From Cryobacterium sp. M96 (lineage in GTDB: Bacteria; Actinomycetota; Actinomycetes; Actinomycetales; Microbacteriaceae), in contig NZ_PJJS01000051.1 in the NCBI RefSeq assembly GCF_002929845.1, positions 62,001 through 126,000 of the forward strand: a DNA stretch of 64,000 nt, in the 5' to 3' direction. The notes beneath the pieces are model-generated. The model was given only the letters and a program-made list of their open reading frames with translations, did not search any database and was not told where the DNA came from. Shown in pieces: positions 1 to 64,000 of this stretch; position 1 is the first letter of the stretch, and the number at the start of each line of letters is the position of its first letter. The position numbers and the translations under genes were made by a program.

Positions 1-1275
1 ACTGAGCTCGTCTTCGATGCCGCAGCCCCGACCCGCACCCTCTACCAGTTGCCCCTGACCCAGCGGACCACTCCCCTCCCCGCAGGCGGGCAGGGCCTCA
101 TCGTCACCCTCGCCGACGGCAGCGCGGTCTACGACGGCACCGCCGACCCGGCCTACGGGCGCGCTCTGCTGGGTTTCATCCTGCGCCAGGCCTCCTCACC
201 TGAGCCCGAAAACCTCGGCGCGCGGGCTCGCGGCGAACTCCACTCGAGCGCAGATCCCGCCGAACGGCCGGCCCGGGTTGTCGCCGGCCGTCTGCTGCGC
301 GGAGAACAGTCGAACACCTCGATCATCCTGGACTGCGTCGACGCCGCCGGGCGCCCGGCTCGTCCCGTCATCTGCAAGGTGTTCCGGATGCTGCATCCCG
401 GCGAGAATCCAGACGTGTCCGTGCAATCGGCCCTGGCCCGGGCCGGCTCACACTTCGTGCCGGAACCGGTGGGCTGCGTGGTCGGCGAGTGGACCGAGCC
501 GGAGCAACCGCGGGTCACCCTCACGGGCCATCTCGTCTTCGCCCAGGAGTTCCTGCCGGGCGCCCCGGATGCCTGGCGGGCCGCCCTGGCCTCGGCCGGG
601 GCCGGGGAGGACTTTAGCGAACAGGCGCGGGCGCTGGGCGTGGCGACGGCAGCCGTGCACGCCGACCTGGCCGCCGTGATGCCCACTCACGACGCCACCC
701 CCGCGGTCATCGCCGCCGAACTCGGCCGGATGCGCGAGCGCTATCGCAGCGCCGCCGCCGAGGTGCCCGCCCTGACCGGCTACGATACGGCCGTCGAGGC
801 GATCTTCGAGCGGGCGGAGAGGGCTTGCTGGCCCCGGCTGCAGCGCATCCACGGCGATTTCCACCTCGGCCAGGCCCTCGAGGTCCCCGGCCGCGGCTGG
901 GTGCTGGTGGATTTCGAGGGCGAACCGCTGCGCCCCCTCGACGATCGCACCCAGCCGGATGTGCCGTTGAAGGACATCGCCGGGATGCTGCGGTCCTTCT
1001 CCTATGTGGCCGGCACGGTGGAGCGGTCCTCGCCCGGCGACCAGACGGCGTCGGCCGAAGCGTGGGCCGCGGCGTGCCAGCACGCGTTCCTCGACGGCTA
1101 CACGCTGCGATCCGGCCAGAGCCTGGCCGGTCAGGAGCCCCTGCTCGACGCGTTCGAGCTGGACAAGGCCCTCTACGAGGCCGTCTACGAGACCCGCAAC
1201 CGACCCTCCTGGCTGCCGATCCCGCTCGCGGCCATCCGCGGCCTCGTCCTGGAGGTCTCCGCCGGATTGCCGTGA
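1..1275 (+). CDS. mak: Maltokinase, 5' end outside window
   Basis: Phosphorylates maltose with ATP to maltose-1-phosphate, which feeds GlgE-type alpha-glucan synthesis in actinobacteria (family knowledge). The frame is open from base 1: TELVFDAAAPTRTLYQLPLT precedes the first possible start (TTG at 49) and reads like the N-terminal cap domain of maltokinases, so the true start lies upstream. The kinase core carries the catalytic loop HGDFHLGQ (about 850-873) and the Mg-binding DFEGEP (about 910-927), typical of the aminoglycoside-phosphotransferase-like fold. Soluble, cytoplasmic. It ends 17 bp from the convergent acyl-CoA synthetase. A treS or glgE partner would be expected to the left but is not visible. 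Another APH-like sugar kinase is the main alternative. Confidence 0.85.
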   Translation, partial: TELVFDAAAPTRTLYQLPLTQRTTPLPAGGQGLIVTLADGSAVYDGTADPAYGRALLGFILRQASSPEPENLGARARGELHSSADPAERPARVVAGRLLRGEQSNTSIILDCVDAAGRPARPVICKVFRMLHPGENPDVSVQSALARAGSHFVPEPVGCVVGEWTEPEQPRVTLTGHLVFAQEFLPGAPDAWRAALASAGAGEDFSEQARALGVATAAVHADLAAVMPTHDATPAVIAAELGRMRERYRSAAAEVPALTGYDTAVEAIFERAERACWPRLQRIHGDFHLGQALEVPGRGWVLVDFEGEPLRPLDDRTQPDVPLKDIAGMLRSFSYVAGTVERSSPGDQTASAEAWAAACQHAFLDGYTLRSGQSLAGQEPLLDAFELDKALYEAVYETRNRPSWLPIPLAAIRGLVLEVSAGLP

Positions 1276-1292
1276 GCGGCCGGAACGGCCGG

Positions 1293-2996
1293 TCAGCGCT
1301 TGAGCTCGGGGAATTGGTCGTCGCGCCACTCACCGGGGAGCCGGGTGTTCTCGGCGGCCGCGGCATCCTCGCGCATGCGCAGTTCGACCCGGCGGATCTT
1401 GCCGGAACTGGTCTTGGGCAGCTCGTAGAACTCGACCCGCCGCACCCGCATGTACGGGGGCAGACCGGTGCGGGCGTGGCGCAGCACCGAGAGCGCCGTT
1501 TCGCCGTTGGACTCCCAGCCCGCCGCCAGGGCGATGTAGGCCTTCGCGATGTTCAGCCGGGTGTCGTCGGGCGCGGGCACGACGGCCGCCTCGGCCACGG
1601 CCGGGTGCTCCAGCAGCACGCTCTCGACCTCGAACGGGGAGACCTTGTAGTCGGAGGACTTGAAGATGTCGTCGGTGCGGCCGATGAACGTGATGTAGCC
1701 TTCGGCGTCGCGGCTGGCGACATCACCGGTGTGGAAGTAACCGTCCCGCACGGCCTCCCGCGTGCGTTCGGGATCCCCGTGGTAGCCGGCCATCAGGTTG
1801 ACCGCGGTGCGGGACAGGTCGAGGCAGATCTCGCCCTCGTCGCTCTCCTCACCGGTGATGGGATCGAGCAGCGTGATCGCGACGCCCGGCAGGGGCATCC
1901 CCATCGAACCGGCCAGAAGTGCGGAACCCGGGGCGTTGCCCACGATCGCCGTGGTCTCGGTCTGGCCGTAGCCATCCCGGATGGTGAGTCCCCAGGAACG
2001 CTGGATCTGGTGGATGACCTCCGGGTTGAGCGGCTCGCCGGCCGAGATGATCTCGCGCAGGCCTACCGGTTTGGCGCCGACGTCGGATTGGATCAGCATG
2101 CGCCACACGGTCGGCGGGGCGCAGAAGGTGGTCACTTTCGCGCGGTGCAGCTGGTCGGCGAGGGCGAACGGGTCGAACCGGGCGTAGTTGTAGACGAAGA
2201 CGGTGGCCTCGGCGATCCACGGGGCGAAGAAGCTGCTCCAGGCGTGCTTGCCCCAGCCGGGCGAGCTGATGGCCAGGTGCACGTCGTCCGGGCGGAGTCC
2301 GATCCAGTACATGGTGGTCAGGTGCCCCACGGGATAGGACGTCTGGGTGTGCACCACCATCTTCGGCTTGCTGGTGGTGCCCGAGGTGAAGTAGATCAGG
2401 GACGCGTCGTCGGAGGACACGACCACGGCGGGCTTCTCGGCCGCGACGAGCGCGGCATCCGCGTAGTCGGCCCAGCCGGGGGTGGCCGCACCGACGCAGA
2501 CGCGCGAGAAGTCGCCGGGCACCGCGTCGAACTTGGCGGCGTCGCCGGCGTTGGCGATGACGTGCTGCACACCGCCGCGCAGAACCCGGTCGGCCAGGTC
2601 GCCGGTCGCAAGCACCGTGGACGTGGGCAGGATGACCGCGCCCACTTTCATGATGGCGAGCATCAGCTCCCAGAGCTCGACCTGGTTGCCCAGCATCAGC
2701 ATGACGTGGTCGCCGTGCCCGACGCCCCGGGAGATCAGCCAGGTGGCCACCTGGTCGGAGCGCGCCGACATCTCACTGAAGGTCACCGTCAGTTCGCGAC
2801 CATCTTCCTCCACGATCCACAGGGCGGTCTTGTCGTTGCCAGCGGCGATGACGTCGAACCAGTCGACGGCCCAGTTGAAGTTCGCCCCCACATCCGGCCA
2901 CTCGAACTCGGCCTGGGCGCGCGCATGATCGTCTCGCAGCTGCAGAAGGTGGTCGCGCGCGCCTCGAAGGGCGGTAGTGCTCTGGGGGGTGGTCAT
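1293..2996 (-). CDS. Acyl-CoA synthetase (AMP-forming, medium-chain type)
   Basis: Adenylates a carboxylic acid and transfers it to CoA. About 567 residues, the full length for the ANL superfamily. Visible motifs in order are the P-loop YFTSGTTSKPKMVVH (about residue 200), GWGKHAW, the adenine-binding DGYGQTETT, the hinge region around GRTDDIFKSSDYKVSPFEVE, and the C-terminal catalytic lysine in KTSSGKIRR. The GWGKHAW stretch and lack of an acetyl-CoA-synthetase N-domain favour the medium-chain acyl-CoA synthetase branch; the substrate cannot be read from sequence. The ATG at 2996 is preferred because a GAGGA ribosome site lies 11 bases upstream; an in-frame ATG at 3005 is only two bases from the same site. 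Monocistronic, between convergent maltokinase and malQ. Confidence 0.85.
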   Translation of the reverse strand: MTTPQSTTALRGARDHLLQLRDDHARAQAEFEWPDVGANFNWAVDWFDVIAAGNDKTALWIVEEDGRELTVTFSEMSARSDQVATWLISRGVGHGDHVMLMLGNQVELWELMLAIMKVGAVILPTSTVLATGDLADRVLRGGVQHVIANAGDAAKFDAVPGDFSRVCVGAATPGWADYADAALVAAEKPAVVVSSDDASLIYFTSGTTSKPKMVVHTQTSYPVGHLTTMYWIGLRPDDVHLAISSPGWGKHAWSSFFAPWIAEATVFVYNYARFDPFALADQLHRAKVTTFCAPPTVWRMLIQSDVGAKPVGLREIISAGEPLNPEVIHQIQRSWGLTIRDGYGQTETTAIVGNAPGSALLAGSMGMPLPGVAITLLDPITGEESDEGEICLDLSRTAVNLMAGYHGDPERTREAVRDGYFHTGDVASRDAEGYITFIGRTDDIFKSSDYKVSPFEVESVLLEHPAVAEAAVVPAPDDTRLNIAKAYIALAAGWESNGETALSVLRHARTGLPPYMRVRRVEFYELPKTSSGKIRRVELRMREDAAAAENTRLPGEWRDDQFPELKR

Positions 2997-3134
2997 CCGT
3001 CCCATCTTCCTCGGTTCAAATGCCCAAAACGGAATACGACACCCGGCCGCGGGGCCGGCAGGTCCCGCAGGTTCCGCAGCTCGGCGCCGTTCGGGCCGAC
3101 AGCGCGAAGATCTTCCTCGGCGTGATAAAGCGCT

Positions 3135-5282
3135 TCAGGGAGTGGCGCGGATCGCGTCCACCAGGGCGGCGAAGCGGGCGTTGCCGGGCAGGTCGTCGAT
3201 GAGCACGGACTTTCCGTCGGGGCCGGCCAGCGGGATGCGCCAGTTCGGGTACTCGTTCGAGGTCCCGGGCTGGTTCTGGGTCCGGCGCTCGCCGACCGCA
3301 TCCACCAGAGCCACGCCAAGGAGCGACGAGGGCGTCAGTGCGGTGTACGCGTAGAGCGCCTCAACCGTCTCCTGCACGGTCGGGGCTGGCTCGGTGCCGA
3401 GCGGCGGCAGCAGGCCGCGTTCACGAAGCGCGGCCAGCATGGCGGACTGCTCGGCAAGGTCCGCGGTGCGCTCTTCCTCGACCGATCGCCCGAGCAGACC
3501 GAGCGATTCGCGCAGGGCCACGTGGTCGCCGGCGAGATAGCCGGCCGTCGGAGGCAGATCGTGGGTGTTCACACTGGTCAGGCAGGCCTGGCGGTACCGT
3601 TCGGGGGCCAGCGGCACGCCGTTGTCTCGTTCGAACCAGAGGATCGAGGTTCCGAAGATGCCGCGTTCGGCGAGGTAGTCGCGCACCCAGGGCTCGAAGA
3701 CGCCGAGGTCTTCGCCGATCACCACGGCGCCGGCGCGCTGGGCCTCGAGGGCCAGGATGCCGATGAGTGCCTCGTGGTCGTAGTGCACGTAGGTGCCCTC
3801 TCCCGGTCCGGCGCCGACCGGGATCCACCACAGGCGGAACAGACCCAGAATGTGGTCCACCCGGATGCCGCCGGCGTGGTGCAGGATACTGCGGAGCATG
3901 TCCCGGTAGGCGACGTAGCCCGACTCGGCCAGCCGGCCGGGGTGCCACGGCGGCTGCGACCAGTTCTGGCCCTGCTGGTTGAACATGTCCGGCGGGGCGC
4001 CCACGGTCATGCCCGGGGCGAGAACGCCCTGCAGGGTCCAGGCGTCGGACCCGGTGAACTGCACCCCGACCGCGAGGTCGTGCACGATGCCGATGGCCAT
4101 CCCGGCATCCGTCGCCGCGCGTTGAGCGGTCTCCAACTGCTGGTCGCAGAGCCACTGGAGCCAGCTGTGGAATTCTATGCGGTCCGCGAGCTGCTTCCGG
4201 TGCTCGGCGGCGAAGGGACCGCGGGGGCCGCGCGGCTCGATCGACCATTCCGGCGCATCCGCCGGGAACAACTCGGCCAGGGCGCACCAGAGCGCGAAGT
4301 CGACCAGACCCTGACCCTGCTCGGCGCAGAATTCCTCGAACCGGTGGGCACGGGAGGGGCTCGGCCGCACCTCGTGCACGGCTTCCAGCGCGGTCAGTTT
4401 GGCGGCATAGGCGCAGTCGCGGTCGAGGTGGTCCGCCTCCAGGTTGGCCGAGTGCTGCCGGTCAGCGAGGGACTCGACAACGGCTCGTGCCGCCGGGGCG
4501 AGGTAGGCGTATTCGGGCACGTCCTCGACCCGAATGTACAGCGGGTGGAAAAAGCGCCGGCTCGACGGCAGGTAGGGGGAGGGCTCGACCGGCGGGGCGG
4601 GCTCGGACGCGTGCAGCGGATTGACCAGGACGAAGTCGGCTCCGTACTGGGAGCCGGAGATGGCGGCCAGGTCGGCAAGGTCGGCGAAGTCGCCGATCCC
4701 CCAGCTCCGGGAGGAGCGCGCCGAGTAGAGCTGGGCCATCAAACCCCAGTCGCGATGCCCGGCCAGGTTGCGGGTGGTCTCGAGCCGGGGCGGGGTCACG
4801 ACGAGGCCGCAGCGCGCCGTGTGGTCTCCGCTCTCTGCGTGCAGGGTATGCCAGCCCAGAGGCAGGCCGGCCGGAATTTGGAACATCGCCCGGCTCGTCG
4901 GCCGACCGTCGACGGTGCGGGGTTTCTCCCAGAGCCCGGTCTGCAACACCTCGTGCCGGGTGCCGTCCTCGGCGACGATCCAGACGAGGGCCGTCGAACC
5001 TGCGCCGGCGTGCACGGGCACCTCGGCCTCGCCGCCCGCGCGGAGCACCACGACGGGAGGCAGGAGCCGGCGCCAGGGCGCGAGGCTCTGCTCGGTCAGG
5101 GCCGCATCAACCTCGGCAGGCGTGCCGGCGGGAACGCCGAGGGCACCCAGGACCTTACGCAGGGTGCCGAAGTCGACCGCCCGTGAAGCACCGTCCCAGC
5201 CGGTGAAAGAGGTGTCAACCCCGAGTGATCGTGCCAGTTCCAGCAGCGCCGCCGCAGAACGGTCGGTTGGTTCGAGTTCCAT
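3135..5282 (-). CDS. malQ: 4-alpha-glucanotransferase (amylomaltase, GH77)
   Basis: Transfers alpha-1,4-glucan segments between maltodextrins and releases glucose, in the cytoplasm. The 715-residue length matches the long MalQ form with an N-terminal beta-sandwich extension. The three GH77 catalytic signatures are present: the nucleophile Asp in IRVDHILGLF, the acid/base Glu in VIGEDLGVFEP, and the transition-state Asp in NTHDLPPTAGY. With the maltokinase at the left edge this is a maltodextrin/glycogen corner of the genome, though the two genes are convergent with another gene between them and not co-transcribed. No sign of damage. Confidence 0.93.
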   Translation of the reverse strand: MELEPTDRSAAALLELARSLGVDTSFTGWDGASRAVDFGTLRKVLGALGVPAGTPAEVDAALTEQSLAPWRRLLPPVVVLRAGGEAEVPVHAGAGSTALVWIVAEDGTRHEVLQTGLWEKPRTVDGRPTSRAMFQIPAGLPLGWHTLHAESGDHTARCGLVVTPPRLETTRNLAGHRDWGLMAQLYSARSSRSWGIGDFADLADLAAISGSQYGADFVLVNPLHASEPAPPVEPSPYLPSSRRFFHPLYIRVEDVPEYAYLAPAARAVVESLADRQHSANLEADHLDRDCAYAAKLTALEAVHEVRPSPSRAHRFEEFCAEQGQGLVDFALWCALAELFPADAPEWSIEPRGPRGPFAAEHRKQLADRIEFHSWLQWLCDQQLETAQRAATDAGMAIGIVHDLAVGVQFTGSDAWTLQGVLAPGMTVGAPPDMFNQQGQNWSQPPWHPGRLAESGYVAYRDMLRSILHHAGGIRVDHILGLFRLWWIPVGAGPGEGTYVHYDHEALIGILALEAQRAGAVVIGEDLGVFEPWVRDYLAERGIFGTSILWFERDNGVPLAPERYRQACLTSVNTHDLPPTAGYLAGDHVALRESLGLLGRSVEEERTADLAEQSAMLAALRERGLLPPLGTEPAPTVQETVEALYAYTALTPSSLLGVALVDAVGERRTQNQPGTSNEYPNWRIPLAGPDGKSVLIDDLPGNARFAALVDAIRATP

Positions 5283-5336
5283 GGGACCACTCTAGATCCG
5301 GGACCGGTTCCGGACCCGCGCCGGACCCCGCCGGCT

Positions 5337-6068
5337 CTACCTGCCGAAGCGCGAGACGAAGGCCTTCATCAGCTTGGCCGGCTCGGTGACGATGGATGCG
5401 TCGATCGCCGCGATGACGTCGTCCAGGGCGTCGGGATCGAAGTAGCCGGACTCGCGGTAGATGCGGATGCGGGTCAGGATGCCGGCATTGGTCAGTTCCG
5501 GATGGAATTGCGTCGCGTAGACGTTGTTGCCGACCCGGAACGCCTGCACGGGACAGTTCTGCCCGGTCGCCAGCAGGACGGCGCCGGGCGGCAGCTCTGA
5601 ACAGGCCTCCTTGTGCCCGACGAAAGCCTGGAAGGTGGGCACGAGCGCGGCGAACAGCTGGTCGGCTGCGCCTGCCTCGGTGAGGGAGATCCAGGTCGGC
5701 CCGGCCTCCTCGGACCAGGTGCGGTCCAGCCTGCCGCTCAGATGGCTGGTGAGCAGTCCGACACCGTAGCAGGCACCGAGGAAGGGGAAGTCCCGGGCCA
5801 GCACCTGGTCGAGGAGGGCGGCCAACTCGGCCTCGACGCGGCGTTGCACGGACGACTTGATCTCGGCGGAATCGCTCGCGTTGAAGGGGCTGCCGCCCAC
5901 GATGATGCCCGAGTATCCGTTCAGGTCGATCGGCGGCATCGGCGCAGCCTCGAGCCGCACCCGGTGGAGCTGGTCGGGTTCCAGATCGCCGGCCGCGAGG
6001 AAGCCGGCGTACTCGTCATCGGCGGCTTCGTCCTCAGAACGGGTGGCGAGCAGCAGGAAGGGCTTCAC
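5337..6068 (-). CDS. Class I glutamine amidotransferase (GuaA-N-like)
   Basis: A stand-alone class I amidotransferase domain of about 243 residues. The nucleophile elbow is LGACYGVGLL, and the catalytic His-Glu pair is in TQFHPELT near the C-terminus. The oxyanion-strand motif GIIVGGSPFN is also present. The GTG at 6068 (MKPFLLLATRSEDEA) is chosen because homologous sequence begins there; a longer reading to 6203 adds a low-complexity Arg/Ser-rich stretch with no family resemblance. Such proteins are often annotated as GMP synthase-like, but no synthetase domain is attached and the acceptor substrate is unknown. It sits alone between malQ and the PhnB-like gene. Confidence 0.85.
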   Translation of the reverse strand: MKPFLLLATRSEDEAADDEYAGFLAAGDLEPDQLHRVRLEAAPMPPIDLNGYSGIIVGGSPFNASDSAEIKSSVQRRVEAELAALLDQVLARDFPFLGACYGVGLLTSHLSGRLDRTWSEEAGPTWISLTEAGAADQLFAALVPTFQAFVGHKEACSELPPGAVLLATGQNCPVQAFRVGNNVYATQFHPELTNAGILTRIRIYRESGYFDPDALDDVIAAIDASIVTEPAKLMKAFVSRFGR

Positions 6069-6207
6069 AGCATCATCGTAGTGGCGGGCCTCGGTAGACC
6101 CGGCTCCGGCTTCGACCTGGCTGTGAGCGCGTCGAAGACCTGGTCTCCCCCTGCACCAGGAGCTGCTGCATCTGCGCGGCGTCGAATGCGAACCCCCCAC
6201 CACCGAC

Positions 6208-6624
6208 CTATGCGGGTGCGCCGGCGATGTTGACCATCCAGCTCACGCCGAATCTATCGACGCACATGCCGAAGCTGTCGCCCCACGGCGACGGCTCGAG
6301 CGGCATGACGACGGTGCCCCCGGCCGCGAGCTTGTCCCAGTAGCCGCGCAGCACCGGTTCGTCGTCGCCGCTGAGCGACACGGAATAGTTGGTGCCCGGA
6401 CGGTACTCCATCCGGTTCGGAGTGTCGGAAGCCATCAGCACCAGGCCGTCGTCGGTGGTCAGCATGGCGTGCATAATCTTGTCCTGCTCAGCCTTGTCGT
6501 CGCTCGCCTCGAACTCGGCGAACGTGCTCAGCGTCAGCTCGCCGCCGAACACCGTCCGGTAGAACTCCATCGCTTCCCGGGTCGTATCCCGGAACCCCAG
6601 GTAGGGATTGAGTTGGGTCGTCAT
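6208..6624 (-). CDS. VOC-family protein, PhnB/3-demethylubiquinone methyltransferase-like
   Basis: A 138-residue protein of the vicinal-oxygen-chelate superfamily, PhnB subgroup. Features typical of the group are the N-terminal NPYLGFRDTTREAMEFYRTVFGG and the late segment WGDSFGMCVDRFGVSWMVNI. It probably binds a metal or a small ligand; no activity can be assigned. The ATG at 6624 is supported by an AGAGG ribosome site 8 bases upstream; an in-frame ATG at 6645 lies before that site. Transcribed away from the pfkB-like gene, with about 95 bp between them for divergent promoters. Confidence 0.85.
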   Translation of the reverse strand: MTTQLNPYLGFRDTTREAMEFYRTVFGGELTLSTFAEFEASDDKAEQDKIMHAMLTTDDGLVLMASDTPNRMEYRPGTNYSVSLSGDDEPVLRGYWDKLAAGGTVVMPLEPSPWGDSFGMCVDRFGVSWMVNIAGAPA

Positions 6625-6720
6625 GGTGGAGCCTCTTTCTGTCATGGGGCGAATGCTCCGATTATCGGCTCAACCCCGCGCCAGCACGAGGCGTGCGGGG
6701 AAGTCTCCTACGCTGGAACC

Positions 6721-7680
6721 ATGGACTCCCCCAGGGCCGCCCTGCTGCGGCCGATTCTCACCCTCACCATCAACCCCGCTCTCGACGTGAGCACGTCAAC
6801 CGAGCACGTGGTCAGCGAGCACAAGATGCGCTGCGGCCGGTCCCGCCTCGACCCGGGCGGCGGCGGCGTGAACGTGGCTCGGGTAGTGCAACGTCTCGGC
6901 GGGCAGGCCCTGGCCGTGTACACCGCGGGCGGCCCTACCGGGGAGGCCTTCCGCCGGCTGATCGAAGCCGAACGCATCCCGACCATCGCGGTGCCGATCC
7001 ATGGCAGCACCCGCGAGAGCTTCACCGTCGACGAGACTGGCACCGGCAAGCAGTTCCGTTTCGTGCTGGAAGGCCCCGAGCTCAGTGAAACCGAGTGGCG
7101 GGCCTGTCTCGCGGTCGTCGGAGAGTCGATTCCGGTCGGCGGCTATGTGGTCGCCAGCGGCAGCCTGCCGCCGGGAGTCCCGGATGATTTCTACGCCCGG
7201 GTCACCCGTCTGGCGCACGGGCACGACGCCCGCTGCATCGTGGACACGTCCGGTCCCGCTCTCGCGGCCGCGCTCGACGAGGGGGTCTACCTGGTCAAAC
7301 CGAGCGGGCGTGAGCTGGGAGAGCTCGTCGGCGCAACCCTCGACACCGAACAGAGCAAGATCGACGCGGCCGCCGAGCTCGTCGCCCGCGGGTCCGCGGA
7401 AGTCGTCGCGCTGACGCTCGGCGGAGCGGGAGCCGTGCTCGCCTCGGCGAGCGGGATCATCCGTCTGGGGGTGCCGCAGGTCACGGTGCAGAGCACCGTC
7501 GGGGCCGGCGACAGCTTTCTCGGTGCGTTCGTGCTGCGGATCGCGCAGGGGTTCCCGGTGGACCGGGCGTTCCGGGCCGCCGTCGCCGCCGGCAGCGCCA
7601 CCGCGATGACACCGGCCACGGAACTCTGCCACCGGGTCGATGTGGAACGCCTGGAGGCCGAACTGGTGGCACTAACGTGA
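6721..7680 (+). CDS. PfkB-family carbohydrate kinase (6-/1-phosphofructokinase type)
   Basis: A ribokinase-fold kinase of 319 residues. The N-terminus LTLTINPALDVS and DPGGGGVNVARVVQRLGG form the substrate-binding PfkB signature, and VGAGDSFLGAFV near residue 260 holds the catalytic Asp and anion hole. The opening is typical of phosphofructokinases/tagatose-6-phosphate kinases, so fructose-6-phosphate or fructose-1-phosphate is the likely substrate; no PTS or aldolase neighbour decides between them. It opens a three-gene unit: its stop overlaps the next gene by 4 bp (GTGA), which in turn overlaps the DoxX gene by 4 bp. Confidence 0.88.
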   Translation: MDSPRAALLRPILTLTINPALDVSTSTEHVVSEHKMRCGRSRLDPGGGGVNVARVVQRLGGQALAVYTAGGPTGEAFRRLIEAERIPTIAVPIHGSTRESFTVDETGTGKQFRFVLEGPELSETEWRACLAVVGESIPVGGYVVASGSLPPGVPDDFYARVTRLAHGHDARCIVDTSGPALAAALDEGVYLVKPSGRELGELVGATLDTEQSKIDAAAELVARGSAEVVALTLGGAGAVLASASGIIRLGVPQVTVQSTVGAGDSFLGAFVLRIAQGFPVDRAFRAAVAAGSATAMTPATELCHRVDVERLEAELVALT

Positions 7681-7985
7681 AGCTCACCGACATTGACCCG
7701 CCCAGCCGTAGCTTTTCCCGGTGGCTCACCGACGAAGAGGTGGGGCAGGTGCTCGCCTCCAGCCGCGGCTGGAGGCTTGCGCCGGACGGCGGCGTGATGG
7801 CCGGCAAGATTCGCAAGACCCGGATCGCGCCGTCTCTGACCGCGCTCGGCGCCACCGCGGCCGCCGAGCGTTGGATCAGCCGCGCGGCGGCGCCCGGCAG
7901 GGACGGCAGCGGCCCGACGCACATCATGTGGGGTATCTTCAACGCCCGAACGGACGCCGAGATCGCGGCTAAAGTCGATTCATGA
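7677..7985 (+). CDS. Conserved-looking hypothetical protein, 102 aa
   Basis: I do not recognise this family. It is a basic soluble protein with no signal peptide, membrane segment or Cys cluster. It starts at GTG inside the stop of the pfkB-like gene (4-bp overlap) and ends inside the start of the DoxX gene (ATGA overlap), so it is very likely translationally coupled to both. Codon use resembles its neighbours, which supports a real gene despite its size. Confidence 0.7.
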   Translation: MKLTDIDPPSRSFSRWLTDEEVGQVLASSRGWRLAPDGGVMAGKIRKTRIAPSLTALGATAAAERWISRAAAPGRDGSGPTHIMWGIFNARTDAEIAAKVDS

Positions 7986-8428
7986 CCTCTGACGCTGCCA
8001 CCGGCACCCGTACCCCCCGCACCTCGATCCCCCGCTTGATCGGCCGATTGGCTCTGGGGGCATTCCTGCTCTTCGCCGGGATCAGCCACCTCGCCTGGAA
8101 CCGTGAGGCGTTCCTCGCCCAGGTGCCCACCTGGTTGCCGCTCGAGGGAGATTTCGTCGTGGTTGCGTCGGGCCTGGTCGAGATCGCTCTGGGCCTGTCG
8201 CTGCTGCTGCTGGCCAGGCGCAAGGTGCAGGTGGGTTGGGTCGTGGCCCTGTTCTTCCTGGCAATCTTCCCCGGCAACATCTCCCAGTTCGTCACGGCCA
8301 CCGATTCGTTCGGCCTGGATTCGGACCTGTCCCGTGGCATCCGCCTGCTCTTCCAGCCGGTGCTCGTGGCGTGGGCGCTGTGGTCGACCGGTGCGTGGCG
8401 CGCCTGGCGGGCACGCCGTGCAGCATAA
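7982..8428 (+). CDS. DoxX-family membrane protein
   Basis: A 148-residue inner-membrane protein with about four hydrophobic segments: residues about 21-38 (LIGRLALGAFLLFAGISHL), 58-78, 83-100 and 115-132. The opening RLALGAFLLFAGISHLAW and the short length match the DoxX/DoxD-like family, often linked to redox or thiol stress in actinobacteria (family knowledge; no activity shown here). Start ATG overlaps the preceding stop by 4 bp. Four bases after its stop begins the CsoR-type palindrome of the next gene, so the operator marks a new transcription unit. Confidence 0.8.
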   Translation: MTSDAATGTRTPRTSIPRLIGRLALGAFLLFAGISHLAWNREAFLAQVPTWLPLEGDFVVVASGLVEIALGLSLLLLARRKVQVGWVVALFFLAIFPGNISQFVTATDSFGLDSDLSRGIRLLFQPVLVAWALWSTGAWRAWRARRAA

Positions 8429-8431
8429 GTG

Positions 8432-8447
8432 ATACCCCATGGGGTAT
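8432..8447. promoter_or_regulatory. CsoR/CstR-type operator, perfect palindrome
   Basis: ATACCCCATGGGGTAT, a perfect 16-bp palindrome. Its half-site recurs at 40172, 43301, 43369 and 44890 around the cst-like cluster. It lies exactly 35 bases upstream of the ATG of the Cys-rich gene at 8483, the same spacing as at its paralogue (44890-44905 to 44854). Confidence 0.8.
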
Positions 8448-8482
8448 GTTGGGCGGACGAGTTCAACGAAAGGGTTCAACGG

Positions 8483-8650
8483 ATGTGCCGTCAAGTCACG
8501 TGTAAGAAGTGTGGAAAAACGACCTGGGCCGGGTGCGGCCAGCACGTCGACCAGGTGATGCGAGGCGTTCCGAGTGCACAGCGGTGCCGCGGACACGAGA
8601 AAGACGCCCCGACCCCCGGCTTCTTCGCGCGGCTCTTCACCCGCAACTGA
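8483..8650 (+). CDS. Small Cys-rich protein (55 aa), predicted CstR-regulon member
   Basis: Starts MCRQVTCKKCGKTTWAGCGQ. Cysteines at 2, 7, 10, 18 and 35 plus His21 suggest a small zinc-ribbon-like metal or thiol site. It is a paralogue of the 38-residue protein at 44738-44854: 21 of the first 35 positions are identical, including all five cysteines, CGK, TW, GCG, HVD and AQRC. This copy carries a 20-residue tail (PGFFARLFTRN at the end) that the other lacks. Both genes have a CsoR-type palindrome exactly 35 bases upstream, so control by the CstR-like repressor at 40239 is likely. Function unknown; sulfane-sulfur or metal buffering is inference from the regulon. Convergent with 8659-9216. Confidence 0.85.
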   Translation: MCRQVTCKKCGKTTWAGCGQHVDQVMRGVPSAQRCRGHEKDAPTPGFFARLFTRN

Positions 8651-8658
8651 GTCCGGAG

Positions 8659-9216
8659 TCAGTAGTCGCTGGCGGACAGGTCGGTCGCGGCGTCGTGCTT
8701 GAGCTTCAAAAGGGCGAGGTCGATGTGCAGAAACACCTCGGTGCGGGCCTCCCGCCGGGCCTCGTAATCGGGGTCATGCCAGTCGATGTTCAGCCTGATC
8801 AGGCGTGACGACACCGCGTCACTGACCTCGTCGCTGGCGGCCCGCTGGGCCCGCCGCACGAGACGCGCGACCTTGTCGTCGTCGGCGGCCACGGCCTCGA
8901 GGGCCTCGGCGAGCTTCTCATGCACGCGTCGGCGCAGTTTGAGCTGAATGATGTCGTGGTGCTGGTCTTCCGTGAGATCGGAGGTCCACCGTGACCTGGT
9001 CAGCTCTGTGCGCAGGTCCTTGACCCGGCGGGCGTACTGCTCGTTCTGCCGGGTGAGCAGGTGCAGCTCGTGCCGGGCGGTCGCCGCGTAGCGTTCCGGA
9101 TCGTAGTCGGCGTGATCACCGAGAGCGCCCACGATGATGTCGTTCTTCACCGCCATTCGGACGGCGGAAAGCGCGATCTTGAGCCCCTCGTCGACGATCA
9201 CCTTAATTGCGGCCAC
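8659..9216 (-). CDS. Hypothetical charged helical protein, 185 aa
   Basis: I recognise no domain with a known function. The sequence is highly charged and helical, with heptad-like stretches around residues 45-75 (LHLLTRQNEQYARRVKDLR) and 85-125, suggesting a short coiled coil. No signal peptide or membrane segment. It starts at GTG and lies 72 bp downstream of the jetC-like gene on the same strand, in the place where jetD would be expected, but it shows nothing like the DUF3322/DUF2220 nuclease. It may be an unrelated housekeeping protein. Confidence 0.65.
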   Translation of the reverse strand: MAAIKVIVDEGLKIALSAVRMAVKNDIIVGALGDHADYDPERYAATARHELHLLTRQNEQYARRVKDLRTELTRSRWTSDLTEDQHHDIIQLKLRRRVHEKLAEALEAVAADDDKVARLVRRAQRAASDEVSDAVSSRLIRLNIDWHDPDYEARREARTEVFLHIDLALLKLKHDAATDLSASDY

Positions 9217-9288
9217 GCTACAAAATCTTACTGTGCAGGCCTGCCGAAATCAGGGCTCCCCCTGTCGCGGTAGGGTCCTGCGCGGAGC

Positions 9289-12200
9289 TTAATGCGAGCG
9301 CACCGGCGACGAGAGCGGCGTGATGTAGGAGAACCCGGTGCTGTTGTTCTTGGTCATCGAGAGCACCAGCTCCATGTGCGGCTCAAGCGCGGTGACCTTG
9401 TCGAGCGGGGAACCGATGATGAGCTGGAAGCCCAGCCCCTTCCACGCCGACACGGCACGGCCGGCGAACTCGGAGTCCGATTTCACGAAGCCCTCATCGA
9501 GGAAGACCGGCGCGAAACGCGGGCGGGTGCGACTCTCGTCGCCGAGCTGGAACCGCAGGGCGGCTCCCACGACGAACGCCACCAGTTCCTGGGACTCGCC
9601 ACCGCTCTTGCCGCCGAGCGACGAGTAGGTGCTGATCTCCACGCCCTCCGGGGTGGTGCGCACGGCGGTGATCTCCACGTGCCGGCGCACGTCGAGCAGC
9701 AGATCGCGCTGGGATTCCTGGCGCGGACCGTCGGCGGACTTGCGGATCAGGTTCATGAACGCCTGCAACCGGGTGAACCGGCTTTCGGTCTGCTCGTCGG
9801 TGAAGGCATCCGTGGATCCGGAGGACAGCACCTTGAGTTCCGTGCGAAACGCGGTGGCGTCATCGCGGTGGAGGCGACGCAACGCGATCTTGAGTCGGTC
9901 GCGCCCGGCTCCGAACGGCAGTGTGGTGAGGATCTCGTTGATGGGACGGAGACGATCTTCGATTTCCTCGATGGAGGAGGTGAATGCCCCGACCAGGGGA
10001 ACCAGGTCCTGGCCGCTCCAGAGCGCGAGGCGGCGCTTCCACTCCTGGCGCCGATCGTGCAAGCCGAGTGTGTAGACGGCGTCAAGGATGTCCCGGTAGC
10101 TCGGGTAGGAATCGAGCGAGACGCCGATGTTCGGGTCGGGCCAGCGGCTCTGAAAGGTCTCGAAGATGCCGATCAGGGTGTTGCGGGCGCCCGCGGCGCT
10201 GTCCCGGTCCTGACTGGACTGCTCGGTGAGGCGCTCGCGCAGCCGCCTGATGGCCCCGTCGAACGCGTCGAGGTCGTGCTGGTCGGCGACAGCCGCGAAC
10301 TGGGCGTCGAGGTGGGTGGCGTGCTCCTCCGACAGGGACAGCGCGGCTTCCGGGTCACCGTCGATGCGGTCGAGGCGGCTGCTCACCGCATCCTGCCGGT
10401 CCACGAAGCGGCCCTGCTTGGCGACGAGGGCCTGCAGGGCAACCTCCGTGGCGTGCTTCAGCTTCTGGGCTGTTTCCAGTTCGGCGGTCAGACGCTCTTC
10501 CTCGTCTTTCAGGGCGCGCAGCACGTCACTGTCGGCGAGCACGCGCTCGCGCTCGGCCCGCTTGTCAGTGATGCGGACATCCGCGGCTTGCACGTCGATG
10601 GCCGGCCAGGCCGCGTCGACGACGAACTGGTGTGCGCCCCTGCGGGCCCGGAGGTCGGCGAGGCTCGCCCCGTGCGCAAAGGCTTCACGCGCCAGGCTGT
10701 CGGCCTCAAGCCGCAGGCGGGCCAGCTCCTCGTCGATGTCGTGCAGGCGGGTGCGGCTGGAGAAGCCGATGATCGACTTCTGGTCGCTGTTCCAGCCATG
10801 GGCGCCGCGGGAACCGTTGCGGGTCTGCCCACTCGGGGTGACCCTCGGGCCGTCCCCGACGAGGTCGGCGGCCGTGGCGACGCACTCCGCGTCGAGGTTC
10901 GCGGCCTGTACCCGGTCCCGCACCCAGCCACTGAAGGGCGAGTCCTTGAAGACGAGCTTTCCCGACACGAAGCGCGGGTCACCGTCGATCTGCTCGTGCG
11001 CGCGCAGCGGCACCCCGTCGAAGTGGATGCGCACGGGGATGCGGAGCGGGTCGATGGCCAGGCTGAGCGCGCGCAGACGAGTCTCGTCGACGAGCAGGAC
11101 GCGCACGACGGAGGCCAAGGTGACCTCGGCCGCCTGGCGCCAGGCGTCCTCGCCGGGGGCCAGATCGATCAGTTCGGCGACAAAGGGCAGCTCCTCGGCG
11201 GGGATGCCCGACGCCTCGGCGATCAGCAGGCGTGCGCTGTGCAGGTGCTGGGGAACCAGACTCGCCCGCCCGGACAGGAACTGGTGCTCCTGCCCCAGGG
11301 TGCGGAGGTTCTCCTCGACCGGATAGGCCGTGCGTTGCAGCGCGCTTCTCTTGTTCTCGAGGTCGATTTCGGCAGTGGGAAAGCCGGACAGGAACCCGTC
11401 GGCCGCGGCGCGGGCCCGATCGAAGTCGTCGCCGGAGTCGATGGAGAGGCCGAGAGGCCGGATGCGCTCGTCGAACTTGGAGCGCTCGGCGGCCACGTCG
11501 TCGCGTTTGTCGGTGAGCTGGCCAAGCTCGTTCTGCAGGCTGACGAGCACGTCGCCGCCGTTGTCACGCTGCTGGCGCTGCAGATCGGCGACGCGCGCTT
11601 TCAACGCGGTCTCGGCATCCCGGGCCGTCGTGGAGCGAAGCTGGGTGTCGCGCCGCTGCACCCGGTTGACGTCGGCGGCTTCCTCGAGCAGGCTCTGCTC
11701 CGTGCGGAGCTGCCACAGCACGAACGGCGTGTCGCCGGAGCGGTGCACGCCGAAGGTGTCGATCAGGTCGGCCTTATCGGTCGCCGTCTCGTAGACGCGG
11801 TGCAGGACGGGCAGGCGTTCCAGCACCTTGGCCTTCTGCGCCTCGGCGACCATGGCGCCGTAGGACCGTTCGAGGTCTTCGAAGTGGGCAACGGCCTTGT
11901 CGGCGGCCCCGTAGGTGGACGGTTCCTCAAGCACCATCGACTTGTAGAGCCCGTCGACCGTCTTGACCTGCTGGCCGGCCTGGATGCGTGCGAGCAGCCT
12001 GAGCGCCTTGCCGCCCTCGCCGTTGGCGCCGATGCCCAGGCGGGTGTACAGGGTCTGGGCGAACGCCGCATAGGTGTCGAAGACATCCAGTTCGGGGAAC
12101 CGGGATTTGAGGGCGCGCTTGTCGAACCGGGACTCGGTCACGTCGGCCAGGTCGCGCAGGTCGAGGTATCCGTCGATCGTGGCCATCTTCATGGTGATGT

Positions 12201-12669
12201 CGGCGAACCGGGTGGCGCCACGGGGCACGAAGTAGGCCCGTAACACTGTGAAACGGCGCTGGTTGTCGTCGATGAAGGTCATCGACACGGCACCCCAGGT
12301 GGACTCGTGGGCACCGCGGAGCACCTGGTCCTGCAGCTCCCCCGTGCCGGCCTCCCGGTTGGCGTCGGTCTTGCCCTTGAGGTAGGTCATCAGGCTGCGC
12401 TGGTCGGCGCTGCGCGCCCGCCCGGAGCCGGCGTCGTTGGAGGCGCCGTTGAAGGGGGTGTCCGACGGCATCATCAGGGCGAGGTAGGCGTCGAGCAGGC
12501 TGCTCTTGCCGGTTCCGGACGCGCCGGACACCAGGGTGGCGCTGGGCGCGAACGCAACCTCGTGGTGGCCCTGAAAGCCGCCCCAGTTCACCATCTGGAA
12601 CGACTCGGCGCGCCACTGCGTGGTGCCTTCGGTGAGGCCGTCGACATAGAAGAGCGGGGAATCGTTCAT
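9289..12669 (-). CDS. jetC: Wadjet JetC, SMC-like ATPase (MukB/MksB type)
   Basis: The ATPase of a Wadjet/MksBEF-type complex, which extrudes DNA loops and restricts small circular DNA (family knowledge). 1126 residues. Walker A is [11 protein letters not shown] near residue 50 within [20 protein letters not shown]; long coiled coils fill about 270-450 and 640-840; the signature loop is [16 protein letters not shown] and Walker B is [16 protein letters not shown] near residue 1060. Its ATG overlaps the jetB stop by 4 bp, so translation is coupled. Gene order A-B-C on the minus strand is standard for Wadjet. The usual nuclease JetD is not found downstream. A chromosomal-condensin role (MksB) is the alternative. 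Confidence 0.9.
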
Positions 12670-13367
12670 GACAGGGCCTCCGGCAGGGCTTCGGACAGGA
12701 GAGGCAGATCGTCAAGATCGGTGGCATCCGGGCCGGGATCAGCGTTCTGGGTGACCAGCCACTCCAGCAGTTCGCTCAGCCGTTCCACCGGCAGCAGCAC
12801 CTCGATCACGGCGGAGATGCGAAATCGGTCGGGGTCGCTGGTCTTCAGCAGCACCCGCGCCTTCGCGAGGCTGTCGACGGCGGCCGTGGCCTTTCGGGCG
12901 TCGCCCCACCGGTCGGTGGCGTGTTCGGGCCGGAAATGGCCGACGTTCTCCACCAGGTTGTCGCGGTCCACGATAACGATGTCGTGGCCGTTGGCACGCT
13001 CGCTGCGGAACCGCTGCCGCAGCAGCACGAGCAGAATGGTCTCCTCCCGCGTGTAGGACACGTCGTGCAGCAGGGTCGGGAACCGGTCTCCGCCCTCGGC
13101 GACCGCCTGCCGTTTGAATGCCACCTCGTAGTGCAGGTCGACATGCAGATCGAGGAACATGTCGTTCAGGCGCGATTTGAGCAGGCTCTGGGAGCGCAGC
13201 AGCGTCTGCCATTCGGCCGGCTGCAGCGCGGCGGAGATGTAGCGGTGCTTCAGCAGCAGCACCAGGGTGCGACGCTGCTCCACGGTGAGTCCGCCCTCGT
13301 CGCCCTCGAAAAGGGAAAAGCTGGGCATATCGATGTCGGGGTGCTCGGCGGTGGGCTCGTCAGTCAT
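12666..13367 (-). CDS. jetB: Wadjet JetB (DUF4194, MksE/MukE-like)
   Basis: 233 residues, the usual size for DUF4194. These are paired winged-helix (KITE) subunits that bridge the kleisin JetA and bind DNA in the SMC complex. Recognisable stretches are [20 protein letters not shown] near the start and [18 protein letters not shown] in the middle, ending in an acidic tail. It overlaps jetA by 8 bp upstream and jetC by 4 bp downstream, so the three genes form one tightly coupled operon. Assignment rests on length, order and resemblance to DUF4194. Confidence 0.87.
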
Positions 13368-14862
13368 TGTCGGATCCGTAGTTCAGGGCGGACAGCGCCG
13401 CAGTTTCGTCGTCGCTGAGCATGATTCGGGGCACCTCGAAGCTGCGGGTGGAGCCGTCGGGTCGCACGGTTTCGAATCGTTCGAGCGTCTGGGACCGGCT
13501 GACCGCATCGATCTGGGTGGCGATCTGAAGCATCCCCAGAATCTCGACCGGGCGGCGCAGGGTGACGTCGAGATCGTTGAAGGCGTCACCGACGGATGCG
13601 GCGTCGCCGTGGTTGAAGGCCGTCACGATCGCGTCGCGCAGCTCCCCCAGCAGCGGGCCGCCCTGCGTGCGCATCTCGTCGAGACTCGGTGGCGGCGGGG
13701 CGTCGTCGGAGACATCCTGCAGCTCGGGCGGCGCGCGGTGGGCGCCCGGGTCGTAGAAGCGTTCGCGGAGGTGCGGGGCGTCGAGGGTTCCCGGCATGAG
13801 TTCGGCGGTGACCGTGGAGCGGGGCCCGGCGGTCTGCATCCAGGTCGCGAGTTCCTTGTTGATCTCGCGCAGCAGGCGTTCGAGTTCGCGGTCCTTGACC
13901 ACGTCGTGGTTGACGATGTGCTCGCGCAGGGTGGTCGTCAGCCCGTTGCGCTGGGTGAGCACGTCGTCGATGCCCTTGCGGATCAGGCGCACGGTGCCCA
14001 TGAAGCTGCGGCGGTCGGTGGCGCTGAGTTCGAGGGCGAACGGATGCAGCAGGATCGTCTCCAGGTCGTCCCCCAGCTCCCGCAGCAGGTCGTCGTTGCG
14101 CAGCAGGGTGAAGGCCCCCTCGAAGGCGCGACCTTCCGGGGTCGAGGTCATCAGGGCATCCGTTTTGGCGAGGTACTCGTCGAGTACCTCGCTGATCGGG
14201 CGTTCCTCACCGCGGAAATCGTTGACGATCTGCCGGTGCATGGCGGCGACGGATTCCTCGACGCGTTTGAAATCGCTGGGCAGCTGGCCGATCAGGTCGA
14301 CCAGGTCGGCGTAGCCCTCACGCATCTGCTCGTTCGAGACGGGCGCGATCTCGCCGCCGGCTGCGAGGCGGTCGCGCTCGGCGGCGTTCTCGGCGATCGC
14401 CCGGTCGAGGCGACGGATGCGCTCCTCCCGATCAGGGTTGGCCTGCGTGGCGCGGTGACGCACCGTGTCGACGATCGTGGTGAGACGGGATTCGCTGATC
14501 AAAGCCCGATCGCGGGACAGACTCTCGACCAGGAGCAGCGCCTCGAGTGCGTGCGAGGTGAGCGAGTAGTGTTCTTCGTCGCCCTCCCCCGTTTCGCGGT
14601 AGAGCCACTGGTCGTTCATCCACTGCACGCAGAGGGCCCGACCGGTCTTGCCCGGCACATCGCTGCCGACCGAGCGCAGGTCGGCAAGGTAGGCGTCGAC
14701 CTGAATGTGCAGCAGATCGGCCCGCACGCTGCGCCGGTCGCGGCTGAAGGAGGACTTGAACACGAAGAGCACGAACGGCGCCCACTTGCGGTCCAGCAGG
14801 CGCAGGGTGGGTTTGTCGAAGGCTTCGCGCACCCGCGCCAGTTCACCCGCAAGCTCGCTCAT
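13360..14862 (-). CDS. jetA: Wadjet JetA (DUF3375, MksF-like kleisin)
   Basis: 500 residues, the normal length for DUF3375. These act as the kleisin that links the SMC heads and the KITE subunits. Typical DUF3375 text includes [20 protein letters not shown] at the N-terminus and a long helical middle, with a C-terminal [14 protein letters not shown] helix. First gene of the operon; a GGAAGGAAC ribosome site precedes the ATG at 14862. A divergent promoter region of about 115 bp separates it from the small membrane protein at 14978. No frameshift or missing part is visible. Confidence 0.9.
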
Positions 14863-14977
14863 ATAGAAGTTCCTTCCCGGGCCTCCTTAAGGGTAACGGT
14901 CCTCGCGTGCGGGCCGACACGCGGGCAGGCGCTCGTGGCGCGTGTGAGACTGTCAGGACAAGCTGAAGGAGCGACAC

Positions 14978-15283
14978 GTGACCGACCCGCGCGCGAATAT
15001 GGAGGGCAACAACCTGCTCAATCTCGGTGCGCCCCACCTGGACTGGTCGAAGACGCCCGGCCGGGTGCCGGGTTTCTGGGTGTCGGTCGTCAGCGTCGTC
15101 CTCGCGGTGCTGCTGCCGTTTCCCGCGCTGTTCGTTGCCCTGATCGGGCTTTCCCTTTCATTGCGGGCTTTCAGTGTGATCCCGGCCGGCGCCCGAGGGC
15201 GAGGGCTGGTGCTCGCGTCGCTGGCCCTGTCGGGAGTCGCGATTCTGGCTGTCGTCGTGCGGCTGGTTCTGGTCTTCGTCTAG
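14978..15283 (+). CDS. Small membrane protein, 101 aa
   Basis: A short protein with an N-terminal soluble part (MTDPRANMEGNNLLNLGAPH) and two transmembrane helices, about residues 33-62 and 76-100, joined by the basic loop PAGARGRGLV. The arrangement resembles DUF4190-type two-helix proteins, but I cannot assign a function. Starts at GTG. Its last bases run directly into the tandem 14-bp repeats at 15283. Confidence 0.65.
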   Translation: MTDPRANMEGNNLLNLGAPHLDWSKTPGRVPGFWVSVVSVVLAVLLPFPALFVALIGLSLSLRAFSVIPAGARGRGLVLASLALSGVAILAVVVRLVLVFV

Positions 15284-15338
15284 CCGTCGTGTTCCAGCCG
15301 TCGTGTTCCAGCCGTCGTGTTTCAGCCGTCGTGTTCCT
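15283..15338. repeat. Tandem 14-bp repeat, four units
   Basis: Unit GCCGTCGTGTTCCA occurs four times in a row (15283, 15297, 15311, 15325); the third has one change and the fourth decays at its end. It begins at the last base of the preceding stop codon and ends 11 bases before the 87-bp palindromic element at 15350. Confidence 0.9.
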
Positions 15339-15349
15339 CTCCGCGTCCT

Positions 15350-15436
15350 GAACGAATTCGACGGAGACCCTGGCCGAAATGTCCCAAAACCCGGCCGAAA
15401 AGCACTTGTGCTCCAAAATCTCCGTCGAATTGGTTC
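15350..15436. repeat. 87-bp palindromic intergenic element, copy 1
   Basis: Left arm GAACGAATTCGACGGAGA (15350-15367) and right arm TCTCCGTCGAATTGGTTC (15419-15436) are inverted repeats with one mismatch, enclosing 51 bp. Total length is 87 bp, identical to the other three copies. The interior aligns better with copy 4 when inverted (TTTCGGCC falls at the same place). Lies between convergent genes, 67 bp after the stop at 15283. Confidence 0.92.
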
Positions 15437-15442
15437 ACCACG

Positions 15443-15907
15443 TCACGGCTTCAGCCGGCCCATCCCGGGGAGGAAGCGGCCGGCGCGGGCGCCGTAAGCG
15501 GCGTAGTCCGGGTGCTCGGCGACGAGCATCCGCTCTTCCCAGCGTGCCTTGCCCGCCAGCAGCAGAACGAGGGCGAGCCAGGCTACGAGATGCCAGACCG
15601 ATGCACCGAGCAGCACAAGCCCAAGGCCGCAGATCATCAGACCGGTGTAGATGGGGCTGCGCACAAGACCGTAGACACCAGTGGTGACCAGAGGCGCGTG
15701 TTCCCGCGGAATCGGGCTCGCGGTGAGGGCCGGTCCGAGGCCGAGCATGCCGAGCACGGCGAAGACCGCGCCGGCGACAGCAAGCACGATCGCGCCAAAG
15801 ACAACGGCGAGGTGCACCGGCCACAGTGCGCCGTGGGGCAGGAGGGCCAGGGCCAGGAGCAGCAGGAACTGGGCCGACACCAGGGCAATTGCGAGCGCAC
15901 GCTTCAT
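15443..15907 (-). CDS. Isoprenylcysteine methyltransferase-type membrane protein
   Basis: 154 residues with four to five hydrophobic segments. The C-terminal half holds the family motif VYGLVRSPIYTGLMICGLG and the end HPDYAAYGARAGRFLPGMGRL, typical of the ICMT/PEMT fold of integral-membrane SAM-dependent methyltransferases. The substrate is unknown; bacterial members are not protein prenyl-Cys methylases as a rule. Its stop lies just beyond the 87-bp element. Confidence 0.82.
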   Translation of the reverse strand: MKRALAIALVSAQFLLLLALALLPHGALWPVHLAVVFGAIVLAVAGAVFAVLGMLGLGPALTASPIPREHAPLVTTGVYGLVRSPIYTGLMICGLGLVLLGASVWHLVAWLALVLLLAGKARWEERMLVAEHPDYAAYGARAGRFLPGMGRLKP

Positions 15908-16118
15908 GGCTTGAGGCTACGCCCTGACCTGCTTCGGCTTGCACGTGTTCGCGACCCCCGGAGGAGATCGCGGATGTCACGAACACTGCGGCCGTTACGA
16001 TCCCGGCCAGCTTCTTGTCCTCCTCGTAGCCAGCCAATGCCCAGCCGCCCTTGTCGGTCTGGGCTCCCGCGAGCACGAGAGGGAGCTTCAGCAGACATTG
16101 TGACCCTGGACGCCGGCC
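15908..16118. other. Intergenic stretch, possible gene remnant
   Basis: On the minus strand one frame reads LPLVLAGAQTDKGGWALAGY followed by a hydrophobic stretch (AGIVTAAVFVTSAISSG), which looks protein-like but lacks a convincing start and runs on into the methyltransferase gene in another frame. I cannot identify a family; it may be the end of a degraded gene. Confidence 0.3.
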
Positions 16119-17573
16119 CTAGAAGGGCGGTGGGTCGTCGACGGCGCCCGGAGGCTCGAAGGGTATTGCCGGATCGGACCTGTAGTGGAGACCGCTGGGC
16201 GCAGTCCAGTGGAGCTCGCCGCCCGGCGACTGGGTCACCGTCCAGTTGGTTTGGGTCTTCAACCGGTGGTCGGGCGCGCAGAGGCTGGCGAGGTTGTCGT
16301 ACCGAGTGATGCCGTCTTCTTGCCATTCGTGGCTGTGGTCCATCTCGGCGCGGGCCGCCGGTCGGTTACAGCCGGCGAATCGACAGGTTTCGTCTCGAAT
16401 CACAAGGAGCCGCCGGAGGTCCTTCGGCACCCGGTACTGATCTCGGCCGACCGACAGCATCACGCCGGTCTCGGGATGGACCAGGATGCGAGTAAAGCTC
16501 GGCGCTCCGGCCGCCAGTTCCCGGGCCGTCTCGGGGTCGATCGGCCCGCACCCCTCAAGGTGACCCGGCTCGTCGCTGCGGCCGAGGAGGGTGAGCACCG
16601 GCACCGTCACGTTCACGGTGGCGCGGATGCCCCGGCCGAGCCCCGCGGGGGTGACGCCGTCGACCACCAGTGCCGCGAAGGCATCCGCTCGGAGCTGGGC
16701 CAGGGTGCGGTGCTCGTCGGGGCCCTGCAGACTGGCCGCCATGTCGTTGACTCGGTGGAAAATCGCCTGGGCAACCGGCAGCTGCTGGTAGCTGTGCAGC
16801 CACCCCATGCCGTCTGCGGCCGGCTCGAACATGAGGGTGCGGTCGGCCTGGCTCTTGCTGCGGCGCACGGTAATCGACTCCGGATGCGACTTCTCCCGCA
16901 GGCGGCGGGCCGTGCGGTCGAACCGGGGCACGGTGAGCCGTTTCGCCTGGGGCAGCATCTCGGCCTCGAAGGCGGCGCGGGCCGCCGTCGGAAGAGAATT
17001 GGCGTGCTCGATCAGGACCCGCACGTGCGCGTAACTGATCTGGCCGGCCGCGAGGGCATTGCGGCTGGCGGTGAATGTGCCGGTGAGCGCCTCGCTCTGC
17101 GCCATCAGATTGGAGGCCGAAGCCTGGGAGATGTGCAACGCACAGGCGAGTTCGGAGATCGCGGTGCGGTAGGCGATCTCAAGGGCGTTCCACCGGGAAT
17201 CGGCCACGCCGGCCGAAACCGAACCGCTGTCAACCGCGCTGTCGGCCGCGCTGTCGGCAGGCGGCGTGAGCCCCTGTTCGACGGCCTCGGCCCGAGCCGT
17301 CCGGCGGGCGCGATCACGTTCGACGGCAAGCTCATTGGACAGGCACCAGGCCCGCACCTCGTCGACCGCCTCGGCCCGCGCCGCCGACGCCGCGGCGAGC
17401 AGTCGGTCGGCGGCCGCGGCCGCGGAGACCAGCTCGGCCAGGACACTCATTCTGCGATCGAGGGAAGCCGCATCACCGGACGTTTCGGCCGTCACGACGC
17501 CGAGCGCGCCGCCGTCGTCAAGCTCTTCGATGTCGAAGTCCTCGATGTCGCTGAGATCGGCCAGGTTTTCCAT
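16119..17573 (-). CDS. HNH endonuclease with DUF222 domain
   Basis: 484 residues. The N-terminal two thirds is the helical DUF222 region common in multi-copy actinobacterial proteins, including LAAGQISYAHVRVLIEHAN. The C-terminus is an HNH nuclease: RFAGCNRPAARAEMDHSHEW then LASLCAPDHRLK, giving paired Cys plus the D-H catalytic dyad. Biological role unknown; these genes are numerous in Microbacteriaceae and often associated with mobile or variable regions. It sits alone with no defence neighbours. Confidence 0.9.
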   Translation of the reverse strand: MENLADLSDIEDFDIEELDDGGALGVVTAETSGDAASLDRRMSVLAELVSAAAAADRLLAAASAARAEAVDEVRAWCLSNELAVERDRARRTARAEAVEQGLTPPADSAADSAVDSGSVSAGVADSRWNALEIAYRTAISELACALHISQASASNLMAQSEALTGTFTASRNALAAGQISYAHVRVLIEHANSLPTAARAAFEAEMLPQAKRLTVPRFDRTARRLREKSHPESITVRRSKSQADRTLMFEPAADGMGWLHSYQQLPVAQAIFHRVNDMAASLQGPDEHRTLAQLRADAFAALVVDGVTPAGLGRGIRATVNVTVPVLTLLGRSDEPGHLEGCGPIDPETARELAAGAPSFTRILVHPETGVMLSVGRDQYRVPKDLRRLLVIRDETCRFAGCNRPAARAEMDHSHEWQEDGITRYDNLASLCAPDHRLKTQTNWTVTQSPGGELHWTAPSGLHYRSDPAIPFEPPGAVDDPPPF

Positions 17574-17652
17574 ACCCTGATTTTAGCACTGATGGAATTT
17601 CAGTTCTAGTGATACGCAGAAAATCTACATGACTTTTCGAAGATGTTGACCA

Positions 17653-18690
17653 TCAGTACCAGCCCGAGGCCACCGACTTGTACCACGCTCCACAGGGATC
17701 GCCGTAGCGCTCCGCGATGTAGTTCAGACCCCAGGAGATCTGGGTGGCCGGGTTGGTCGCCCAGTCGGCGCCGGCCGAGGCCATCTTGCTGCCGGGCAGG
17801 GCCTGCGGGATGCCGGTGGCACCGCTCGAGGCGTTGTAGGCGTTGACGTTCCAGCCGGACTCCTTGTTCCAGAGACTGACCAGGCATCCGAGCTGGTCGG
17901 CGCCCCAGCCGTACTTGGACGCCATCATGTCCCGGGCGATCGCCTGGGCTCCGCTGGGGTTCGTGGGGGCGGCGGGGCGGGGCGGTGCCGGGGCGGGCGC
18001 GACCGGCTTGGGTGCTGCCGGCTTCGGAGCCGCCGCCTGGGCCGCGGCCTGCGCCTGGGCATCCGCGGCAGCCTGAGCAGCTGCGGCAGCCTGAGCAGCT
18101 GCGGCAGCCTGACCAGCAGCCGCGGCCTGCTCCGCGGCGATGCGATCGGCCTCGGCGGTCGAGGCCTTCACGACCTCGGCTTCGGCAGTGACCTGCTCCA
18201 CAAGATCGAAAACTCGTTCGGGAGCCAGAAGCGAGTACTCGCTGAGCGAGGCGACGGTGCTCGAGAGGGCCGAGACATCCGTCTTGCCCTGGGCCGCCGC
18301 GATCACGCCGGTGGCACCGGCAAGGGCGGTGCGGGCGCTCGCGGAGGCGTGGGCCGGGACGACTCCGTCGAGACTGCCTGCCTGCTCGGGATGAGGGCCG
18401 GTGGCGGCTGCCAGAGCTGCGGTGGCAATGATGCGTTTCTTTTGCTCGTCCGCGGCAGCCTGCGACGCAGACTGGGCGGAGAATCCACTGCCCACGATGG
18501 CGCCAACGGCGATGACGGCGCCGGCCACGAGTAGGCGGCTTCGTCCACGCCGGCGACGCGTTTCCTGATGGCGGGTGAGTCCGACGTCGGTGCCGATCGC
18601 GGCTGCCGCACGGACCGGAGTGGCGTCTGATTCAGGGTTTGAACTGGGGAAAAGGACGGACAAAGGGGAAGACGAGTCTGAGTTTGGCAT
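17653..18690 (-). CDS. Secreted lytic transglycosylase-like protein
   Basis: An exported cell-wall enzyme. An Arg-rich cytoplasmic head (about residues 40-50) precedes a membrane/signal helix (LLVAGAVIAVGAIVGSGFSA), a helical region, a long Ala/Gln then Pro/Ala linker (about residues 185-245), and a C-terminal domain of about 95 residues. That domain reads MMASKYGWGADQLGCLVSLW, then KESGWNVNAYNASSGATGIP, typical of transglycosylase/aggregation-promoting-factor domains, with Glu in NKESGW as the likely catalytic acid. The ATG at 18690 is chosen; a GTG at 18699 is equally open. No c-di-AMP riboswitch of the type that precedes many wall lysins was recognised upstream. Confidence 0.82.
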   Translation of the reverse strand: MPNSDSSSPLSVLFPSSNPESDATPVRAAAAIGTDVGLTRHQETRRRRGRSRLLVAGAVIAVGAIVGSGFSAQSASQAAADEQKKRIIATAALAAATGPHPEQAGSLDGVVPAHASASARTALAGATGVIAAAQGKTDVSALSSTVASLSEYSLLAPERVFDLVEQVTAEAEVVKASTAEADRIAAEQAAAAGQAAAAAQAAAAAQAAADAQAQAAAQAAAPKPAAPKPVAPAPAPPRPAAPTNPSGAQAIARDMMASKYGWGADQLGCLVSLWNKESGWNVNAYNASSGATGIPQALPGSKMASAGADWATNPATQISWGLNYIAERYGDPCGAWYKSVASGWY

Positions 18691-18907
18691 AACTTTCACT
18701 GGGCGAATCGCGCGCGGCTGCGCTCACGCTTCTTTTTCGACGTTCCTCGGTCGGGGACCCGGCCGGGCGAACCTTCAAGACTGCCCGGGATTTCTGGACA
18801 TATCCTCATTTTTAGCTGGCAAAGCACTGGCAAAGCAGGGTGGCGGGATTGCCCAAAAGTCGACCTGGTGGGCCGAAATCCGGATGGTCGTGATGCAATG
18901 GTCCGTG

Positions 18908-19723
18908 ATGTCACAACGCACCGCCCCACCGCACCGCTTCGTCTATTCGGCCGATGGAGTCAACCTGGCCACCTACGAATTCGGAGATTCGAGCGCCCCC
19001 ACCGTGCTCGCCGTGCACGGCTTCGCCTCCAGCGCCGTCGCCAATTGGCACGTCACCGGCTGGACGCGCGATCTCATCCGCGCCGGCTTCCACCTGATCG
19101 CGATCGACCAGCGCGGGCACGGCCTGAGCGACAAGCCCCGCTCCCCCGCCGACTACACGATGGAGGCGTTGGTCGACGACGTGTTGCAGGTACTCGACGC
19201 CTACCTGCTCGACGAGGTCGCCTACGCGGGATACTCCCTCGGCGCCCGCGTGGGCTGGCAGGCCGCCCGCGAACTGGAGGGACGCATCTCGCGGGCCGTG
19301 CTCGGCGGCATACCCGACGGCGACCCCCTCAGACGCTTCAAGGTCACGGATGCCCGCGCTCATATCGAGCACGGCACCGAGGTCGCCGACCGCCTTACCG
19401 GGGCCTACCTGACCATGGCCCGCGCGCTGCCCGGCAACGACCTCAAAGCCCTCGTGGCCCTCGTCGAGGGAATGCGCGGCGGCCCCCAACCCGGCGCCGA
19501 CAACGCGCCGACTCAGCCCGTGCTCTTCGCCACCGGGACCAAAGACAGCATCCTCGAGGCCTCCAAGGTACTTGCCGCGGCCACGCCGAGCGGAGGATTC
19601 TTCGAGATCCCCGGGCGCAATCACTTCAACGCCCCGACGTCACGCGCGTTCCGGGAGGCGGCGATCGAGTTCTTCCGGAGCGGGAGCAGCAGCGGGAGGG
19701 TCGAGGTCCCCCTACTCTGCTGA
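18908..19723 (+). CDS. Alpha/beta-hydrolase
   Basis: 271 residues of a classic alpha/beta-hydrolase fold. VLAVHGFASS holds the oxyanion HG motif, IDQRGHGLSDKPRSP is the usual DxRGHGxS strand, AYAGYSLGARVGW carries the nucleophile Ser in GYSLG, and the catalytic His is in PGRNHFNAP. Substrate unknown; it resembles small esterases or haloperoxidase-like hydrolases. The ATG at 18908 (MSQRTAPP) is chosen because homology begins soon after; further upstream the frame is unlike a protein. Confidence 0.85.
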   Translation: MSQRTAPPHRFVYSADGVNLATYEFGDSSAPTVLAVHGFASSAVANWHVTGWTRDLIRAGFHLIAIDQRGHGLSDKPRSPADYTMEALVDDVLQVLDAYLLDEVAYAGYSLGARVGWQAARELEGRISRAVLGGIPDGDPLRRFKVTDARAHIEHGTEVADRLTGAYLTMARALPGNDLKALVALVEGMRGGPQPGADNAPTQPVLFATGTKDSILEASKVLAAATPSGGFFEIPGRNHFNAPTSRAFREAAIEFFRSGSSSGRVEVPLLC

Positions 19724-19780
19724 TCTGCGCTCATCGGGGCAAAGACTTTCGATCGCGGCGTCGGCGTCGTCATCGGGCTT

Positions 19781-20947
19781 GTGGCTGGAGGTGCAGCGGC
19801 CCTCCTCTGGTTTGTCGTCGCCGCAGGAATTGCGATGCTCGAACGAGGAACGTCGAGCAAGGCCCGTCGGTCTTTGAACCAGCGCACCACTCCCCTCTCG
19901 GCGGGAATCGCGATGGCAAGAACGCGCGGAGTCTTCGCCGGCGCCGTGACCGTGACCGTTCTGGTGCCCGCGCACAACGAAGAGGCATCGATCTTCGCGA
20001 CACTGTCATCGCTGCTCGCCCAGTCGCACCGCCCGGAACGCGTCGTGGTCGTGGCGGATAACTGCACCGACGGGACCGTCGACATTGCCCGATCGCTGGG
20101 GGTGGAGATCTTCGAATCTCGCCGGAACACATTCAAGAAAGCCGGGGCGCTCAATCAAATCCTGAAGGTGCTCCTACCGGGCCAGGGCGACAACGACCTC
20201 ATCATGGTCCTGGATGCCGACACACGTCTCGACGACGGCTTTCTGGAAGCCGCCGTTAGTCGCTTCACCAGCGATCGTGCGCTGATCGCGGTCGGTGGGT
20301 TGTTCTACGGAGAGGAAGGTTCCGGGCTTCTCGGTCAGTTCCAGCGCAACGAGTACATTCGGTACTCCCGTGACAGTCGCCGTCGCCGGTGCCAGCGGGG
20401 ATGTCTATGACACCGCCGCGCTCACGGAAGACAACGAACTCACCATTGCCCTGAAGTCGCTGGGAGCGCTCATCATCTCTCCCTCAAAGTGCACGGTGGT
20501 CACCGAGGCAATGCCAACCGTTCGCACTCTGTGGGTACAACGCCTGCGCTGGCAACGGGGCGCGTTGGAGAACATCGGGGCATGCGGCGTCTCACCCTTC
20601 ACCTTCCGGTACTGGGCCCAGCAGTTGGGCCTGGGCTACAGCTTCATCGCGCTCAGCGCGTTCCTGCTGCTCATGCTTGTGACGCTTCTGGCGATCGATT
20701 CGTGGGTCTGGTTTCCGTTCGGGCTGGCCTCGGTCTCGTTTTCATCGCCGCACGTGTCGTGTCGGTCTGGGCGGGCGGTCTACGGGCACGCCTGCTGGCG
20801 CTCACGCTTTTCCCCGAGCTGATCTTCGATGTGTTCCTAGACCTCGTCTTTGTCAAGGGGATCATCGACATCACCCTGGGCCGGCAGGCACAGTGGGGCC
20901 ATGTCATCCGCTCCGCACCCAACGACGAACTGCGAAGGGTGGCCTGA
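19781..20947 (+). pseudogene. Glycosyltransferase family 2, frameshifted
   Basis: A GT2 gene read in three successive frames. Frame one (from 19781) gives VTVLVPAHNEEASIFATLSS, NCTDGTVDIARSLG and the DxD motif in IMVLDADTRLDDGFLEAAV, and is coherent until RNEYIRYSRDSRRR near 20375. Frame two continues with GDVYDTAALTEDNELTIALK and LWVQRLRWQRGALENIG (the QxxRW motif) plus membrane helices. Frame three carries the last helices (GLVFIAARVVSVWAGGL) to the stop at 20947. About 30 residues expected between RYSRDSRRR and GDVYDT are missing, so there is a deletion as well as two frame changes. A processive membrane synthase was lost. Confidence 0.85.
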
Positions 20948-20953
20948 TCCATC

Positions 20954-21181
20954 ATGGTTGATGCTCTCCACGCCCTGGTTCCGGTCGGAATCCTCCTTCC
21001 GTCAACGGTGCTCCAATCGGACGAATTCCCCATCCTTGCGGCGTTCGTCGCCATCAATACGGTCATGTTCGCCGCACTCGCGGTCGCGAAGATCCTCCCG
21101 AAGCCACACCCCACGGATTGGTTTCGCGGACGCAACCGCCGGGCTTCAACCAGGAGCATCCATCCGGACGAATGCCTCTAG
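20954..21181 (+). CDS. Small membrane protein following the broken GT2
   Basis: 75 residues with two hydrophobic segments (about 3-18 and 27-46, FPILAAFVAINTVMFAALAV) and a basic tail. It begins 6 bp after the glycosyltransferase stop, so it was probably the partner subunit of that membrane enzyme and may now be without a function. Family not named. Confidence 0.55.
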   Translation: MVDALHALVPVGILLPSTVLQSDEFPILAAFVAINTVMFAALAVAKILPKPHPTDWFRGRNRRASTRSIHPDECL

Positions 21182-21199
21182 CGTCGAACGCCTGAGCCC

Positions 21200-22150
21200 T
21201 CAGGCGGCCGCGGCCGCCTGACTGGTGAACGCAGCACGACGGTCGAGGTGGATCCCGGCGAGCATGCACCGCACTGAGCCGCCGGCGAGTTCGATCGTGG
21301 GCACGTCAAGCGGCAGGATCGTGCAGCTCTGCTCGATGATCCGGCGCTGCTCGGCAGTCAGACTGCCAAGGGCGCGGCGGGAGAGCGCCAGCATTCGTCC
21401 GTTCCGGCCGTGCAGTTCGATCGCGTTGCCGGCGTAGTTGCGGATCTGATCGCGGTCGAGGGCGAGCACCTGCCGATCCTGCGCCGCCAGGCGCTCCACG
21501 ACGTGGCTGCGCCGGGCCGGCGACTCGATCAGGTCGAGACCGACCAGGGCGAAGTCCGTGGCGATGCACATCATGACGTTGGTGTGGTAGATCGGCGTGC
21601 CGTTCTCGTCAGACGCGTCGAAGACGATGGGCTCGTAGCCGAAGTTGGTGCAGAACCGTTCGAGCGCGATCGGGTCGGCCCGCCGCGACCGGGCCACGTA
21701 GGCGATGCGCGCCGCATGGTCGAGAACCATGGCGCCGGTTCCCTCGAGGAAGACGTCGTCGAGTTCGAGACCGGAGTAGTCGACGACATCCTGCACGCGG
21801 TAGCGCTGCTTGAGCATCTCGACGATGTCACCCCGGCGCTCGGTGCGCCGGTTCGGCGCGTGCATCGGATAGAGCGCCACGTGACCCCCGGCGTGGGTCG
21901 AGATCCAGTTGTTGGGGAACACGCTGTCGGGGCGGCCCGGCCCGTCGTCATCGAACAGGTGCACCGCGATGCCCTGCGCCTCCAGGGTGCCTGCTACCTG
22001 GGTCACCTCGGCGTAGGCGGCCTCGGCCACCAAGGCGGCATCGTGCCCGGCGTCCCGTGACTGGAAAGCGTTGTCATGGGCCGTCTCGGGGTTCGGCGAG
22101 AAGAAATGTGGCCGGATGAGCACCACGGCCGACGGGGCCTGCACGGACAC
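21200..22150 (-). CDS. ctlX: Citrulline/arginine-type amidinohydrolase (CtlX-like)
   Basis: 316 residues of the guanidino-group-modifying fold. The opening VLIRPHFFSPNPETAHDNAF and the segment SVFPNNWISTHAGG are characteristic of CtlX (citrulline utilisation hydrolase), related to dimethylarginine dimethylaminohydrolase. The catalytic His is in YHTNVMMCIA and the nucleophile Cys in GGSVRCMLAGIHLD. Such enzymes split citrulline or arginine derivatives to feed ornithine. Directly downstream of ornithine cyclodeaminase (6 bp between the genes), which fits a route from citrulline through ornithine to proline. Start is GTG. Confidence 0.85.
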   Translation of the reverse strand: MSVQAPSAVVLIRPHFFSPNPETAHDNAFQSRDAGHDAALVAEAAYAEVTQVAGTLEAQGIAVHLFDDDGPGRPDSVFPNNWISTHAGGHVALYPMHAPNRRTERRGDIVEMLKQRYRVQDVVDYSGLELDDVFLEGTGAMVLDHAARIAYVARSRRADPIALERFCTNFGYEPIVFDASDENGTPIYHTNVMMCIATDFALVGLDLIESPARRSHVVERLAAQDRQVLALDRDQIRNYAGNAIELHGRNGRMLALSRRALGSLTAEQRRIIEQSCTILPLDVPTIELAGGSVRCMLAGIHLDRRAAFTSQAAAAA

Positions 22151-22155
22151 CGGGG

Positions 22156-23187
22156 TCAGACGAGGACGGGCGCGCCCGCGGTGACCAGACCGAAGAGGTC
22201 TTTCGGGTCATCGGGGTCGGCTACGAGGTCGATATCGGTGTAGAACGAGGTCTGGTCGACGGCATCCTGCAGGAAGCGGAGCGCCGAGAAGTCCTCGATG
22301 GCGAAGCCCACGGAGTCGAAGACCGTGATCTGCTCTGCCGAGGTGCGGCCGGCGGCCTCGCCGAGGAGCACCTGCCAGATCTCGGTGACCGGGAATTCGG
22401 GGTGCATCTGCTGGATTTCGCCCTCGATACGGGTCTGCGCGGTGAATTCCACGAAGACGTCGGCGCGGTGCAGGATGCCCGCGTCGAGCTCCGTCTTGCC
22501 CGGGCAGTCGCCGCCGATGGCGTTGATGTGCACGCCGGGGCCGACCATGGCGTCGGTGAGTACGGTGGCATTCGCCTTGTCCGCGGTGCAGGTCGTGATG
22601 ATGTCGGCGCCGGCCACGGCATCCGTCGCCCCGGTGGCGACCATGATCTCGAAACCGAGCGGAGCCAGGTTGCGCACGAATTTGGCGATGGCATCGGGAT
22701 CGGTGTCCCAGACGCGGAGCCGGTTGATGCCGAGGAGCCCACGGAAGGCGAGCGCCTGGAACTCCGACTGGGTGCCCGTGCCGATCATGGCCATGGTGTC
22801 GGCGTCGGGGCGGGCGAGCGCGCGGGCGACCATGGCCGAGGTCGCGGCGGTGCGGAAGGCCGTGAGCACGGTCATCTCGGACCAGAAGGTGGGGTAGCCG
22901 CTCTGCACGTCGGCGAGGACGCCGAACGCGGTGACGGTCTGCAGGCCCCGCGACGGGTTCGACGGATGACCGTTGACGTACTTGAAGCCGTAGGTGACGC
23001 CGTCGCTCGTGGGCATGAGTTCGATCACGCCGAGCGGTGAGTGGCTGGCCACGCGCGGCGCCTTGTCGAAGGTAGGCCAGCGGCGGAAGTCCCGTTCGAG
23101 GTACTCGACCATGTCGGTGAGGATGCGTTCCACACCCGTCGCGGCGGCCCAGCGGTTGATGTTTCCTACGTCTACAAAGCGCACCAC
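22156..23187 (-). CDS. ocd: Ornithine cyclodeaminase
   Basis: 343 residues of the OCD/mu-crystallin family; the family reaction converts L-ornithine to L-proline and ammonia using bound NAD. The substrate segment TYGFKYVNGHPSNP and the Rossmann motif MIGTGTQSEFQALAF are present, with ITTCTADK and GDCPGKTELD later. First gene of the ocd-ctlX operon; starts with GTG. Divergent from the Lrp-type regulator at 23313, which probably controls it. Confidence 0.9.
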   Translation of the reverse strand: MVRFVDVGNINRWAAATGVERILTDMVEYLERDFRRWPTFDKAPRVASHSPLGVIELMPTSDGVTYGFKYVNGHPSNPSRGLQTVTAFGVLADVQSGYPTFWSEMTVLTAFRTAATSAMVARALARPDADTMAMIGTGTQSEFQALAFRGLLGINRLRVWDTDPDAIAKFVRNLAPLGFEIMVATGATDAVAGADIITTCTADKANATVLTDAMVGPGVHINAIGGDCPGKTELDAGILHRADVFVEFTAQTRIEGEIQQMHPEFPVTEIWQVLLGEAAGRTSAEQITVFDSVGFAIEDFSALRFLQDAVDQTSFYTDIDLVADPDDPKDLFGLVTAGAPVLV

Positions 23188-23276
23188 GTGCGTCTCCCCT
23201 CGTTCAGGTTTACAACCATATGCATGGGCGATGTGCAGCCGCCATTTGATTATTGCCGCATTCTGTCCAGATGACT

Positions 23277-23318
23277 ATGCATTGTGCGCTCTATATACAT
23301 ACACTATGTGCAATGTAT
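23277..23318. promoter_or_regulatory. Long imperfect palindrome, likely Lrp-type operator
   Basis: Outer half-sites ATGCATTG (23277-23284) and CAATGTAT (23311-23318) are inverted repeats with one mismatch, separated by an A/T-rich centre. It lies in the ocd/lrp divergent region and the right arm covers the lrp start codon, which suggests autoregulation. The binding protein is inferred from position. Confidence 0.5.
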
Positions 23319-23780
23319 CCCCTCGATGACCTCGACCGCCGCCTGCTCTCCGCCCTCCGCGTGAATGGCCGCGAGCCCGTGGCCAGCCTCGCCCGCGACC
23401 TCGGTGTCACCCGGTCCACGGTCAACAGCAGGCTCAGGAGGCTGACCGATTCGGGAACCGTCGTGGGTTTCGGCGTGCGGATCAGGGAGGACCGCGACCC
23501 GAACTCGATTCGGGCCATCACCCTGATCGAAGTGGAGGGGCGCGCGATCACGAAGGTGATCCACGCCCTTCGCGGCTTTCCGGAGGTGAAGGCCCTGCAC
23601 TCGACCAACGGCGGTTGGGACCTCGTCGCCGAGCTGCGCACCGACACCCTGGCCGACTTCGACCGGCTGCTCGGGCAGGTGCGCTCGATCGAGGGCGTGC
23701 TCAACAGCGAGACCAGCCTGTTGCTCAGCTCGGTGTCGAGCGAGGAACTGCCGGGCACCCACGGGTTGTCGCAGAACTGA
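23313..23780 (+). CDS. Lrp/AsnC-family transcription regulator
   Basis: 155 residues. The N-terminal helix-turn-helix is LDDLDRRLLSALRVNGREPV then LARDLGVTRSTVNSRLRRL, followed by a C-terminal RAM/ligand domain (ITLIEVEGRAITKVIHALRG, NGGWDLVAEL). The ATG at 23313 places the helix-turn-helix at the normal distance from the N-terminus. Divergent from ocd-ctlX; amino-acid-responsive control of that operon by ornithine, citrulline or arginine is the likely role (inference from position). Confidence 0.9.
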   Translation: MYPLDDLDRRLLSALRVNGREPVASLARDLGVTRSTVNSRLRRLTDSGTVVGFGVRIREDRDPNSIRAITLIEVEGRAITKVIHALRGFPEVKALHSTNGGWDLVAELRTDTLADFDRLLGQVRSIEGVLNSETSLLLSSVSSEELPGTHGLSQN

Positions 23781-23829
23781 GGCTGCCCGCACCTCCGCGC
23801 CTCACCCGCGCTACATTCATGCCGGCTTC

Positions 23830-24015
23830 TTGACGAAGCGGCACTTCGATACTTCCCTGATGGTGCGTGGGCGCACGTTCGTTGACCGGATGCGGGAGGT
23901 GGAGGCAGGCTACCGGAAGGTGAGCCGGGAGCTGACGCTGTCGGACTGGAACAACGAGTCCCACAGCAAGACCGTGCTCGACGGCCTCGCGCGGCTGACC
24001 TCGGCGCTGCAGTAG
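23830..24015 (+). pseudogene. Cardiolipin synthase, 3' remnant
   Basis: A 61-codon open stretch (TTG at 23830) reads SLMVRGRTFVDRMREVEAGY then SRELTLSDWNNESHSKTVLD and ends GLARLTSALQ. This matches the last ~60 residues of phospholipase-D-type cardiolipin synthases; both HKD motifs and the membrane helices are absent. It is a truncated remnant between the Lrp gene and the PhoX-like gene. Confidence 0.65.
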
Positions 24016-24033
24016 CCTGCCTCCGGGGTGAGG

Positions 24034-25275
24034 CTAGTCGCGCGTGATCTTCCAGATGCCGTCGGCGAGGTCCTTGTCGGGGTGCTGCACCGTAGCGAAC
24101 AGCTCCTTCGGGTTCTTGCCGAAGTAGATCCCGGTGGTCTCGGCGCCTTCATCCGTCAGCGAGGCGAAGAGCTCGACGCTGTCGGACGCTCCGTCGTGGT
24201 CTCGGTCCTTTTCGGCCCGGAAGATGTCGCTGAAGCTGTTGTCTTCCGTGATCCAGAGGGCGCCGTCGGGGCCCTCGGCAAGGTTGTCCGGGTTGTTGAA
24301 CCCGCTGACCCCGGCGGCCTTGTCCTCGACCGGCACGTTCACGCCGGCCTCGACGAAGCTGCTGACGGTGAGCTTCGACAGGTCGATCGCGACCACACGC
24401 TCCTCGGAAGTGTTGGCCACGTAAAGGGTCTGGCCGATGATCTCGACGTCTTCCGGGCGACCGAATTCGGTGGCGCTCACCGCGTTGGCCGCGGCATCCG
24501 CGTCGACGCGCACCTGCGCCTGGTCGAGGGCCACCCATTCGAAGGCGCCGACCTTCTCGGTGAAGGTGGCCTGGTTCCACTTTTGCGCGGCATCCGTCAG
24601 CCCGGTGATCTTGAGGGCGTGCAGCCGGCCCTGGGAGAGGTCGCCGCGAACGGTCGGCACGAACTTGAAGATTGAGCCGCCGTTGAGTTCGTCGATGACG
24701 ATGACGGAGCCGTCGGCCGTGACGTCGATGCCCTCGTGACGTTGCGCTCCGAGCTCGGTGCGCTCCTCGATACGCTCGACCGTGGTCGGGTCGTTCTTCG
24801 CGAAGAACAGTTCGAAGACCTTGCCGCCGGTGGTCTCTTCCGTGACGAGGAGGCTGCCCCAGGGGGTCCAGCGGATGCCATCGAGACGGTTCCAGTCCGC
24901 GCGCTGCGCGATGACGCTGACCGCACCGGTCTTCAGGTCGGTCACAGAGACGGCGCCGTTCGAGCCGACCTCGTAAGTGTTGTAGAGGAAGCGGCCGGCC
25001 TGGGCACCGGTCTCGTTCTGGGTGTTCATGTCATGCAGGTCGTCGACGCCGGGGTAGACGTCGAGCACGGTTTCGTCGTGCACGAGGGTCTGGGTGAAGC
25101 CCTCCGGTAGCAGGTACGGCTGGGTCCAGTCGGTGCTGCCCATGCCGTAGGCGGAACCGGCGAGAGGCACGAAATCGAACGGGCCGGTCGCGGCGAGCGC
25201 GGCAGGGGCGATGCCGACGACTGCGGTGGCAGTGGCGGTGGCGGTGAGGGCAAAGACAGCGATCTTTTTGCGCAA
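24034..25275 (-). CDS. Secreted PhoX/DUF839-like beta-propeller protein
   Basis: 413 residues. A clear signal peptide (MRKKIAVFALTATATATAVV to about residue 29, APAALAATG) directs export. The mature part resembles the DUF839/PhoX group: PYLLPEGFTQTLVHDET near the start, then propeller-like repeats (DGIRWTPWGSLLVTEETTGG, NPDNLAEGPDGALWITEDN). Related proteins are alkaline phosphatases, but this one is shorter and the metal ligands cannot be checked, so a phosphatase function is only possible. Single gene, divergent from the lipoprotein at 25449. Confidence 0.7.
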   Translation of the reverse strand: MRKKIAVFALTATATATAVVGIAPAALAATGPFDFVPLAGSAYGMGSTDWTQPYLLPEGFTQTLVHDETVLDVYPGVDDLHDMNTQNETGAQAGRFLYNTYEVGSNGAVSVTDLKTGAVSVIAQRADWNRLDGIRWTPWGSLLVTEETTGGKVFELFFAKNDPTTVERIEERTELGAQRHEGIDVTADGSVIVIDELNGGSIFKFVPTVRGDLSQGRLHALKITGLTDAAQKWNQATFTEKVGAFEWVALDQAQVRVDADAAANAVSATEFGRPEDVEIIGQTLYVANTSEERVVAIDLSKLTVSSFVEAGVNVPVEDKAAGVSGFNNPDNLAEGPDGALWITEDNSFSDIFRAEKDRDHDGASDSVELFASLTDEGAETTGIYFGKNPKELFATVQHPDKDLADGIWKITRD

Positions 25276-25339
25276 GGCGCGACTCCTTCATAGGGGGTAG
25301 GTACAACGCCATCGAATCTATGAGCCTCATGCTGACGCC

Positions 25340-25420
25340 CGGAGGTCTCCCGGTCTCCAGCCGGTGTCGGCCCGGTGAACACTCGGTGCCCCCGTCTCAG
25401 CGCGTGACAGGAACCAGACT
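25340..25420 (+). promoter_or_regulatory. Candidate cobalamin riboswitch
   Basis: The leader of the ECF operon contains CCCGGTGAACACTCGG (25371-25386) followed by GACAGGAACC (25406-25415), resembling the CCGGTG core and B12 box of actinobacterial cobalamin riboswitches. It ends about 35 bases before the ATG at 25449. The match is by eye and incomplete; a covariance-model search is needed to accept it. Confidence 0.35.
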
Positions 25421-25448
25421 TCACCCGCCGCTGGGTATTCTGGAGCAC

Positions 25449-25985
25449 ATGAAGCTGACAGCACTGGCCACCCTGACCCTGGTGGTGGCGCTGGCCTTGA
25501 GCGGATGCACCACCGGCGCGCCCGAGACCGACACCACCCCCGCCTCCGCCACCGCCGCTCCGGCCGACGGGGCCTGTGCCGGCGTGAGCGTCGTCGTCGA
25601 CTTCGGCGCGCTCGACGCCCCCGAGATCACGGACTGCGTCGACACCGCCACCGCCACCGCCGGGACGATCACGGCCAGCACGGTTCTGGCGACCGCCGGT
25701 GTGGAAACCGAGGGCACCGTGGAGTGGGGCGACCAGGTGGTCTGCCGCGTGGGCGGCCGCCCGGCCGCCGACGAAACCATCAAGGTGGCCGGCGAAACCC
25801 CGTTCACCGAAACCTGCGCGTCCATGCCCGCCGCTGCCGCTTACTGGGCGCTCTGGGTCAAGCCCACCGCAGACGCGGAGTGGGAGTACGCCCAGGAGGG
25901 CCTCGGCAGCCTCGAGCTGGAACCGGGCCAGTCCGTCGGCCTCATCTTCACGACCGGCACCGAGACGCCCACCCCCGGAAGCTAA
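25449..25985 (+). CDS. Lipoprotein with transcobalamin-like (DUF4430-like) domain
   Basis: 178 residues. The lipobox LALSGCTTG follows a 17-residue hydrophobic signal, so it is a surface lipoprotein. The mature region GVSVVVDFGALDAPEITDCV, with YWALWVKPTADAEWEYAQEG and a terminal GLGSLELEPGQSVGLIF, resembles DUF4430 domains found in transcobalamin-like proteins. Its stop overlaps the next ATG by one base (TAATG), coupling it to the ECF transporter. A substrate-capture role for the importer is inferred from position. Two cysteine pairs may form disulfides. Confidence 0.75.
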   Translation: MKLTALATLTLVVALALSGCTTGAPETDTTPASATAAPADGACAGVSVVVDFGALDAPEITDCVDTATATAGTITASTVLATAGVETEGTVEWGDQVVCRVGGRPAADETIKVAGETPFTETCASMPAAAAYWALWVKPTADAEWEYAQEGLGSLELEPGQSVGLIFTTGTETPTPGS

Positions 25986-27970
25986 TGCTGCGCTTCCGGT
26001 TTTCCCCCCTGCGCTCGGCGGCGCTGCTTGCCGGAGCGTTCGTGGGCATCCGGGTGCTCTACCGGGTGGCCTTCAGCGGGGCATCCGGCGGCGGCCTGTT
26101 GCTGCTCGACCTCCCGCGCCTGCCGCTCGATGGGCCGTTCAACCACATCGCGTTGTTCGGGCCCGTCACGACCGGAGGCCTCGGCAATGCCGCCCTGAGC
26201 GCGCTGCCCTTCGCTCTGGTGATCCTCGGGTTCGGTGTGCTCAACGCGCTCGTCGACGTGCGCCGCTTCTTCGCCCGGGGCGCTAACCGGGGCCCGCTGC
26301 GCGCCCTGTCGCGGTCGCTCGTGATCGCCTGGGCGACGTTCCCGGCACTGATCGACGCGGTACGCCGGGTGCGCACGGCCAGTGCGTTGCGCGGCGAACG
26401 GTCGGCACCGGCCCTGCTGGTGCCGGTCTTCGAGCAGACCGTGGAACGGGCGCTCGGCCTGGCTGCGTCCATGGAGTCCCGCGGGTTCGCCGCCACGCGG
26501 GCGGCAGCCGGCGAGTGTGAGAAGCCGGTCGTGATGACGGATGCCGCACTCGGCTTCGAGGGTGAGCGCTGGCACCTCGAGGGACTCACCCTCGACCTCG
26601 CTCCCGGCACGCTGACCGTGATCGCCGGTTCGACCGGATCGGGAAAGACCAGCCTGCTGCACAGCATGAGCGGTCTCTTCCAGCACTTCGCCGGAGGCAC
26701 CCAGCACGGTTCGATCGAGGTGGGCGGCGCCGACCGCGCCGCCACTCCCCCGCGCGAAACGGCCGGCTTCGTCGGACTTGTCACCCAGAACGTGCGGCTC
26801 TCCTTCGTGGCCGAAACCGTGCCGGACGAGATCGGCTTCGCCCTCGCGGTGCGCGGCATCGCACCGGTCCTCGTGGAGCAGCGGGTGCGCGAGGTGGCCG
26901 AGCGGCTGGGGATCGAGCATCTGCTCGGCCGCGGCACCTCGGAGCTCTCGGCGGGCGAGGCCAGTCTCGTCGCCATCGGCGCCGCCCTGGTCAACCAGCC
27001 GATCCTGCTGCTCGTGGACGAACCTCTGGCCGATCTCGACACCCCGGCCCGGGAGCGCGTGGTGCAGGTGCTCGACCGCCTGGCCCACGAGACCCAGGTC
27101 TGCGTCGTGGTCGCCGAGCACAACACCCGGGAGTGGTCGAATTCGGCGGATGCCTGGCTCGAGCTCCGCGGTGCGCGCGTGCATGCGCTCGGCCCGGGCG
27201 AGCGGCCGAGTGCGCTGGTCGCGGCGGAGCAGGCGGCACAGCAGGGTCAGAGCACCCTGACCACCCCCGCCACCGGGCCTGCGGGGCCGCTCGCGAGTAT
27301 CCGTCACCTCACGGTTCTGCACGGGCGCGAGCGGGCGGTCGACGATGTGTCGCTGGACCTCTACGCGGGCGACCTGGTGGCGCTCGAGGGTCGGAACGGC
27401 GCGGGCAAGAGCAGCCTGCTGCGCGCGATCGCCCTTTCGGCGACGCGAGGCAGCGTGCTCGTGGCCGGGCGGGACGTGGCGCAGCTGCGCCCCCGATACC
27501 GCCGCACGGCTGTGGCCCTGGTGCCGGAGAATTTCGACGATCTGCTCTTCGCCGTCACGGTGGCCGAGGAGTGCCGCCGGGCCGACCGCCGGCTGAAGCC
27601 CCCGGCCGGGAAGGGAACCGGGATCGGAACCGCGCTCCGGTTCGCGAACCTACTCGGGCTTGGCACCATGGCGGAGGCGGCGCACCTGATGTGGCGGCAT
27701 CCGCGGGACCTCTCGGCCGGCGAACGCCTCTGCCTCGTGATGGCCATCCAGCTGGCCGCCGAGCCGCGGGTGCTGCTGGTGGACGAACCGACGCGCGGCC
27801 TCGATCCACAGGCCCGGGCGATCGTCGCCGCCGCGCTAGTGCGCGCCTCGAGTGACACGTCGGCGGTCCTGTTCGCCACCCACGACCGCGACTTCGCCCG
27901 GTCCCTGGCGACGAAGACGGTCATCATGGCCGCCGGCCTGCTCACCGAACCGGAACCGGTGCGGTCGTGA
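25985..27970 (+). CDS. ECF transporter EcfT-EcfA-EcfA triple fusion
   Basis: One 661-residue polypeptide carries three subunits that are usually separate. Residues 1 to about 180 are the membrane coupling protein EcfT (helices near 10-28 and 68-86; the Ala-Arg coupling region LGLAASMESRGFAATR). The first ATPase has Walker A GSTGSGKTS, signature ELSAGEAS and Walker B LLLVDEPLAD. The second has GRNGAGKSS, DLSAGERL and LLVDEPTRGLD. Both sites look intact. It imports a micronutrient with the S component that follows (4-bp GTGA overlap). The DUF4430-like lipoprotein, the possible riboswitch and the adjacent metH suggest cobalamin or a precursor. Confidence 0.9.
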   Translation: MLRFRFSPLRSAALLAGAFVGIRVLYRVAFSGASGGGLLLLDLPRLPLDGPFNHIALFGPVTTGGLGNAALSALPFALVILGFGVLNALVDVRRFFARGANRGPLRALSRSLVIAWATFPALIDAVRRVRTASALRGERSAPALLVPVFEQTVERALGLAASMESRGFAATRAAAGECEKPVVMTDAALGFEGERWHLEGLTLDLAPGTLTVIAGSTGSGKTSLLHSMSGLFQHFAGGTQHGSIEVGGADRAATPPRETAGFVGLVTQNVRLSFVAETVPDEIGFALAVRGIAPVLVEQRVREVAERLGIEHLLGRGTSELSAGEASLVAIGAALVNQPILLLVDEPLADLDTPARERVVQVLDRLAHETQVCVVVAEHNTREWSNSADAWLELRGARVHALGPGERPSALVAAEQAAQQGQSTLTTPATGPAGPLASIRHLTVLHGRERAVDDVSLDLYAGDLVALEGRNGAGKSSLLRAIALSATRGSVLVAGRDVAQLRPRYRRTAVALVPENFDDLLFAVTVAEECRRADRRLKPPAGKGTGIGTALRFANLLGLGTMAEAAHLMWRHPRDLSAGERLCLVMAIQLAAEPRVLLVDEPTRGLDPQARAIVAAALVRASSDTSAVLFATHDRDFARSLATKTVIMAAGLLTEPEPVRS

Positions 27971-28905
27971 GGCGCACCGGCTGGACGGGCTGGACCGCCT
28001 GGGTGCTCGGCGGCGGCAGTATCCTCGCGGCCGCCGGCTTCGCCTGGCCGTTCTTCGCCTCGGCGCTGCCGGAGAACGCCCAGTCGGCCGCGCCGGTCGT
28101 GGCCTTCGCGCTCGTGCCGGCCCTGATCGTGGCCCTCGCTCTCACCCTCGACGGGGAGATGTACACGGCCAAGACCGTGGCCCTGCTGGGGGTGCTCTCC
28201 GCGGTCGGCGCCGCCGTGCGCATCGCGGGCACCGGCGTCGGCGGCGTCGAGGCCGTGTTCATCCTGCTGATCCTGGCCGGTCGCGCCTACGGGGCCCGCT
28301 TCGGGTTCCTGCTCGGCCTGCTCACCATCGCGGTGTCCTCGGCCCTGTGGGGTGGGTTCGGCCCGTGGACCCCGTTCCAGATGTTCGCCTGCGGCTGGGT
28401 GGGAGCCGGGGCGGCGCTGCTGCCGCGCATCCGTTCCGCACATATCGGCGCGGCCCGCCTCGAGATCGCGATGCTCGTGGCCTACGGCATCGTGGCGTCC
28501 TACCTCTTCGGACTGGTGATGAACCTCTGGTTCTGGCCGTTCGCGGTGGGCTCGGGCACCGACATCTCCTATGCGGCCGACGCCACGCTCGGCGAGAACC
28601 TCGCCTCCTTCGCCCTGTACACGCTCGTGACGTCGACCCTCACCTGGGACACCGTGCGCGCCATCACCACCACGGTCGGGATCGTGCTGGTAGGCCCGGC
28701 CGCACTGGCCGCTCTCCGCCGAGCGAAGCTGGGCCGGCCAGGCAGGGCCGCCCGACCACCCCAGGCCGAACCGGCTACACCGGCTACACCGGCTACACCG
28801 AGAAGTACTTCCCTTCCGGGTGGTGGAACACGAACGCATCCGTCGACTGCTCCGGGTGCAGCTGCAGCTCCTCCGACAGCACCACACCCATCCGCTCAGG
28901 CCTGA
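27967..28905 (+). CDS. ECF transporter substrate-binding (S) component
   Basis: 312 residues with about six transmembrane helices. The stretch VEAVFILLILAGRAYGARFG and GFGPWTPFQMFACGWVGAGA are typical of ECF S components of the cobalamin-precursor type. Starts at GTG within the stop of the EcfT-A-A fusion. The last ~45 residues are Pro/Ala-rich and soluble and are encoded over a 9-bp tandem repeat and the 3' end of the convergent metH remnant (113-bp overlap), so the original stop may have been nearer 28790. The substrate is inferred from context. Confidence 0.82.
   Translation: MRRTGWTGWTAWVLGGGSILAAAGFAWPFFASALPENAQSAAPVVAFALVPALIVALALTLDGEMYTAKTVALLGVLSAVGAAVRIAGTGVGGVEAVFILLILAGRAYGARFGFLLGLLTIAVSSALWGGFGPWTPFQMFACGWVGAGAALLPRIRSAHIGAARLEIAMLVAYGIVASYLFGLVMNLWFWPFAVGSGTDISYAADATLGENLASFALYTLVTSTLTWDTVRAITTTVGIVLVGPAALAALRRAKLGRPGRAARPPQAEPATPATPATPRSTSLPGGGTRTHPSTAPGAAAAPPTAPHPSAQA
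28770..28799. repeat. Tandem 9-bp repeat, three units
   Basis: CCGGCTACA occurs three times in succession in the 3' part of the S-component gene, coding EPATPATPATP. The stop codon of the convergent metH remnant (28793) falls inside it, so slippage here could lengthen or shift both gene ends. Confidence 0.75.
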
Positions 28906-30018
28906 GTAGTTCGACGACCGTGTGGCGGTCCTCCATCTCGGGACAGGCCGGGTAGCCCAGCGAGAACCGGGTGCCGCGGTACTCGAGCTTGAACATGCCG
29001 GCCAGTTCGACCGGGTCTTCGGCACCCAGGCCGAGCTCCTCCCGCACCCGGGAGTGCCAGTATTCGGCCAGCGCCTCGGTGAGCTGCATGGTCAGCCCGT
29101 TGAGCTCCATGTAGTCGCGGTATTTGTTCTCGGCGAAGAGCTTTGCCGTGACCGTGTCGACGTTCGCTCCGGCCGTGACCAGTTGGAGGGCGACGACATC
29201 CGTCTGGCCGGATTCGCGTGGGCGAACGAAGTCCGCCAGGCACAGGTGCCGGTCGCGCCGCTGCTGGGGGAAAACGAATCGCAGGCGTTCGGAATCCACG
29301 GTGCCGCCGGAGCCGCCGTCGGGGGCGGGCAGGCCGGCGACCCCCAGCACGCCCGACGGGTCGTCGCCGTGGTGCAGCACGACGAGGTCGTTGCCCTCGC
29401 TTGAGGCCGGGAAGTAGCCGTAGGCGACGGAGGCGTCGAGTATGCCCTCGGCGAGGATGCGGTCGAGCCAGTAGCGCAGCCGGGGTCGGCCCTCGGTGTC
29501 CACCAGATGCTGGTAGCTCTTGCCGTCGTCGCCGCGGCTGGGCTTCAGACCCCACTTCCCCATGAACGTGGCCCGCTCGTCGAGGAACGTGGAGTACTCG
29601 GCCAGCGCGATCCCCTTGACGATGCGGGTGCCCCAGAACGGCGGAACGGGCACGGGGTTGTCGGCGACCACATCGGAGCGGGCCGGCATGGCGTCCGGCT
29701 CCGTGACGGTGAGCAGACTGCGCTTGTGGATGCGCTTTTTGAGCGGCGGCAGACCCACGGATTCCGGGTCGGCGCCCCGCGCGACGGCGACCAGCGGCTC
29801 CATCACCGCCAACCCCTCGAAGGCATCCCGCGCGTGGCGCACCGTGCCGTCGAACAATTCGGCACGGTCCTCCTCGACGTAGGCCCGTCCTACAGCATGG
29901 TGCCCATGGCGCCGTCGGCGATGACGACCCGGACGTTCAACGCATCCAGCAGAGCCTGGGCCCGCATCGGTCGCACGGCGTCGGTGTGCAGGGCGTCGTG
30001 TGCACGGGGTTCGCTCAT
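28793..30018 (-). pseudogene. metH: Cobalamin-dependent methionine synthase with large internal deletion
   Basis: The first ~40 codons from ATG 30018 read MSEPRAHDALHTDAVRP then MRAQALLDALNVRVVIADGA and MGTML, the start of MetH's homocysteine-binding domain, and stop at TAG 29890. In a different frame just downstream comes AYVEEDRAELFDGTVRHARD and about 350 residues of the C-terminal SAM-binding reactivation domain, with PVPPFWGTRIV, RGTRFSLGYPACPEMEDR and HPEGKYFSV at the end. The homocysteine, folate and most cobalamin domains (roughly 800 residues) are gone at one junction near 29890. No activity is possible. The reading frame after the junction is otherwise clean, so the deletion is recent or the C-terminal piece is tolerated. 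Confidence 0.9.
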
Positions 30019-30100
30019 CGGCCCAGCTCGACCGGGCCGCCCGCCGCGCAGCTCCGTGTAACGCGCCGTGGCCTCGGGCACCGCAGGGGACGCGACTGCG

Positions 30101-30427
30101 TCAGGCCGGCGAGCCGCCGGCGATCTCGTAGGACCACAGCTCACTGCTGATGCCCATGGGCCGGGCCGGTGCTTCGCCCTCCGTCGGGGCGTCGCCGCGG
30201 TGACCCTGCGCGAAAGACGGCGAGGTCAGCCAAGCCTGGAAGGACTCCTCGTCGGCCCAGCGGGTGACGACCAGCCAGGTGCTGCGACCATCCGTCGGCT
30301 TGAGTAGTTCGAAACCCTCGAAACCCGGTCGGTTGTCGACCGCACCGGCTCGGGCGGCAAACCGGAGGGCCAGCTCGTCGCCGTTGTCGCCGGGCACCGT
30401 GATGGCGTTGATTTTGATGATCGTCAT
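30101..30427 (-). CDS. Antibiotic-biosynthesis-monooxygenase (ABM) family protein
   Basis: 108 residues of the ABM/HmoA dimeric ferredoxin-like fold. Typical text is IKINAITVPGDNGDELALRF, NRPGFEGFELLKPTDG and TWLVVTRWADEESFQAWLTS, followed by SPSFAQGHRG. Members include heme-degrading monooxygenases and quinol oxidases; this one cannot be assigned further. The ATG at 30427 has AGGGAG 7 bases upstream. Divergent from the histidine phosphatase gene. Confidence 0.85.
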   Translation of the reverse strand: MTIIKINAITVPGDNGDELALRFAARAGAVDNRPGFEGFELLKPTDGRSTWLVVTRWADEESFQAWLTSPSFAQGHRGDAPTEGEAPARPMGISSELWSYEIAGGSPA

Positions 30428-30541
30428 GGGGTTTCTCCCTCTCGTGGATGCACTGTTTACTCCTCCCATGCTGTCACCCTCGGCGGCGACGATCTCACCC
30501 TGCGGGCTCTCGCCAGGCCCGATGCCTATGCTGGTGTCACA

Positions 30542-31183
30542 ATGCGACTCTTTCTGATCCGTCACGGCCAGACGCCCGCCAATGTGCTCGGTCAGCTCGA
30601 CACCGCTCACCCTGGCCCCGGCCTGACCGAGCTCGGGTTCCGGCAGGCCTCAGTGATTCCGGATGCCCTGCGCCTCGAGTCCATCGACGCCATCTTCGCG
30701 TCGACGCTCGTACGCACCCGGCTCACGGCCGAGCCGCTGGCGACCGCGTTGCAGCTCGACGTTCAGGTGGCCACCGGGCTGCACGAGATCGAAGCGGGCG
30801 CGCTCGAGGGGCTTAGCGACCGGGCATCCATTCGCACCTATTTTGAAACCGTGCTGACCTGGGTCACCGGGGACCTCGCGGCCAGGATGCCCGAAGGCCT
30901 GGACGGGAACAGCTTCTTCTCCCGGTTCGACGCCGATATCGCTTCTGCCGCCGCCGGTGCCGACACGGCGGCGGTGTTCAGCCACGGCGCGGCGATCAGC
31001 GTGTGGACCGCGGCCCGCGCCAGCAATGTGTCGCCCCTGTTCGCGGGCACGACCGACCTCGAGAACACGGGGATGGTCGAGTTGTCCGGCTCTCCCGAAG
31101 ACGGTTGGACCCTCGTTTCGTGGGCCGGCCTCAGCGTGGGCTCACCGGGCGGACCGCAGCTGCTGTCGCTCAAGGTGCACTGA
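30542..31183 (+). CDS. Histidine phosphatase family protein
   Basis: 213 residues of the phosphoglycerate-mutase-like superfamily. The catalytic motif is LIRHGQTPAN at residues 4-13; the second Arg is in FASTLVRTRLTAEPLA, the Glu in HEIEAGALEG and the second catalytic His in VFSHGAAISVW. Probably a broad phosphatase acting on sugar phosphates or nucleotides. Followed by tandem repeats and an 87-bp element. Confidence 0.88.
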   Translation: MRLFLIRHGQTPANVLGQLDTAHPGPGLTELGFRQASVIPDALRLESIDAIFASTLVRTRLTAEPLATALQLDVQVATGLHEIEAGALEGLSDRASIRTYFETVLTWVTGDLAARMPEGLDGNSFFSRFDADIASAAAGADTAAVFSHGAAISVWTAARASNVSPLFAGTTDLENTGMVELSGSPEDGWTLVSWAGLSVGSPGGPQLLSLKVH

Positions 31184-31197
31184 GTCCTCCGCCATTG

Positions 31198-31300
31198 GTT
31201 GTCTCGCGCGGTTGTATCGCGCGGTTGTGTCGCGCGGTTGTGTCGCGCGGTTGTGTCGCGCGGTTGTGTCGCGCGGTTGTGTCGCGCGATTGTATTACGC
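31198..31300. repeat. Tandem 13-bp repeat, seven units plus a decayed eighth
   Basis: Unit GTTGTGTCGCGCG. Units start at 31198, 31211, 31224, 31237, 31250, 31263 and 31276; five are identical, the first two carry one change each, and an eighth at 31289 is degenerate. It ends 10 bases before the 87-bp element at 31311. The same order of gene end, tandem repeat and element is seen at 15283-15436 with an unrelated unit. Confidence 0.92.
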
Positions 31301-31310
31301 CCGGAGGGCC

Positions 31311-31397
31311 GAACCAATTCGACGGAGATTTTAAGGAAAAATCCGGTTTTCGGGCTGTTTTGGGGCAATTTGGGCAGAATCTCCGTCGAATTCGTTC
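31311..31397. repeat. 87-bp palindromic intergenic element, copy 2
   Basis: Arms GAACCAATTCGACGGAGA (31311-31328) and TCTCCGTCGAATTCGTTC (31380-31397) with a 51-bp interior; total 87 bp. It separates the histidine phosphatase tail and the 13-bp repeats from the chitinase remnant, which becomes readable within about 10 bases of the right end. Confidence 0.93.
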
Positions 31398-31404
31398 GGG
31401 ACGA

Positions 31405-31673
31405 GACGCTACACCGGCCTGACCGACGCCCAGCGCCTGTCCATGATCGGCATCACGCCGATGATCGGGCTGAACGACACGGGAGAGGTCTGCTCGCTCA
31501 CCGACACGACCAAGGTCGGCAAGTTCGCCAAGGCGAACGCGCTGAACTACCTCGGCTGGTGGGAAATGACCCGGGACCAGCCGTGCACCGGCGGGATCGC
31601 TGCGTACATGTGCTCCGGGGTGAGCAACCCGCAGTGGTCGTTCTCCCGGGCGTTCGTGGCGGTCACCAACTAG
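31405..31673 (+). pseudogene. Chitinase (GH18), 3' remnant
   Basis: Readable protein begins directly after the 87-bp element (RYTGLTDAQRLSMIGITPMI) and runs to the stop at 31673 with GLNDTGEVCSLTDTTKVGKF, NALNYLGWWEMTRDQPC and PQWSFSRAFVAVTN. This is the final barrel strand region of bacterial GH18 chitinases; the catalytic DxxDxDxE motif and the N-terminal two thirds are missing. The break coincides with the element, so the upstream part was lost by a rearrangement there. Confidence 0.72.
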
Positions 31674-31698
31674 CCGCACACCACTCAGCACCGAAAAG

Positions 31699-31734
31699 AC
31701 GGATGCCCCTGCCCGGCCGGGTGGGGGCATCCGT
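31699..31734. terminator. Strong hairpin terminator
   Basis: ACGGATGCCCC (31699-31709) pairs perfectly with GGGGCATCCGT (31724-31734). It lies between the end of the chitinase remnant and the convergent epimerase gene and could serve both strands. Confidence 0.7.
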
Positions 31735-31754
31735 TGCTTCATCGGCTGAAACGG

Positions 31755-32597
31755 CTACACGTGGTCGCGCCAGCTGTGCTGCGGTGCGTAGCCGAGCATC
31801 CGTCGGGCCTTGTCGATGGAGAGCAAGGTGTCGTTCTCGCCGACCTCCCGGAGTTCGACGTCGGGGAAGACCTCGGCGGCCAGCTCGGCGTTCGGCCGGC
31901 TCATCACCGTGTCGGCGGCGGCGATGATGAACGCCTCGAAGCCCGGCTTCGCGTTCTGCAATGCCCGCAGCACGGCCTGGGCGCCGTCACGGCCGTCAAT
32001 GTAGCCCCACAGGTTCCACTTGCGCAGGGTGGCGTCGGCGTCGAAGGCGGGGAAGGCCGCGTAGTCCTCCGGGTCCTTCACGTTGGAGAAGCGCAGAGCC
32101 GTGATGCTGAGTTCGGGATCCCAGCGGGTGAGCTGGATCGCCAGCTGCTCCTCGAGGTGCTTCACCAGCGAGTAGGTGCTCTCGGGCCGGGCCGGGTACT
32201 CCTCGTCTACGGGAATATAGGGCGGGTCGATGTCGAACGGGAGACCGAGCACAGTCTCGCTGGACGCGTAGACCAGCTTCTTGATGCCCGCCCGCCGGGC
32301 CGCCTGGAACACGTTGTAGGTGGAGAGGATGTTGTTGTGGAACGTGGCCACGTCGGGAACCAGGCCGGGAGCCGGGATCGCGCCCAGGTGCACGATGGCG
32401 TCGAACCCGCTATGCCGGTCATCGACACCGAGGACCGCGTCGACGACCTGGCCGTAGTCTGTGAGGTCCACGACCACCAGATCGTGGCTGCGGGCACCGT
32501 CGCGGTCGAGGTTCAGTACCTCGTGACCCTCGGCGACGAGGTACGTCACGACGGTCCGGCCGAGCTTTCCGCTTCCACCAGTGACAACGATCTTCAT
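31755..32597 (-). CDS. NAD(P)-dependent epimerase/dehydratase (extended SDR)
   Basis: 280 residues. The nucleotide-binding motif is IVVTGGSGKLGRTVV at the N-terminus, DAIVHLGAIPAPG is the usual core strand, and the active-site pair YSLVK is in ESTYSLVKHLEEQL. Likely a sugar-nucleotide or uronate-type dehydratase/epimerase; no substrate can be assigned and no sugar-biosynthesis cluster surrounds it. ATG start; upstream lies a tandem GCGGATGCAGCGCT repeat (about 32624-32655) shared with the promoter region of the divergent FAD gene. Confidence 0.85.
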   Translation of the reverse strand: MKIVVTGGSGKLGRTVVTYLVAEGHEVLNLDRDGARSHDLVVVDLTDYGQVVDAVLGVDDRHSGFDAIVHLGAIPAPGLVPDVATFHNNILSTYNVFQAARRAGIKKLVYASSETVLGLPFDIDPPYIPVDEEYPARPESTYSLVKHLEEQLAIQLTRWDPELSITALRFSNVKDPEDYAAFPAFDADATLRKWNLWGYIDGRDGAQAVLRALQNAKPGFEAFIIAAADTVMSRPNAELAAEVFPDVELREVGENDTLLSIDKARRMLGYAPQHSWRDHV

Positions 32598-32766
32598 GCG
32601 GGACTCCTTTGTGTGGGCGGTGCTGCGGATGCAGCGCTGCGGATGCAGCGCTGCGGCATCCGTGCCAGGTCTCGGCAGCTAGGACGACACGAACAAGCGT
32701 ACGACTGCACGGTGGGCGCGCTGTGCGTGCAATGCGCGTGCAACGCGCGTGCACTAGCCTCCAGAC

Positions 32767-33717
32767 ATGGAAACGTGGGACGTCATCGTGGTCGGTGCGG
32801 GCGTCTGCGGTCTGACCATCGCCCGGAACCTGCAGGAGCGCGGTCGTGCGGTCCTCCTCCTCGACAAGGGATCGCGGCCGGGCGGGCGGCTCGCGAGCCG
32901 CCCGCTCGGCGGCCGGTTGTTGAACCCGTCCGTCGACGCGGTTCACAGTCACGACGCCGAGGTCACCCGCGAGATCACCCGCCGAACGGGAGCCCGGTTC
33001 GTGCCCGACACCGAGGGCTACGCGAAGTGGATGTTCGACGAGCCCGCGGGCGATATCGCCAAGCGGTGGGCGGGCGGCACGACGCTCCGGCGCACCTTCG
33101 TCACCCACCTCGCCGTGCAGAATTCCGGTCTCATCCACGTCGTGCCGCACAACTCGGGGGAACCGTTCGGAGGCCGGGCGGTGGTTCTCACAGCGCCGGT
33201 TCCACAGAACCTGCAGATGCTGCGCGGCAGCGGGATCGCTGTCGCGCCCGGCCTGCTCGAGGCTGCCTACGACAGGCGGGCCGTTCTGCTGTGCATCGTC
33301 GACGGCGCCGACGTCGTGAATGACGTCGTGGGCTGGTCCGCTCCCGACGGAGTCATCGAGACGATTAGAGTCAGGCACCGGGACGATGCCCGACAGGTGT
33401 GGCTCGAGGTCATTGCAAGCCCGCTCTGGAGCGAGGCGACCTGGGACGCGGACGCCACATTCTCGCAGGCGGAGCTGCTGGCCGAGCTGATCCGGCTGCT
33501 GCCCGGCGTGCGCGTTCTGGACTCAGCGTTGAAGCGCTGGCGGTATGCGAATGCTGTGGTGCCTGCAGATTCGGGGTCGGATTCCACGTTCTTCCGCAGC
33601 GCGGACCAGCCCGGCATCTTCGTGGCGGGAGACGGTTTCGGGCGGCTGCACGGGCATCCGTCGGGCATCTCTCGGGCCGTGCGCTCCGGACTGGACGTGG
33701 CCCGCGCGCTCGCCTAG
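32767..33717 (+). CDS. FAD-dependent amine oxidase-like protein (renalase type)
   Basis: 316 residues. The N-terminal Rossmann motif VIVVGAGVCGLTIARNLQER and RPGGRLASRPLGG bind FAD, and the C-terminal FVAGDGFGRLHGHPSGISRA closes the FAD site. Length and layout match bacterial renalase-like oxidoreductases, which oxidise isomeric forms of NAD(P)H; that activity is possible but not shown. Single gene, divergent from the epimerase. Confidence 0.8.
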   Translation: METWDVIVVGAGVCGLTIARNLQERGRAVLLLDKGSRPGGRLASRPLGGRLLNPSVDAVHSHDAEVTREITRRTGARFVPDTEGYAKWMFDEPAGDIAKRWAGGTTLRRTFVTHLAVQNSGLIHVVPHNSGEPFGGRAVVLTAPVPQNLQMLRGSGIAVAPGLLEAAYDRRAVLLCIVDGADVVNDVVGWSAPDGVIETIRVRHRDDARQVWLEVIASPLWSEATWDADATFSQAELLAELIRLLPGVRVLDSALKRWRYANAVVPADSGSDSTFFRSADQPGIFVAGDGFGRLHGHPSGISRAVRSGLDVARALA

Positions 33718-33993
33718 CCCGTTTGAGCCCGGCGGTCGAGCTCGTCTTCCGGCGGTCGAGCCCGTCGAGACCCGGCGCGCCGTCGCTAACTTCGGAGATT
33801 TTGGCGACACGCCGCTCAGGCGCCAAGACCGGCGTTTACCAAAAAATCTTCGTATTAACGTGACGACGGATGCGGGTGGCAGACCCGGTGACGGATGCCC
33901 GAAGCAGGCCTGGTCGCTCCCCGCCGAGGCACTGGCCGGGTTCGAGCAGGCCCTGCTGGAGTCGGCCCCGCACCTGACGGTGTCGAACCTCGC
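33718..33993. other. Intergenic region with imperfect hairpins and a possible remnant
   Basis: Starts with two copies of CGGCGGTCGAGC (from about 33731 and 33752) and a TCGAGCCCGTCGAGA inverted repeat, a type common between Microbacteriaceae genes. TTCGGAGATTTT (33791) and AAAAAATCTTCG (33841) could be a decayed relative of the 87-bp elements. From about 33860 a plus-strand frame reads CPKQAWSLPAEALAGFEQAL and ends HLTVSNLA at 33997, possibly the tail of a lost gene; family unknown. Confidence 0.4.
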
Positions 33994-34779
33994 CTAGAGC
34001 AGCACGCCCCACACCACGTGCGCGGCCAGCAGCGTGGTGCCGAGCGTGACGAGGGTGATCTGCACGATCTCCACTCGGTGCGGATGCGCCCATGCGCCGT
34101 GGGCTCGCCGGCCGAGCCAGGCGTTGGTCCAGACCAAGGCCGCCACCGCGAGCAGCGAGAGGGTGACGGTGCGCACGAAGAGTTCGGGCACGTCATGGAG
34201 GACCCCGGCGCCGACCTGGTAGAAGGCGATGATGCCCCACGGCACGATGCCGACCATGGCTCCGAAGACGAAGGGCCGGAGCGAGCCGCCGGCCGGTTCA
34301 CGCTCCTGCAGTGCGAGGAACAGCGTGGCACCCGCCGTGATGGCGTAGAGCGCCACCAGCGTGCCGACCTCCGTGACGCCGTTGAACTGGGCGATGAGGA
34401 ACACCGTGACCGCGGAGACCTGCGAGTACTCGACCCAGCGCAGCGGATTGCGCGCGGCGGCCAGGCCGCGCCGGTAGCTGCCGGCGACCGTCGGGGTCAC
34501 GGCGGCGAGACGTAGGAGCGCGGAGAAGGCGAGCAGGACGACGACGGCCACCCCGAGGTTCACGGCGGCCAGGTCGACGACCTGCGCTTCGGCCTGGGAA
34601 CCCACCGGCCCGCCGGGGAAGCCGGCCGTGACCGGCAGCAGCACCGGGGCGCTCTGGGCCAGGACGACCACGGAGACCAGAACGGCCTGTGCGACCAGGA
34701 GGAGTGCGGCGGCGAGGTTGACGCTGCTCAGGCGGGTAGATCGGGCGTCCGTCACGGTGTTCTCCGATGCCGTCGTCAT
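33994..34779 (-). CDS. Heliorhodopsin homologue without any lysine
   Basis: 261 residues with seven predicted transmembrane helices (about 20-42, 68-92, 113-133, 137-157, 168-192, 199-222, 236-261). The helix 3 stretch RNPLRWVEYSQ and helix 5 PFVFGAMVGIVPWGIIAFY are heliorhodopsin hallmarks; Glu117 in WVEYS sits where the Schiff-base counterion is expected. In helix 7, EIVQITLVTLGTTLLAAHVV aligns with the canonical SLVAKSALAW region, with Thr248 in place of the retinal-binding Lys. The whole protein has no Lys residue, so a retinal Schiff base cannot form whatever the alignment. ATG at 34779. Monocistronic, divergent from the AlkD-like gene. The frame is intact, so it is probably a functional membrane protein with another role. 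Confidence 0.85.
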   Translation of the reverse strand: MTTASENTVTDARSTRLSSVNLAAALLLVAQAVLVSVVVLAQSAPVLLPVTAGFPGGPVGSQAEAQVVDLAAVNLGVAVVVLLAFSALLRLAAVTPTVAGSYRRGLAAARNPLRWVEYSQVSAVTVFLIAQFNGVTEVGTLVALYAITAGATLFLALQEREPAGGSLRPFVFGAMVGIVPWGIIAFYQVGAGVLHDVPELFVRTVTLSLLAVAALVWTNAWLGRRAHGAWAHPHRVEIVQITLVTLGTTLLAAHVVWGVLL

Positions 34780-34837
34780 GCGCTCAGCGTAACGGCCGGG
34801 GTGCGCCGGCAGCCTCCGGAAACGCGAGAATGAAGGG

Positions 34838-35332
34838 GTGAGTGACGCCGGCAGCTTCGTAGACGCGACGCTGCAGGCCGAGGGGGATCCGTACCGGGCG
34901 GCGGCGCAGGAGCGGCTGGGCAGCGACCTGCGGTTCTACGGTGCCTCGGTCGGCGCGGTGCGCGGAACGATCCGGGACGCCGGCCGCCGGTATCCCGGCC
35001 TGACGCACGACGACATCACAGCATTGAGTTCCGAGCTGTGGGCGGTGCCGGTGTTCGAGCGCCGTCTCGCGGCCGTCGTGCTGCTGCAATCGAATGTGCG
35101 GGTGCTGGACAACTCCGACCTGAGCCGGATCGAGGGATTTGTGCGAAGTGCCCGCCTGCGCGAGTTGGTCGACCCGCTCGCCGTCGACGTGGTGGGTCCG
35201 CTGGTGGAGCGGTTGGATGCGCCGGGCCGGGCCCGGGCAGACGGGGTGCTCAATCGCTGGGCCGGCGACGGCGATCCGTGGTTGCGCCGGGCCTACCTGC
35301 TCACGAAGCGTCGGCTCGAGCAGCACCTCTGA
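34838..35332 (+). CDS. AlkD-like DNA alkylation repair protein, short form
   Basis: 164 residues of HEAT-like repeats. LRFYGASVGAVRGTIRDAGR, ELWAVPVFERRLAAVVLLQS and the WAGDGDPWLRRAYLL segment match the AlkC/AlkD DNA-glycosylase family. Full AlkD proteins are near 220-240 residues; this one stops shortly after DPWLRRAYLL, so the last repeats that help grip DNA are absent. It could be truncated or a short family variant. GTG start; convergent with fadD (6 bp between stops). Confidence 0.75.
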   Translation: MSDAGSFVDATLQAEGDPYRAAAQERLGSDLRFYGASVGAVRGTIRDAGRRYPGLTHDDITALSSELWAVPVFERRLAAVVLLQSNVRVLDNSDLSRIEGFVRSARLRELVDPLAVDVVGPLVERLDAPGRARADGVLNRWAGDGDPWLRRAYLLTKRRLEQHL

Positions 35333-35338
35333 TCAGTC

Positions 35339-37027
35339 TCAGAGCCCCGGCAGAACCTGCTCGCGCACCTGCTTGCGCAGGATCTTGCCGAGCATGGAGC
35401 GGGGCATGTCCTCGATCGTGACGATCCGGCGCGGGATCTTGTAGGCGGCGAGGTGCTCGCGGCAGTGCTCCCGCAGTGCATCCTCATCGAGCGGCACTCC
35501 GGGCTTCAGCTCGACTGCCGCGACGACCATTTCCCCGCCGCGTTCGAGAGCCTTGCCGACGACGGCCGCGTCGACGACATCCGCGTGCAGTCGCAGCACC
35601 GCCTCGACCTCCGAGGGCGAGACGTTGAAGCCGCCGGTGATGACGAGTTCCTTGGCGCGGTCCACGATCGTGGTGAAGCCGTCTGCGTCGACGGTCACGA
35701 TGTCCCCCGTGCACATCCAGCCGCCGGGGAGGAGGGCCTTCGCGGTCTCCTCGGGGTTGTTCCAGTAGCCCTGGAAAACCTGGGGGCCCCTCAGGAGCAG
35801 CTCGCCGGGCCGGCCCTGCACTACCTCCACGGTGGGGTCGTCCAGGTCGACCACCTTCATCAGCGTGGAGGGAAAGGGCACGCCGACCGTGCCGGGCCGG
35901 CGGGTGGGGTGGAACGGGTTGCCGAGGGCCACCGGCGACGTCTCCGTCATGCCATAGCCCTCCACCAGCAGCCCGCCCGACACCGATTCCCACAGTTCCA
36001 CGACATGGTCGGGCAGGTTCATCGCACCCGAGATGCAGTACTTGCAGGAGCGCAGCGAGATTCCGCGCTCCTTCGCCACCACGGCCGTGCGCTCGTAGAT
36101 CGGCGGCACCGCGCAATACACCGTGGCGGGCGACTTCTTCATGGCGTCGAGAATCAAGTTGGGGTCGAACTTGGGGAACAAGACGAGCAGACCTTGCTTA
36201 CGGATGCCGTAGGTCAGGTAGAGGGTCATACCGAACGCGTGGAACATCGGCAGGATCGCGTAGAAGACCTCCTTGCGGTACTCGGCCCCGTGCATCCATG
36301 CCTCGCCCTGCAGAGCGTTGGAGTACAGGTTGAAGTGGGTGAGCATGGCGCCCTTGGGCTGGCCCGTGGTGCCCGAGGTGTACTGGAGGGCCGCGAGGTC
36401 GTCGACCGACGGGCGCGGATGCGCGGGATCGATCGGGAGATGGCTGAGCAGTTCCTTCCACGGGATCGTGCCCGGCGCGGCAATCGTGAGGGCCTCGCGG
36501 GATTCGCGCAATTTCTTCACCGGCAGGTGCAGGGCGAGGCGCTTGAGGGTCGGGAACGCCAGGAGCAGGTTCACGGACACGATGTGGTCGATCTCGATGT
36601 CGCGCGGGAAGGCGCGAACGGAGGCCACGGACTTGTCCCAGGCGATCACGATGCGCGCCTGGTGGTCCTCGAACTGGTGGCGGAGTTCCCGCGAGGTGTA
36701 CAGCGGATTGTGCTCGACCACCACGGCACCCAGGCGCAGCACCGCGTAGAAGGCGACGACGTGCTGGGGGCAGTTCGGCAGGATCAGGGCCACCCGGTCT
36801 CCCGCTCGCACCCCGAGGTGCCGCAGACCCTCCGCAACCCGGTCGACCTGGTCGCCGAGCTCGGTGTACGTCGTGCGGCGCCCGAAGAACTCGAGTGCGG
36901 GGTGGTCACCGGCCTCGGCCACGGCCCGCTCGAGCATCGCCACGAGCGACTCCGTGGGGAGCTCGATCTCGGCCGGGACGCCCGGCTGATAGTTCTTTAC
37001 CCAGGGTTGCTGCTGCGTTGTCGACAT
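35339..37027 (-). CDS. fadD: Long-chain fatty-acid-CoA ligase
   Basis: 562 residues. Activates fatty acids to acyl-CoA through an acyl-adenylate. The P-loop is LQYTSGTTGQPKGAMLTHFN, the adenine motif GYGMTETSPVALGNP, the hinge region GWMCTGDIVTVDADGFTTIV with DRAKELVITGGFNVSPSEVE, and the terminal catalytic Lys in RSMLGKILRKQVRE. The ATG at 37027 has a perfect GGAGG six to seven bases upstream; an in-frame ATG at 37045 lies before it. Divergent from the helicase gene with a short 55-bp promoter region. Confidence 0.92.
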   Translation of the reverse strand: MSTTQQQPWVKNYQPGVPAEIELPTESLVAMLERAVAEAGDHPALEFFGRRTTYTELGDQVDRVAEGLRHLGVRAGDRVALILPNCPQHVVAFYAVLRLGAVVVEHNPLYTSRELRHQFEDHQARIVIAWDKSVASVRAFPRDIEIDHIVSVNLLLAFPTLKRLALHLPVKKLRESREALTIAAPGTIPWKELLSHLPIDPAHPRPSVDDLAALQYTSGTTGQPKGAMLTHFNLYSNALQGEAWMHGAEYRKEVFYAILPMFHAFGMTLYLTYGIRKQGLLVLFPKFDPNLILDAMKKSPATVYCAVPPIYERTAVVAKERGISLRSCKYCISGAMNLPDHVVELWESVSGGLLVEGYGMTETSPVALGNPFHPTRRPGTVGVPFPSTLMKVVDLDDPTVEVVQGRPGELLLRGPQVFQGYWNNPEETAKALLPGGWMCTGDIVTVDADGFTTIVDRAKELVITGGFNVSPSEVEAVLRLHADVVDAAVVGKALERGGEMVVAAVELKPGVPLDEDALREHCREHLAAYKIPRRIVTIEDMPRSMLGKILRKQVREQVLPGL

Positions 37028-37082
37028 GGTCTTATCCTCCCGCACGAACGGGGCGCACTCTCCGATGGATTACCGTTGTAGT

Positions 37083-38894
37083 ATGCACACCCCTGACACG
37101 ACCCCCACGCAGAGCGAGGCAGATACTGCCCGCGACACGAAAACCTTCGCCGACCTTGGGCTCAATGATTCGATGCTCAAGGCGCTCAAGGACGTCGGGT
37201 ACGAAACTCCCTCCGCCATTCAGGCCGCCACCATCCCCCCGCTTCTCGCCGGGCGCGACGTCGTCGGCCTCGCCCAGACCGGAACCGGCAAGACTGCCGC
37301 GTTCGCGCTGCCGATTCTTTCGCGCCTCGACCTGGCGCAGAAGACCCCGCAGGCACTCGTGCTCTCCCCGACCCGTGAGCTTGCCCTACAGGTCTGTGAG
37401 GCATTCGAGAAGTACGCCGGTCATATGCGCGGCGTGCACGTGCTCCCCGTCTACGGCGGCCAGGGCTATGGCGTGCAGCTCTCCGCGCTGCGTCGTGGGG
37501 TGCACATCGTCGTCGGTACGCCCGGCCGCATCATGGACCACCTCGAAAAGGGCACGCTCGACCTGTCGCAGCTGAAGTACCTGGTGCTCGACGAGGCCGA
37601 TGAGATGCTCAAGATGGGCTTCGCCGAGGACGTCGAGACGATCCTCGCCGACACCCCGAACGACAAGCAGGTCGCCCTGTTCTCGGCGACCATGCCGCCG
37701 CAGATCAGGCGGATTTCGAAGAAGTACCTGAACGACCCTGAAGAGATCACGATCAAGAACAAGACCACGACCTCCGCGAACACGACCCAGCGCTACCTGA
37801 TGGTGTCGTACCCGCAGAAGGTCGACGCGCTCACCCGCATCCTCGAAGTGGAGAACTTCGAGGGCATGATCGTCTTCACCCGCACCAAGAACGAGACCGA
37901 ACTGCTCGCCGAGAAGCTGCGCGCGCGCGGCTACTCCGCCGCTGCCATCAACGGCGATGTGGCCCAAGTGCAGCGCGAGCGCACCGTCAACCAGCTCAAG
38001 TCCGGCAAGCTGGACATCCTGGTCGCAACGGATGTCGCCGCGCGCGGCCTCGACGTCGACCGCATCAGCCACGTCGTCAACTACGACATCCCGATCGACA
38101 CCGAGTCGTACGTGCACCGCATCGGCCGCACCGGCCGAGCCGGCCGCAGCGGCGCAGCGATCAGCTTCGTCACGCCGCGCGAGCGACACCTGCTCAACGC
38201 CATCGAGCGGGCGACCCGCCAGCCGCTGACGCAGATGCAGCTGCCCAGCTTCGAAGACGTCAATGTCACCCGCCTGGCACGCTTCGACGACGCCATCACC
38301 GAGGCCCTCGGCCAGTCCGAACGGATCGGCGCCTTCCGCGACATCATCGGTCACTACGTCGCACACCACGACGTGCCCGAAGCGGATGTCGCGGCGGCCC
38401 TGGCGGTCGTCGCCCAGGGAGAGACTCCCCTGCTGCTCACCCAGGCGGATGCCCGCGCGCAGCGCCCCGAGCGTGCCGACCGCGGCGACCGGGCAGAGCG
38501 CGCCCGCGCCGACGCCGGTCGCGGCGACCGCCGTGACGAACGCGCAGAGCGCGGCGAACGCGTGGAGCGGGTGGAACGCCGCCCCCGCGACAACAACCGC
38601 GCGATGGCCTCGTACCGCATCGAGGTCGGCAAGCGCCACAAGGTGGAACCGCGCCAGATCGTCGGCGCTCTCGCCAACGAGGGTGGCCTGAGCCGCGAAG
38701 ACTTCGGTCACATCCAGATCAACCCGGAATACTCGCTCGTCGAGCTGCCGGCCGACATGCCGGGCGACGTGCTGGGCCGACTGGAGAACACCCGCATCAG
38801 CGGCAAGCTCATCGAAATCCGTGCCGACGGCGGCGGACCGGTCCGTCGCGAGGGCCGCACCGAGCGCCCGCCGCGCCAGCCGCGCAGCTACTAG
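37083..38894 (+). CDS. deaD: DEAD-box RNA helicase (DeaD/CsdA type)
   Basis: 603 residues. Q motif TFADLGLNDSMLKALKDVGY, motif I AQTGTGKTAAF, Ia PTRELALQ, II VLDEADEML, III SAT, V TDVAARGLDVDR and VI HRIGRTGRAGRSG are all present. After the two RecA domains comes an Arg/Asp/Glu-rich low-complexity segment (about residues 460-510) and a DbpA-type RNA-binding domain (ASYRIEVGKRHKVEPRQIVG). This layout matches cold-inducible DeaD/CsdA proteins involved in ribosome assembly and mRNA unwinding. Single gene. Confidence 0.94.
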   Translation: MHTPDTTPTQSEADTARDTKTFADLGLNDSMLKALKDVGYETPSAIQAATIPPLLAGRDVVGLAQTGTGKTAAFALPILSRLDLAQKTPQALVLSPTRELALQVCEAFEKYAGHMRGVHVLPVYGGQGYGVQLSALRRGVHIVVGTPGRIMDHLEKGTLDLSQLKYLVLDEADEMLKMGFAEDVETILADTPNDKQVALFSATMPPQIRRISKKYLNDPEEITIKNKTTTSANTTQRYLMVSYPQKVDALTRILEVENFEGMIVFTRTKNETELLAEKLRARGYSAAAINGDVAQVQRERTVNQLKSGKLDILVATDVAARGLDVDRISHVVNYDIPIDTESYVHRIGRTGRAGRSGAAISFVTPRERHLLNAIERATRQPLTQMQLPSFEDVNVTRLARFDDAITEALGQSERIGAFRDIIGHYVAHHDVPEADVAAALAVVAQGETPLLLTQADARAQRPERADRGDRAERARADAGRGDRRDERAERGERVERVERRPRDNNRAMASYRIEVGKRHKVEPRQIVGALANEGGLSREDFGHIQINPEYSLVELPADMPGDVLGRLENTRISGKLIEIRADGGGPVRREGRTERPPRQPRSY

Positions 38895-39016
38895 GCACCT
38901 GCCTCGGCAGGGCACGGGGTATCCGCGATCCGCTACCCTGCCGGGGGCTATCCAACTCTGGTGCAGAGTGCAATCGTCGTCGGCGAACCACATGGTTCCT
39001 GACGAAGGAGATTGAC

Positions 39017-39418
39017 ATGTTCACCAGTTCCGAGGCCTTCAGTTCGTTCTCCGTTGACGACATCGACAAGGCAAAACGCTTCTACGGTGAGACCCTCGGT
39101 CTCTCCGTCACGGAGGGCATGATGGGCAACCTCGAGGTTCGGCTCGGCAACGGCGCGCAGCTGTTCATTTACGTCAAGCCCGATCATGTGCCGGCGTCCT
39201 TCACCGTTCTCAACTTCATGACCGACGACGTCGAGAAGACGGTCGACGAGCTCAACGCCCGCGGCGTGACCACGAAGATCTACGGCGATGCGGATCTGGC
39301 CGACATGCCGCCCAACGACGAGAAGGGCATCATGCGCGACGAGGAAGACCGGGCCCAAATCGCCTGGTTCACGGACCCGGCCGCCAACGTGCTGGCCGTG
39401 GTCGCGGAATCCATGTAG
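39017..39418 (+). CDS. VOC-family (glyoxalase-like) protein
   Basis: 133 residues, one paired beta-alpha-beta-beta-beta unit set. SSFSVDDIDKAKRFYGETLG opens the fold and DEEDRAQIAWFTDPAANVLA closes it, as in glyoxalase/bleomycin-resistance proteins. Substrate unknown. A GAAGGAG ribosome site precedes the ATG. Unrelated to the PhnB-like VOC protein at 6208. Confidence 0.85.
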   Translation: MFTSSEAFSSFSVDDIDKAKRFYGETLGLSVTEGMMGNLEVRLGNGAQLFIYVKPDHVPASFTVLNFMTDDVEKTVDELNARGVTTKIYGDADLADMPPNDEKGIMRDEEDRAQIAWFTDPAANVLAVVAESM

Positions 39419-39636
39419 CGGTGTACCCGGTGATCTGGAACGGGGAGACCAGCCAAAACATCATCGGCCGTTGGAGACCTCCGTCGGGAGCAGACCGGAA
39501 CTCGGCGGTCTCAGCGCGCAGGAACGTGACCTCCTGAGCACCACGGTCTTCCGGGCAGTGGAGCGTCGGTGCGACTGTTGGGGGTTTGACTTCCTGTGGT
39601 TGCCGGTCGGCTCGACCCTCTGGCGCCCTGACGGTG

Positions 39637-40137
39637 TCAGCGGCTCCGCGTCGCCGGGAACAGCGGCTTGCAGGTCGTGCAGACCTCGCCGTCCTCACCG
39701 TTTACACTCCGATCGTCGACGGCACGGTGCTCGATGCCCAGACGCTCGAGCAGCGCCCACGCCAGCAGCGCGATCGCGGCGACGGCGACGACCGGGCGAA
39801 CGGCGGCCGCGATAAGTGGAACGGCCTCCCGCAGTTCGGTGGTGAGATAAACCGCGATCAGGCCGAGCACGGGCCAGCGCACGTCACACCGGGTGGCTTC
39901 CCCGCCGATCGGGGCATCGAAGTAGCTGGCGACGACCAGGCCGATCAGCCCGGCCCCGACGACCGTGACCGCATAGGCCCAGACGGCACCGGGGAACATC
40001 AGTGATCCGCCGGCCACGGCAACGGAGCCCGAGGCGAGTGTCAGCGCGGTTAACGCCGCCGCCGCGATGCCGGCTGCGACCATCCGTCTTCGGCGCGGCC
40101 AGATGCGGAGGTCGGTGAACGTTCTAGAGATTCTCAT
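39637..40137 (-). CDS. Membrane protein, predicted CstR-regulon member
   Basis: 166 residues with four hydrophobic segments (about 19-42, 48-70, 88-103 and 105-128), a basic N-terminus, and a C-terminal CTTC motif. I do not recognise the family. Its ATG at 40137 is 34 bases from the palindrome at 40172-40187, which it shares with the divergent cstR-like gene, so joint repression is likely. The CxxC tail suggests thiol chemistry at the membrane face, as inference only. Confidence 0.65.
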   Translation of the reverse strand: MRISRTFTDLRIWPRRRRMVAAGIAAAALTALTLASGSVAVAGGSLMFPGAVWAYAVTVVGAGLIGLVVASYFDAPIGGEATRCDVRWPVLGLIAVYLTTELREAVPLIAAAVRPVVAVAAIALLAWALLERLGIEHRAVDDRSVNGEDGEVCTTCKPLFPATRSR

Positions 40138-40171
40138 GGTGTGGCTGATTCCTCGATTGTCAAGAGGGTTG

Positions 40172-40187
40172 ATACCCCACGGGGTAT
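40172..40187. promoter_or_regulatory. CstR-type operator between cstR and a membrane-protein gene
   Basis: ATACCCCACGGGGTAT, a palindrome with one mismatched centre pair, followed by TATTTTATAC, a plausible -10 region for the repressor gene. Placed to control both divergent genes. Confidence 0.82.
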
Positions 40188-40238
40188 TTTATACACATGT
40201 AGTCAGACCCGACAAGGCCAGATGATCTGCGCAAGACC

Positions 40239-40478
40239 ATGAGCCGGCTCAAGCGCGCCCAGGGGCAACTCGTCGCGGTGATCGCCGCCGTCGAAGCAGG
40301 CACCGACTGCCGGGCGGTCGTCACCCAGCTCGCCGCCGTCTCCAGCGCCATCGACCGCGCCGGCTTCACGATCATCACCTCCGCGATGAAGGAGTGTCTC
40401 CCCGACCAGGGCGACACCGTTGACAAGAAGCCCCTCCGCGTGGAGGAACTCGAGAAGCTGTTCCTAGCGCTGTCCTAG
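40239..40478 (+). CDS. cstR: CsoR-family repressor, CstR (persulfide-sensing) type
   Basis: 79 residues: MSRLKRAQGQLVAVIAAVEA, then DCRAVVTQLAAVSSAIDRAG and MKECLPDQ. The two conserved cysteines (in TDCRAV and MKECLP) are present, but the His that copper-sensing CsoR carries four residues before the second Cys is Ala here. This pattern is that of CstR, which senses sulfane sulfur through a Cys pair. Upstream in frame, ATG at 40197 is followed at once by TAG, and the codons after it (SDPTRPDDLRKT) look like a lost N-terminus, so translation now probably begins at 40239. The stop overlaps that of the convergent tauE by 4 bp. Confidence 0.9.
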   Translation: MSRLKRAQGQLVAVIAAVEAGTDCRAVVTQLAAVSSAIDRAGFTIITSAMKECLPDQGDTVDKKPLRVEELEKLFLALS

Positions 40479-41248
40479 TCGACAAGCGCCACCACGGCCT
40501 GCACGGCCACATAGACCGCGACGATCAGAACCAGAACGGCGAATCCGCGTTTCAGCACAGTGTCGGACAGTCCGCGGGCGAGCCGGCCGGCGATCAGCGA
40601 CGCAGCCATGGCCGTCACGGCGAACGCACCGGTCACGGCCCAGTCGATCTGCACGTCACCCAGGTGCGCGGTGAACCCGGCCAACGAGTTGATGACGATG
40701 ATGACCAGCGAGGTTCCCACGGTCACGCTCATGGGCAGGCCGAGCACGAGGGTAAGCGCGGGCACGATGAGGAAGCCTCCACCGACTCCGAGCAGCCCGG
40801 TCAGGAAACCGACCACCGCGCCGGTGGCGAGCGCGCGGGGCAGGCAGCTGCGCCACCTGATCTCCCCGCCCGGGAGCGCACAGGGGCCGCCGCCAGGTCG
40901 GGGCGGCATGAACATGCGGATGCCGGCGATCACCATGATCACGGCGAAAATCAGCAACAGAACTCCCGGGTCGAGCAGCCGGTTGACCATGGTGCCCAGG
41001 TAGGCGGTCGCCACCCCGGCCGACCCGACGATGGTGGCCAGCCGCCAGTTGACGCCGCGACGCAGCCGCGGGAGCACGGCGACGGCGGAGGCCGCTCCGA
41101 CAACGATCAGGGAGGTGGGGATCGCCTCCTCCAACGGCAGCCCGACCCCGTAGACGAGGGCCGGCACGGCGATGATCGCCCCGCCCCCGCCGACCAGGCC
41201 CAGCAGGGACCCGACGATGAGCCCGAGGACGAGGGCCGCGATGATCAC
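40475..41248 (-). CDS. TauE/SafE-family sulfite/sulfur anion exporter
   Basis: 257 residues, about eight transmembrane helices in two repeats. The repeat hallmarks are LIVGSLLGLVGGGGAIIAVP and VVGFLTGLLGVGGGFLIVPA. In cst operons this family exports sulfite or related oxyanions made by persulfide oxidation. The ATG overlaps the upstream rhodanese stop by 4 bp (ATGA), so both are co-translated. A paralogue of the same family lies at 58903. Confidence 0.9.
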   Translation of the reverse strand: MIIAALVLGLIVGSLLGLVGGGGAIIAVPALVYGVGLPLEEAIPTSLIVVGAASAVAVLPRLRRGVNWRLATIVGSAGVATAYLGTMVNRLLDPGVLLLIFAVIMVIAGIRMFMPPRPGGGPCALPGGEIRWRSCLPRALATGAVVGFLTGLLGVGGGFLIVPALTLVLGLPMSVTVGTSLVIIVINSLAGFTAHLGDVQIDWAVTGAFAVTAMAASLIAGRLARGLSDTVLKRGFAVLVLIVAVYVAVQAVVALVD

Positions 41249-41553
41249 GGGCGCTGAGGCAGAACAGTGGGCAGCCGCTCAGCAGTCCACTCGAGCATTC
41301 CGCCCGTCATCGTATGCGCGTCGAATCCCGCGGCAGCCACGTAATCGGCGGCGCTGGCGCTGCGACTCCCGCTGCGACAGCCCAGGATCACGGGTCGCTT
41401 CGGGTCCAGAGCGGCGGTGTTCTCTGGAATCGTGCTGAGCGGAATGTGCCGGGCTCCGGCGATCATGCCGTCGAGAAGCTCGGGGGTTTCCCGAACATCG
41501 ATGATCTGCGCCTCGGCCAGGCGGCTGAAGACCTGCTGCGGGGTGAGTTCCAT
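41245..41553 (-). CDS. Single-domain rhodanese (sulfurtransferase)
   Basis: 102 residues. QVFSRLAEAQIIDVRETPEL opens the fold and the active-site loop is ILGCRSGSRSASAADYV, with the sulfur-carrying Cys. Transfers sulfane sulfur between low-molecular thiols and proteins. The ATG at 41553 has GGAAAGG about 8 bases upstream. Co-translated with the TauE exporter. The transcript probably begins with the upstream dioxygenase, across the NiCoT remnant. Confidence 0.9.
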   Translation of the reverse strand: MELTPQQVFSRLAEAQIIDVRETPELLDGMIAGARHIPLSTIPENTAALDPKRPVILGCRSGSRSASAADYVAAAGFDAHTMTGGMLEWTAERLPTVLPQRP

Positions 41554-41559
41554 TATGAG

Positions 41560-41855
41560 TGCCTTTCCAGGGACAGATTGGGGCGGAATGGTGCCCACAG
41601 AACCAGGAGGACTCCGGTCAGCGCGACGACGCCGAACAGGACCGCTCCCAGAAGACGATGGGGAGCACCAGGGCCGCGTACCAGGACCGGCCCGGCGTGA
41701 GTACCCGGGAGAAAACGGAGAGACTGATCGAGACGACAGTGTCGAGGCCAGAACCGAAGAGCACACCGATCGGCAGCATCTTCCAGGGACGGTCCACGAG
41801 CCGGGACTGCGCTTCTCGGCCGGGTGGATCGCCGTTCGCTTTCCCGGCATGGGGT
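41560..41855 (-). pseudogene. HoxN/NixA-type nickel-cobalt transporter remnant
   Basis: No intact gene fills these ~300 bp. One minus-strand frame reads REAQSRLVDRPWKMLPIGVL followed by FGSGLDTVVSISLSVFSRVL, resembling the conserved loop of NiCoT permeases (W-x-MYP-x-G-x-LFGLGFDT). A second frame holds a final helix (GAVLFGVVALTGVLLVLWAP) before the rhodanese start. The rest of the transporter is missing. Recognition is by eye from one motif. Confidence 0.5.
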
Positions 41856-43216
41856 TAGACGGTCAGCTCGGCCAGGGTGAGTCCGGCAGCCGTGGCCTCG
41901 TCGAAGTTCCCGTCGACGTGCACGACCTCACGGCCGGCGCGCTGCAGAAGGCTGGCGGCGACCCCGGCACGGTAGCCGGAACCGCAGTGCACCCAGATTG
42001 TGCCGGCCGGGATCTCCTCCATCCGGGAGAGCAACTCGTGCAGCGGAACATTCACCGCACCGAGCAGGTGGGAATTGGCGAACTCGTCGGCGCGACGGGT
42101 GTCCAGGAGGACATCCTGTTCGGCGCGGCCCTGCAGCATCCCGACCCAGCCCACACGCGGGTAGGTGGCGACCGGGGCATCCGGGGCCAGGGCGTGCGGC
42201 TCGGTGCCGATGGCGGCATCCGGCGAGTCGATGCCGATGCGCGACAGGTCACGGATGGCGTCCTCGACGTCTGCGCGGTCGCCGACCAGGGTGAGCTGCT
42301 CCTTCCAGGGCAGAACCCAGCCCAGGTAGGTGGTGAAGTTCGAGCCGTTGCCGTATTCGAAGCTCACGGCACCCTGCAGGTGGTTACTCGAGAACGCGAC
42401 CCGGTTGCGCAGGTCGACGACCCACTCCCCCTCGGCCAGGCGCCGGGTGAGCTCGACGGCGTCGAGGGACTCGGGCACCTGCAGGTTCGGCGCGCCGGGA
42501 CCCTGCGTATTCGCGGGGGCCATGTGCGCGTAGTAGGAGGGGTAGGCGGTGAGGTTGGTGATCAGGTCGCGCACGAAGTGCTCCTCATCGGAGTCGGTCA
42601 GGGCGTGGTTCGCCGTGAGCTGTTCGCCGATGGTGGATGCTCCGGCGCCGGTGGCCGGGCCGCTGGAGCAGAAGGAGCCGAACCCGTGGGTCGGGAAGAG
42701 CGCGGCGTCATGCTCGGCCTTGTGCACGAGCCGGCGCACCGAGGCATACTGGTCGTGGGTGAGCGCGACCGTGTCGGTCGTGGCTACCAGGTCGGTGCGT
42801 CCGACCGAGCCGAACAGCAGGCTGCCGCCGGAGAAGACCGCCTCTTCGCTGCCGTCGCTGACAATGTAGGACACGTGGGTGTGGGTGTGCCCCGGCGTGG
42901 CCACCACGGTGACGGTCAGGCCGCCGACTGGGAAGACCTGGCCGTCGGTGACCGGCTCCCGCTCGAAAGTGACGGAGTCGGCGGCGTTGACCAGGTACTT
43001 CGCGCCGTGCACCCGGGCGAGCGCGAAGCCGCCGGTCACGTAGTCGTTGTGCAGGTGGGTCTCGGCGACGTGGGTGATGGTGACTCCGGCCTCGCGTGCC
43101 GCGCTCTCCACCCGGTCGGTGTCGCGCTGCGGGTCGATGACCAGCGCGACCGCGCCGTCGTGCACCAGGTAGCTGCGGTCTCCCAGCTGCGGGGTTTCGA
43201 TAACGATAACGTCCAT
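41855..43216 (-). CDS. cstB: Persulfide dioxygenase-rhodanese fusion (CstB-like)
   Basis: 453 residues. The N-terminal metallo-beta-lactamase domain has ETHLHNDYVTGGFALARVHG, TPGHTHTHVSYIV, the Asp in SLLFGSVGRTDLVA and the His in LFPTHGFGSFC, giving a mononuclear iron site as in persulfide dioxygenases. A middle rhodanese-like domain lacks a catalytic Cys (VVDLRNRVAFSSNHLQGAVS). The C-terminal rhodanese keeps it (TIWVHCGSGYRAGVAASLL). This is the order of Staphylococcus CstB, which turns persulfides into thiosulfate or sulfite. ATG at 43216; operator 85 bases upstream. It likely heads the transcript running through the rhodanese and TauE genes. Confidence 0.9.
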   Translation of the reverse strand: MDVIVIETPQLGDRSYLVHDGAVALVIDPQRDTDRVESAAREAGVTITHVAETHLHNDYVTGGFALARVHGAKYLVNAADSVTFEREPVTDGQVFPVGGLTVTVVATPGHTHTHVSYIVSDGSEEAVFSGGSLLFGSVGRTDLVATTDTVALTHDQYASVRRLVHKAEHDAALFPTHGFGSFCSSGPATGAGASTIGEQLTANHALTDSDEEHFVRDLITNLTAYPSYYAHMAPANTQGPGAPNLQVPESLDAVELTRRLAEGEWVVDLRNRVAFSSNHLQGAVSFEYGNGSNFTTYLGWVLPWKEQLTLVGDRADVEDAIRDLSRIGIDSPDAAIGTEPHALAPDAPVATYPRVGWVGMLQGRAEQDVLLDTRRADEFANSHLLGAVNVPLHELLSRMEEIPAGTIWVHCGSGYRAGVAASLLQRAGREVVHVDGNFDEATAAGLTLAELTV

Positions 43217-43300
43217 GGTTCGAAGTCCTCCAAGTCTTGCGTGCGTCGTGCTGACGTCTTGCCTGCGTTGTGCGTGCGATCGGATCGCACATTGGATACG

Positions 43301-43316
43301 ATACCCCCAGGGGTAT
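43301..43316. promoter_or_regulatory. CstR-type operator of the cstB-like operon
   Basis: ATACCCCCAGGGGTAT, near-perfect palindrome, 85 bases upstream of the cstB-like ATG (43216) on the minus strand and 53 bases from the next palindrome serving the divergent thioredoxin. Confidence 0.82.
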
Positions 43317-43368
43317 CTGAAAAGCAACCTGTCGGGCCGCTCCGGGCGTCGCCCGACGCTTGACCAAA

Positions 43369-43384
43369 ATACCCCATGGGGTAT
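43369..43384. promoter_or_regulatory. CstR-type operator of the thioredoxin gene
   Basis: ATACCCCATGGGGTAT, a perfect palindrome identical to the one at 8432. It ends only 11 bases before the thioredoxin ATG, next to the ribosome site CTGGAG. Confidence 0.85.
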
Positions 43385-43395
43385 ATTCTGGAGTC

Positions 43396-43776
43396 ATGGC
43401 AACCATTGACACCACCGAGAAAACCTTCGACCAGACCATCACCGACAACTCCATCGTGCTGGTGGACTTCTGGGCGGCCTGGTGCGGCCCGTGCCGCATG
43501 TTCGCGCCCACCTTCACCGCCGCGTCCGAGAAGCACCCCGACATCGTGTTCGCCAAGGTCGACACCGAGGCCGAGCAGAGCCTGGCCGCCGCCGCGGGCA
43601 TCCGTTCGATCCCGACGCTGATGGCCTTCCGCGATAAAGTGCTGGTGTTCTCCCAGCCCGGCGCCCTGAACGCCTCCTCACTGGAAGAGGTCATCACCGC
43701 CGTGCGGAGCCTCGACATGGACGAGGTGCACGCCAGCATCGCGGCACGCCAGGCCGCCGACAAGGCGTCTGCCTGA
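43396..43776 (+). CDS. trxA: Thioredoxin
   Basis: 126 residues. VLVDFWAAWCGPCRMFAPTF contains the redox-active WCGPC, the cis-Pro is in IRSIPTLMAFRDK, and the fold is complete; a short helical tail (ASIAARQAADKASA) follows. Reduces protein disulfides and, in sulfur-stress clusters, protein persulfides. The operator directly upstream makes it a regulon member distinct from a housekeeping thioredoxin. Confidence 0.93.
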   Translation: MATIDTTEKTFDQTITDNSIVLVDFWAAWCGPCRMFAPTFTAASEKHPDIVFAKVDTEAEQSLAAAAGIRSIPTLMAFRDKVLVFSQPGALNASSLEEVITAVRSLDMDEVHASIAARQAADKASA

Positions 43777-43841
43777 CCGGCCTCTCCGCCTTACCGACTC
43801 CCGGCGACGCCCCCCAGGCCGGCCAGTCGAACCCGAGCGGC

Positions 43842-44285
43842 ATGGTCATGGGCACGCTGACCGAGGACCAGAAGTCAGAGCTCGCGGCGATGAGCGGAGA
43901 AGAGAAGCTCGCGTACGACCTGTACGCCGCATTCGACGCCCAGTACGACCCGGCGCTCTCTACCCGCATCGCCAAGTCGGAATCCAAGCACCTGGATGCC
44001 GTGTGCACCCTCCTGGAGCGGTATGAGCTCACCGACCCGACCGTCGGACTGGAGGCCGACGAGTTCCTGACCGACGACACCCAGGACCTCTACGACACTC
44101 TCCTCGCCGAGGGCTCGGTCAGCGTGGACACCGCTATGGAGGCCGGACGCGCGGTCGAGGAGACCGACATCGCCGATCTGACCATCGCGGTCGAGGGCGT
44201 CACCGCCCCCGACGTGCTGAAGGTCTACGAGCGACTGCTGGCCGCTTTCGAAAGCACCTCGTCGCTTTCGGCGGCTAAGCACCGG
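43842..44285 (+). pseudogene. DUF2202 (ferritin-like) protein, decayed at both ends
   Basis: The core LTEDQKSELAAMSGEEKLAY, SESKHLDAVCTLLERYEL and DLYDTLLAEGSVSVDTAMEA with APDVLKVYERLLAAFES matches DUF2202, a four-helix ferritin-like domain usually preceded by a signal peptide. No signal peptide exists: the frame upstream (DAPQAGQSNPSG) runs back out of frame into the thioredoxin gene. After ESTSSLSAAKH the family resemblance ends and the frame continues through a large hairpin to a stop at 44549, opposite the rhodanese gene. Both signs suggest a remnant; a short translated product is possible. Confidence 0.6.
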
Positions 44286-44333
44286 CAACACCGCGAAGGG
44301 CACCCACGCTCGTGGGTGCCCTTCGCGGTGTTG
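44286..44333. terminator. Very strong hairpin terminator
   Basis: A 23-bp perfect stem (44286-44308 with 44311-44333) with a two-base loop. It lies between the DUF2202 remnant and the convergent rhodanese lipoprotein gene and probably ends transcription from both sides. Confidence 0.85.
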
Positions 44334-44357
44334 TGGGTGGTGCCGGTGTTGCGGGCA

Positions 44358-44735
44358 CTACGGGGTCGTGACGATCGGGAGACCGGTGGAGACGGTGGCG
44401 GCAGACATGGCGCCGGCATCCGTCACCGAGGTGAACCCGAGATCGGCCAGACGGGCCGCCGCGGCGGCCGAACGGCTGCCCGAGCGGCAGTACACGACGT
44501 AGTCGCCGTCGGTCGGCAACGCCGCAACCTGGCTGTCGAAGTCGGATGACTGCACATCGATGTTCAGCGCGTCTTCGAGGTGACCGGCGGCGTACTCCCC
44601 GGGGGTGCGCACGTCGATCACGACGGTGCCGGCCGCCATGGCGGACTCAGCCGCCGGGGCGACCGGAGCGGAGCACGCGGTGAGGCCGAACAGGGCGGCA
44701 CCGGCCAGGACGAGTGCTGCGACGAGGTTCTTCAT
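44358..44735 (-). CDS. Rhodanese-domain lipoprotein
   Basis: 125 residues. The signal peptide ends in the lipobox FGLTACSAP, so the protein is anchored outside the membrane. The rhodanese domain runs from VVIDVRTPGEYAAGHLEDAL to the active loop YVVYCRSGSRSAAAAARLAD, with Cys intact. Starts 3 bases after the stop of the small Cys-rich gene and is therefore its operon partner, under the operator at 44890. Confidence 0.9.
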   Translation of the reverse strand: MKNLVAALVLAGAALFGLTACSAPVAPAAESAMAAGTVVIDVRTPGEYAAGHLEDALNIDVQSSDFDSQVAALPTDGDYVVYCRSGSRSAAAAARLADLGFTSVTDAGAMSAATVSTGLPIVTTP

Positions 44736-44737
44736 GC

Positions 44738-44854
44738 CTAGTTGCAGGTGCAGCGCTGAGCGGGCGGGATGTCGGCCATGACGCTGTCGACGTGCTCACC
44801 GCAACCGGTCCAGGTGATCTTGCCGCAACGGTTACAACGAATGGGGCTGCACAT
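44738..44854 (-). CDS. Small Cys-rich protein (38 aa), CstR-regulon member
   Basis: Sequence starts MCSPIRCNRCGKITWTGCGE and ends PAQRCTCN. Cysteines at 2, 7, 10, 18, 35 and 37 with His21 suggest a compact metal or sulfur site. Paralogue of the 55-residue protein at 8483 (21 of 35 aligned positions identical). AAGGAG lies 7 bases before the ATG. The palindrome at 44890-44905 ends exactly 35 bases upstream, as in the paralogue. First gene of a two-gene unit with the rhodanese lipoprotein. Confidence 0.85.
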   Translation of the reverse strand: MCSPIRCNRCGKITWTGCGEHVDSVMADIPPAQRCTCN

Positions 44855-44889
44855 AGCTGACTCCTTCTCGATTCACTGAAAGTATCAGT

Positions 44890-44905
44890 ATACCCCCTAG
44901 GGTAT
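44890..44905. promoter_or_regulatory. CstR-type operator of the Cys-rich/rhodanese unit
   Basis: ATACCCCCTAGGGTAT, an imperfect palindrome (outer ATACCC/GGGTAT exact), 35 bases from the ATG of the 38-residue protein on the minus strand. Confidence 0.8.
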
Positions 44906-44971
44906 CCAGAGCGCCACCATCGGCCTCGGTCTCTTTCCCGACAGCCCTTGCCCCCAGACCACGGCCCGCCC

Positions 44972-45058
44972 GAACGAATTCGACGGAGATTTTCCGATTT
45001 TCGACCTGTGTGGGCCACAAACCGGGCTCCAGAGCCAAAATCTCCGTCGAATTCGTTA
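44972..45058. repeat. 87-bp palindromic intergenic element, copy 3
   Basis: Arms GAACGAATTCGACGGAGA (44972-44989) and TCTCCGTCGAATTCGTTA (45041-45058), 51-bp interior, total 87 bp. The last three bases (TTA) are, on the minus strand, the TAA stop codon of the haloacid dehalogenase-like gene. Confidence 0.92.
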
Positions 45059-45754
45059 GGGGCGATGGGCGGGGTGCGAGTCGCGGGCGAGCTGGGTGGC
45101 CAGTTCGCCGAGGGCGGTGATGGTGTGGTCCGGTGCCGCGAAGAAGCTGGGGTAGATCTCATCGGCGCGGTTCAGCCACGCAGTGCGGAGGCCTGCCTGC
45201 GCGGCCCCGTGGATGTCCCAGGGGTGCACGGCCACCAGGAGCAGGTCGCCCGGCTTCACTCCGCAGACATCCGCGGCGTAGTCGTAGGCGGCCCGAACCG
45301 GCTTCCAGGCCGGGGCGTCCTCCACCGTGAGCAGAGCCTCGAACTCCCCTCGGAGACCCGCGCGGGTCAGGAGGGACTCGGCCACCTGCGCGGATCCGTT
45401 GGAGAAGGTCACCAGGCGCAACCCTGCACTTTTCAGATCACGGATGCCGTCGGCAATGTCCGGATGCAGGCACAACGTCTCGAAGCCGTCCATCACGTGG
45501 CGCACCGAGTCGTCGAGGCTACGGGTCAGGTCGACGTCGCGGAGGACCCCGCGCAGGATCTCGGATCCGATCATGGAGAATTGCGCGGTTCCTCCCGCGG
45601 CGGCGAGGGCGAAGCCGTCCCGCAGCAGCGAGGCGAACCAGACCCGGGCCAGGTGGGCCGGGGCTCCGATCTCCACGAACCGGGCGCTCAGCGGGGACAT
45701 ATCGGAGAGGGTTTCGTTGACGTCGAAAACGATTACTGAAGGTGTGCTGTTCAT
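45056..45754 (-). CDS. Haloacid dehalogenase, type II (HAD superfamily)
   Basis: 232 residues. Nucleophile Asp in IVFDVNETLSD (VFDxNETL is the type II dehalogenase form of motif I), Ser in RLVTFSNGSAQ, Lys in EDAPAWKPVRAAYDYA, and acidic motif in VAVHPWDIHGAAQAGL. Hydrolyses 2-haloacids such as L-2-haloalkanoates in the family; the true substrate is unknown. ATG at 45754 with AAGGAAA upstream. The C-terminus ends inside the 87-bp element, so the final residues may have been changed by its arrival. Confidence 0.88.
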   Translation of the reverse strand: MNSTPSVIVFDVNETLSDMSPLSARFVEIGAPAHLARVWFASLLRDGFALAAAGGTAQFSMIGSEILRGVLRDVDLTRSLDDSVRHVMDGFETLCLHPDIADGIRDLKSAGLRLVTFSNGSAQVAESLLTRAGLRGEFEALLTVEDAPAWKPVRAAYDYAADVCGVKPGDLLLVAVHPWDIHGAAQAGLRTAWLNRADEIYPSFFAAPDHTITALGELATQLARDSHPAHRP

Positions 45755-46121
45755 AGTGATTTCCTTTGATTGGTGCGGTTCTGCCGCCGTGCCTTTCCCG
45801 CGAGGAACACCCCAGCCACGGTCAGGGCTCAGCTGGTCCTCCGGTCAAAGCTTTCTTCCGCGCAACACCCTAGTCGCGCGGGGAGGGATCCACCGGGGTG
45901 GCCTCCCCTCCGATCCCACCTGGGTCGTCGATCTCGGCATATTCCCGGTCACGATCCGGCTCGCTCAGGGAATTCTTCTCAAACGAAGAAGAATCCCAAA
46001 AGTTCTGCCGGGAATCGTGAAGAAGACCGCTTGTTATTGCAGCAGTCTTCAATTAGCAGCCGATAACGGGCCGCCGGAAGCCGTCCAACGCTCTGCACAA
46101 TTCAACGTCGAAGGAATGCAC
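45755..46121. other. Intergenic region upstream of isocitrate lyase
   Basis: About 370 bp without a convincing gene. It must hold the promoters of both divergent genes. An imperfect inverted repeat, GGGAATTCTTCTC (45968-45980) with GAAGAAGAATCCC (45985-45997), could be an operator or a leader hairpin of aceA. No known regulator site was recognised. Confidence 0.5.
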
Positions 46122-47735
46122 ATGACCATCTATCAAGACGACACCCAGGCTGTCGAAGCTCTCAAGAACGCGGCCGGAAGCAGCTGGGACGCGATCAACC
46201 CTGAGTCGGTCGCCCGCATGCGTGCACAGAACCGCTTCAAGACCGGCCTCGAAATCGCCCAGTACACCGCCGACATCATGCGCAAGGACATGGCGGAGTA
46301 CGACGCGGACTCCTCCGTCTACACACAGTCCCTCGGAGTCTGGCACGGCTTCATCGGCCAGCAGAAGATGATCTCGATCAAGAAGCACCTGAAGACCACG
46401 AACAAGCGCTACCTGTACCTGTCCGGCTGGATGGTCGCTGCTCTGCGAAGCGACTTCGGCCCGCTGCCCGACCAGTCCATGCACGAGAAGACGGCCGTTC
46501 CCGCGCTGGTCGAGGAGCTCTACACCTTCCTCCGCCAGGCCGACGCCCGCGAGCTGGACCTGCTATTCACCGCCCTGGACGGGGCCCGTACCGCCGGCAA
46601 CGACGCCAAGGCCGCGGACATCCAGGAACAGATCGACAACTACGAGACCCACGTCGTGCCGATCATCGCGGACATCGACGCCGGTTTCGGTAACCCCGAG
46701 GCGACGTACCTTCTGGCCAAGAAGATGATCGAGGCAGGCGCCTGCGCCATCCAGATCGAGAATCAGGTCTCGGACGAGAAGCAGTGCGGCCACCAGGACG
46801 GCAAGGTCACCGTTCCCCACGAGGACTTCATCGCGAAGATCAACGCCGTGCGGTACGCGTTCCTCGAGCTCGGCATCGACAACGGCATCATCGTCTCGCG
46901 CACCGACTCGCTCGGTGCCGGCCTGACGCAGAAGCTCGCCGTGACCTACCAGCCCGGGGACCTGGGCGACCAGTACAACTCCTTCCTCGACGTCGACGAG
47001 ATCACCGAGGCCGAGTTGGGTAACGGGGATGTTGTCATCAAGCGCGACGGCAAGCTGCTGCGCCCCAAGCGCCTGGCAAGCAACCTGTTCCAGTTCCGTC
47101 AGGGAACCGGTGAGGCCCGTTGCGTTCTCGACAGCATTACCTCGCTGCAGAACGGTGCGGACCTGCTCTGGATTGAGACGGAGAAGCCGCACGTCGCCCA
47201 GATCGCCGGAATGATGAACGAGGTTCGCAAGGTCATCCCGAACGCCAAGTTGGTCTACAACAACAGCCCGTCGTTCAACTGGACGCTCAACTTCCGTCAG
47301 CAGGCGTACGACAACCTGCTCGCCGAGGGCAGGGACGTGTCGGCCTACGACCGCGCGAAGCTGATGAGCGTCGCCTACGACGAGACCGAGCTCGCTCAAA
47401 TCGCCGACGAGAGCATCCGCACCTTCCAGCGCGACGGCTCGGCCGAGGCCGGCATCTTCCACCACCTCATCACTTTGCCGACCTACCACACGGCCGCGCT
47501 GTCCACCGATGACCTGGCCAAAGGCTACTTCGCCGACCAGGGCATGCTCGCCTACGTCAAGGGTGTGCAGCGTCGAGAGATCCGTGAGGGGATCGCCACG
47601 GTCAAGCACCAGAACATGTCCGGCTCCGACATCGGTGACAACCACAAGGAGTACTTCGCCGGCGAGGCCGCCCTGAAGGCCGGCGGCACCAACAACACGA
47701 TGAACCAGTTCGAGGAACCGGCACTGAGCCACTAG
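46122..47735 (+). CDS. aceA: Isocitrate lyase (long, actinobacterial AceA type)
   Basis: 537 residues. Cleaves isocitrate to glyoxylate and succinate for growth on acetate or fatty acids. Visible signatures are SGWMVAA near residue 105, the metal-binding IADIDAGFGNPEATYLLAKK, the catalytic loop SDEKQCGHQDGKVTVPHEDF (KxCGH with the Cys), and YNNSPSFNWTLNF. Length fits the longer isocitrate lyase subclass. The ATG at 46122 follows GAAGGA; an in-frame ATG at 46116 is too near the ribosome site. No malate synthase neighbour. Two fatty-acyl-CoA synthetases elsewhere in the window would supply the acetyl-CoA. Confidence 0.94.
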   Translation: MTIYQDDTQAVEALKNAAGSSWDAINPESVARMRAQNRFKTGLEIAQYTADIMRKDMAEYDADSSVYTQSLGVWHGFIGQQKMISIKKHLKTTNKRYLYLSGWMVAALRSDFGPLPDQSMHEKTAVPALVEELYTFLRQADARELDLLFTALDGARTAGNDAKAADIQEQIDNYETHVVPIIADIDAGFGNPEATYLLAKKMIEAGACAIQIENQVSDEKQCGHQDGKVTVPHEDFIAKINAVRYAFLELGIDNGIIVSRTDSLGAGLTQKLAVTYQPGDLGDQYNSFLDVDEITEAELGNGDVVIKRDGKLLRPKRLASNLFQFRQGTGEARCVLDSITSLQNGADLLWIETEKPHVAQIAGMMNEVRKVIPNAKLVYNNSPSFNWTLNFRQQAYDNLLAEGRDVSAYDRAKLMSVAYDETELAQIADESIRTFQRDGSAEAGIFHHLITLPTYHTAALSTDDLAKGYFADQGMLAYVKGVQRREIREGIATVKHQNMSGSDIGDNHKEYFAGEAALKAGGTNNTMNQFEEPALSH

Positions 47736-47759
47736 CCCGAGTTCTGCAGAGGTCGCAAT

Positions 47760-47793
47760 GAAGAAGCCCCAGTCGCAGAACTGGGGTTTCTTC
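47760..47793 (+). terminator. Rho-independent terminator of aceA
   Basis: GAAGAAGCCCCAG and CTGGGGTTTCTTC form a stem of about 13 pairs (one G-T) around the loop TCGCAGAA, 25 bases after the aceA stop. Confidence 0.85.
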
Positions 47794-47955
47794 GTTGGCC
47801 CTCCACCTTGGCCGGCAGGCTGAGGTTGTGCCAATCCTTGCCCGCAAAGGCTTCCACCTGCTCGTCGCCCCCTCGGGGCTGGCCAGACGCCTGCCGATGC
47901 CGATGCCGATCGAGCGTCGGTCACCGAGGCCCCGTTCTTCGCCTCGAGCAACCAC

Positions 47956-48425
47956 CTCACGACGCACGAGCCAAACCCGCGGCGAGCGGGGTCGGCGGCT
48001 TGCCGGTGAGGCACGCGAGGTCACCGGTGGTCTCACCGAGCAGGCCGTCACGGATATCGGTGTCGAGCCCCACAACAAAGCCCACCAGGCCCGCGTCGAG
48101 TCCGAATCCCGTCAGCATGTCCGCGTGCGCGGCCGGGGTGAGGTTGCGGAAGGTGACGTCGCTCCCGATGAGGGTGCCGATGGTCGCCGCCAGCTCGTCG
48201 AAGTCTCAGGCGTGGTCGCCCGGGAGCCCGAGGTCTGACCGGCCAGTACGTCGTCCAGCAAGGCATCCGCATATTCGGGGCGGCTGGCCGTGTGCTCGGG
48301 AGCCAGCAACCGGGCGGAGGTCGTGGCCTTGGGGCACTCGTGTCGACACGGAGTTGGGCCACGCGCTCGCCATGCGACTCCTGCCGTTCTGGACTGGTTC
48401 GCCGGCAACGCCGTGTAACACGTGC
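47956..48425 (-). pseudogene. NmrA-like NAD(P)-binding protein, decayed
   Basis: The 3' end reads MLTGFGLDAGLVGFVVGLDT, then DIRDGLLGETTGDLACLTGK and PPTPLAAGLARAS before a stop at 47956, the C-terminus of NmrA/quinone-oxidoreductase-like atypical SDRs. Upstream, other frames give APEHTASRPEYADALLDDVL, also family-like, but no single frame covers the gene and the nucleotide-binding start is missing. Several frameshifts are implied. Confidence 0.6.
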
Positions 48426-48668
48426 ACGCGAAATCGCGGATCCCGAGTCAGAACGGCGCAGGCTCGTCGCGGTCCGCCTGCCGTACGGTCTTCTCCGGGG
48501 AGGGCAACTTCTCCGCCCGACGCATGCCCGAGAACGCGACCGCGACCGCGACCGCGACCGCCCAACGATGCTGGCGCGGCGTGGTTGCTGATGTAGGGTC
48601 ACACGCAGCTCGCCCGACTATGCTGACCGCGGCGGCAGCGAGTCGCCAATGCGGAAACGGCGGTGGCG
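48426..48668. other. Intergenic region with a short hexamer repeat
   Basis: No gene recognised. CGCGAC-type hexamers (CGACCG repeated about four to five times near 48536-48562) form a short tandem repeat. The rest may be the 5' remains of the NmrA-like gene and the promoter of the membrane protein at 48669. Confidence 0.5.
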
Positions 48669-49175
48669 ATGAAGCCTTCGGGGTTCGACCTGGATGCCCG
48701 GTTGCGGCGCTTCCCGTGGGTGTCGCGGGCCATGAACGCGGAGGCCGTCTACGGCACTGTGCTGACCGCGGGTCTCATTTCCGCGTTCTCCCTGTACAAC
48801 CCCGGCCTGCCGGCCCTCATCGCCCGTACCGTGGGAACCGTCCTGGTGTTCTGGGGCGCGCATGTGTACGCCGAGATCGTCGGCAATCGGGACCTGAGCT
48901 GGCGGGAGGCGGTCCGTGAGGCGCTGCAACGCTCAGCCGGGCTGTTATGGGCGCTCATCGTGCCGGTAGCCGGCCTGATCCTCGCCGCACTCCTCGGGTG
49001 GTCGATAGATGCGGCCGTAGACCTTTCACTGTGGGCTGCTGTGGTCACCCTCGCGGTGCTGGGTTGGTGGGCTGCCCGGCAACGGCAGGCCGGTTCACGC
49101 GCGAAGCTCGCCACCGCGGCGGGAACGGCGGGCATGGGCTTGGCACTGATCGCACTCAAGGCGCTCGTGCACTGA
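48669..49175 (+). CDS. Membrane protein, 168 aa
   Basis: Five hydrophobic helices are visible after a soluble start MKPSGFDLDARLRRFPWVSR: YGTVLTAGLISAFSL, LIARTVGTVLVFWGAHVYAE, LLWALIVPVAGLILAALLG, LWAAVVTLAVLGWWAA, and GTAGMGLALIALKAL at the end. I do not recognise a functional family. The start could also be GTG 48663. Single gene, convergent with the SRPBCC gene. Confidence 0.7.
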   Translation: MKPSGFDLDARLRRFPWVSRAMNAEAVYGTVLTAGLISAFSLYNPGLPALIARTVGTVLVFWGAHVYAEIVGNRDLSWREAVREALQRSAGLLWALIVPVAGLILAALLGWSIDAAVDLSLWAAVVTLAVLGWWAARQRQAGSRAKLATAAGTAGMGLALIALKALVH

Positions 49176-49207
49176 GCGGGGCGCGACCGCCGGCGACGGC
49201 GCTCCGG

Positions 49208-49705
49208 TCAGGCGCTGTCGTCTTCAGCGAGAAGCCTGTCGATCTGCCCCATGGCCTGGCGCATACCCTCTTCCATACCCAGCTCGGAAATCTGTTGCAT
49301 TTGCTCGAGGCTCGCAAACGTCGACACTGTGGTCATGCGGGTACGACCGTCGGCCTCCTCCAGAGTCAGCACGGCCCGCACCGAGCCCATCTCGAGAATC
49401 GGGTCACCGTTCTCGTCGGCGAAGCCGTCCTCGAATTCCAACCGGCGCGGCGGCTGGATCAGCGTGGTCACCCACCAGCCGGGCCCCTTCTCGCCGTCCG
49501 GGCCGGTCATAAAGTAGTTCGACCGGCCGCCGGGCACGAAGTCGTGCCGCTCGAAGGTGGCCGGCCAGGTCGGCGGGCCCCACCAGCGCTCGAGCTGACG
49601 CGGGTCCTCCCAGAGCTGCCACACCCGCTCCGGGCTCGCGTCGAAATCCGCCACGAAGGTGAGCGTCAGCGCCTCGGTGTCGGTGTTCGAACTGATGACG
49701 GTCAT
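49208..49705 (-). CDS. SRPBCC / AHSA1-type lipid-binding domain protein
   Basis: 165 residues of the START-like (Bet v1) fold. LTFVADFDASPERVWQLWED and LERWWGPPTWPATFERHDFV are classical AHSA1 text, then GGRSNYFMTGPDG and a terminal helix MEEGMRQAMGQIDRLLAEDD. Function unknown; such genes are commonly paired with an ArsR-type repressor, which is absent here. GAAGGAGAAAT precedes the start codon. Confidence 0.88.
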   Translation of the reverse strand: MTVISSNTDTEALTLTFVADFDASPERVWQLWEDPRQLERWWGPPTWPATFERHDFVPGGRSNYFMTGPDGEKGPGWWVTTLIQPPRRLEFEDGFADENGDPILEMGSVRAVLTLEEADGRTRMTTVSTFASLEQMQQISELGMEEGMRQAMGQIDRLLAEDDSA

Positions 49706-49906
49706 GATTTCTCCTTCGGGGTTTTCGCTTTCTGGTCTCAGAACAGGATGTCGCTTATGTCTTCCGTGGTGAATACCCCGTGGGTATGAAGACAGGGACA
49801 GATCGACGGCACGGAGGGCACCTGGCCGTTCGAGAAGTGCACCGGCATGCCGTCGGGTGCGATGGGCAAGGTCGTGGCGGCGACCGGTCCGGCTCGAGCA
49901 CCGGGC
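49706..49906. other. Intergenic stretch with a CstR-like half-palindrome
   Basis: Contains ATACCCCGTGGGTAT (49773-49787), a 15-bp relative of the 16-bp operators but one base short, so probably weak or chance. A minus-strand frame of about 70 codons (PVHFSNGQVPSVPSICPC in its middle) spans it; no family recognised. May be a remnant. Confidence 0.35.
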
Positions 49907-50932
49907 CTAAAAACCGACCACGCGCAAGCGCTGCGCGACCGCCGCCTCACCGTAGGGATAGTCGGAAACGACCGGTGAACTGAGTGCGCCTAACAGTTCC
50001 AGGTGCTCTGGGCTCAGTTGCACGTCGGCCGCGGACAGGTTTTCCGCGAGCTGCTTCACACTCCGCGCCCCGAGGATGACCGAGGTCACCGCCGGTTGCA
50101 CCTCAAGCCAGGCAAGGGACACCTGCGCGCTCGTGGCACCGATCTCGGCTGCAACCTCAGCGACGGCGTCGATGATACGCCAGGTGCGTTCCTGCTTGTT
50201 GCGCGGACCCCAGGCTTCCATCCCACGCGCGGGATCCTCACCGAGGCGCGTTGCTCCGGTGGGGTCCGTGTCGCGCCGGTACTTACCCGACAACCAGCCT
50301 CCGCCGAGGGGCGACCAAGGGAGAAGCCCCAGGCCCGCGTCGAGTGCGGCCGGCACGATCTCCGATTCGATTTCGCGCACGAGGAGGCTGTACTGCGGTT
50401 GCAGGGTGACCGGCGGCGTGAAACCGAGCGCCCGCGCCACGTACACGGCCTTCGTCAGCTGCCAACCCAGAAAGTTGGAGAAGCCGTAGTAGCCGATTTT
50501 CCCGCTCCGGATGGCGTCGTCGAGAAAGCGCAGGGTCTCCTCCAGCGGCGTCAACGCGTCCCAGGCGTGCAGTTGATATAGGTCGACGTGATCCGTGCCC
50601 AGCCGGCGCAGCGAATCGTCAAGTGCCCGGTTCAGATGCCGGCGGCTGGTTCCCCGATCGTTGGGGCCGGTGCCCATCGGAAACCTGCCCTTGGTCGCGA
50701 GAACGATCTGCTCACGCTCGGTCGGGTGCGAAGCCAGCCAGGACCCGATCATTTCCTCCGAGACCCCGGAGCTGTAGACATCCGCGGTGTCGACGAAGTT
50801 GCCGCCTGCCTCTACATATGTGTCCAGAAGTGTGTGTGCCATCTCCTGATCGGCCTCCGCGCCGAAAGTCATGGTGCCGAGGGCGTAGGTCGAAACGACC
50901 GCGCCGCTGTTGCCGAGTGAGCGATATTCCAT
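49907..50932 (-). CDS. Aldo/keto reductase
   Basis: 341 residues. The tetrad is visible: Asp and Tyr in NFVDTADVYSSGVSEEMIGS, Lys in VLATKGRFP and His in VDLYQLHAWD. The C-terminal NADPH site contains SVILGARSVKQLAENLSA. MEYRSLGNSGAVVSTYALGT is the standard opening of the AKR11/12-like (YhdN) group. NADPH-dependent reduction of an unknown carbonyl. The ATG at 50932 is chosen with AGGAA upstream; the longer reading to 51334 is Gly/Arg-rich with no homology. Confidence 0.9.
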   Translation of the reverse strand: MEYRSLGNSGAVVSTYALGTMTFGAEADQEMAHTLLDTYVEAGGNFVDTADVYSSGVSEEMIGSWLASHPTEREQIVLATKGRFPMGTGPNDRGTSRRHLNRALDDSLRRLGTDHVDLYQLHAWDALTPLEETLRFLDDAIRSGKIGYYGFSNFLGWQLTKAVYVARALGFTPPVTLQPQYSLLVREIESEIVPAALDAGLGLLPWSPLGGGWLSGKYRRDTDPTGATRLGEDPARGMEAWGPRNKQERTWRIIDAVAEVAAEIGATSAQVSLAWLEVQPAVTSVILGARSVKQLAENLSAADVQLSPEHLELLGALSSPVVSDYPYGEAAVAQRLRVVGF

Positions 50933-51404
50933 GTGCGATTCCTGTTCTTTTTCGAGGCGGAGTGCCCGAGACCCTGCCATCAGTCTCACACGCTCGACTA
51001 CGTCGATACCGCCCGTCCGTTGACCTGAGGGCCACCCCGGGCGACCCTGTTCGACACCCATCGATTCCATGCCTTCTTCACCACCAGCACCGTCGACACC
51101 GTCGCCGCCGACACAACCCACCGCACTCACGCCACGATAGCGCTCGTGAATGCCGACCTTAGAGCAGTTCCTTGGCGCACCTGCCCGAGCACTGGCCCTC
51201 GGAGAAACCCAGGACGGCCCTGTTCGACCAGAACTTTCGACCGCGACAACCCGACCCCACCTGACCAAGCAGCGGACACCGGCATCAACAGGAACACCAG
51301 CGGAACACCCCGGGCCGCGAGACCCGGACCGCATCCGCGCCTGAAACTCTCAAAGCCCCCCACAAAACCGATATCAGAATTCCCTCACAAGCCAGCCGGT
51401 GGAC
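50933..51404. other. Gene-free region, 470 bp
   Basis: No protein family, RNA or repeat recognised on either strand. The part from 51000 to 51130 has lower complexity (GTCGACACCGTCGCCGCCGA-like text). It separates the aldo/keto reductase from the TetR remnant and may be further degraded DNA. Confidence 0.5.
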
Positions 51405-51865
51405 TTAGGCTAAGCAGCCGTGCTCGTCGGCCGTGCGGCGCGAGTCCTCACGGTCGAGCCAGTCTCCCAAAAGCTGTCTCTCGGTCGCGGTGAGCACGGT
51501 TGTGTCGGCTAAAGACGCTCGAAGCCGCACAGCAGCAGTGACCGCAGCGGACCCGACTGTCGGTCCGGCGTCGTTCAGGACAGATGCGAGTACCGCTTCA
51601 CGAGTGCGATGGGATACCTGGAAGGTCGGAAACGTCGAGAATCCCGGCTTTGGCTGCGCGGTGGAGAGGACCGGCGAGAGTGGTTGCTGCCGCCACAGAA
51701 GCGGGAATGGTTTGACCTGGCCGCGATCCGCTATATGGCGGGTGGCTGCACACCGGCCGCGCGGCTGACGGCACGCGTGGACACTCCATCACGCCCGACG
51801 TTGACAAGGAGGGTCGTCGCGGCAGCGATGAGCCGAGCGCGGGTCTTGCGCCCGGTGTGAGTCAA
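51405..51865 (-). pseudogene. TetR-family regulator, frameshifted
   Basis: From a TTG at 51865 the frame reads THTGRKTRARLIAAATTLLV and NVGRDGVSTRAVSRAAGVQP then PAI and a TAG where TetR proteins have PAIYRHF. Downstream, another frame continues SHRTREAVLASVLNDAGPTV to RQLLGDWLDREDSRRTADEH and a stop at 51405, a plausible ligand-domain C-terminus. A one-base loss near 51735 plus further changes inactivate it. It is divergent from the sugar ABC operon, for which it may have been the repressor. Confidence 0.65.
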
Positions 51866-51995
51866 TTCCTTTTGCACATTCCGACGGCGACAGACGGCAG
51901 TTGGCGGCAGCCAGGGTCGTGATAATGTGCCAGTGGAATCAGTGTACGTAACTACTGAAATCTGAATCTCCCAGACCCAGCTGAAGGATCCCTGA

Positions 51996-53300
51996 ATGGA
52001 TTTTAGCAGACGTCATTTCTTGATCGGCTCCGGAGCGGTGTCACTACCCCTGCTCCTGTCAGGATGCGGTTTCGCGCCGCAGCAGTCAACCTCTACGGCC
52101 ACGGGGTCAAAAACGTTGACATTCACTACGTGGGGAACAGACGCGGAGCTCGCAAGTTTCGCTCGTGCCATCGCGTCGTTCGAGGAGGCTAACGCGGGAA
52201 CGAAGATCGAGCTGAACTCGGTTCCCTACGGACAGATGTTCACCAACATTGATGCCCAGCTGCAGGCGGGGAATCCGCCGGACATCTTCCGCGTGCCGTA
52301 TTACACGTTTGGCAGTTACGCCGGTCGGGACCAGCTTTTGGACTTGAGCCCGTACCTGGAATCCGGATTTTCCGATCGCTTCACCGACGCGGCCTGGGCG
52401 GCCGTGCAGGGTAACGATAAGCCGTTCGGGGTGCCTCACCACACCGATACCTCAGTGATCCTGTACAACAAAGCCATTCTGGAACTGGCCGGGATCACGT
52501 CGGTTCCCACCTCTCTCGACAGCGCCTGGACGTGGGACGAGCTGTCCGAGGTCGCCGCGACCCTGCGTGCCGCCCAACCCGCAGAGGCCTACCCCATGGC
52601 CTACAACTGGCAGGGTAATGGCGTCACCCGCTGGCTTAGCCTGCTCTTCCAGGCGGACGGCCGGTTCCTGGACACGAACCTCACCGACCCTGCGATCGAC
52701 TCGGCCGCAGGGTTGGCTGCCCTGGAATTCTCGTCAAGCTTTTTCACGAAGAACTTCGTCCCGCCGAACAACACCATCAAGTCGGCCACGTTCGCGAGCG
52801 ACACCTGGTACTCGCAGACCTCGGCGATGGTTTGGTCCGGTGCGTTCGCTATCCCGGATGCCACGAACACACTCGACTTCGAGTGGGGCGCGACGTTCGC
52901 GCCACGTGGCAAGCGCGGTGGGGGCGACTTCGGGGGGAATGCGCTCGTCGCCACTGCGGGCACCGCCAACCCGGAGCTCGCCGCAGCCTTCCTTGACTTC
53001 GTCACGGGCGGCACGCAAATGCGCGACTTCTGCGAGACCGCCTCACTCCTGCCGACCCGTAAGGATCTCAGCGAATCGGGCATCGCTTTCGATGTACGTC
53101 CCGAGCTCGCCCCCATCTTCCTCAGCCAGGCTTCAACGGTGCGCGCCAAGGACTCAAGCCAGGTGGCGTCCCCCGACATGTCGAGAATCATCACCGTACT
53201 CCAGGACAACCTGGAATCGGCCTTCGCCGGTTCGACAAGTACCGCAGACACTCTGAAATCAATCGCAGAAGGGATCGCCCAAACCACGGGCAATTCGTGA
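51996..53300 (+). CDS. ABC sugar transporter, substrate-binding lipoprotein
   Basis: 434 residues. MDFSRRHFLIGSGAVSLPLL then LSGCGFAPQ shows a twin-arginine-like signal followed by a lipobox, so it is a lipid-anchored binding protein. The mature part is family 1 solute-binding: TLTFTTWGTDAELASFARAI, PYGQMFTNIDAQLQAGNPPD, and WTWDELSEVAATLRAAQPAE. CUT1-type transporters of this kind import oligosaccharides or sugar alcohols; the ligand is unknown. GAAGGATCC upstream of the ATG. Stop overlaps the next start by 4 bp. Confidence 0.92.
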   Translation: MDFSRRHFLIGSGAVSLPLLLSGCGFAPQQSTSTATGSKTLTFTTWGTDAELASFARAIASFEEANAGTKIELNSVPYGQMFTNIDAQLQAGNPPDIFRVPYYTFGSYAGRDQLLDLSPYLESGFSDRFTDAAWAAVQGNDKPFGVPHHTDTSVILYNKAILELAGITSVPTSLDSAWTWDELSEVAATLRAAQPAEAYPMAYNWQGNGVTRWLSLLFQADGRFLDTNLTDPAIDSAAGLAALEFSSSFFTKNFVPPNNTIKSATFASDTWYSQTSAMVWSGAFAIPDATNTLDFEWGATFAPRGKRGGGDFGGNALVATAGTANPELAAAFLDFVTGGTQMRDFCETASLLPTRKDLSESGIAFDVRPELAPIFLSQASTVRAKDSSQVASPDMSRIITVLQDNLESAFAGSTSTADTLKSIAEGIAQTTGNS

Positions 53301-54256
53301 CAAAAGTCGCCGTCGAGCAGGACCGGGTCGCGGGCACCGTCGCGCCGTCGCTTACGCTTCCAAGGCGCCCGGGGCGTCGTAATGGTAAAACCGTGCGCGA
53401 GGCACTCGCGGGGTGGCTGTTTCTGACCCCGAACATGCTGCTGCTTTGCCTATTCGTGCTCGTCCCGCTCGTGTGGACCGTGGTGATCAGCTTTCAGGAG
53501 ACCAACGGGTTCGGGGTCGGTGAATACGTCGGTGTCGCCAATTATGAGCGCCTTCTTGGCGATCCGCTCTTTTGGAGATCCACGGCGAACACCCTGCTGT
53601 TCACAATCATCGTGACGCCTCTGTCGATGGTCCTTGGCCTCGGCGCAGCCGTGCTATTCAACTCGATCCTTCCCGCCCGAGGCGTGTTCCGTTCCATTCT
53701 CATCATCCCGATGGCTATCTCGGGCGTCGCCACCGCACTGATCGGTGTACTCGTTTTCAACGAGAACAACGGCATCCTCGACAATTTGATCCGATTTATC
53801 GGACTTCCGAGCGTTAACTGGCAGTCCGGTGGATTCGCCGCGTTCGTGTCTGTTGTTCTCGTGACGTTGTGGTGGAGGGTCGGATTCAACATGCTCATCT
53901 ACCTGGCGGGCCTTCAGAGCATCGGCCCCGAACTCTATGAAGCGGCCGAACTGGATGGGGCGGGTTTCTGGGTCCGATTCCGGAATGTGACAGTGCCCCT
54001 GCTTGGCCCGTCGTCATTCTTTCTGCTCATTCTGAACGTCATCTATTCCTTCCAAGTCTTCGACATCGTGTTCGTGATGACCGGCGGCGGCCCACAGAAT
54101 GCCACATCCGTGCTTGTCACCTACGCCTATGACACGGGTTTCGTGACTCGCGACCAGGGTTACGCCGCCGCTATCGGTGTCGTGCTTCTTCTCGTAACCT
54201 TTATCTTCACTGCGGTACGGTGGCGAACCAGCCGCAGCCGGGACCTGGTCGAATAA
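53297..54256 (+). CDS. ABC sugar transporter permease (MalF type)
   Basis: 319 residues with six membrane helices. The conserved EAA loop reads ELYEAAELDGAGFWVRFRNV TVPLLG, which docks on the ATPase. The N-terminus GWLFLTPNMLLLCLFVLVPL is typical of the first helix of MalF/UgpA permeases. GTG start within the stop of the binding protein. No ATPase gene follows, so the transporter probably uses a shared MsmK/MalK-type ATPase encoded elsewhere. Confidence 0.92.
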   Translation: MTKVAVEQDRVAGTVAPSLTLPRRPGRRNGKTVREALAGWLFLTPNMLLLCLFVLVPLVWTVVISFQETNGFGVGEYVGVANYERLLGDPLFWRSTANTLLFTIIVTPLSMVLGLGAAVLFNSILPARGVFRSILIIPMAISGVATALIGVLVFNENNGILDNLIRFIGLPSVNWQSGGFAAFVSVVLVTLWWRVGFNMLIYLAGLQSIGPELYEAAELDGAGFWVRFRNVTVPLLGPSSFFLLILNVIYSFQVFDIVFVMTGGGPQNATSVLVTYAYDTGFVTRDQGYAAAIGVVLLLVTFIFTAVRWRTSRSRDLVE

Positions 54257-54266
54257 GGACACAATC

Positions 54267-55163
54267 GTGACAACATCCACCCTCTCGCCAGCGCCGGCGA
54301 CCCGCAGGCAGAAGACAACAAGATTAGGGGCGCCGCGCTCGCGCAGAGGCTCGCGACGGGGGCTCGTCGCCCGCATCGTTGCGGCGATCCTCATCAGCAT
54401 CGTTGTGCTGTTCCCGCTGTACTGGATGCTTGTAGTCGCGTTCTCATCGCGGTCCGAGCTGCTGGGTGGCACACTGCGTCTCTGGCCGCGTACCATGACA
54501 GTCGGAAACTTTGAGCGCGTCCTCGCAGGGTTCCCGATTGCCACATGGTTTAGCAATTCCATGGCGATCTCGATCACGGTGGCAGTTCTCACGGTGCTCG
54601 TCAACCTGTTAGGCGGGTATGCCCTGTCGCAGCTCAAGTTCCGCGGTTCGAACGTCGTTTTTCTCATCGCCCTGACAACGTTGATGATCCCCGTGCAGGT
54701 GATTATGGTGCCGCTGTTTCGGCTCGTAACGAACCTCGGGCTTTACGGCAGCTACTGGGCGGTCATCCTGCCCACGGCCGCGAGCGCTTTCGGGTTGTTC
54801 CTCGCACGCCAATTCATTCTCTCCATCCCGCGCGACCTGATCGAGGCGGCGCGCATCGACGGGGCTAGCCACTTTAGAGTGTTCACGAGTATAGTTCTGC
54901 CGCTCTCAAAGCCGCTGATCGCTGTGCTGTTCTTCATGACGCTGCTGCAGTCCTGGAATGATTTCGCCTGGCCACTTATCGCCCTCAAGCAGAACGAACT
55001 CTTCACCCTGCCGATCGGCCTGCTCTACTTGCAGGGCCAATTCGGGTCGGATTTAGGTGCAACGATGGCGTTCGCCCTTATCAACGTGGTGCCCATGGTG
55101 GTGCTGTTTCTGGTGTTCCAGCGCTTCTTCGTGCAGGGATTCGCGCGTAGCGGCATCAAATAG
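54267..55163 (+). CDS. ABC sugar transporter permease (MalG type)
   Basis: 298 residues, six helices. IVVLFPLYWMLVVAFSSRSE is the usual start after an Arg-rich head and the EAA loop is RDLIEAARIDGASHFRVFTS IVLPLSKP. Starts at GTG 10 bp after the preceding gene. Ends the operon: what follows is degraded DNA, so any enzyme gene that once completed the pathway may have been lost. Confidence 0.92.
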   Translation: MTTSTLSPAPATRRQKTTRLGAPRSRRGSRRGLVARIVAAILISIVVLFPLYWMLVVAFSSRSELLGGTLRLWPRTMTVGNFERVLAGFPIATWFSNSMAISITVAVLTVLVNLLGGYALSQLKFRGSNVVFLIALTTLMIPVQVIMVPLFRLVTNLGLYGSYWAVILPTAASAFGLFLARQFILSIPRDLIEAARIDGASHFRVFTSIVLPLSKPLIAVLFFMTLLQSWNDFAWPLIALKQNELFTLPIGLLYLQGQFGSDLGATMAFALINVVPMVVLFLVFQRFFVQGFARSGIK

Positions 55164-55506
55164 GTGTGGCTTGTGAATTCGTCAAGTATCCGACCCGATG
55201 TGGCCGGGCTGGGACCGGGTCGAGGCGGCGATCCGCCCGACGTTGCGCGCATCGATGAATGCTGTTCGTGGCCGACCACGATGACGTCAGCGCTTCGGGT
55301 CCGGCTGCGGCATCCGCACGTGTCGAGCCGACCATTGTTTTTGAGTCGAGCACGCTGGGTAAGCAAGCGTGGCCGCGGCATCCGCGGGCCAGCACCAACC
55401 TGGCTGATCACCGTTCCGCGCTCGAACTGGTGGGCGCTGGTCTGCTCAACCCGGAGAACCGGTGGCAACCTGTGAAGATCCACAACAAGGCGACGGAGGT
55501 GGACGC
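55164..55506 (+). other. Unidentified coding remnant after the ABC operon
   Basis: From about 55259 one frame reads VFESSTLGKQAWPRHPRAST, then ADHRSALELVGAGLLNPENR and WQPVKIHNKATEVDA before a stop overlapping the ATG of the smpB remnant. It looks like the C-terminus of a metabolic enzyme, perhaps one served by the transporter, but I cannot name the family. No start codon or N-terminus is present. Confidence 0.4.
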
Positions 55507-55671
55507 ATGATCGTGCTGCTCTCGCTGTTCGTCAACGATGGTCGAGCGAAAGTCGAACTCGCGGTCGCCCACGGAAAACGCGGGTTCGGCGGTCGCTAGG
55601 CGCTGCGTGAACGCCAGGACGACCACGAGGCGGCACGAGCAGTTTTCGCGTGCCGCAGACTCGGCGACTGA
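55507..55671 (+). pseudogene. smpB: SsrA-binding protein SmpB, 3' remnant with internal stop
   Basis: Reads IVLLSLFVNDGRAKVELAVA then HGKRGFGGR, a TAG, and in the same frame ALRERQDDHEAARAV...RRLGD with a final TGA. This matches the last third of SmpB (RAKVEIALARGKxxYDKRQALRERQDxREAxRA). The N-terminal OB-fold is missing and an amber codon replaces the conserved Gln of KRQAL. The functional smpB must be elsewhere. Confidence 0.75.
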
Positions 55672-55699
55672 ACGGCGTTCGCCTGGGTCTGCGATGGGT

Positions 55700-57067
55700 C
55701 TAGCCGATACGAATGAGTTTCTTGTTCACGAATTCGCTGGCACCGTAGCGTCCGAGTTCGCGACCGAAGCCGCTTCTTTTCACTCCGCCGAACGGTAGCT
55801 CCGCGCTGCCGGCGTTGACGAGGTTGACGTAGACCATGCCGGCCTCGATGCGGTCGGCAACCCGCAGTGCCTGCTCGGGATCGGTCGTGAACAGGTAGGA
55901 GCCGAGCCCGAACGGAGTGTCGTTCGCGAGGGCGATGGCTTCATCTTCTGAGCCTGCCCGGTAGACGAACGCTACGGGGCCGAAGAACTCCTCGTGGTAT
56001 GTGTCGTTGTCTCGCGTGACATCGGTGAGCACGCCAGACGGGTAGAAGTTACCAGACCGTTTGCCAGTGCCCGCCAAGGTCGCTCCCTGTGCGACTGCAC
56101 GCTCGACCTGCTCCGCGAGATGTTCGGCCGCGTCGAGGGACGAGAGGGGTCCGTAGTCTGCCCCGGGGACGGTCGGGTCGCTGGGAGAGCAAGCCAGGAT
56201 GGCGGCGGTGAACTTCTCCGTGAACTCATCGTAAAGTTCATCGATCACGATAAATCGCTTGGCGGCGTCGCAGGCCTGCCCGCCATTGCGGAGGCGACCG
56301 GCAACGGCGGCATCCACTGCGGCGGCCATGTCGTCGGTGCTCAGCAGAATGAACGGGTCTGATCCGCCCAGCTCCAGCACGACCTTCTTGAGGTGACGAC
56401 CGGCCACCTCGGCAACGGCCGCGCCGGCGCCCTCCGAACCGGTGAGGGAGACGCCCTGCACCCGCGGGTCGGCGATGATCGTGGCGACCTGCTCGCTGTC
56501 CGCGTACACATTGGTATAGGCACCAGCCGGAAAGCCTGCGTCGTGAAAGATTTGCTCAATCGCCGCGGACGACTCCGGGCACTGCGACGCATGCTTGAGG
56601 ATGATCGTGTTGCCTGTCATGAGGTTCGGTGCGGCGAAGCGCGCAACCTGGTAGTACGGGAAATTCCACGGCATGACACCGATCAGCACACCGAGCGATT
56701 TGGAACGCATGAACGCGGAACCCTCGCCGCTCAGCAGGGTGATTGGTTCGTCCTTCAGAAATTCCTGCGCGTTGTCGGCGTAGTACCGGTAGATGTCGGC
56801 GGCGTAGTCGACCTCGCCGAGCGCTTGATCGACGGGCTTGCCCATCTCGCGCACGATCATGGCCGCCAGCTTGTCACGGCGCTCCTCATGCAAATCGCCG
56901 ACCCTGCGCAGGAGTGTGGCCCGCTCGTTGGTTGAAGAGCTGCGTGACCAGCCGCGGTGGGCCTCATCCGCCGATGCGATAACCTGCTCGATTTCATCAG
57001 CAGAAAGCTGGGCGTAAGTTTTGATGGTTTCGCCTGTGGCGGGGTTGACAACGGCATGGTGGCTCAC
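55700..57067 (-). CDS. Succinate-semialdehyde dehydrogenase-type ALDH, copy 1
   Basis: 455 residues. NAD(P)-dependent oxidation of an aldehyde, probably succinate semialdehyde. The active-site Glu is in VVLELGGSDPFILLS, the Cys in GRLRNGGQACDAAKRFIVID, and the N-terminus SHHAVVNPATGETIKTY is typical of the short GabD/Sad group. The catalytic set is intact. GTG start with a near-perfect AAAGGAGGT upstream. Very similar throughout to the gene at 59878, separated by the IS1380/ppk2 remnants and tauE. Confidence 0.9.
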   Translation of the reverse strand: MSHHAVVNPATGETIKTYAQLSADEIEQVIASADEAHRGWSRSSSTNERATLLRRVGDLHEERRDKLAAMIVREMGKPVDQALGEVDYAADIYRYYADNAQEFLKDEPITLLSGEGSAFMRSKSLGVLIGVMPWNFPYYQVARFAAPNLMTGNTIILKHASQCPESSAAIEQIFHDAGFPAGAYTNVYADSEQVATIIADPRVQGVSLTGSEGAGAAVAEVAGRHLKKVVLELGGSDPFILLSTDDMAAAVDAAVAGRLRNGGQACDAAKRFIVIDELYDEFTEKFTAAILACSPSDPTVPGADYGPLSSLDAAEHLAEQVERAVAQGATLAGTGKRSGNFYPSGVLTDVTRDNDTYHEEFFGPVAFVYRAGSEDEAIALANDTPFGLGSYLFTTDPEQALRVADRIEAGMVYVNLVNAGSAELPFGGVKRSGFGRELGRYGASEFVNKKLIRIG

Positions 57068-57325
57068 GAGCCACCTCCTTTCACGGTCGGACTATGTTCC
57101 GGAAATTGGCACTGATACGAGCCAACCATGTTCGCGGGATTTGTCAAGGCGAATGAGGCCAGCGGAAGTTGCGGCGGCTCGTTTCGTCTCGGTGTGGTCT
57201 TCTTAGCCTGAATCCACGGGTCGACGTGGGATTTTGACGGCGCGATATACCAAGAATACCCAGCTGATCAGGTAGATAGAACTTGTCTAGAGTTTGAATT
57301 TACCAAACAGATGAGCATCTTGTAG

Positions 57326-58296
57326 ATGCAAGCTACCCACACCGACCGCACCGTTTCTGCATCATTTACCGACCCGAATCTTGTGTCGTGCGCTGAGTTG
57401 GTCCCGATCATGAAATTGGCCGCCAGAGCGGGGCTGGCGACCCTGGCCGATCAGTGGCTGACCGTCCCCGCCGACAAGGGTGCCAACGCCGGCTTGAAAG
57501 TCACCTCACTGGTCGGAGGGATGGTCGCCGACGCAGACTCGATCGACGACCTCGCGATTCTTCATCACGGCGGCATGCGGAAGGTCTTCACCAACTGATA
57601 CGCGCCGTCGACGTCGGGGTCGTTCCTGCGCGAGTTCGCGTTCGGTCACGTCCGGCAGCTCGACGCCGTCGCCTCACGCTTCATGCGGGGCCTCGCGCCC
57701 GAAACCCCACTGCTCGTGCACGACACCGACGGCTACATCTTCCTCGACATTGACGACACCATCATCGAAGTCCACGGGTACCAGAAGGAAGGCTCCGGCT
57801 ACAGGTACTCCGGCGTGCGCGGCCTCAACGTGTTGCTCGACGCGCTGAAAACTGACGTGTCAGTGCCGATCATCATCAGCGCCGATCATCATCAGCGCCG
57901 ATCATCATCGGTCAACGGCTCCGCCGCGGTGCGTGCGGGTCACAGCGCGGCGCCGCCCGTTTGATCCGTGATGCCCTCGCCACCACCAAACGGCTCCACG
58001 GAGCCGAAAAAACGCGCGCGCTCCTCTGCGCCACTCTGCCTGCTACGGTCACGCCTCAATCAGTGCGGCCCTCACAGCCGGTGCCGACGTCTCCGTCACC
58101 GCCCGCGTGAACCCCGCCATCAAACGAGCGATCGGAACGATCCCCGACAACGCCTGGACAGCGATTGCATACACCAACGCGATCTATGACAACAGCACGA
58201 AAACGTGGATCACGTAGCACCGAAGTCGCCGAGGTCCCGTTCACCGCGTTCACGTCCCGCAAGAAGGCCGAGAACATCACCGGACGCCTGGCTGCC
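57326..58296 (+). mobile_element. IS1380-family transposase remnant
   Basis: The N-terminus SFTDPNLVSCAELVPIMKLA and TVPADKGANAGLKVTSLVGG with DADSIDDLAILHHGGMRKVF are IS1380-family; a TGA stops it at about 57598. Other frames continue the transposase: FGHVRQLDAVASRFMRGLAP, DIDDTIIEVHGYQKEGSGYR with the DDE-type Asp, then TARVNPAIKRAIGTIPDNAW and FTSRKKAENITGR. The C-terminal third is missing, cut where ppk2 sequence begins (about 58297). The element is inactive, and its outer inverted repeats were not identified. Confidence 0.85.
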
Positions 58297-58760
58297 TCGT
58301 GTTCGCGTGGCGTGACACGGCCGGCAAGGGCGGCACTACCAACGCACCACCGCGCAGGTGAGCCCCCGGGTCTTCCGAGTCGCGGCACTTGCCGTTCCCA
58401 CTGAACGCGAGAAGTCCCAGCTGTACATCCAGCGTTACCTGGAGCATTTCCCCGCAGCCGGCGAGCTGGTCCTCTTCGACCGCAGCTGGAACAACCATGC
58501 GGGCGTGGAGCGGGTGATGGGTTTCTGCACTCCGGATCAGACCGAGCACTTCCTGCGGATGACGCCGCTGGGCGCTTTGGTATGTCGCGCATACCGACGA
58601 CAAGAAGAGGGTTCGCCTCGACATCATCAGCCACCTCCTCAGCCTGGTGCCATACGTGCCGTTCCCTGGGCTCGACGTCAGGCTCCCCCAGCGCCAGAAG
58701 CGCGGTGACTACCGGGGGCCGAAGCTGACGGTTCGACAGATTCCGACCCCGTTCATAGTC
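58297..58760 (+). pseudogene. ppk2: Polyphosphate kinase 2 (PPK2) fragment
   Basis: Out-of-frame pieces of PPK2 in order: the Walker A region around [10 protein letters not shown] (58310), [40 protein letters not shown] and [20 protein letters not shown] in one frame, then [20 protein letters not shown] and [18 protein letters not shown] in another. The middle segment (valve region before [10 protein letters not shown]) and the N-terminus are deleted. It is joined directly to the IS1380 remnant. Confidence 0.82.
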
Positions 58761-58902
58761 ACGTCGCGATGCCCGTCGCGATGGGGAGCCGGTGATGCAA
58801 GCCACAACCGCAGCATCCACTGCCCCGGTGCCGGCCATCGCCTGAACCAGCTTTCCTGAACTAGCCTTGACCTGCACGGTCCAACGGCGGGTGGGGGTAG
58901 AT

Positions 58903-59688
58903 GTGACATTGCTTGAAGGTGCGATCATCCTGATCGCCGGGCTGGCCGCGGGAGTCATCAACGTGGTCGCCGGCGCCGGAACACTCATCACCTTCCCCGT
59001 TCTCCTGGCGTTGGGCGTGCCGCCGATCACGGCGAACGTGTCCAATACCGTGGGTCTGATCCCTGCGTCCATTGCCGGCGCCCACGGCTACCGACGCGAG
59101 TTGCGGTCGCAGTGGCGCCCCGTAGCTGTGATGGCGATCTTCTCCGCCGTGGGCGGCATCGTCGGCGGTCTGCTCCTGCTCGCCCTGCCCGCACAGGCGT
59201 TCGCCGGCGTCGTGCCCTTCCTGCTGCTGCTGGCCGCGGTGCTCTCGGCGATCCAGCCTCGGGTGGCCGGCTTCGTGCGACGTAAGGCGCCGGCGGCACC
59301 CGCCGGCACACTGCTGACCAAACCGGATACGCGTCCCCTCACCCTCGGGCTCATTCTCGGGGTGCTCGCGACGGGCGTGTACGGCGGGTATTTCGGTGCC
59401 GCCCAGGGGGTCGTGCTGCTCGCACTGCTGGGCATACTCTGGTCCACCGACATACACCGGGCCAACGGCACCAAGAACGTGCTCGCCGGAGTCGCGAACA
59501 TCGTATCGGCGATCATCTTCATCTCCAGCGGGACCGTGGACTGGAGAATCGCTCTCCTCATCGGCATCGGCTCCGCGGCGGGCGGCTGGTTGGGTGCCCG
59601 TATCGGCCGCACGCTCTCCGCGCCGGTACTGCGCACCATCCTGGTCGTGGTCGCGGTGACCGCCGCAGTGGTGCTCTTCCTGAGCTAG
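58903..59688 (+). CDS. TauE/SafE-family exporter, second copy
   Basis: 261 residues, about eight helices. IILIAGLAAGVINVVAGAGT and GLILGVLATGVYGGYFGAAQ are the paired TauE repeats, and ANVSNTVGLIPASIAGAHGY is usual for this subfamily. Divergent from the cst-cluster copy at 40475 and not preceded by a CstR-type palindrome. GTG at 58903 is chosen because GGGGG lies 8 bases before; TTG 58867 is open too. Substrate unknown; sulfite, sulfoacetate or another anion. Confidence 0.85.
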   Translation: MTLLEGAIILIAGLAAGVINVVAGAGTLITFPVLLALGVPPITANVSNTVGLIPASIAGAHGYRRELRSQWRPVAVMAIFSAVGGIVGGLLLLALPAQAFAGVVPFLLLLAAVLSAIQPRVAGFVRRKAPAAPAGTLLTKPDTRPLTLGLILGVLATGVYGGYFGAAQGVVLLALLGILWSTDIHRANGTKNVLAGVANIVSAIIFISSGTVDWRIALLIGIGSAAGGWLGARIGRTLSAPVLRTILVVVAVTAAVVLFLS

Positions 59689-59715
59689 GGGGCGGAGCCG
59701 CCCCGGCCCGGCGCC

Positions 59716-59802
59716 GAACCAATTCGACGGAGATTTTGAGGCAGCGCGCAGTTTTGGGCAGGTTTGGAGCCGTTTCGGCCCAAATCTCCGTCGAATTCGT
59801 CA
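59716..59802. repeat. 87-bp palindromic intergenic element, copy 4
   Basis: Arms GAACCAATTCGACGGAGA (59716-59733) and TCTCCGTCGAATTCGTCA (59785-59802), 51-bp interior, total 87 bp. Twenty-eight bases after the tauE stop, between convergent genes. A direct repeat of GGCGCGCCACCG follows at 59838 and 59862. Confidence 0.93.
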
Positions 59803-59877
59803 GGGAGACCGGATGCCGCAGTCTGGCGCGGGTGGGTGGCGCGCCACCGTCTGAGACGGGCGGCGCGCCACCGCGTG

Positions 59878-61251
59878 TCACCTGAGGATGCGAATGAGCT
59901 TCTTGTTGGCAAACTCCGCGATGCCGAAGCGTCCCAGTTCACGGCCGAAGCCAGATCTCTTCACTCCACCGAAGGGCAGCTCTGCTCCGTCGAGGAGCGA
60001 GCCGTTGATGAAGACCATCCCGGCGTCGATCTGGTCCGCCACCCGCAGGGCCTGTTCCGGGTCGGTGGTGAAGAGATACGAACCCAGGCCGTACGGGACG
60101 TCGTTGGCCACCTGCACAGCCTCGGCCTCGTTCGCCACGCGATAGACGGCGGCGACCGGGCCGAAGAACTCTTCCCGGTAAGCGTCACTCTGAGGGGACA
60201 CGTCGGTCAGGACCGTCGGAGAGAAGAAGGCGCCCATGCGGTTTCCCCGCGCGGTGACGGTTGCGCCCTGGGCTTCGGCGCGCTGGAGCTGTTCCTCGAG
60301 GCCCTCGGCGGCACCGAGGGAGGACAGCGGGCCGAGCGTGGTGTCCGGCGACGTGGGGTCTCCGGGAACGTTGCCGGTGATCTTCGCTGTGAAGCTCGCC
60401 AGGAAGGCGTCGTACAGGCCGTCGATCACGATGAAGCGCTTGGCCGCGTTGCAGGACTGGCCGGAGTTGTCGAGGCGAGCGTCGACGGCGGCGTCGACCG
60501 CTTCGTCCATATTGTCCGTGCTGAGCAGGATGAACGGGTCGGATCCGCCCAGTTCGAGCACGACCTTCTTGAGGTTGCGGCCGGCGACCTCCGCGACCGC
60601 CGCACCCGCGCCTTCAGAACCGGTCAGCGACACACCGCAGACACGGGGGTCCGGAATGATGATGTCGGAGATCTGAGCACTGGAGGCGTAGACGTTGCGG
60701 TATGCGCCGTCGGGGAAACCGGCATCCGTGAAGATCGCCTCGATCGCGGCAGCGGACTCGGGGCACTGCGAGGCGTGCTTGAGCAGGATTGTGTTGCCGA
60801 GAACCAGGTTCGGACCGGCGAAGCGGGCGACCTGGTAGTAGGGGAAGTTCCACGGCATGATCCCGACGAGCACTCCGAGGGAGGCGCTCCGAATGAACGC
60901 CGAGCCTTCACCACCGAGCAGCTCGATCGGTTCGTCGGCGAGGAAGGCCTCGCCGTGGGTCGCGTAGTAGGAGTAGATATCGGCCGCGAAGTCGACCTCG
61001 CCGAGGGCCTGCGCGACGGGCTTGCCCATCTCGCGCACGATGAGCTCGGCCAGATGCTCACGCCGCTCGGTGTGCAGGTGCGCGACACGCTGCATCAGGG
61101 CCGCGCGCTCGGCGACAGACGTGCGGCGAGAGAACTCACTGTGCGCACGGTCTGCGGCTCCGATGGCCTCGGTCACCTCAGCATCGGTTGCCAGAGTAAA
61201 ACTCGGTCCGCTGTCCCCGGTGGCGGGGTTCGTGACTGTGTACTTGTTCAT
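59878..61251 (-). CDS. Succinate-semialdehyde dehydrogenase-type ALDH, copy 2
   Basis: 457 residues. Catalytic Glu in VVLELGGSDPFILLS, Cys in RLDNSGQSCNAAKRFIVIDG, with NPATGDSGPSFT at the start and GFGRELGRFGIAEFANKKLI at the end. Nearly colinear with copy 1 (55700), which shares ELGGSDPF, AGAAVAEVAGR and the NKKLIRI tail; the differences are mostly single residues, so these are paralogues. GGGGAGAAAAT precedes the ATG. The aminotransferase downstream of its promoter is on the same strand about 270 bp upstream. Confidence 0.9.
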   Translation of the reverse strand: MNKYTVTNPATGDSGPSFTLATDAEVTEAIGAADRAHSEFSRRTSVAERAALMQRVAHLHTERREHLAELIVREMGKPVAQALGEVDFAADIYSYYATHGEAFLADEPIELLGGEGSAFIRSASLGVLVGIMPWNFPYYQVARFAGPNLVLGNTILLKHASQCPESAAAIEAIFTDAGFPDGAYRNVYASSAQISDIIIPDPRVCGVSLTGSEGAGAAVAEVAGRNLKKVVLELGGSDPFILLSTDNMDEAVDAAVDARLDNSGQSCNAAKRFIVIDGLYDAFLASFTAKITGNVPGDPTSPDTTLGPLSSLGAAEGLEEQLQRAEAQGATVTARGNRMGAFFSPTVLTDVSPQSDAYREEFFGPVAAVYRVANEAEAVQVANDVPYGLGSYLFTTDPEQALRVADQIDAGMVFINGSLLDGAELPFGGVKRSGFGRELGRFGIAEFANKKLIRILR

Positions 61252-61524
61252 ATTTTCTCCCCAAGCTTGCTTCGTTGACGCCGATCAAGACGGGACCGCT
61301 GCTGCCGGAGCCGGTCGCGCCCGTGTCGTTACAGTCTGCCGCTGTCAGGGGTTTTGGCCAGCCATTTTGGTGAACTTTTTCGGCCTTCCGGGTCTGTCAC
61401 CGGATTCCGTTCAACTGTCAGGCGGCACAACCCGTCGGCGTTTCAGTCGAGGCCGCGAGCGCAAAGCGCCGCGAGCTCGGCGCGGGGGTGCTCGGCGCGG
61501 GGGTGGTCAAGCACGTCGTGCACG

Positions 61525-64000
61525 CTACCAGCCGCCCTGCAGCACCTCGTCGAGTCGGTCGACGAAGAAGTCCGCGCTCTCCCGACTCAAGCACAGGGGC
61601 GGCTTGATCTTCAGCACGTTCTGCCTCTCCGAGGTGGGCTGCACGATCACGCCGAGCTCCAGCATCCGTTCGCAGATGGCGGCGGTCTCGCTGACCGCCG
61701 GCTCCAAGGTGTCCCGGTCGCGCACGAGTTCCACCCCCATGTACAGGCCCAGGCCGTGCACCATCCCGATCAACGGATGCCGTTCCGCGAGTTCTGCAAG
61801 CCGGCCTGCCAGGTGCCGGCCGACAGCATCCGCATTCTGCTGGAGGGATTCGTCCCGGATGACGTCGAGCACGGCCAGCCCCGCGACGCAGCTGACCGGA
61901 CTGCCGCCGGCCGAGGAGAAGAAGTTGCCCTCCCTGGCCAGGGATTCGGCGATGTCCCGGCGGGTGAGCACCGCGCCGAGCGGGTATCCGTTGCCCATCG
62001 CCTTGGCCACCGTGAGGATGTCGGGCACGACGCCCTGCTGCTGCACGCCCCAGAAGTGGCTGCCCAGCCGGCCGTAGCCGACCTGCACCTCGTCGGCGAT
62101 GCACAGCCCGCCGCGTGCACGGACCTGCTCGTAGACACGGGCGAGGTAACCCGCCGGGGGCACGACGCCGCCGGCATTGCCCAGCACGGGCTCGCAGATG
62201 AACGCGGCCAGGTCAGCCCCCGGGCCGTCCGGATCGGCCAGCAGCCGGGCCAGGTCGGCCGCGTACTCCCCTGCCGCCCCGGCACCGCGATGCGTCCCGC
62301 GATAGGAGTTCGGAACATCCGCGATGTGCACCCAGTCGGGCCGGGAGGCCAAGGAGAAAGGGTTGTCGTAGGCCGAGGTCGACACCGCGTCGGAGGCCGA
62401 CGTCCAGCCGTGGTAGCCCTCTCGTAAGGCGACGACGTTGCTGCAGCCGGTGTGGATCCGGGCCAGGCGCAGGGCCAGGTCCACGGCCTCGCTGCCGCTG
62501 TTGACCAGAAGCACGGTGTCGAGGATGGGATCCGGTGATGTCGCCACGATGTGTTCGCAGAGGTCGGCCAACGCCGAGTAGAGGAACCGGGAGTTCGTGT
62601 TGAGCAACGCCAGCTGATCGCTCACGGCACGGGTGAACCGGGGGTGGCTGTGCCCGATCACGGCGACGTTGTTGACCATGTCAACGTAGGAGCGCCCGTG
62701 AGTGTCGATCAGCAGTTCCTGCCAGCCGCGTTCGATCTGCGGCGGCCGTTCGTAGTACTTCTCCTGCGCCGCGGCCATCATGGCACCGCGCCGGGCCAGT
62801 TCGATCGCCGGGTCGACGACGGATGCCTGCGGCGCCAGCCCAAGCAGCCGCGCCGGGTCCGGTGCGAGGGTTGCCCACGCGGCGGCCCGGGAGGGCTGGG
62901 TGAAGTGCGGGACCGGCAGACCCGGGCGAGCGAGCTCCTGCACGGTCACCCGAGCAACCGGGCTCGCGACGCCCACGGGCTCCCCTGCGGCGATCGCGGC
63001 CCCCGGCACGAGGTTCGACACGATGCCGCCGATGCGCAGCCCGAAACCGGCCAGCGTCAGAACCAGAGTGTCGCCTCCGATCTCGGTGACCGAGGCAGCC
63101 GCGGGCGCGACGATCACCGAACCGGCAGGCAGGAAGACCTCGGTGAACAGCGCGAACGTGTCGGGTTCCCGGCGCGAGTGCGGCGGGGTTCGGGTGAGCC
63201 GGAACTGGCCGTAGGGGGCGACGGCGGCGCTGCGTCGGGCGAGGGCGGCCTGCGCGAGCCGCCACTCGGCATCCGTTGTCTGCCAGAGGCCGTCGGCCAG
63301 GGCCGGGCTGGTCACGGTGAAATCGAGCATTTCGTAGTCGCCGTCGGCGAGCGCGGGGATCATCGGCACGGTCGTCTGTTCGGGCACGGTCGTGTGTTCG
63401 GGCACGGTCGTGTGTTCGGCACCAGTGTGCGGCCGCCGACCGAGCGCCTGCCGGATGGCCGCGTCCGCTTCCTCCCAGCCGATCGCGCTGGCTGCGGCGA
63501 AGACCTGCCACTCGGCGTCCATCCGGTGCCTCGCGTAGTCGTTGTCCGCGTCGATCTGCACCTGCTGCTCGCCGCTGGCCACCAGCACCGCCCCGCGGAG
63601 CACGATCAGCGGCCAGAGCGCGGTGATCTCGGCCTCGGTCAGGGGAACGACCTCGTCGAAGGCGACGATCGCCTCGAGGGCCGCCAGCGGATTGTCCGGC
63701 ATGTGGTGCAGAACGGATGCCGCCGTGACCGCCAGCTCCGCGACCAGCCACCCGGTGGCCAGATCGCCGAAGTCGATGACCCCCTCGGGCACGTGGTGGC
63801 CGTTCGGCAGCACCCGGCAGATTACGTTGTCGTCGGTGATGTCCCCGTGGATGGTCTGCAGCCGCAGCACGGAGGCCACAGCCGCCAGACGTGCGGCGGC
63901 GCTGTCGGCGATGGCACGGAGCTGATCCCTGGTCTCTTCCGCCGGCACCCAGCGCATCAGCAGGTCGATCACGGTCTTCGCGTTGCGCAGGTCCCACTGC
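61525..64000 (-). CDS. Class III aminotransferase fused to APH and lipoyl/M23-like domains, 5' end outside window
   Basis: At least 820 residues; the frame is open at the right edge (WDLRNAKT precedes GTG 63972). An aminoglycoside-phosphotransferase-like domain comes first (HGDITDDNVI and GVIDFGDLATG), then a beta-rich M23/lipoyl-like region (about residues 210-345), then a class III PLP aminotransferase with LLVNSGSEAVDLALRLARIH, EGYHGWTSASDAV, LCIADEVQVGYGRLGSHFWG, the PLP Lys in ILTVAKAMGNGYP, and KIKPPLCLSRESADFFVDRL. Such three-domain proteins occur in many bacteria and are related to phosphoethanolamine/hydroxylysine-phosphate lyases; kinase then lyase on one amino alcohol is inference. 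The next gene on this strand, about 270 bp further on, is a semialdehyde dehydrogenase, which would fit an aldehyde product. Confidence 0.88.
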   Translation of the reverse strand, partial: QWDLRNAKTVIDLLMRWVPAEETRDQLRAIADSAAARLAAVASVLRLQTIHGDITDDNVICRVLPNGHHVPEGVIDFGDLATGWLVAELAVTAASVLHHMPDNPLAALEAIVAFDEVVPLTEAEITALWPLIVLRGAVLVASGEQQVQIDADNDYARHRMDAEWQVFAAASAIGWEEADAAIRQALGRRPHTGAEHTTVPEHTTVPEQTTVPMIPALADGDYEMLDFTVTSPALADGLWQTTDAEWRLAQAALARRSAAVAPYGQFRLTRTPPHSRREPDTFALFTEVFLPAGSVIVAPAAASVTEIGGDTLVLTLAGFGLRIGGIVSNLVPGAAIAAGEPVGVASPVARVTVQELARPGLPVPHFTQPSRAAAWATLAPDPARLLGLAPQASVVDPAIELARRGAMMAAAQEKYYERPPQIERGWQELLIDTHGRSYVDMVNNVAVIGHSHPRFTRAVSDQLALLNTNSRFLYSALADLCEHIVATSPDPILDTVLLVNSGSEAVDLALRLARIHTGCSNVVALREGYHGWTSASDAVSTSAYDNPFSLASRPDWVHIADVPNSYRGTHRGAGAAGEYAADLARLLADPDGPGADLAAFICEPVLGNAGGVVPPAGYLARVYEQVRARGGLCIADEVQVGYGRLGSHFWGVQQQGVVPDILTVAKAMGNGYPLGAVLTRRDIAESLAREGNFFSSAGGSPVSCVAGLAVLDVIRDESLQQNADAVGRHLAGRLAELAERHPLIGMVHGLGLYMGVELVRDRDTLEPAVSETAAICERMLELGVIVQPTSERQNVLKIKPPLCLSRESADFFVDRLDEVLQGGW
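63365..63419. repeat. In-frame 18-bp minisatellite, three units
   Basis: Three tandem 18-bp units inside the aminotransferase gene encode EHTTVPEHTTVPEQTTVP, in the linker between the APH-like and beta-rich domains. Length variation here would change linker length without a frameshift. Confidence 0.85.

Follow-up and report, generated by a model that had tools for sequence, protein, structure and literature searches.

A lysine-less heliorhodopsin paralogue in Cryobacterium and its relatives in Microbacteriaceae

What becomes of a heliorhodopsin (HeR) when the helix-7 lysine to which retinal would be bound is gone? The question is raised by a gene, here called P0001, in a stretch of 64,000 nucleotides from Cryobacterium sp. 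M96 (contig NZ_PJJS01000051.1, positions 62,001 to 126,000 of the forward strand; this whole stretch is referred to as the window). The features on which the analysis rests are the following, in positions of the window.

33994..34779, minus strand: lysine-less HeR paralogue P0001, 261 amino acids (open reading frame, profiles, fold)
34000..34083, minus strand: helix 7, residues 233-260; constraint lost in the lysine-less clade (model, entropy)
34036..34038, minus strand: codon ACC for Thr248, which aligns with the retinal lysine K241 of 48C12 (HMMER and MAFFT alignments)
34147..34173, minus strand: start of helix 6, residues 203-211, with the new R203, T206, L210, A211 signature
34216..34251, minus strand: helix 5 signature GIVPWGIIAFYQ, residues 177-188; V179, P180, W181, G182 and A185 invariant in 35/35 rows, residue 188 Gln or Glu
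34345..34383, minus strand: end of helix 3 to helix 4, residues 133-145, with N133-G134 and Y145; predicted extracellular side
34420..34452, minus strand: RNPLRWVEYSQ signature of helix 3, in which Glu117 occupies the counterion position (alignment)
34838..35332, plus strand: DNA alkylation repair enzyme (PF08713), divergent neighbour, start 58 bases from P0001; functional tie only putative
32767..33717, plus strand: FAD/NAD(P)-dependent oxidoreductase, convergent neighbour; functional tie only putative

Family membership and loss of the retinal site

The reading frame of P0001 runs on the minus strand from an ATG at 34779 to a stop ending at 33994 and is intact over its 261 codons. In Pfam-A the sole family found up to E = 10 was PF18761 (Heliorhodopsin), with 123.1 bits versus a cut-off of 26.7; PF01036, which would have spoken for type-1 rhodopsin ancestry, was absent from the matches up to this limit. 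In NCBIfam, NF038020 (HeR) scored 124.8 bits versus a cut-off of 100, and the one other match lay far under its own cut-off. Nine other lysine-less members were scanned against the NF038020 cut-off; four passed and five fell below. Sequence matches to P0001 in the PDB comprised six distinct sequences, all of them HeRs. The helix 3 and helix 5 signatures that the first-pass annotation had pointed out, RNPLRWVEYSQ and GIVPWGIIAFY, were located at residues 110-120 and 177-187, and the seven helices that it had counted reappeared as transmembrane helices in an AlphaFold model of P0001 calculated with 41 relatives (pLDDT 90.3, pTM 0.86). This model also contains a long A-B loop with two strands within it. 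In Foldseek, a structural comparison of the kind that the annotation had proposed, it matched HeRs best: the ten best PDB chains were all HeRs, among them 6su3 (48C12 HeR) with E 4.7e-13, TM 0.86 and 2.4 Å, and type-1 rhodopsin structures matched only from E 4e-2. With curated profile cut-offs passed and a HeR fold, P0001 belongs to the HeR family by descent. A spurious reading frame was ruled out by the profile, the fold and the dN/dS values given below. The inverted orientation with a cytoplasmic N-terminus is predicted also for the lysine-less proteins, as Lys plus Arg residues were more numerous in predicted inside than in predicted outside segments in 35/35 aligned rows (means 10.1 versus 2.2). 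A scan of positions 33600-34950 for promoters and terminators found none.

The 261-residue translation contains no lysine at all, and both HMMER and MAFFT aligned Thr248 to K241 of 48C12, in agreement with the annotation. Orthologues were found in four other Cryobacterium genomes with 86, 81, 80 and 75% identity; among named genomes, C. cheniae has the nearest relative (86%). Thr occupies this position in all four orthologues, which makes an error in the sequence very unlikely, and it was rejected as an explanation together with a one-off mutation. For the comparison at the clade level, a lysine-less set of 35 rows (36 with L046 dropped) was set against a canonical set of 45 of the 56 K-bearing rows, from which two lysine-retaining relatives, eight divergent rows and one broken row had been dropped. 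Lysine at the K241 position was present in none of the 35 lysine-less rows. Several residues invariant in all 45 canonical rows were hardly or never kept: N138, M115 and N207 in 0/35, F206 in 1/35, H80 in 2/35 and Q213 in 6/35. Tyr at Y108 was kept in 7/35 lysine-less rows, and Trp at W246, present in 44/45 canonical rows, in 16/35. The annotated counterion Glu117 does align with E107 of 48C12, which is Glu in 45/45 canonical rows, but it is weaker evidence than had been implied, with Glu in only 24/35 lysine-less rows. P0001 itself kept Y108 (as Y118), and F206, N138 and H80 are replaced by A213, T148 and R90, respectively; the pocket comparison starts after H23, which precedes the aligned stretch of 48C12. 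According to the available part of PMC6951262, retinal is sandwiched by F206 and Y108 in 48C12, and the proton and signal network of this protein is described in the accessible text of PMC9726877 and PMC9385722 as comprising E107, H80, H23, Q26 and W246. Judged from these alignments, most of the retinal site is gone in the clade, not the lysine alone. Of the residues expected of a HeR that acts as a retinal photoreceptor, P0001 has the counterion Glu and the Tyr of Y108 and lacks the helix-7 lysine, F206, N138 and H80. The annotated reading of an intact, HeR-derived gene for which a covalent retinal pigment is impossible is supported by the profile scores and the fold, by the tree and the orthologues, and by the signs of purifying selection.

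The loss of constraint was most pronounced in helix 7. With helix limits for entropy and charge counts set from the model of P0001, its mean entropy (residues 235-260) was 0.22 in the canonical rows, the lowest of the seven helices, and 2.13 in the clade, the highest, corresponding to a 9.8-fold increase. Helix 5 was the least changed transmembrane helix (0.63 versus 1.18, 1.9-fold), and its V179-P180-W181 is invariant in the lysine-less clade. Lysines were scarce throughout the aligned parts of the proteins (0.12 per 100 residues), 25 of the 35 rows having none, nine having one and one having two. As a control, hydrophobic neighbour genes predicted at the same loci had a mean of 0.90 lysines per 100 residues and none in 2/40 cases. 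Zero lysine protein-wide is unusual and partly compositional; drift towards high GC may explain part of the depletion.

A new consensus, defined as a residue present in at least 75% of the clade and differing from the canonical one, was found at 17 positions (49, 127, 132, 142, 145, 153, 160, 182, 185, 188, 195, 203, 206, 207, 210, 211 and 225). Fourteen of these lie within residues 127-211 and belong to helices 3-6 or to the E-F loop; helices 1, 2 and 7 contain none of the 17. Thirteen are common to both lysine-retaining relatives, L013 and L014. Y145, G182, R203, T206 and L210 are present in both of these and in 0/37 other K-bearing HeRs, other families included, and Q188 is confined to lysine-less rows (0/39 K-bearing HeRs). 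Some residues, e.g., P49, L132 and A185, also occur in HeRs of other families, so that not all are new to the lineage. Given HeR orientation, for which the charge pattern speaks in 35/35 rows, residues 133, 145, 188, 203 and 206 are predicted to lie in the extracellular half.

In a tree of 63 HeRs, outgroup included, which was calculated with the K241 column removed and whose rows were hand-chosen (22 of the 36 earlier lysine-less rows plus L122 and L123), the 24 lysine-less rows formed one clade (100/99). The 14 rows left out of this tree included L085, L046 and most of the longest. The lysine-retaining Cryobacterium proteins L013 and L014 adjoined the clade, and a split with 100/99 set apart the other 37 K-bearing HeRs, which included 20 from outside the family. 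A quick tree of 92 rows did not strictly unite the lysine-less rows: L085 and L046 were placed on the lysine side, and two trait changes were needed, the second being L046, with L085 at the border. Both have Arg at the K241 position; L085 has a long branch, and L046 is a relative of L013 and L014 that is broken in two frames. Long terminal branches were present among the lysine-less rows in both trees. The tree is unrooted, and because every outgroup HeR read has the lysine, it was presumably lost rather than gained. The two lysine-retaining relatives already carry the signature, so that it preceded the loss of the lysine and the dismantling of the retinal site.

Distribution, selection and gene neighbourhood

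Among 398 Microbacteriaceae genomes drawn, a HeR-type match was found in 84 and a lysine-less one in 32, representing 12 of 85 genera. In the remaining 52 HeR-bearing genomes, read as 19 (two near-identical copies counted) plus 33, the lysine position was read in all cases and lysine was kept; the last batch of these canonical-only reads, 33 genomes and three second copies, gave lysine in 36/36. A scan of named genomes for the helix 5 motif, which biases the result towards the lysine-less clade, yielded 45 loci, and at the 44 with a readable K241 position the residue was never lysine. These loci belonged to Cryobacterium, Agromyces, Frigoribacterium, Salinibacterium, Subtercola, Microbacterium, Microcella, Yonghaparkia, Curtobacterium, Labedella, Frondihabitans, Amnibacterium and unnamed metagenome-assembled genomes (MAGs). 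The suggested search of related genomes for the same loss was positive, with Thr248 kept in the four Cryobacterium orthologues and a wider clade in 12 genera. In an order-level sample of 396 genomes, 25 outside the family matched, and the 24 readable loci of these 25 all had the lysine. In viral contigs, 26 stretches fitted a search pattern and none was a relative. A MAG titled Acidobacteria bacterium G2_29 (L157) contains a HeR-like protein 61% identical to that of Amnibacterium L159; its contig may be misbinned.

Within Cryobacterium, 5/57 genomes hold an intact orthologue, and a sixth (G030, L037) has pieces only. The gene is also broken in Salinibacterium L125, where it is split over two frames; such members indicate that it is dispensable in some lineages. 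The genome of P0001 has a lysine-bearing canonical HeR as well (318 bits, contig C43), and also a type-1 rhodopsin match (contig C28; P0001 is on C32). A canonical HeR match was absent in 21 of the 32 lysine-less carrier genomes, which argues that the lysine-less protein is not just a subunit of the canonical HeR.

The selection analysis that the annotation had called for was performed by the Nei-Gojobori method. The ten pairs formed by the five Cryobacterium orthologues gave dN/dS values of 0.25-0.41. The canonical HeRs of these genomes, taken as stop-to-stop frames with some pre-start bases included, which can only blur their ratio, gave 0.06-0.18, and per genome pair the lysine-less value was 1.8 to 4.5 times the canonical one. 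The lysine-less gene is constrained, less so than its canonical paralogue.

Gene neighbours were predicted with a simple GC-position gene finder rather than a trained one. In the loci examined, no neighbour gene was conserved across the lysine-less clade, and no partner is therefore named. A shared operon or partner for the whole clade was rejected, as the neighbours differ between subclades in these loci. In the Cryobacterium subclade the neighbour is the DNA alkylation repair enzyme, encoded divergently; the orthologues L118 and L121 have next to them, in the same divergent arrangement, a protein that begins alike. Seven Curtobacterium loci have a same-strand gene of one similarity group whose centre is some 1.4-3.3 kb 5′ to the lysine-less HeR, and in the two members scanned (L138 and L140) it encodes the photolyase-related DPRP. 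In Frondihabitans L156 a UvrA-like gene (3276-5819, same strand) ends 67 bases upstream of the lysine-less HeR. An exonuclease/endonuclease/phosphatase-family protein is encoded near Agromyces L122, and a DNA polymerase A-family protein near the Microbacterium MAG locus L146. Other neighbours are an ABC-2 transporter in Frigoribacterium, a LuxR regulator at L136 and a molybdopterin oxidoreductase in Subtercola L129. A DNA-repair theme among the subclade neighbours is suggestive; it is not claimed here because it was picked after looking and without a control. Elsewhere in the window, at 31197-31293, immediately behind a gene of the histidine phosphatase family, there is a tandem array of a 13-base unit, GGTTGTGTCGCGC, with 7.5 copies and 96% matches.

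Possible roles of a heliorhodopsin without bound retinal

As the lysine has been lost and the family is nevertheless kept by many Microbacteriaceae, a light-sensor scaffold seems to have been reused without a bound pigment. The reading that we hold to be probable, by a modest measure, is a chromophore-free HeR paralogue whose action would depend on a ligand or partner on the side of helices 4-6. The duplication of a HeR gene, which most likely took place in a microbacteriaceal ancestor, would have given rise to a copy that gained the Y145, G182, R203, T206, L210 and A185 signature on the extracellular half of helices 3-6 while the retinal lysine was still present, with Gln or Glu at 188 following later. 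Thereafter the lysine would have disappeared, together with most residues of the Schiff-base region and of the pocket. Descent, this order of events, the loss of the retinal site and persistence under selection are demonstrated as far as alignments, trees and substitution ratios reach. What is kept today would be a seven-helix membrane protein of inverted orientation and without a chromophore, which most likely binds a ligand or membrane partner on the side of helices 4, 5 and 6 and acts through protein contacts, without light. We infer the output by protein contact from canonical HeRs, which are reported, in the available parts of PMC9529153, PMC9769723 and PMC11109279, to act in this way on glutamine synthetase, a photolyase and an ABC transporter. 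The new signature would form a site that binds something, its residues probably touching each other; alternatively, they may serve folding or dimer packing.

A HeR turned chemical receptor is a tentative proposal to which we assign a rather low probability. An outside ligand would be held between helices 4, 5 and 6 by Y145, Q188, R203 and T206, and it could be retinal or an apocarotenoid, bound non-covalently, because retinal synthesis genes co-occur family-wide and adjoin a lysine-bearing sister.

The best rival, doubtful to a similar degree, is non-covalent binding of retinal, an apocarotenoid or a carotenoid by a carrier, store or sensor of retinal supply that reuses the ring end of the old pocket. 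BCD is a dioxygenase making retinal. Its gene (PF15461) was enriched in the carriers: in the draw of 398 genomes it was found in 21/32 lysine-less carriers (one of these matches, in G438, is partial), in 7/52 genomes with other HeRs only and in 13/314 HeR-free genomes. By genus the figures were 10/12 carrier genera versus 5/73 others (Fisher tests; group tallies for BCD and type-1 rhodopsins by hand, association uncorrected for kinship above genus). Among hand-picked genomes, a type-1 rhodopsin was present in 30/35 carriers (the match in G438 is in two pieces), 10/19 canonical-only and 5/15 HeR-free genomes. The contig of P0001 also has a BCD gene, at a distance of about 52 kb and beyond the limits of the window. 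In G003 (L038, 901-6644) the lysine-retaining paralogue lies tail-to-tail with BCD at a distance of 22 bases; the genes for DPRP and, after a gap of about 1.1 kb, lycopene cyclase and BCD are on one strand, and the paralogue is convergent. A broken relative in G008 also adjoins BCD. The invariant Pro-Trp of helix 5 would fit such binding as well, and protein-wide lysine depletion would avert stray Schiff bases. On the other hand, the retinal-sandwiching aromatics F206 and Y108 are mostly lost, and the lysine-retaining relative in G046 does not adjoin BCD. A BCD match was lacking in 11/32 carriers, and five carriers (G333, G207, G163, G060 and G367, an incomplete genome) were without a type-1 rhodopsin as well. 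Within Cryobacterium the BCD difference was not significant (3/5 carriers versus 14/52 others, p = 0.15); type-1 rhodopsins were found in 5/5 carriers versus 33/52 others. The association with BCD could also be explained by a shared habitat and may reflect sunlit environments only. Among the 19 hand-picked canonical-only Microbacteriaceae genomes, BCD was found in just one (G014), though a type-1 rhodopsin was present in 10; these genomes may use another source of retinal or have a BCD too divergent for PF15461.

It is improbable that P0001 is a paralogue in slow decay with no function of note. The raised dN/dS compared to the canonical HeR, the broken copies in some genomes and the long end branches would be expected of decay. 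However, lysine-less HeRs persist in at least 12 genera, some residues are invariant in 35/35 highly diverged rows, several of them new in the clade, and 10/10 pairwise dN/dS values were well under 1. Least probable of all is that P0001 joins the type-1 rhodopsins of its own cell as a regulatory or hetero-oligomer subunit, a role proposed for Rh-noK, which occurs in tandem with proteorhodopsin (available part of PMC10308929; arrangement also mentioned in that of PMC7714340): 30/35 carriers do have a type-1 rhodopsin alongside, but five have no such match (one of these genomes is only 81% complete), and in the genome of P0001 the two genes are on different contigs.

The chromophore-free reading that we favour has known precedents in lysine-less type-1 rhodopsins, namely, Rh-noK and the FArhodopsins. 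Like Rh-noK, P0001 is a paralogue that lost the lysine and is kept alongside other rhodopsins. Rh-noK has an orientation opposite to that of HeRs. It also differs in belonging to the type-1 family and, as far as the accessible text of PMC10308929 describes it, in its tandem arrangement with proteorhodopsin, in contrast to the separate contigs found here. The freshwater FArhodopsins likewise lack the lysine that a related paralogue group has, and they are proposed in the same portion of PMC10308929 to be retinal-less; they are type-1 proteins tied to a flotillin gene, whereas the HeR clade has no fixed neighbour in the loci examined. With canonical (type-3) HeRs such as 48C12 and TaHeR, the clade shares the profile, the fold, the predicted inverted orientation, the long A-B loop with its two strands in the model, the Val-Pro-Trp of helix 5 and, in 24/35 rows, the counterion Glu. 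It differs from them in the missing retinal lysine, the largely lost residues of pocket and proton network, the unconstrained helix 7 and the new residues of helices 3-6. The yeast ORPs and the haloarchaeal opsins of Becker 2016, which reportedly lack the canonical retinal site, are similar in having an opsin scaffold without bound retinal and differ in their type-1 lineage.

In the open-access literature, with subscription papers mostly outside the scope of the search, we found no description of a lysine-less HeR clade. The available part of PMC7714340 gives about 600 Rh-noK among 5,558 microbial rhodopsins "including HeRs", a count that may include some HeRs. One HeR survey kept only sequences with the helix-7 motif SxxxK (accessible text of PMC8612252) and a second was likewise restricted to a helix-7 lysine (accessible text of PMC9601134); because both required this residue, the lysine-less branch was filtered out. 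The NCBIfam "HeR" equivalog labels some proteins that are unable to form a pigment. What heliorhodopsins do is still largely unsettled, and the lysine-less branch constitutes a natural experiment in which the chromophore was removed and the scaffold kept. Its intermediates show which residues changed first, and with the extracellular half of helices 4-6 the branch offers a region that can be tested.
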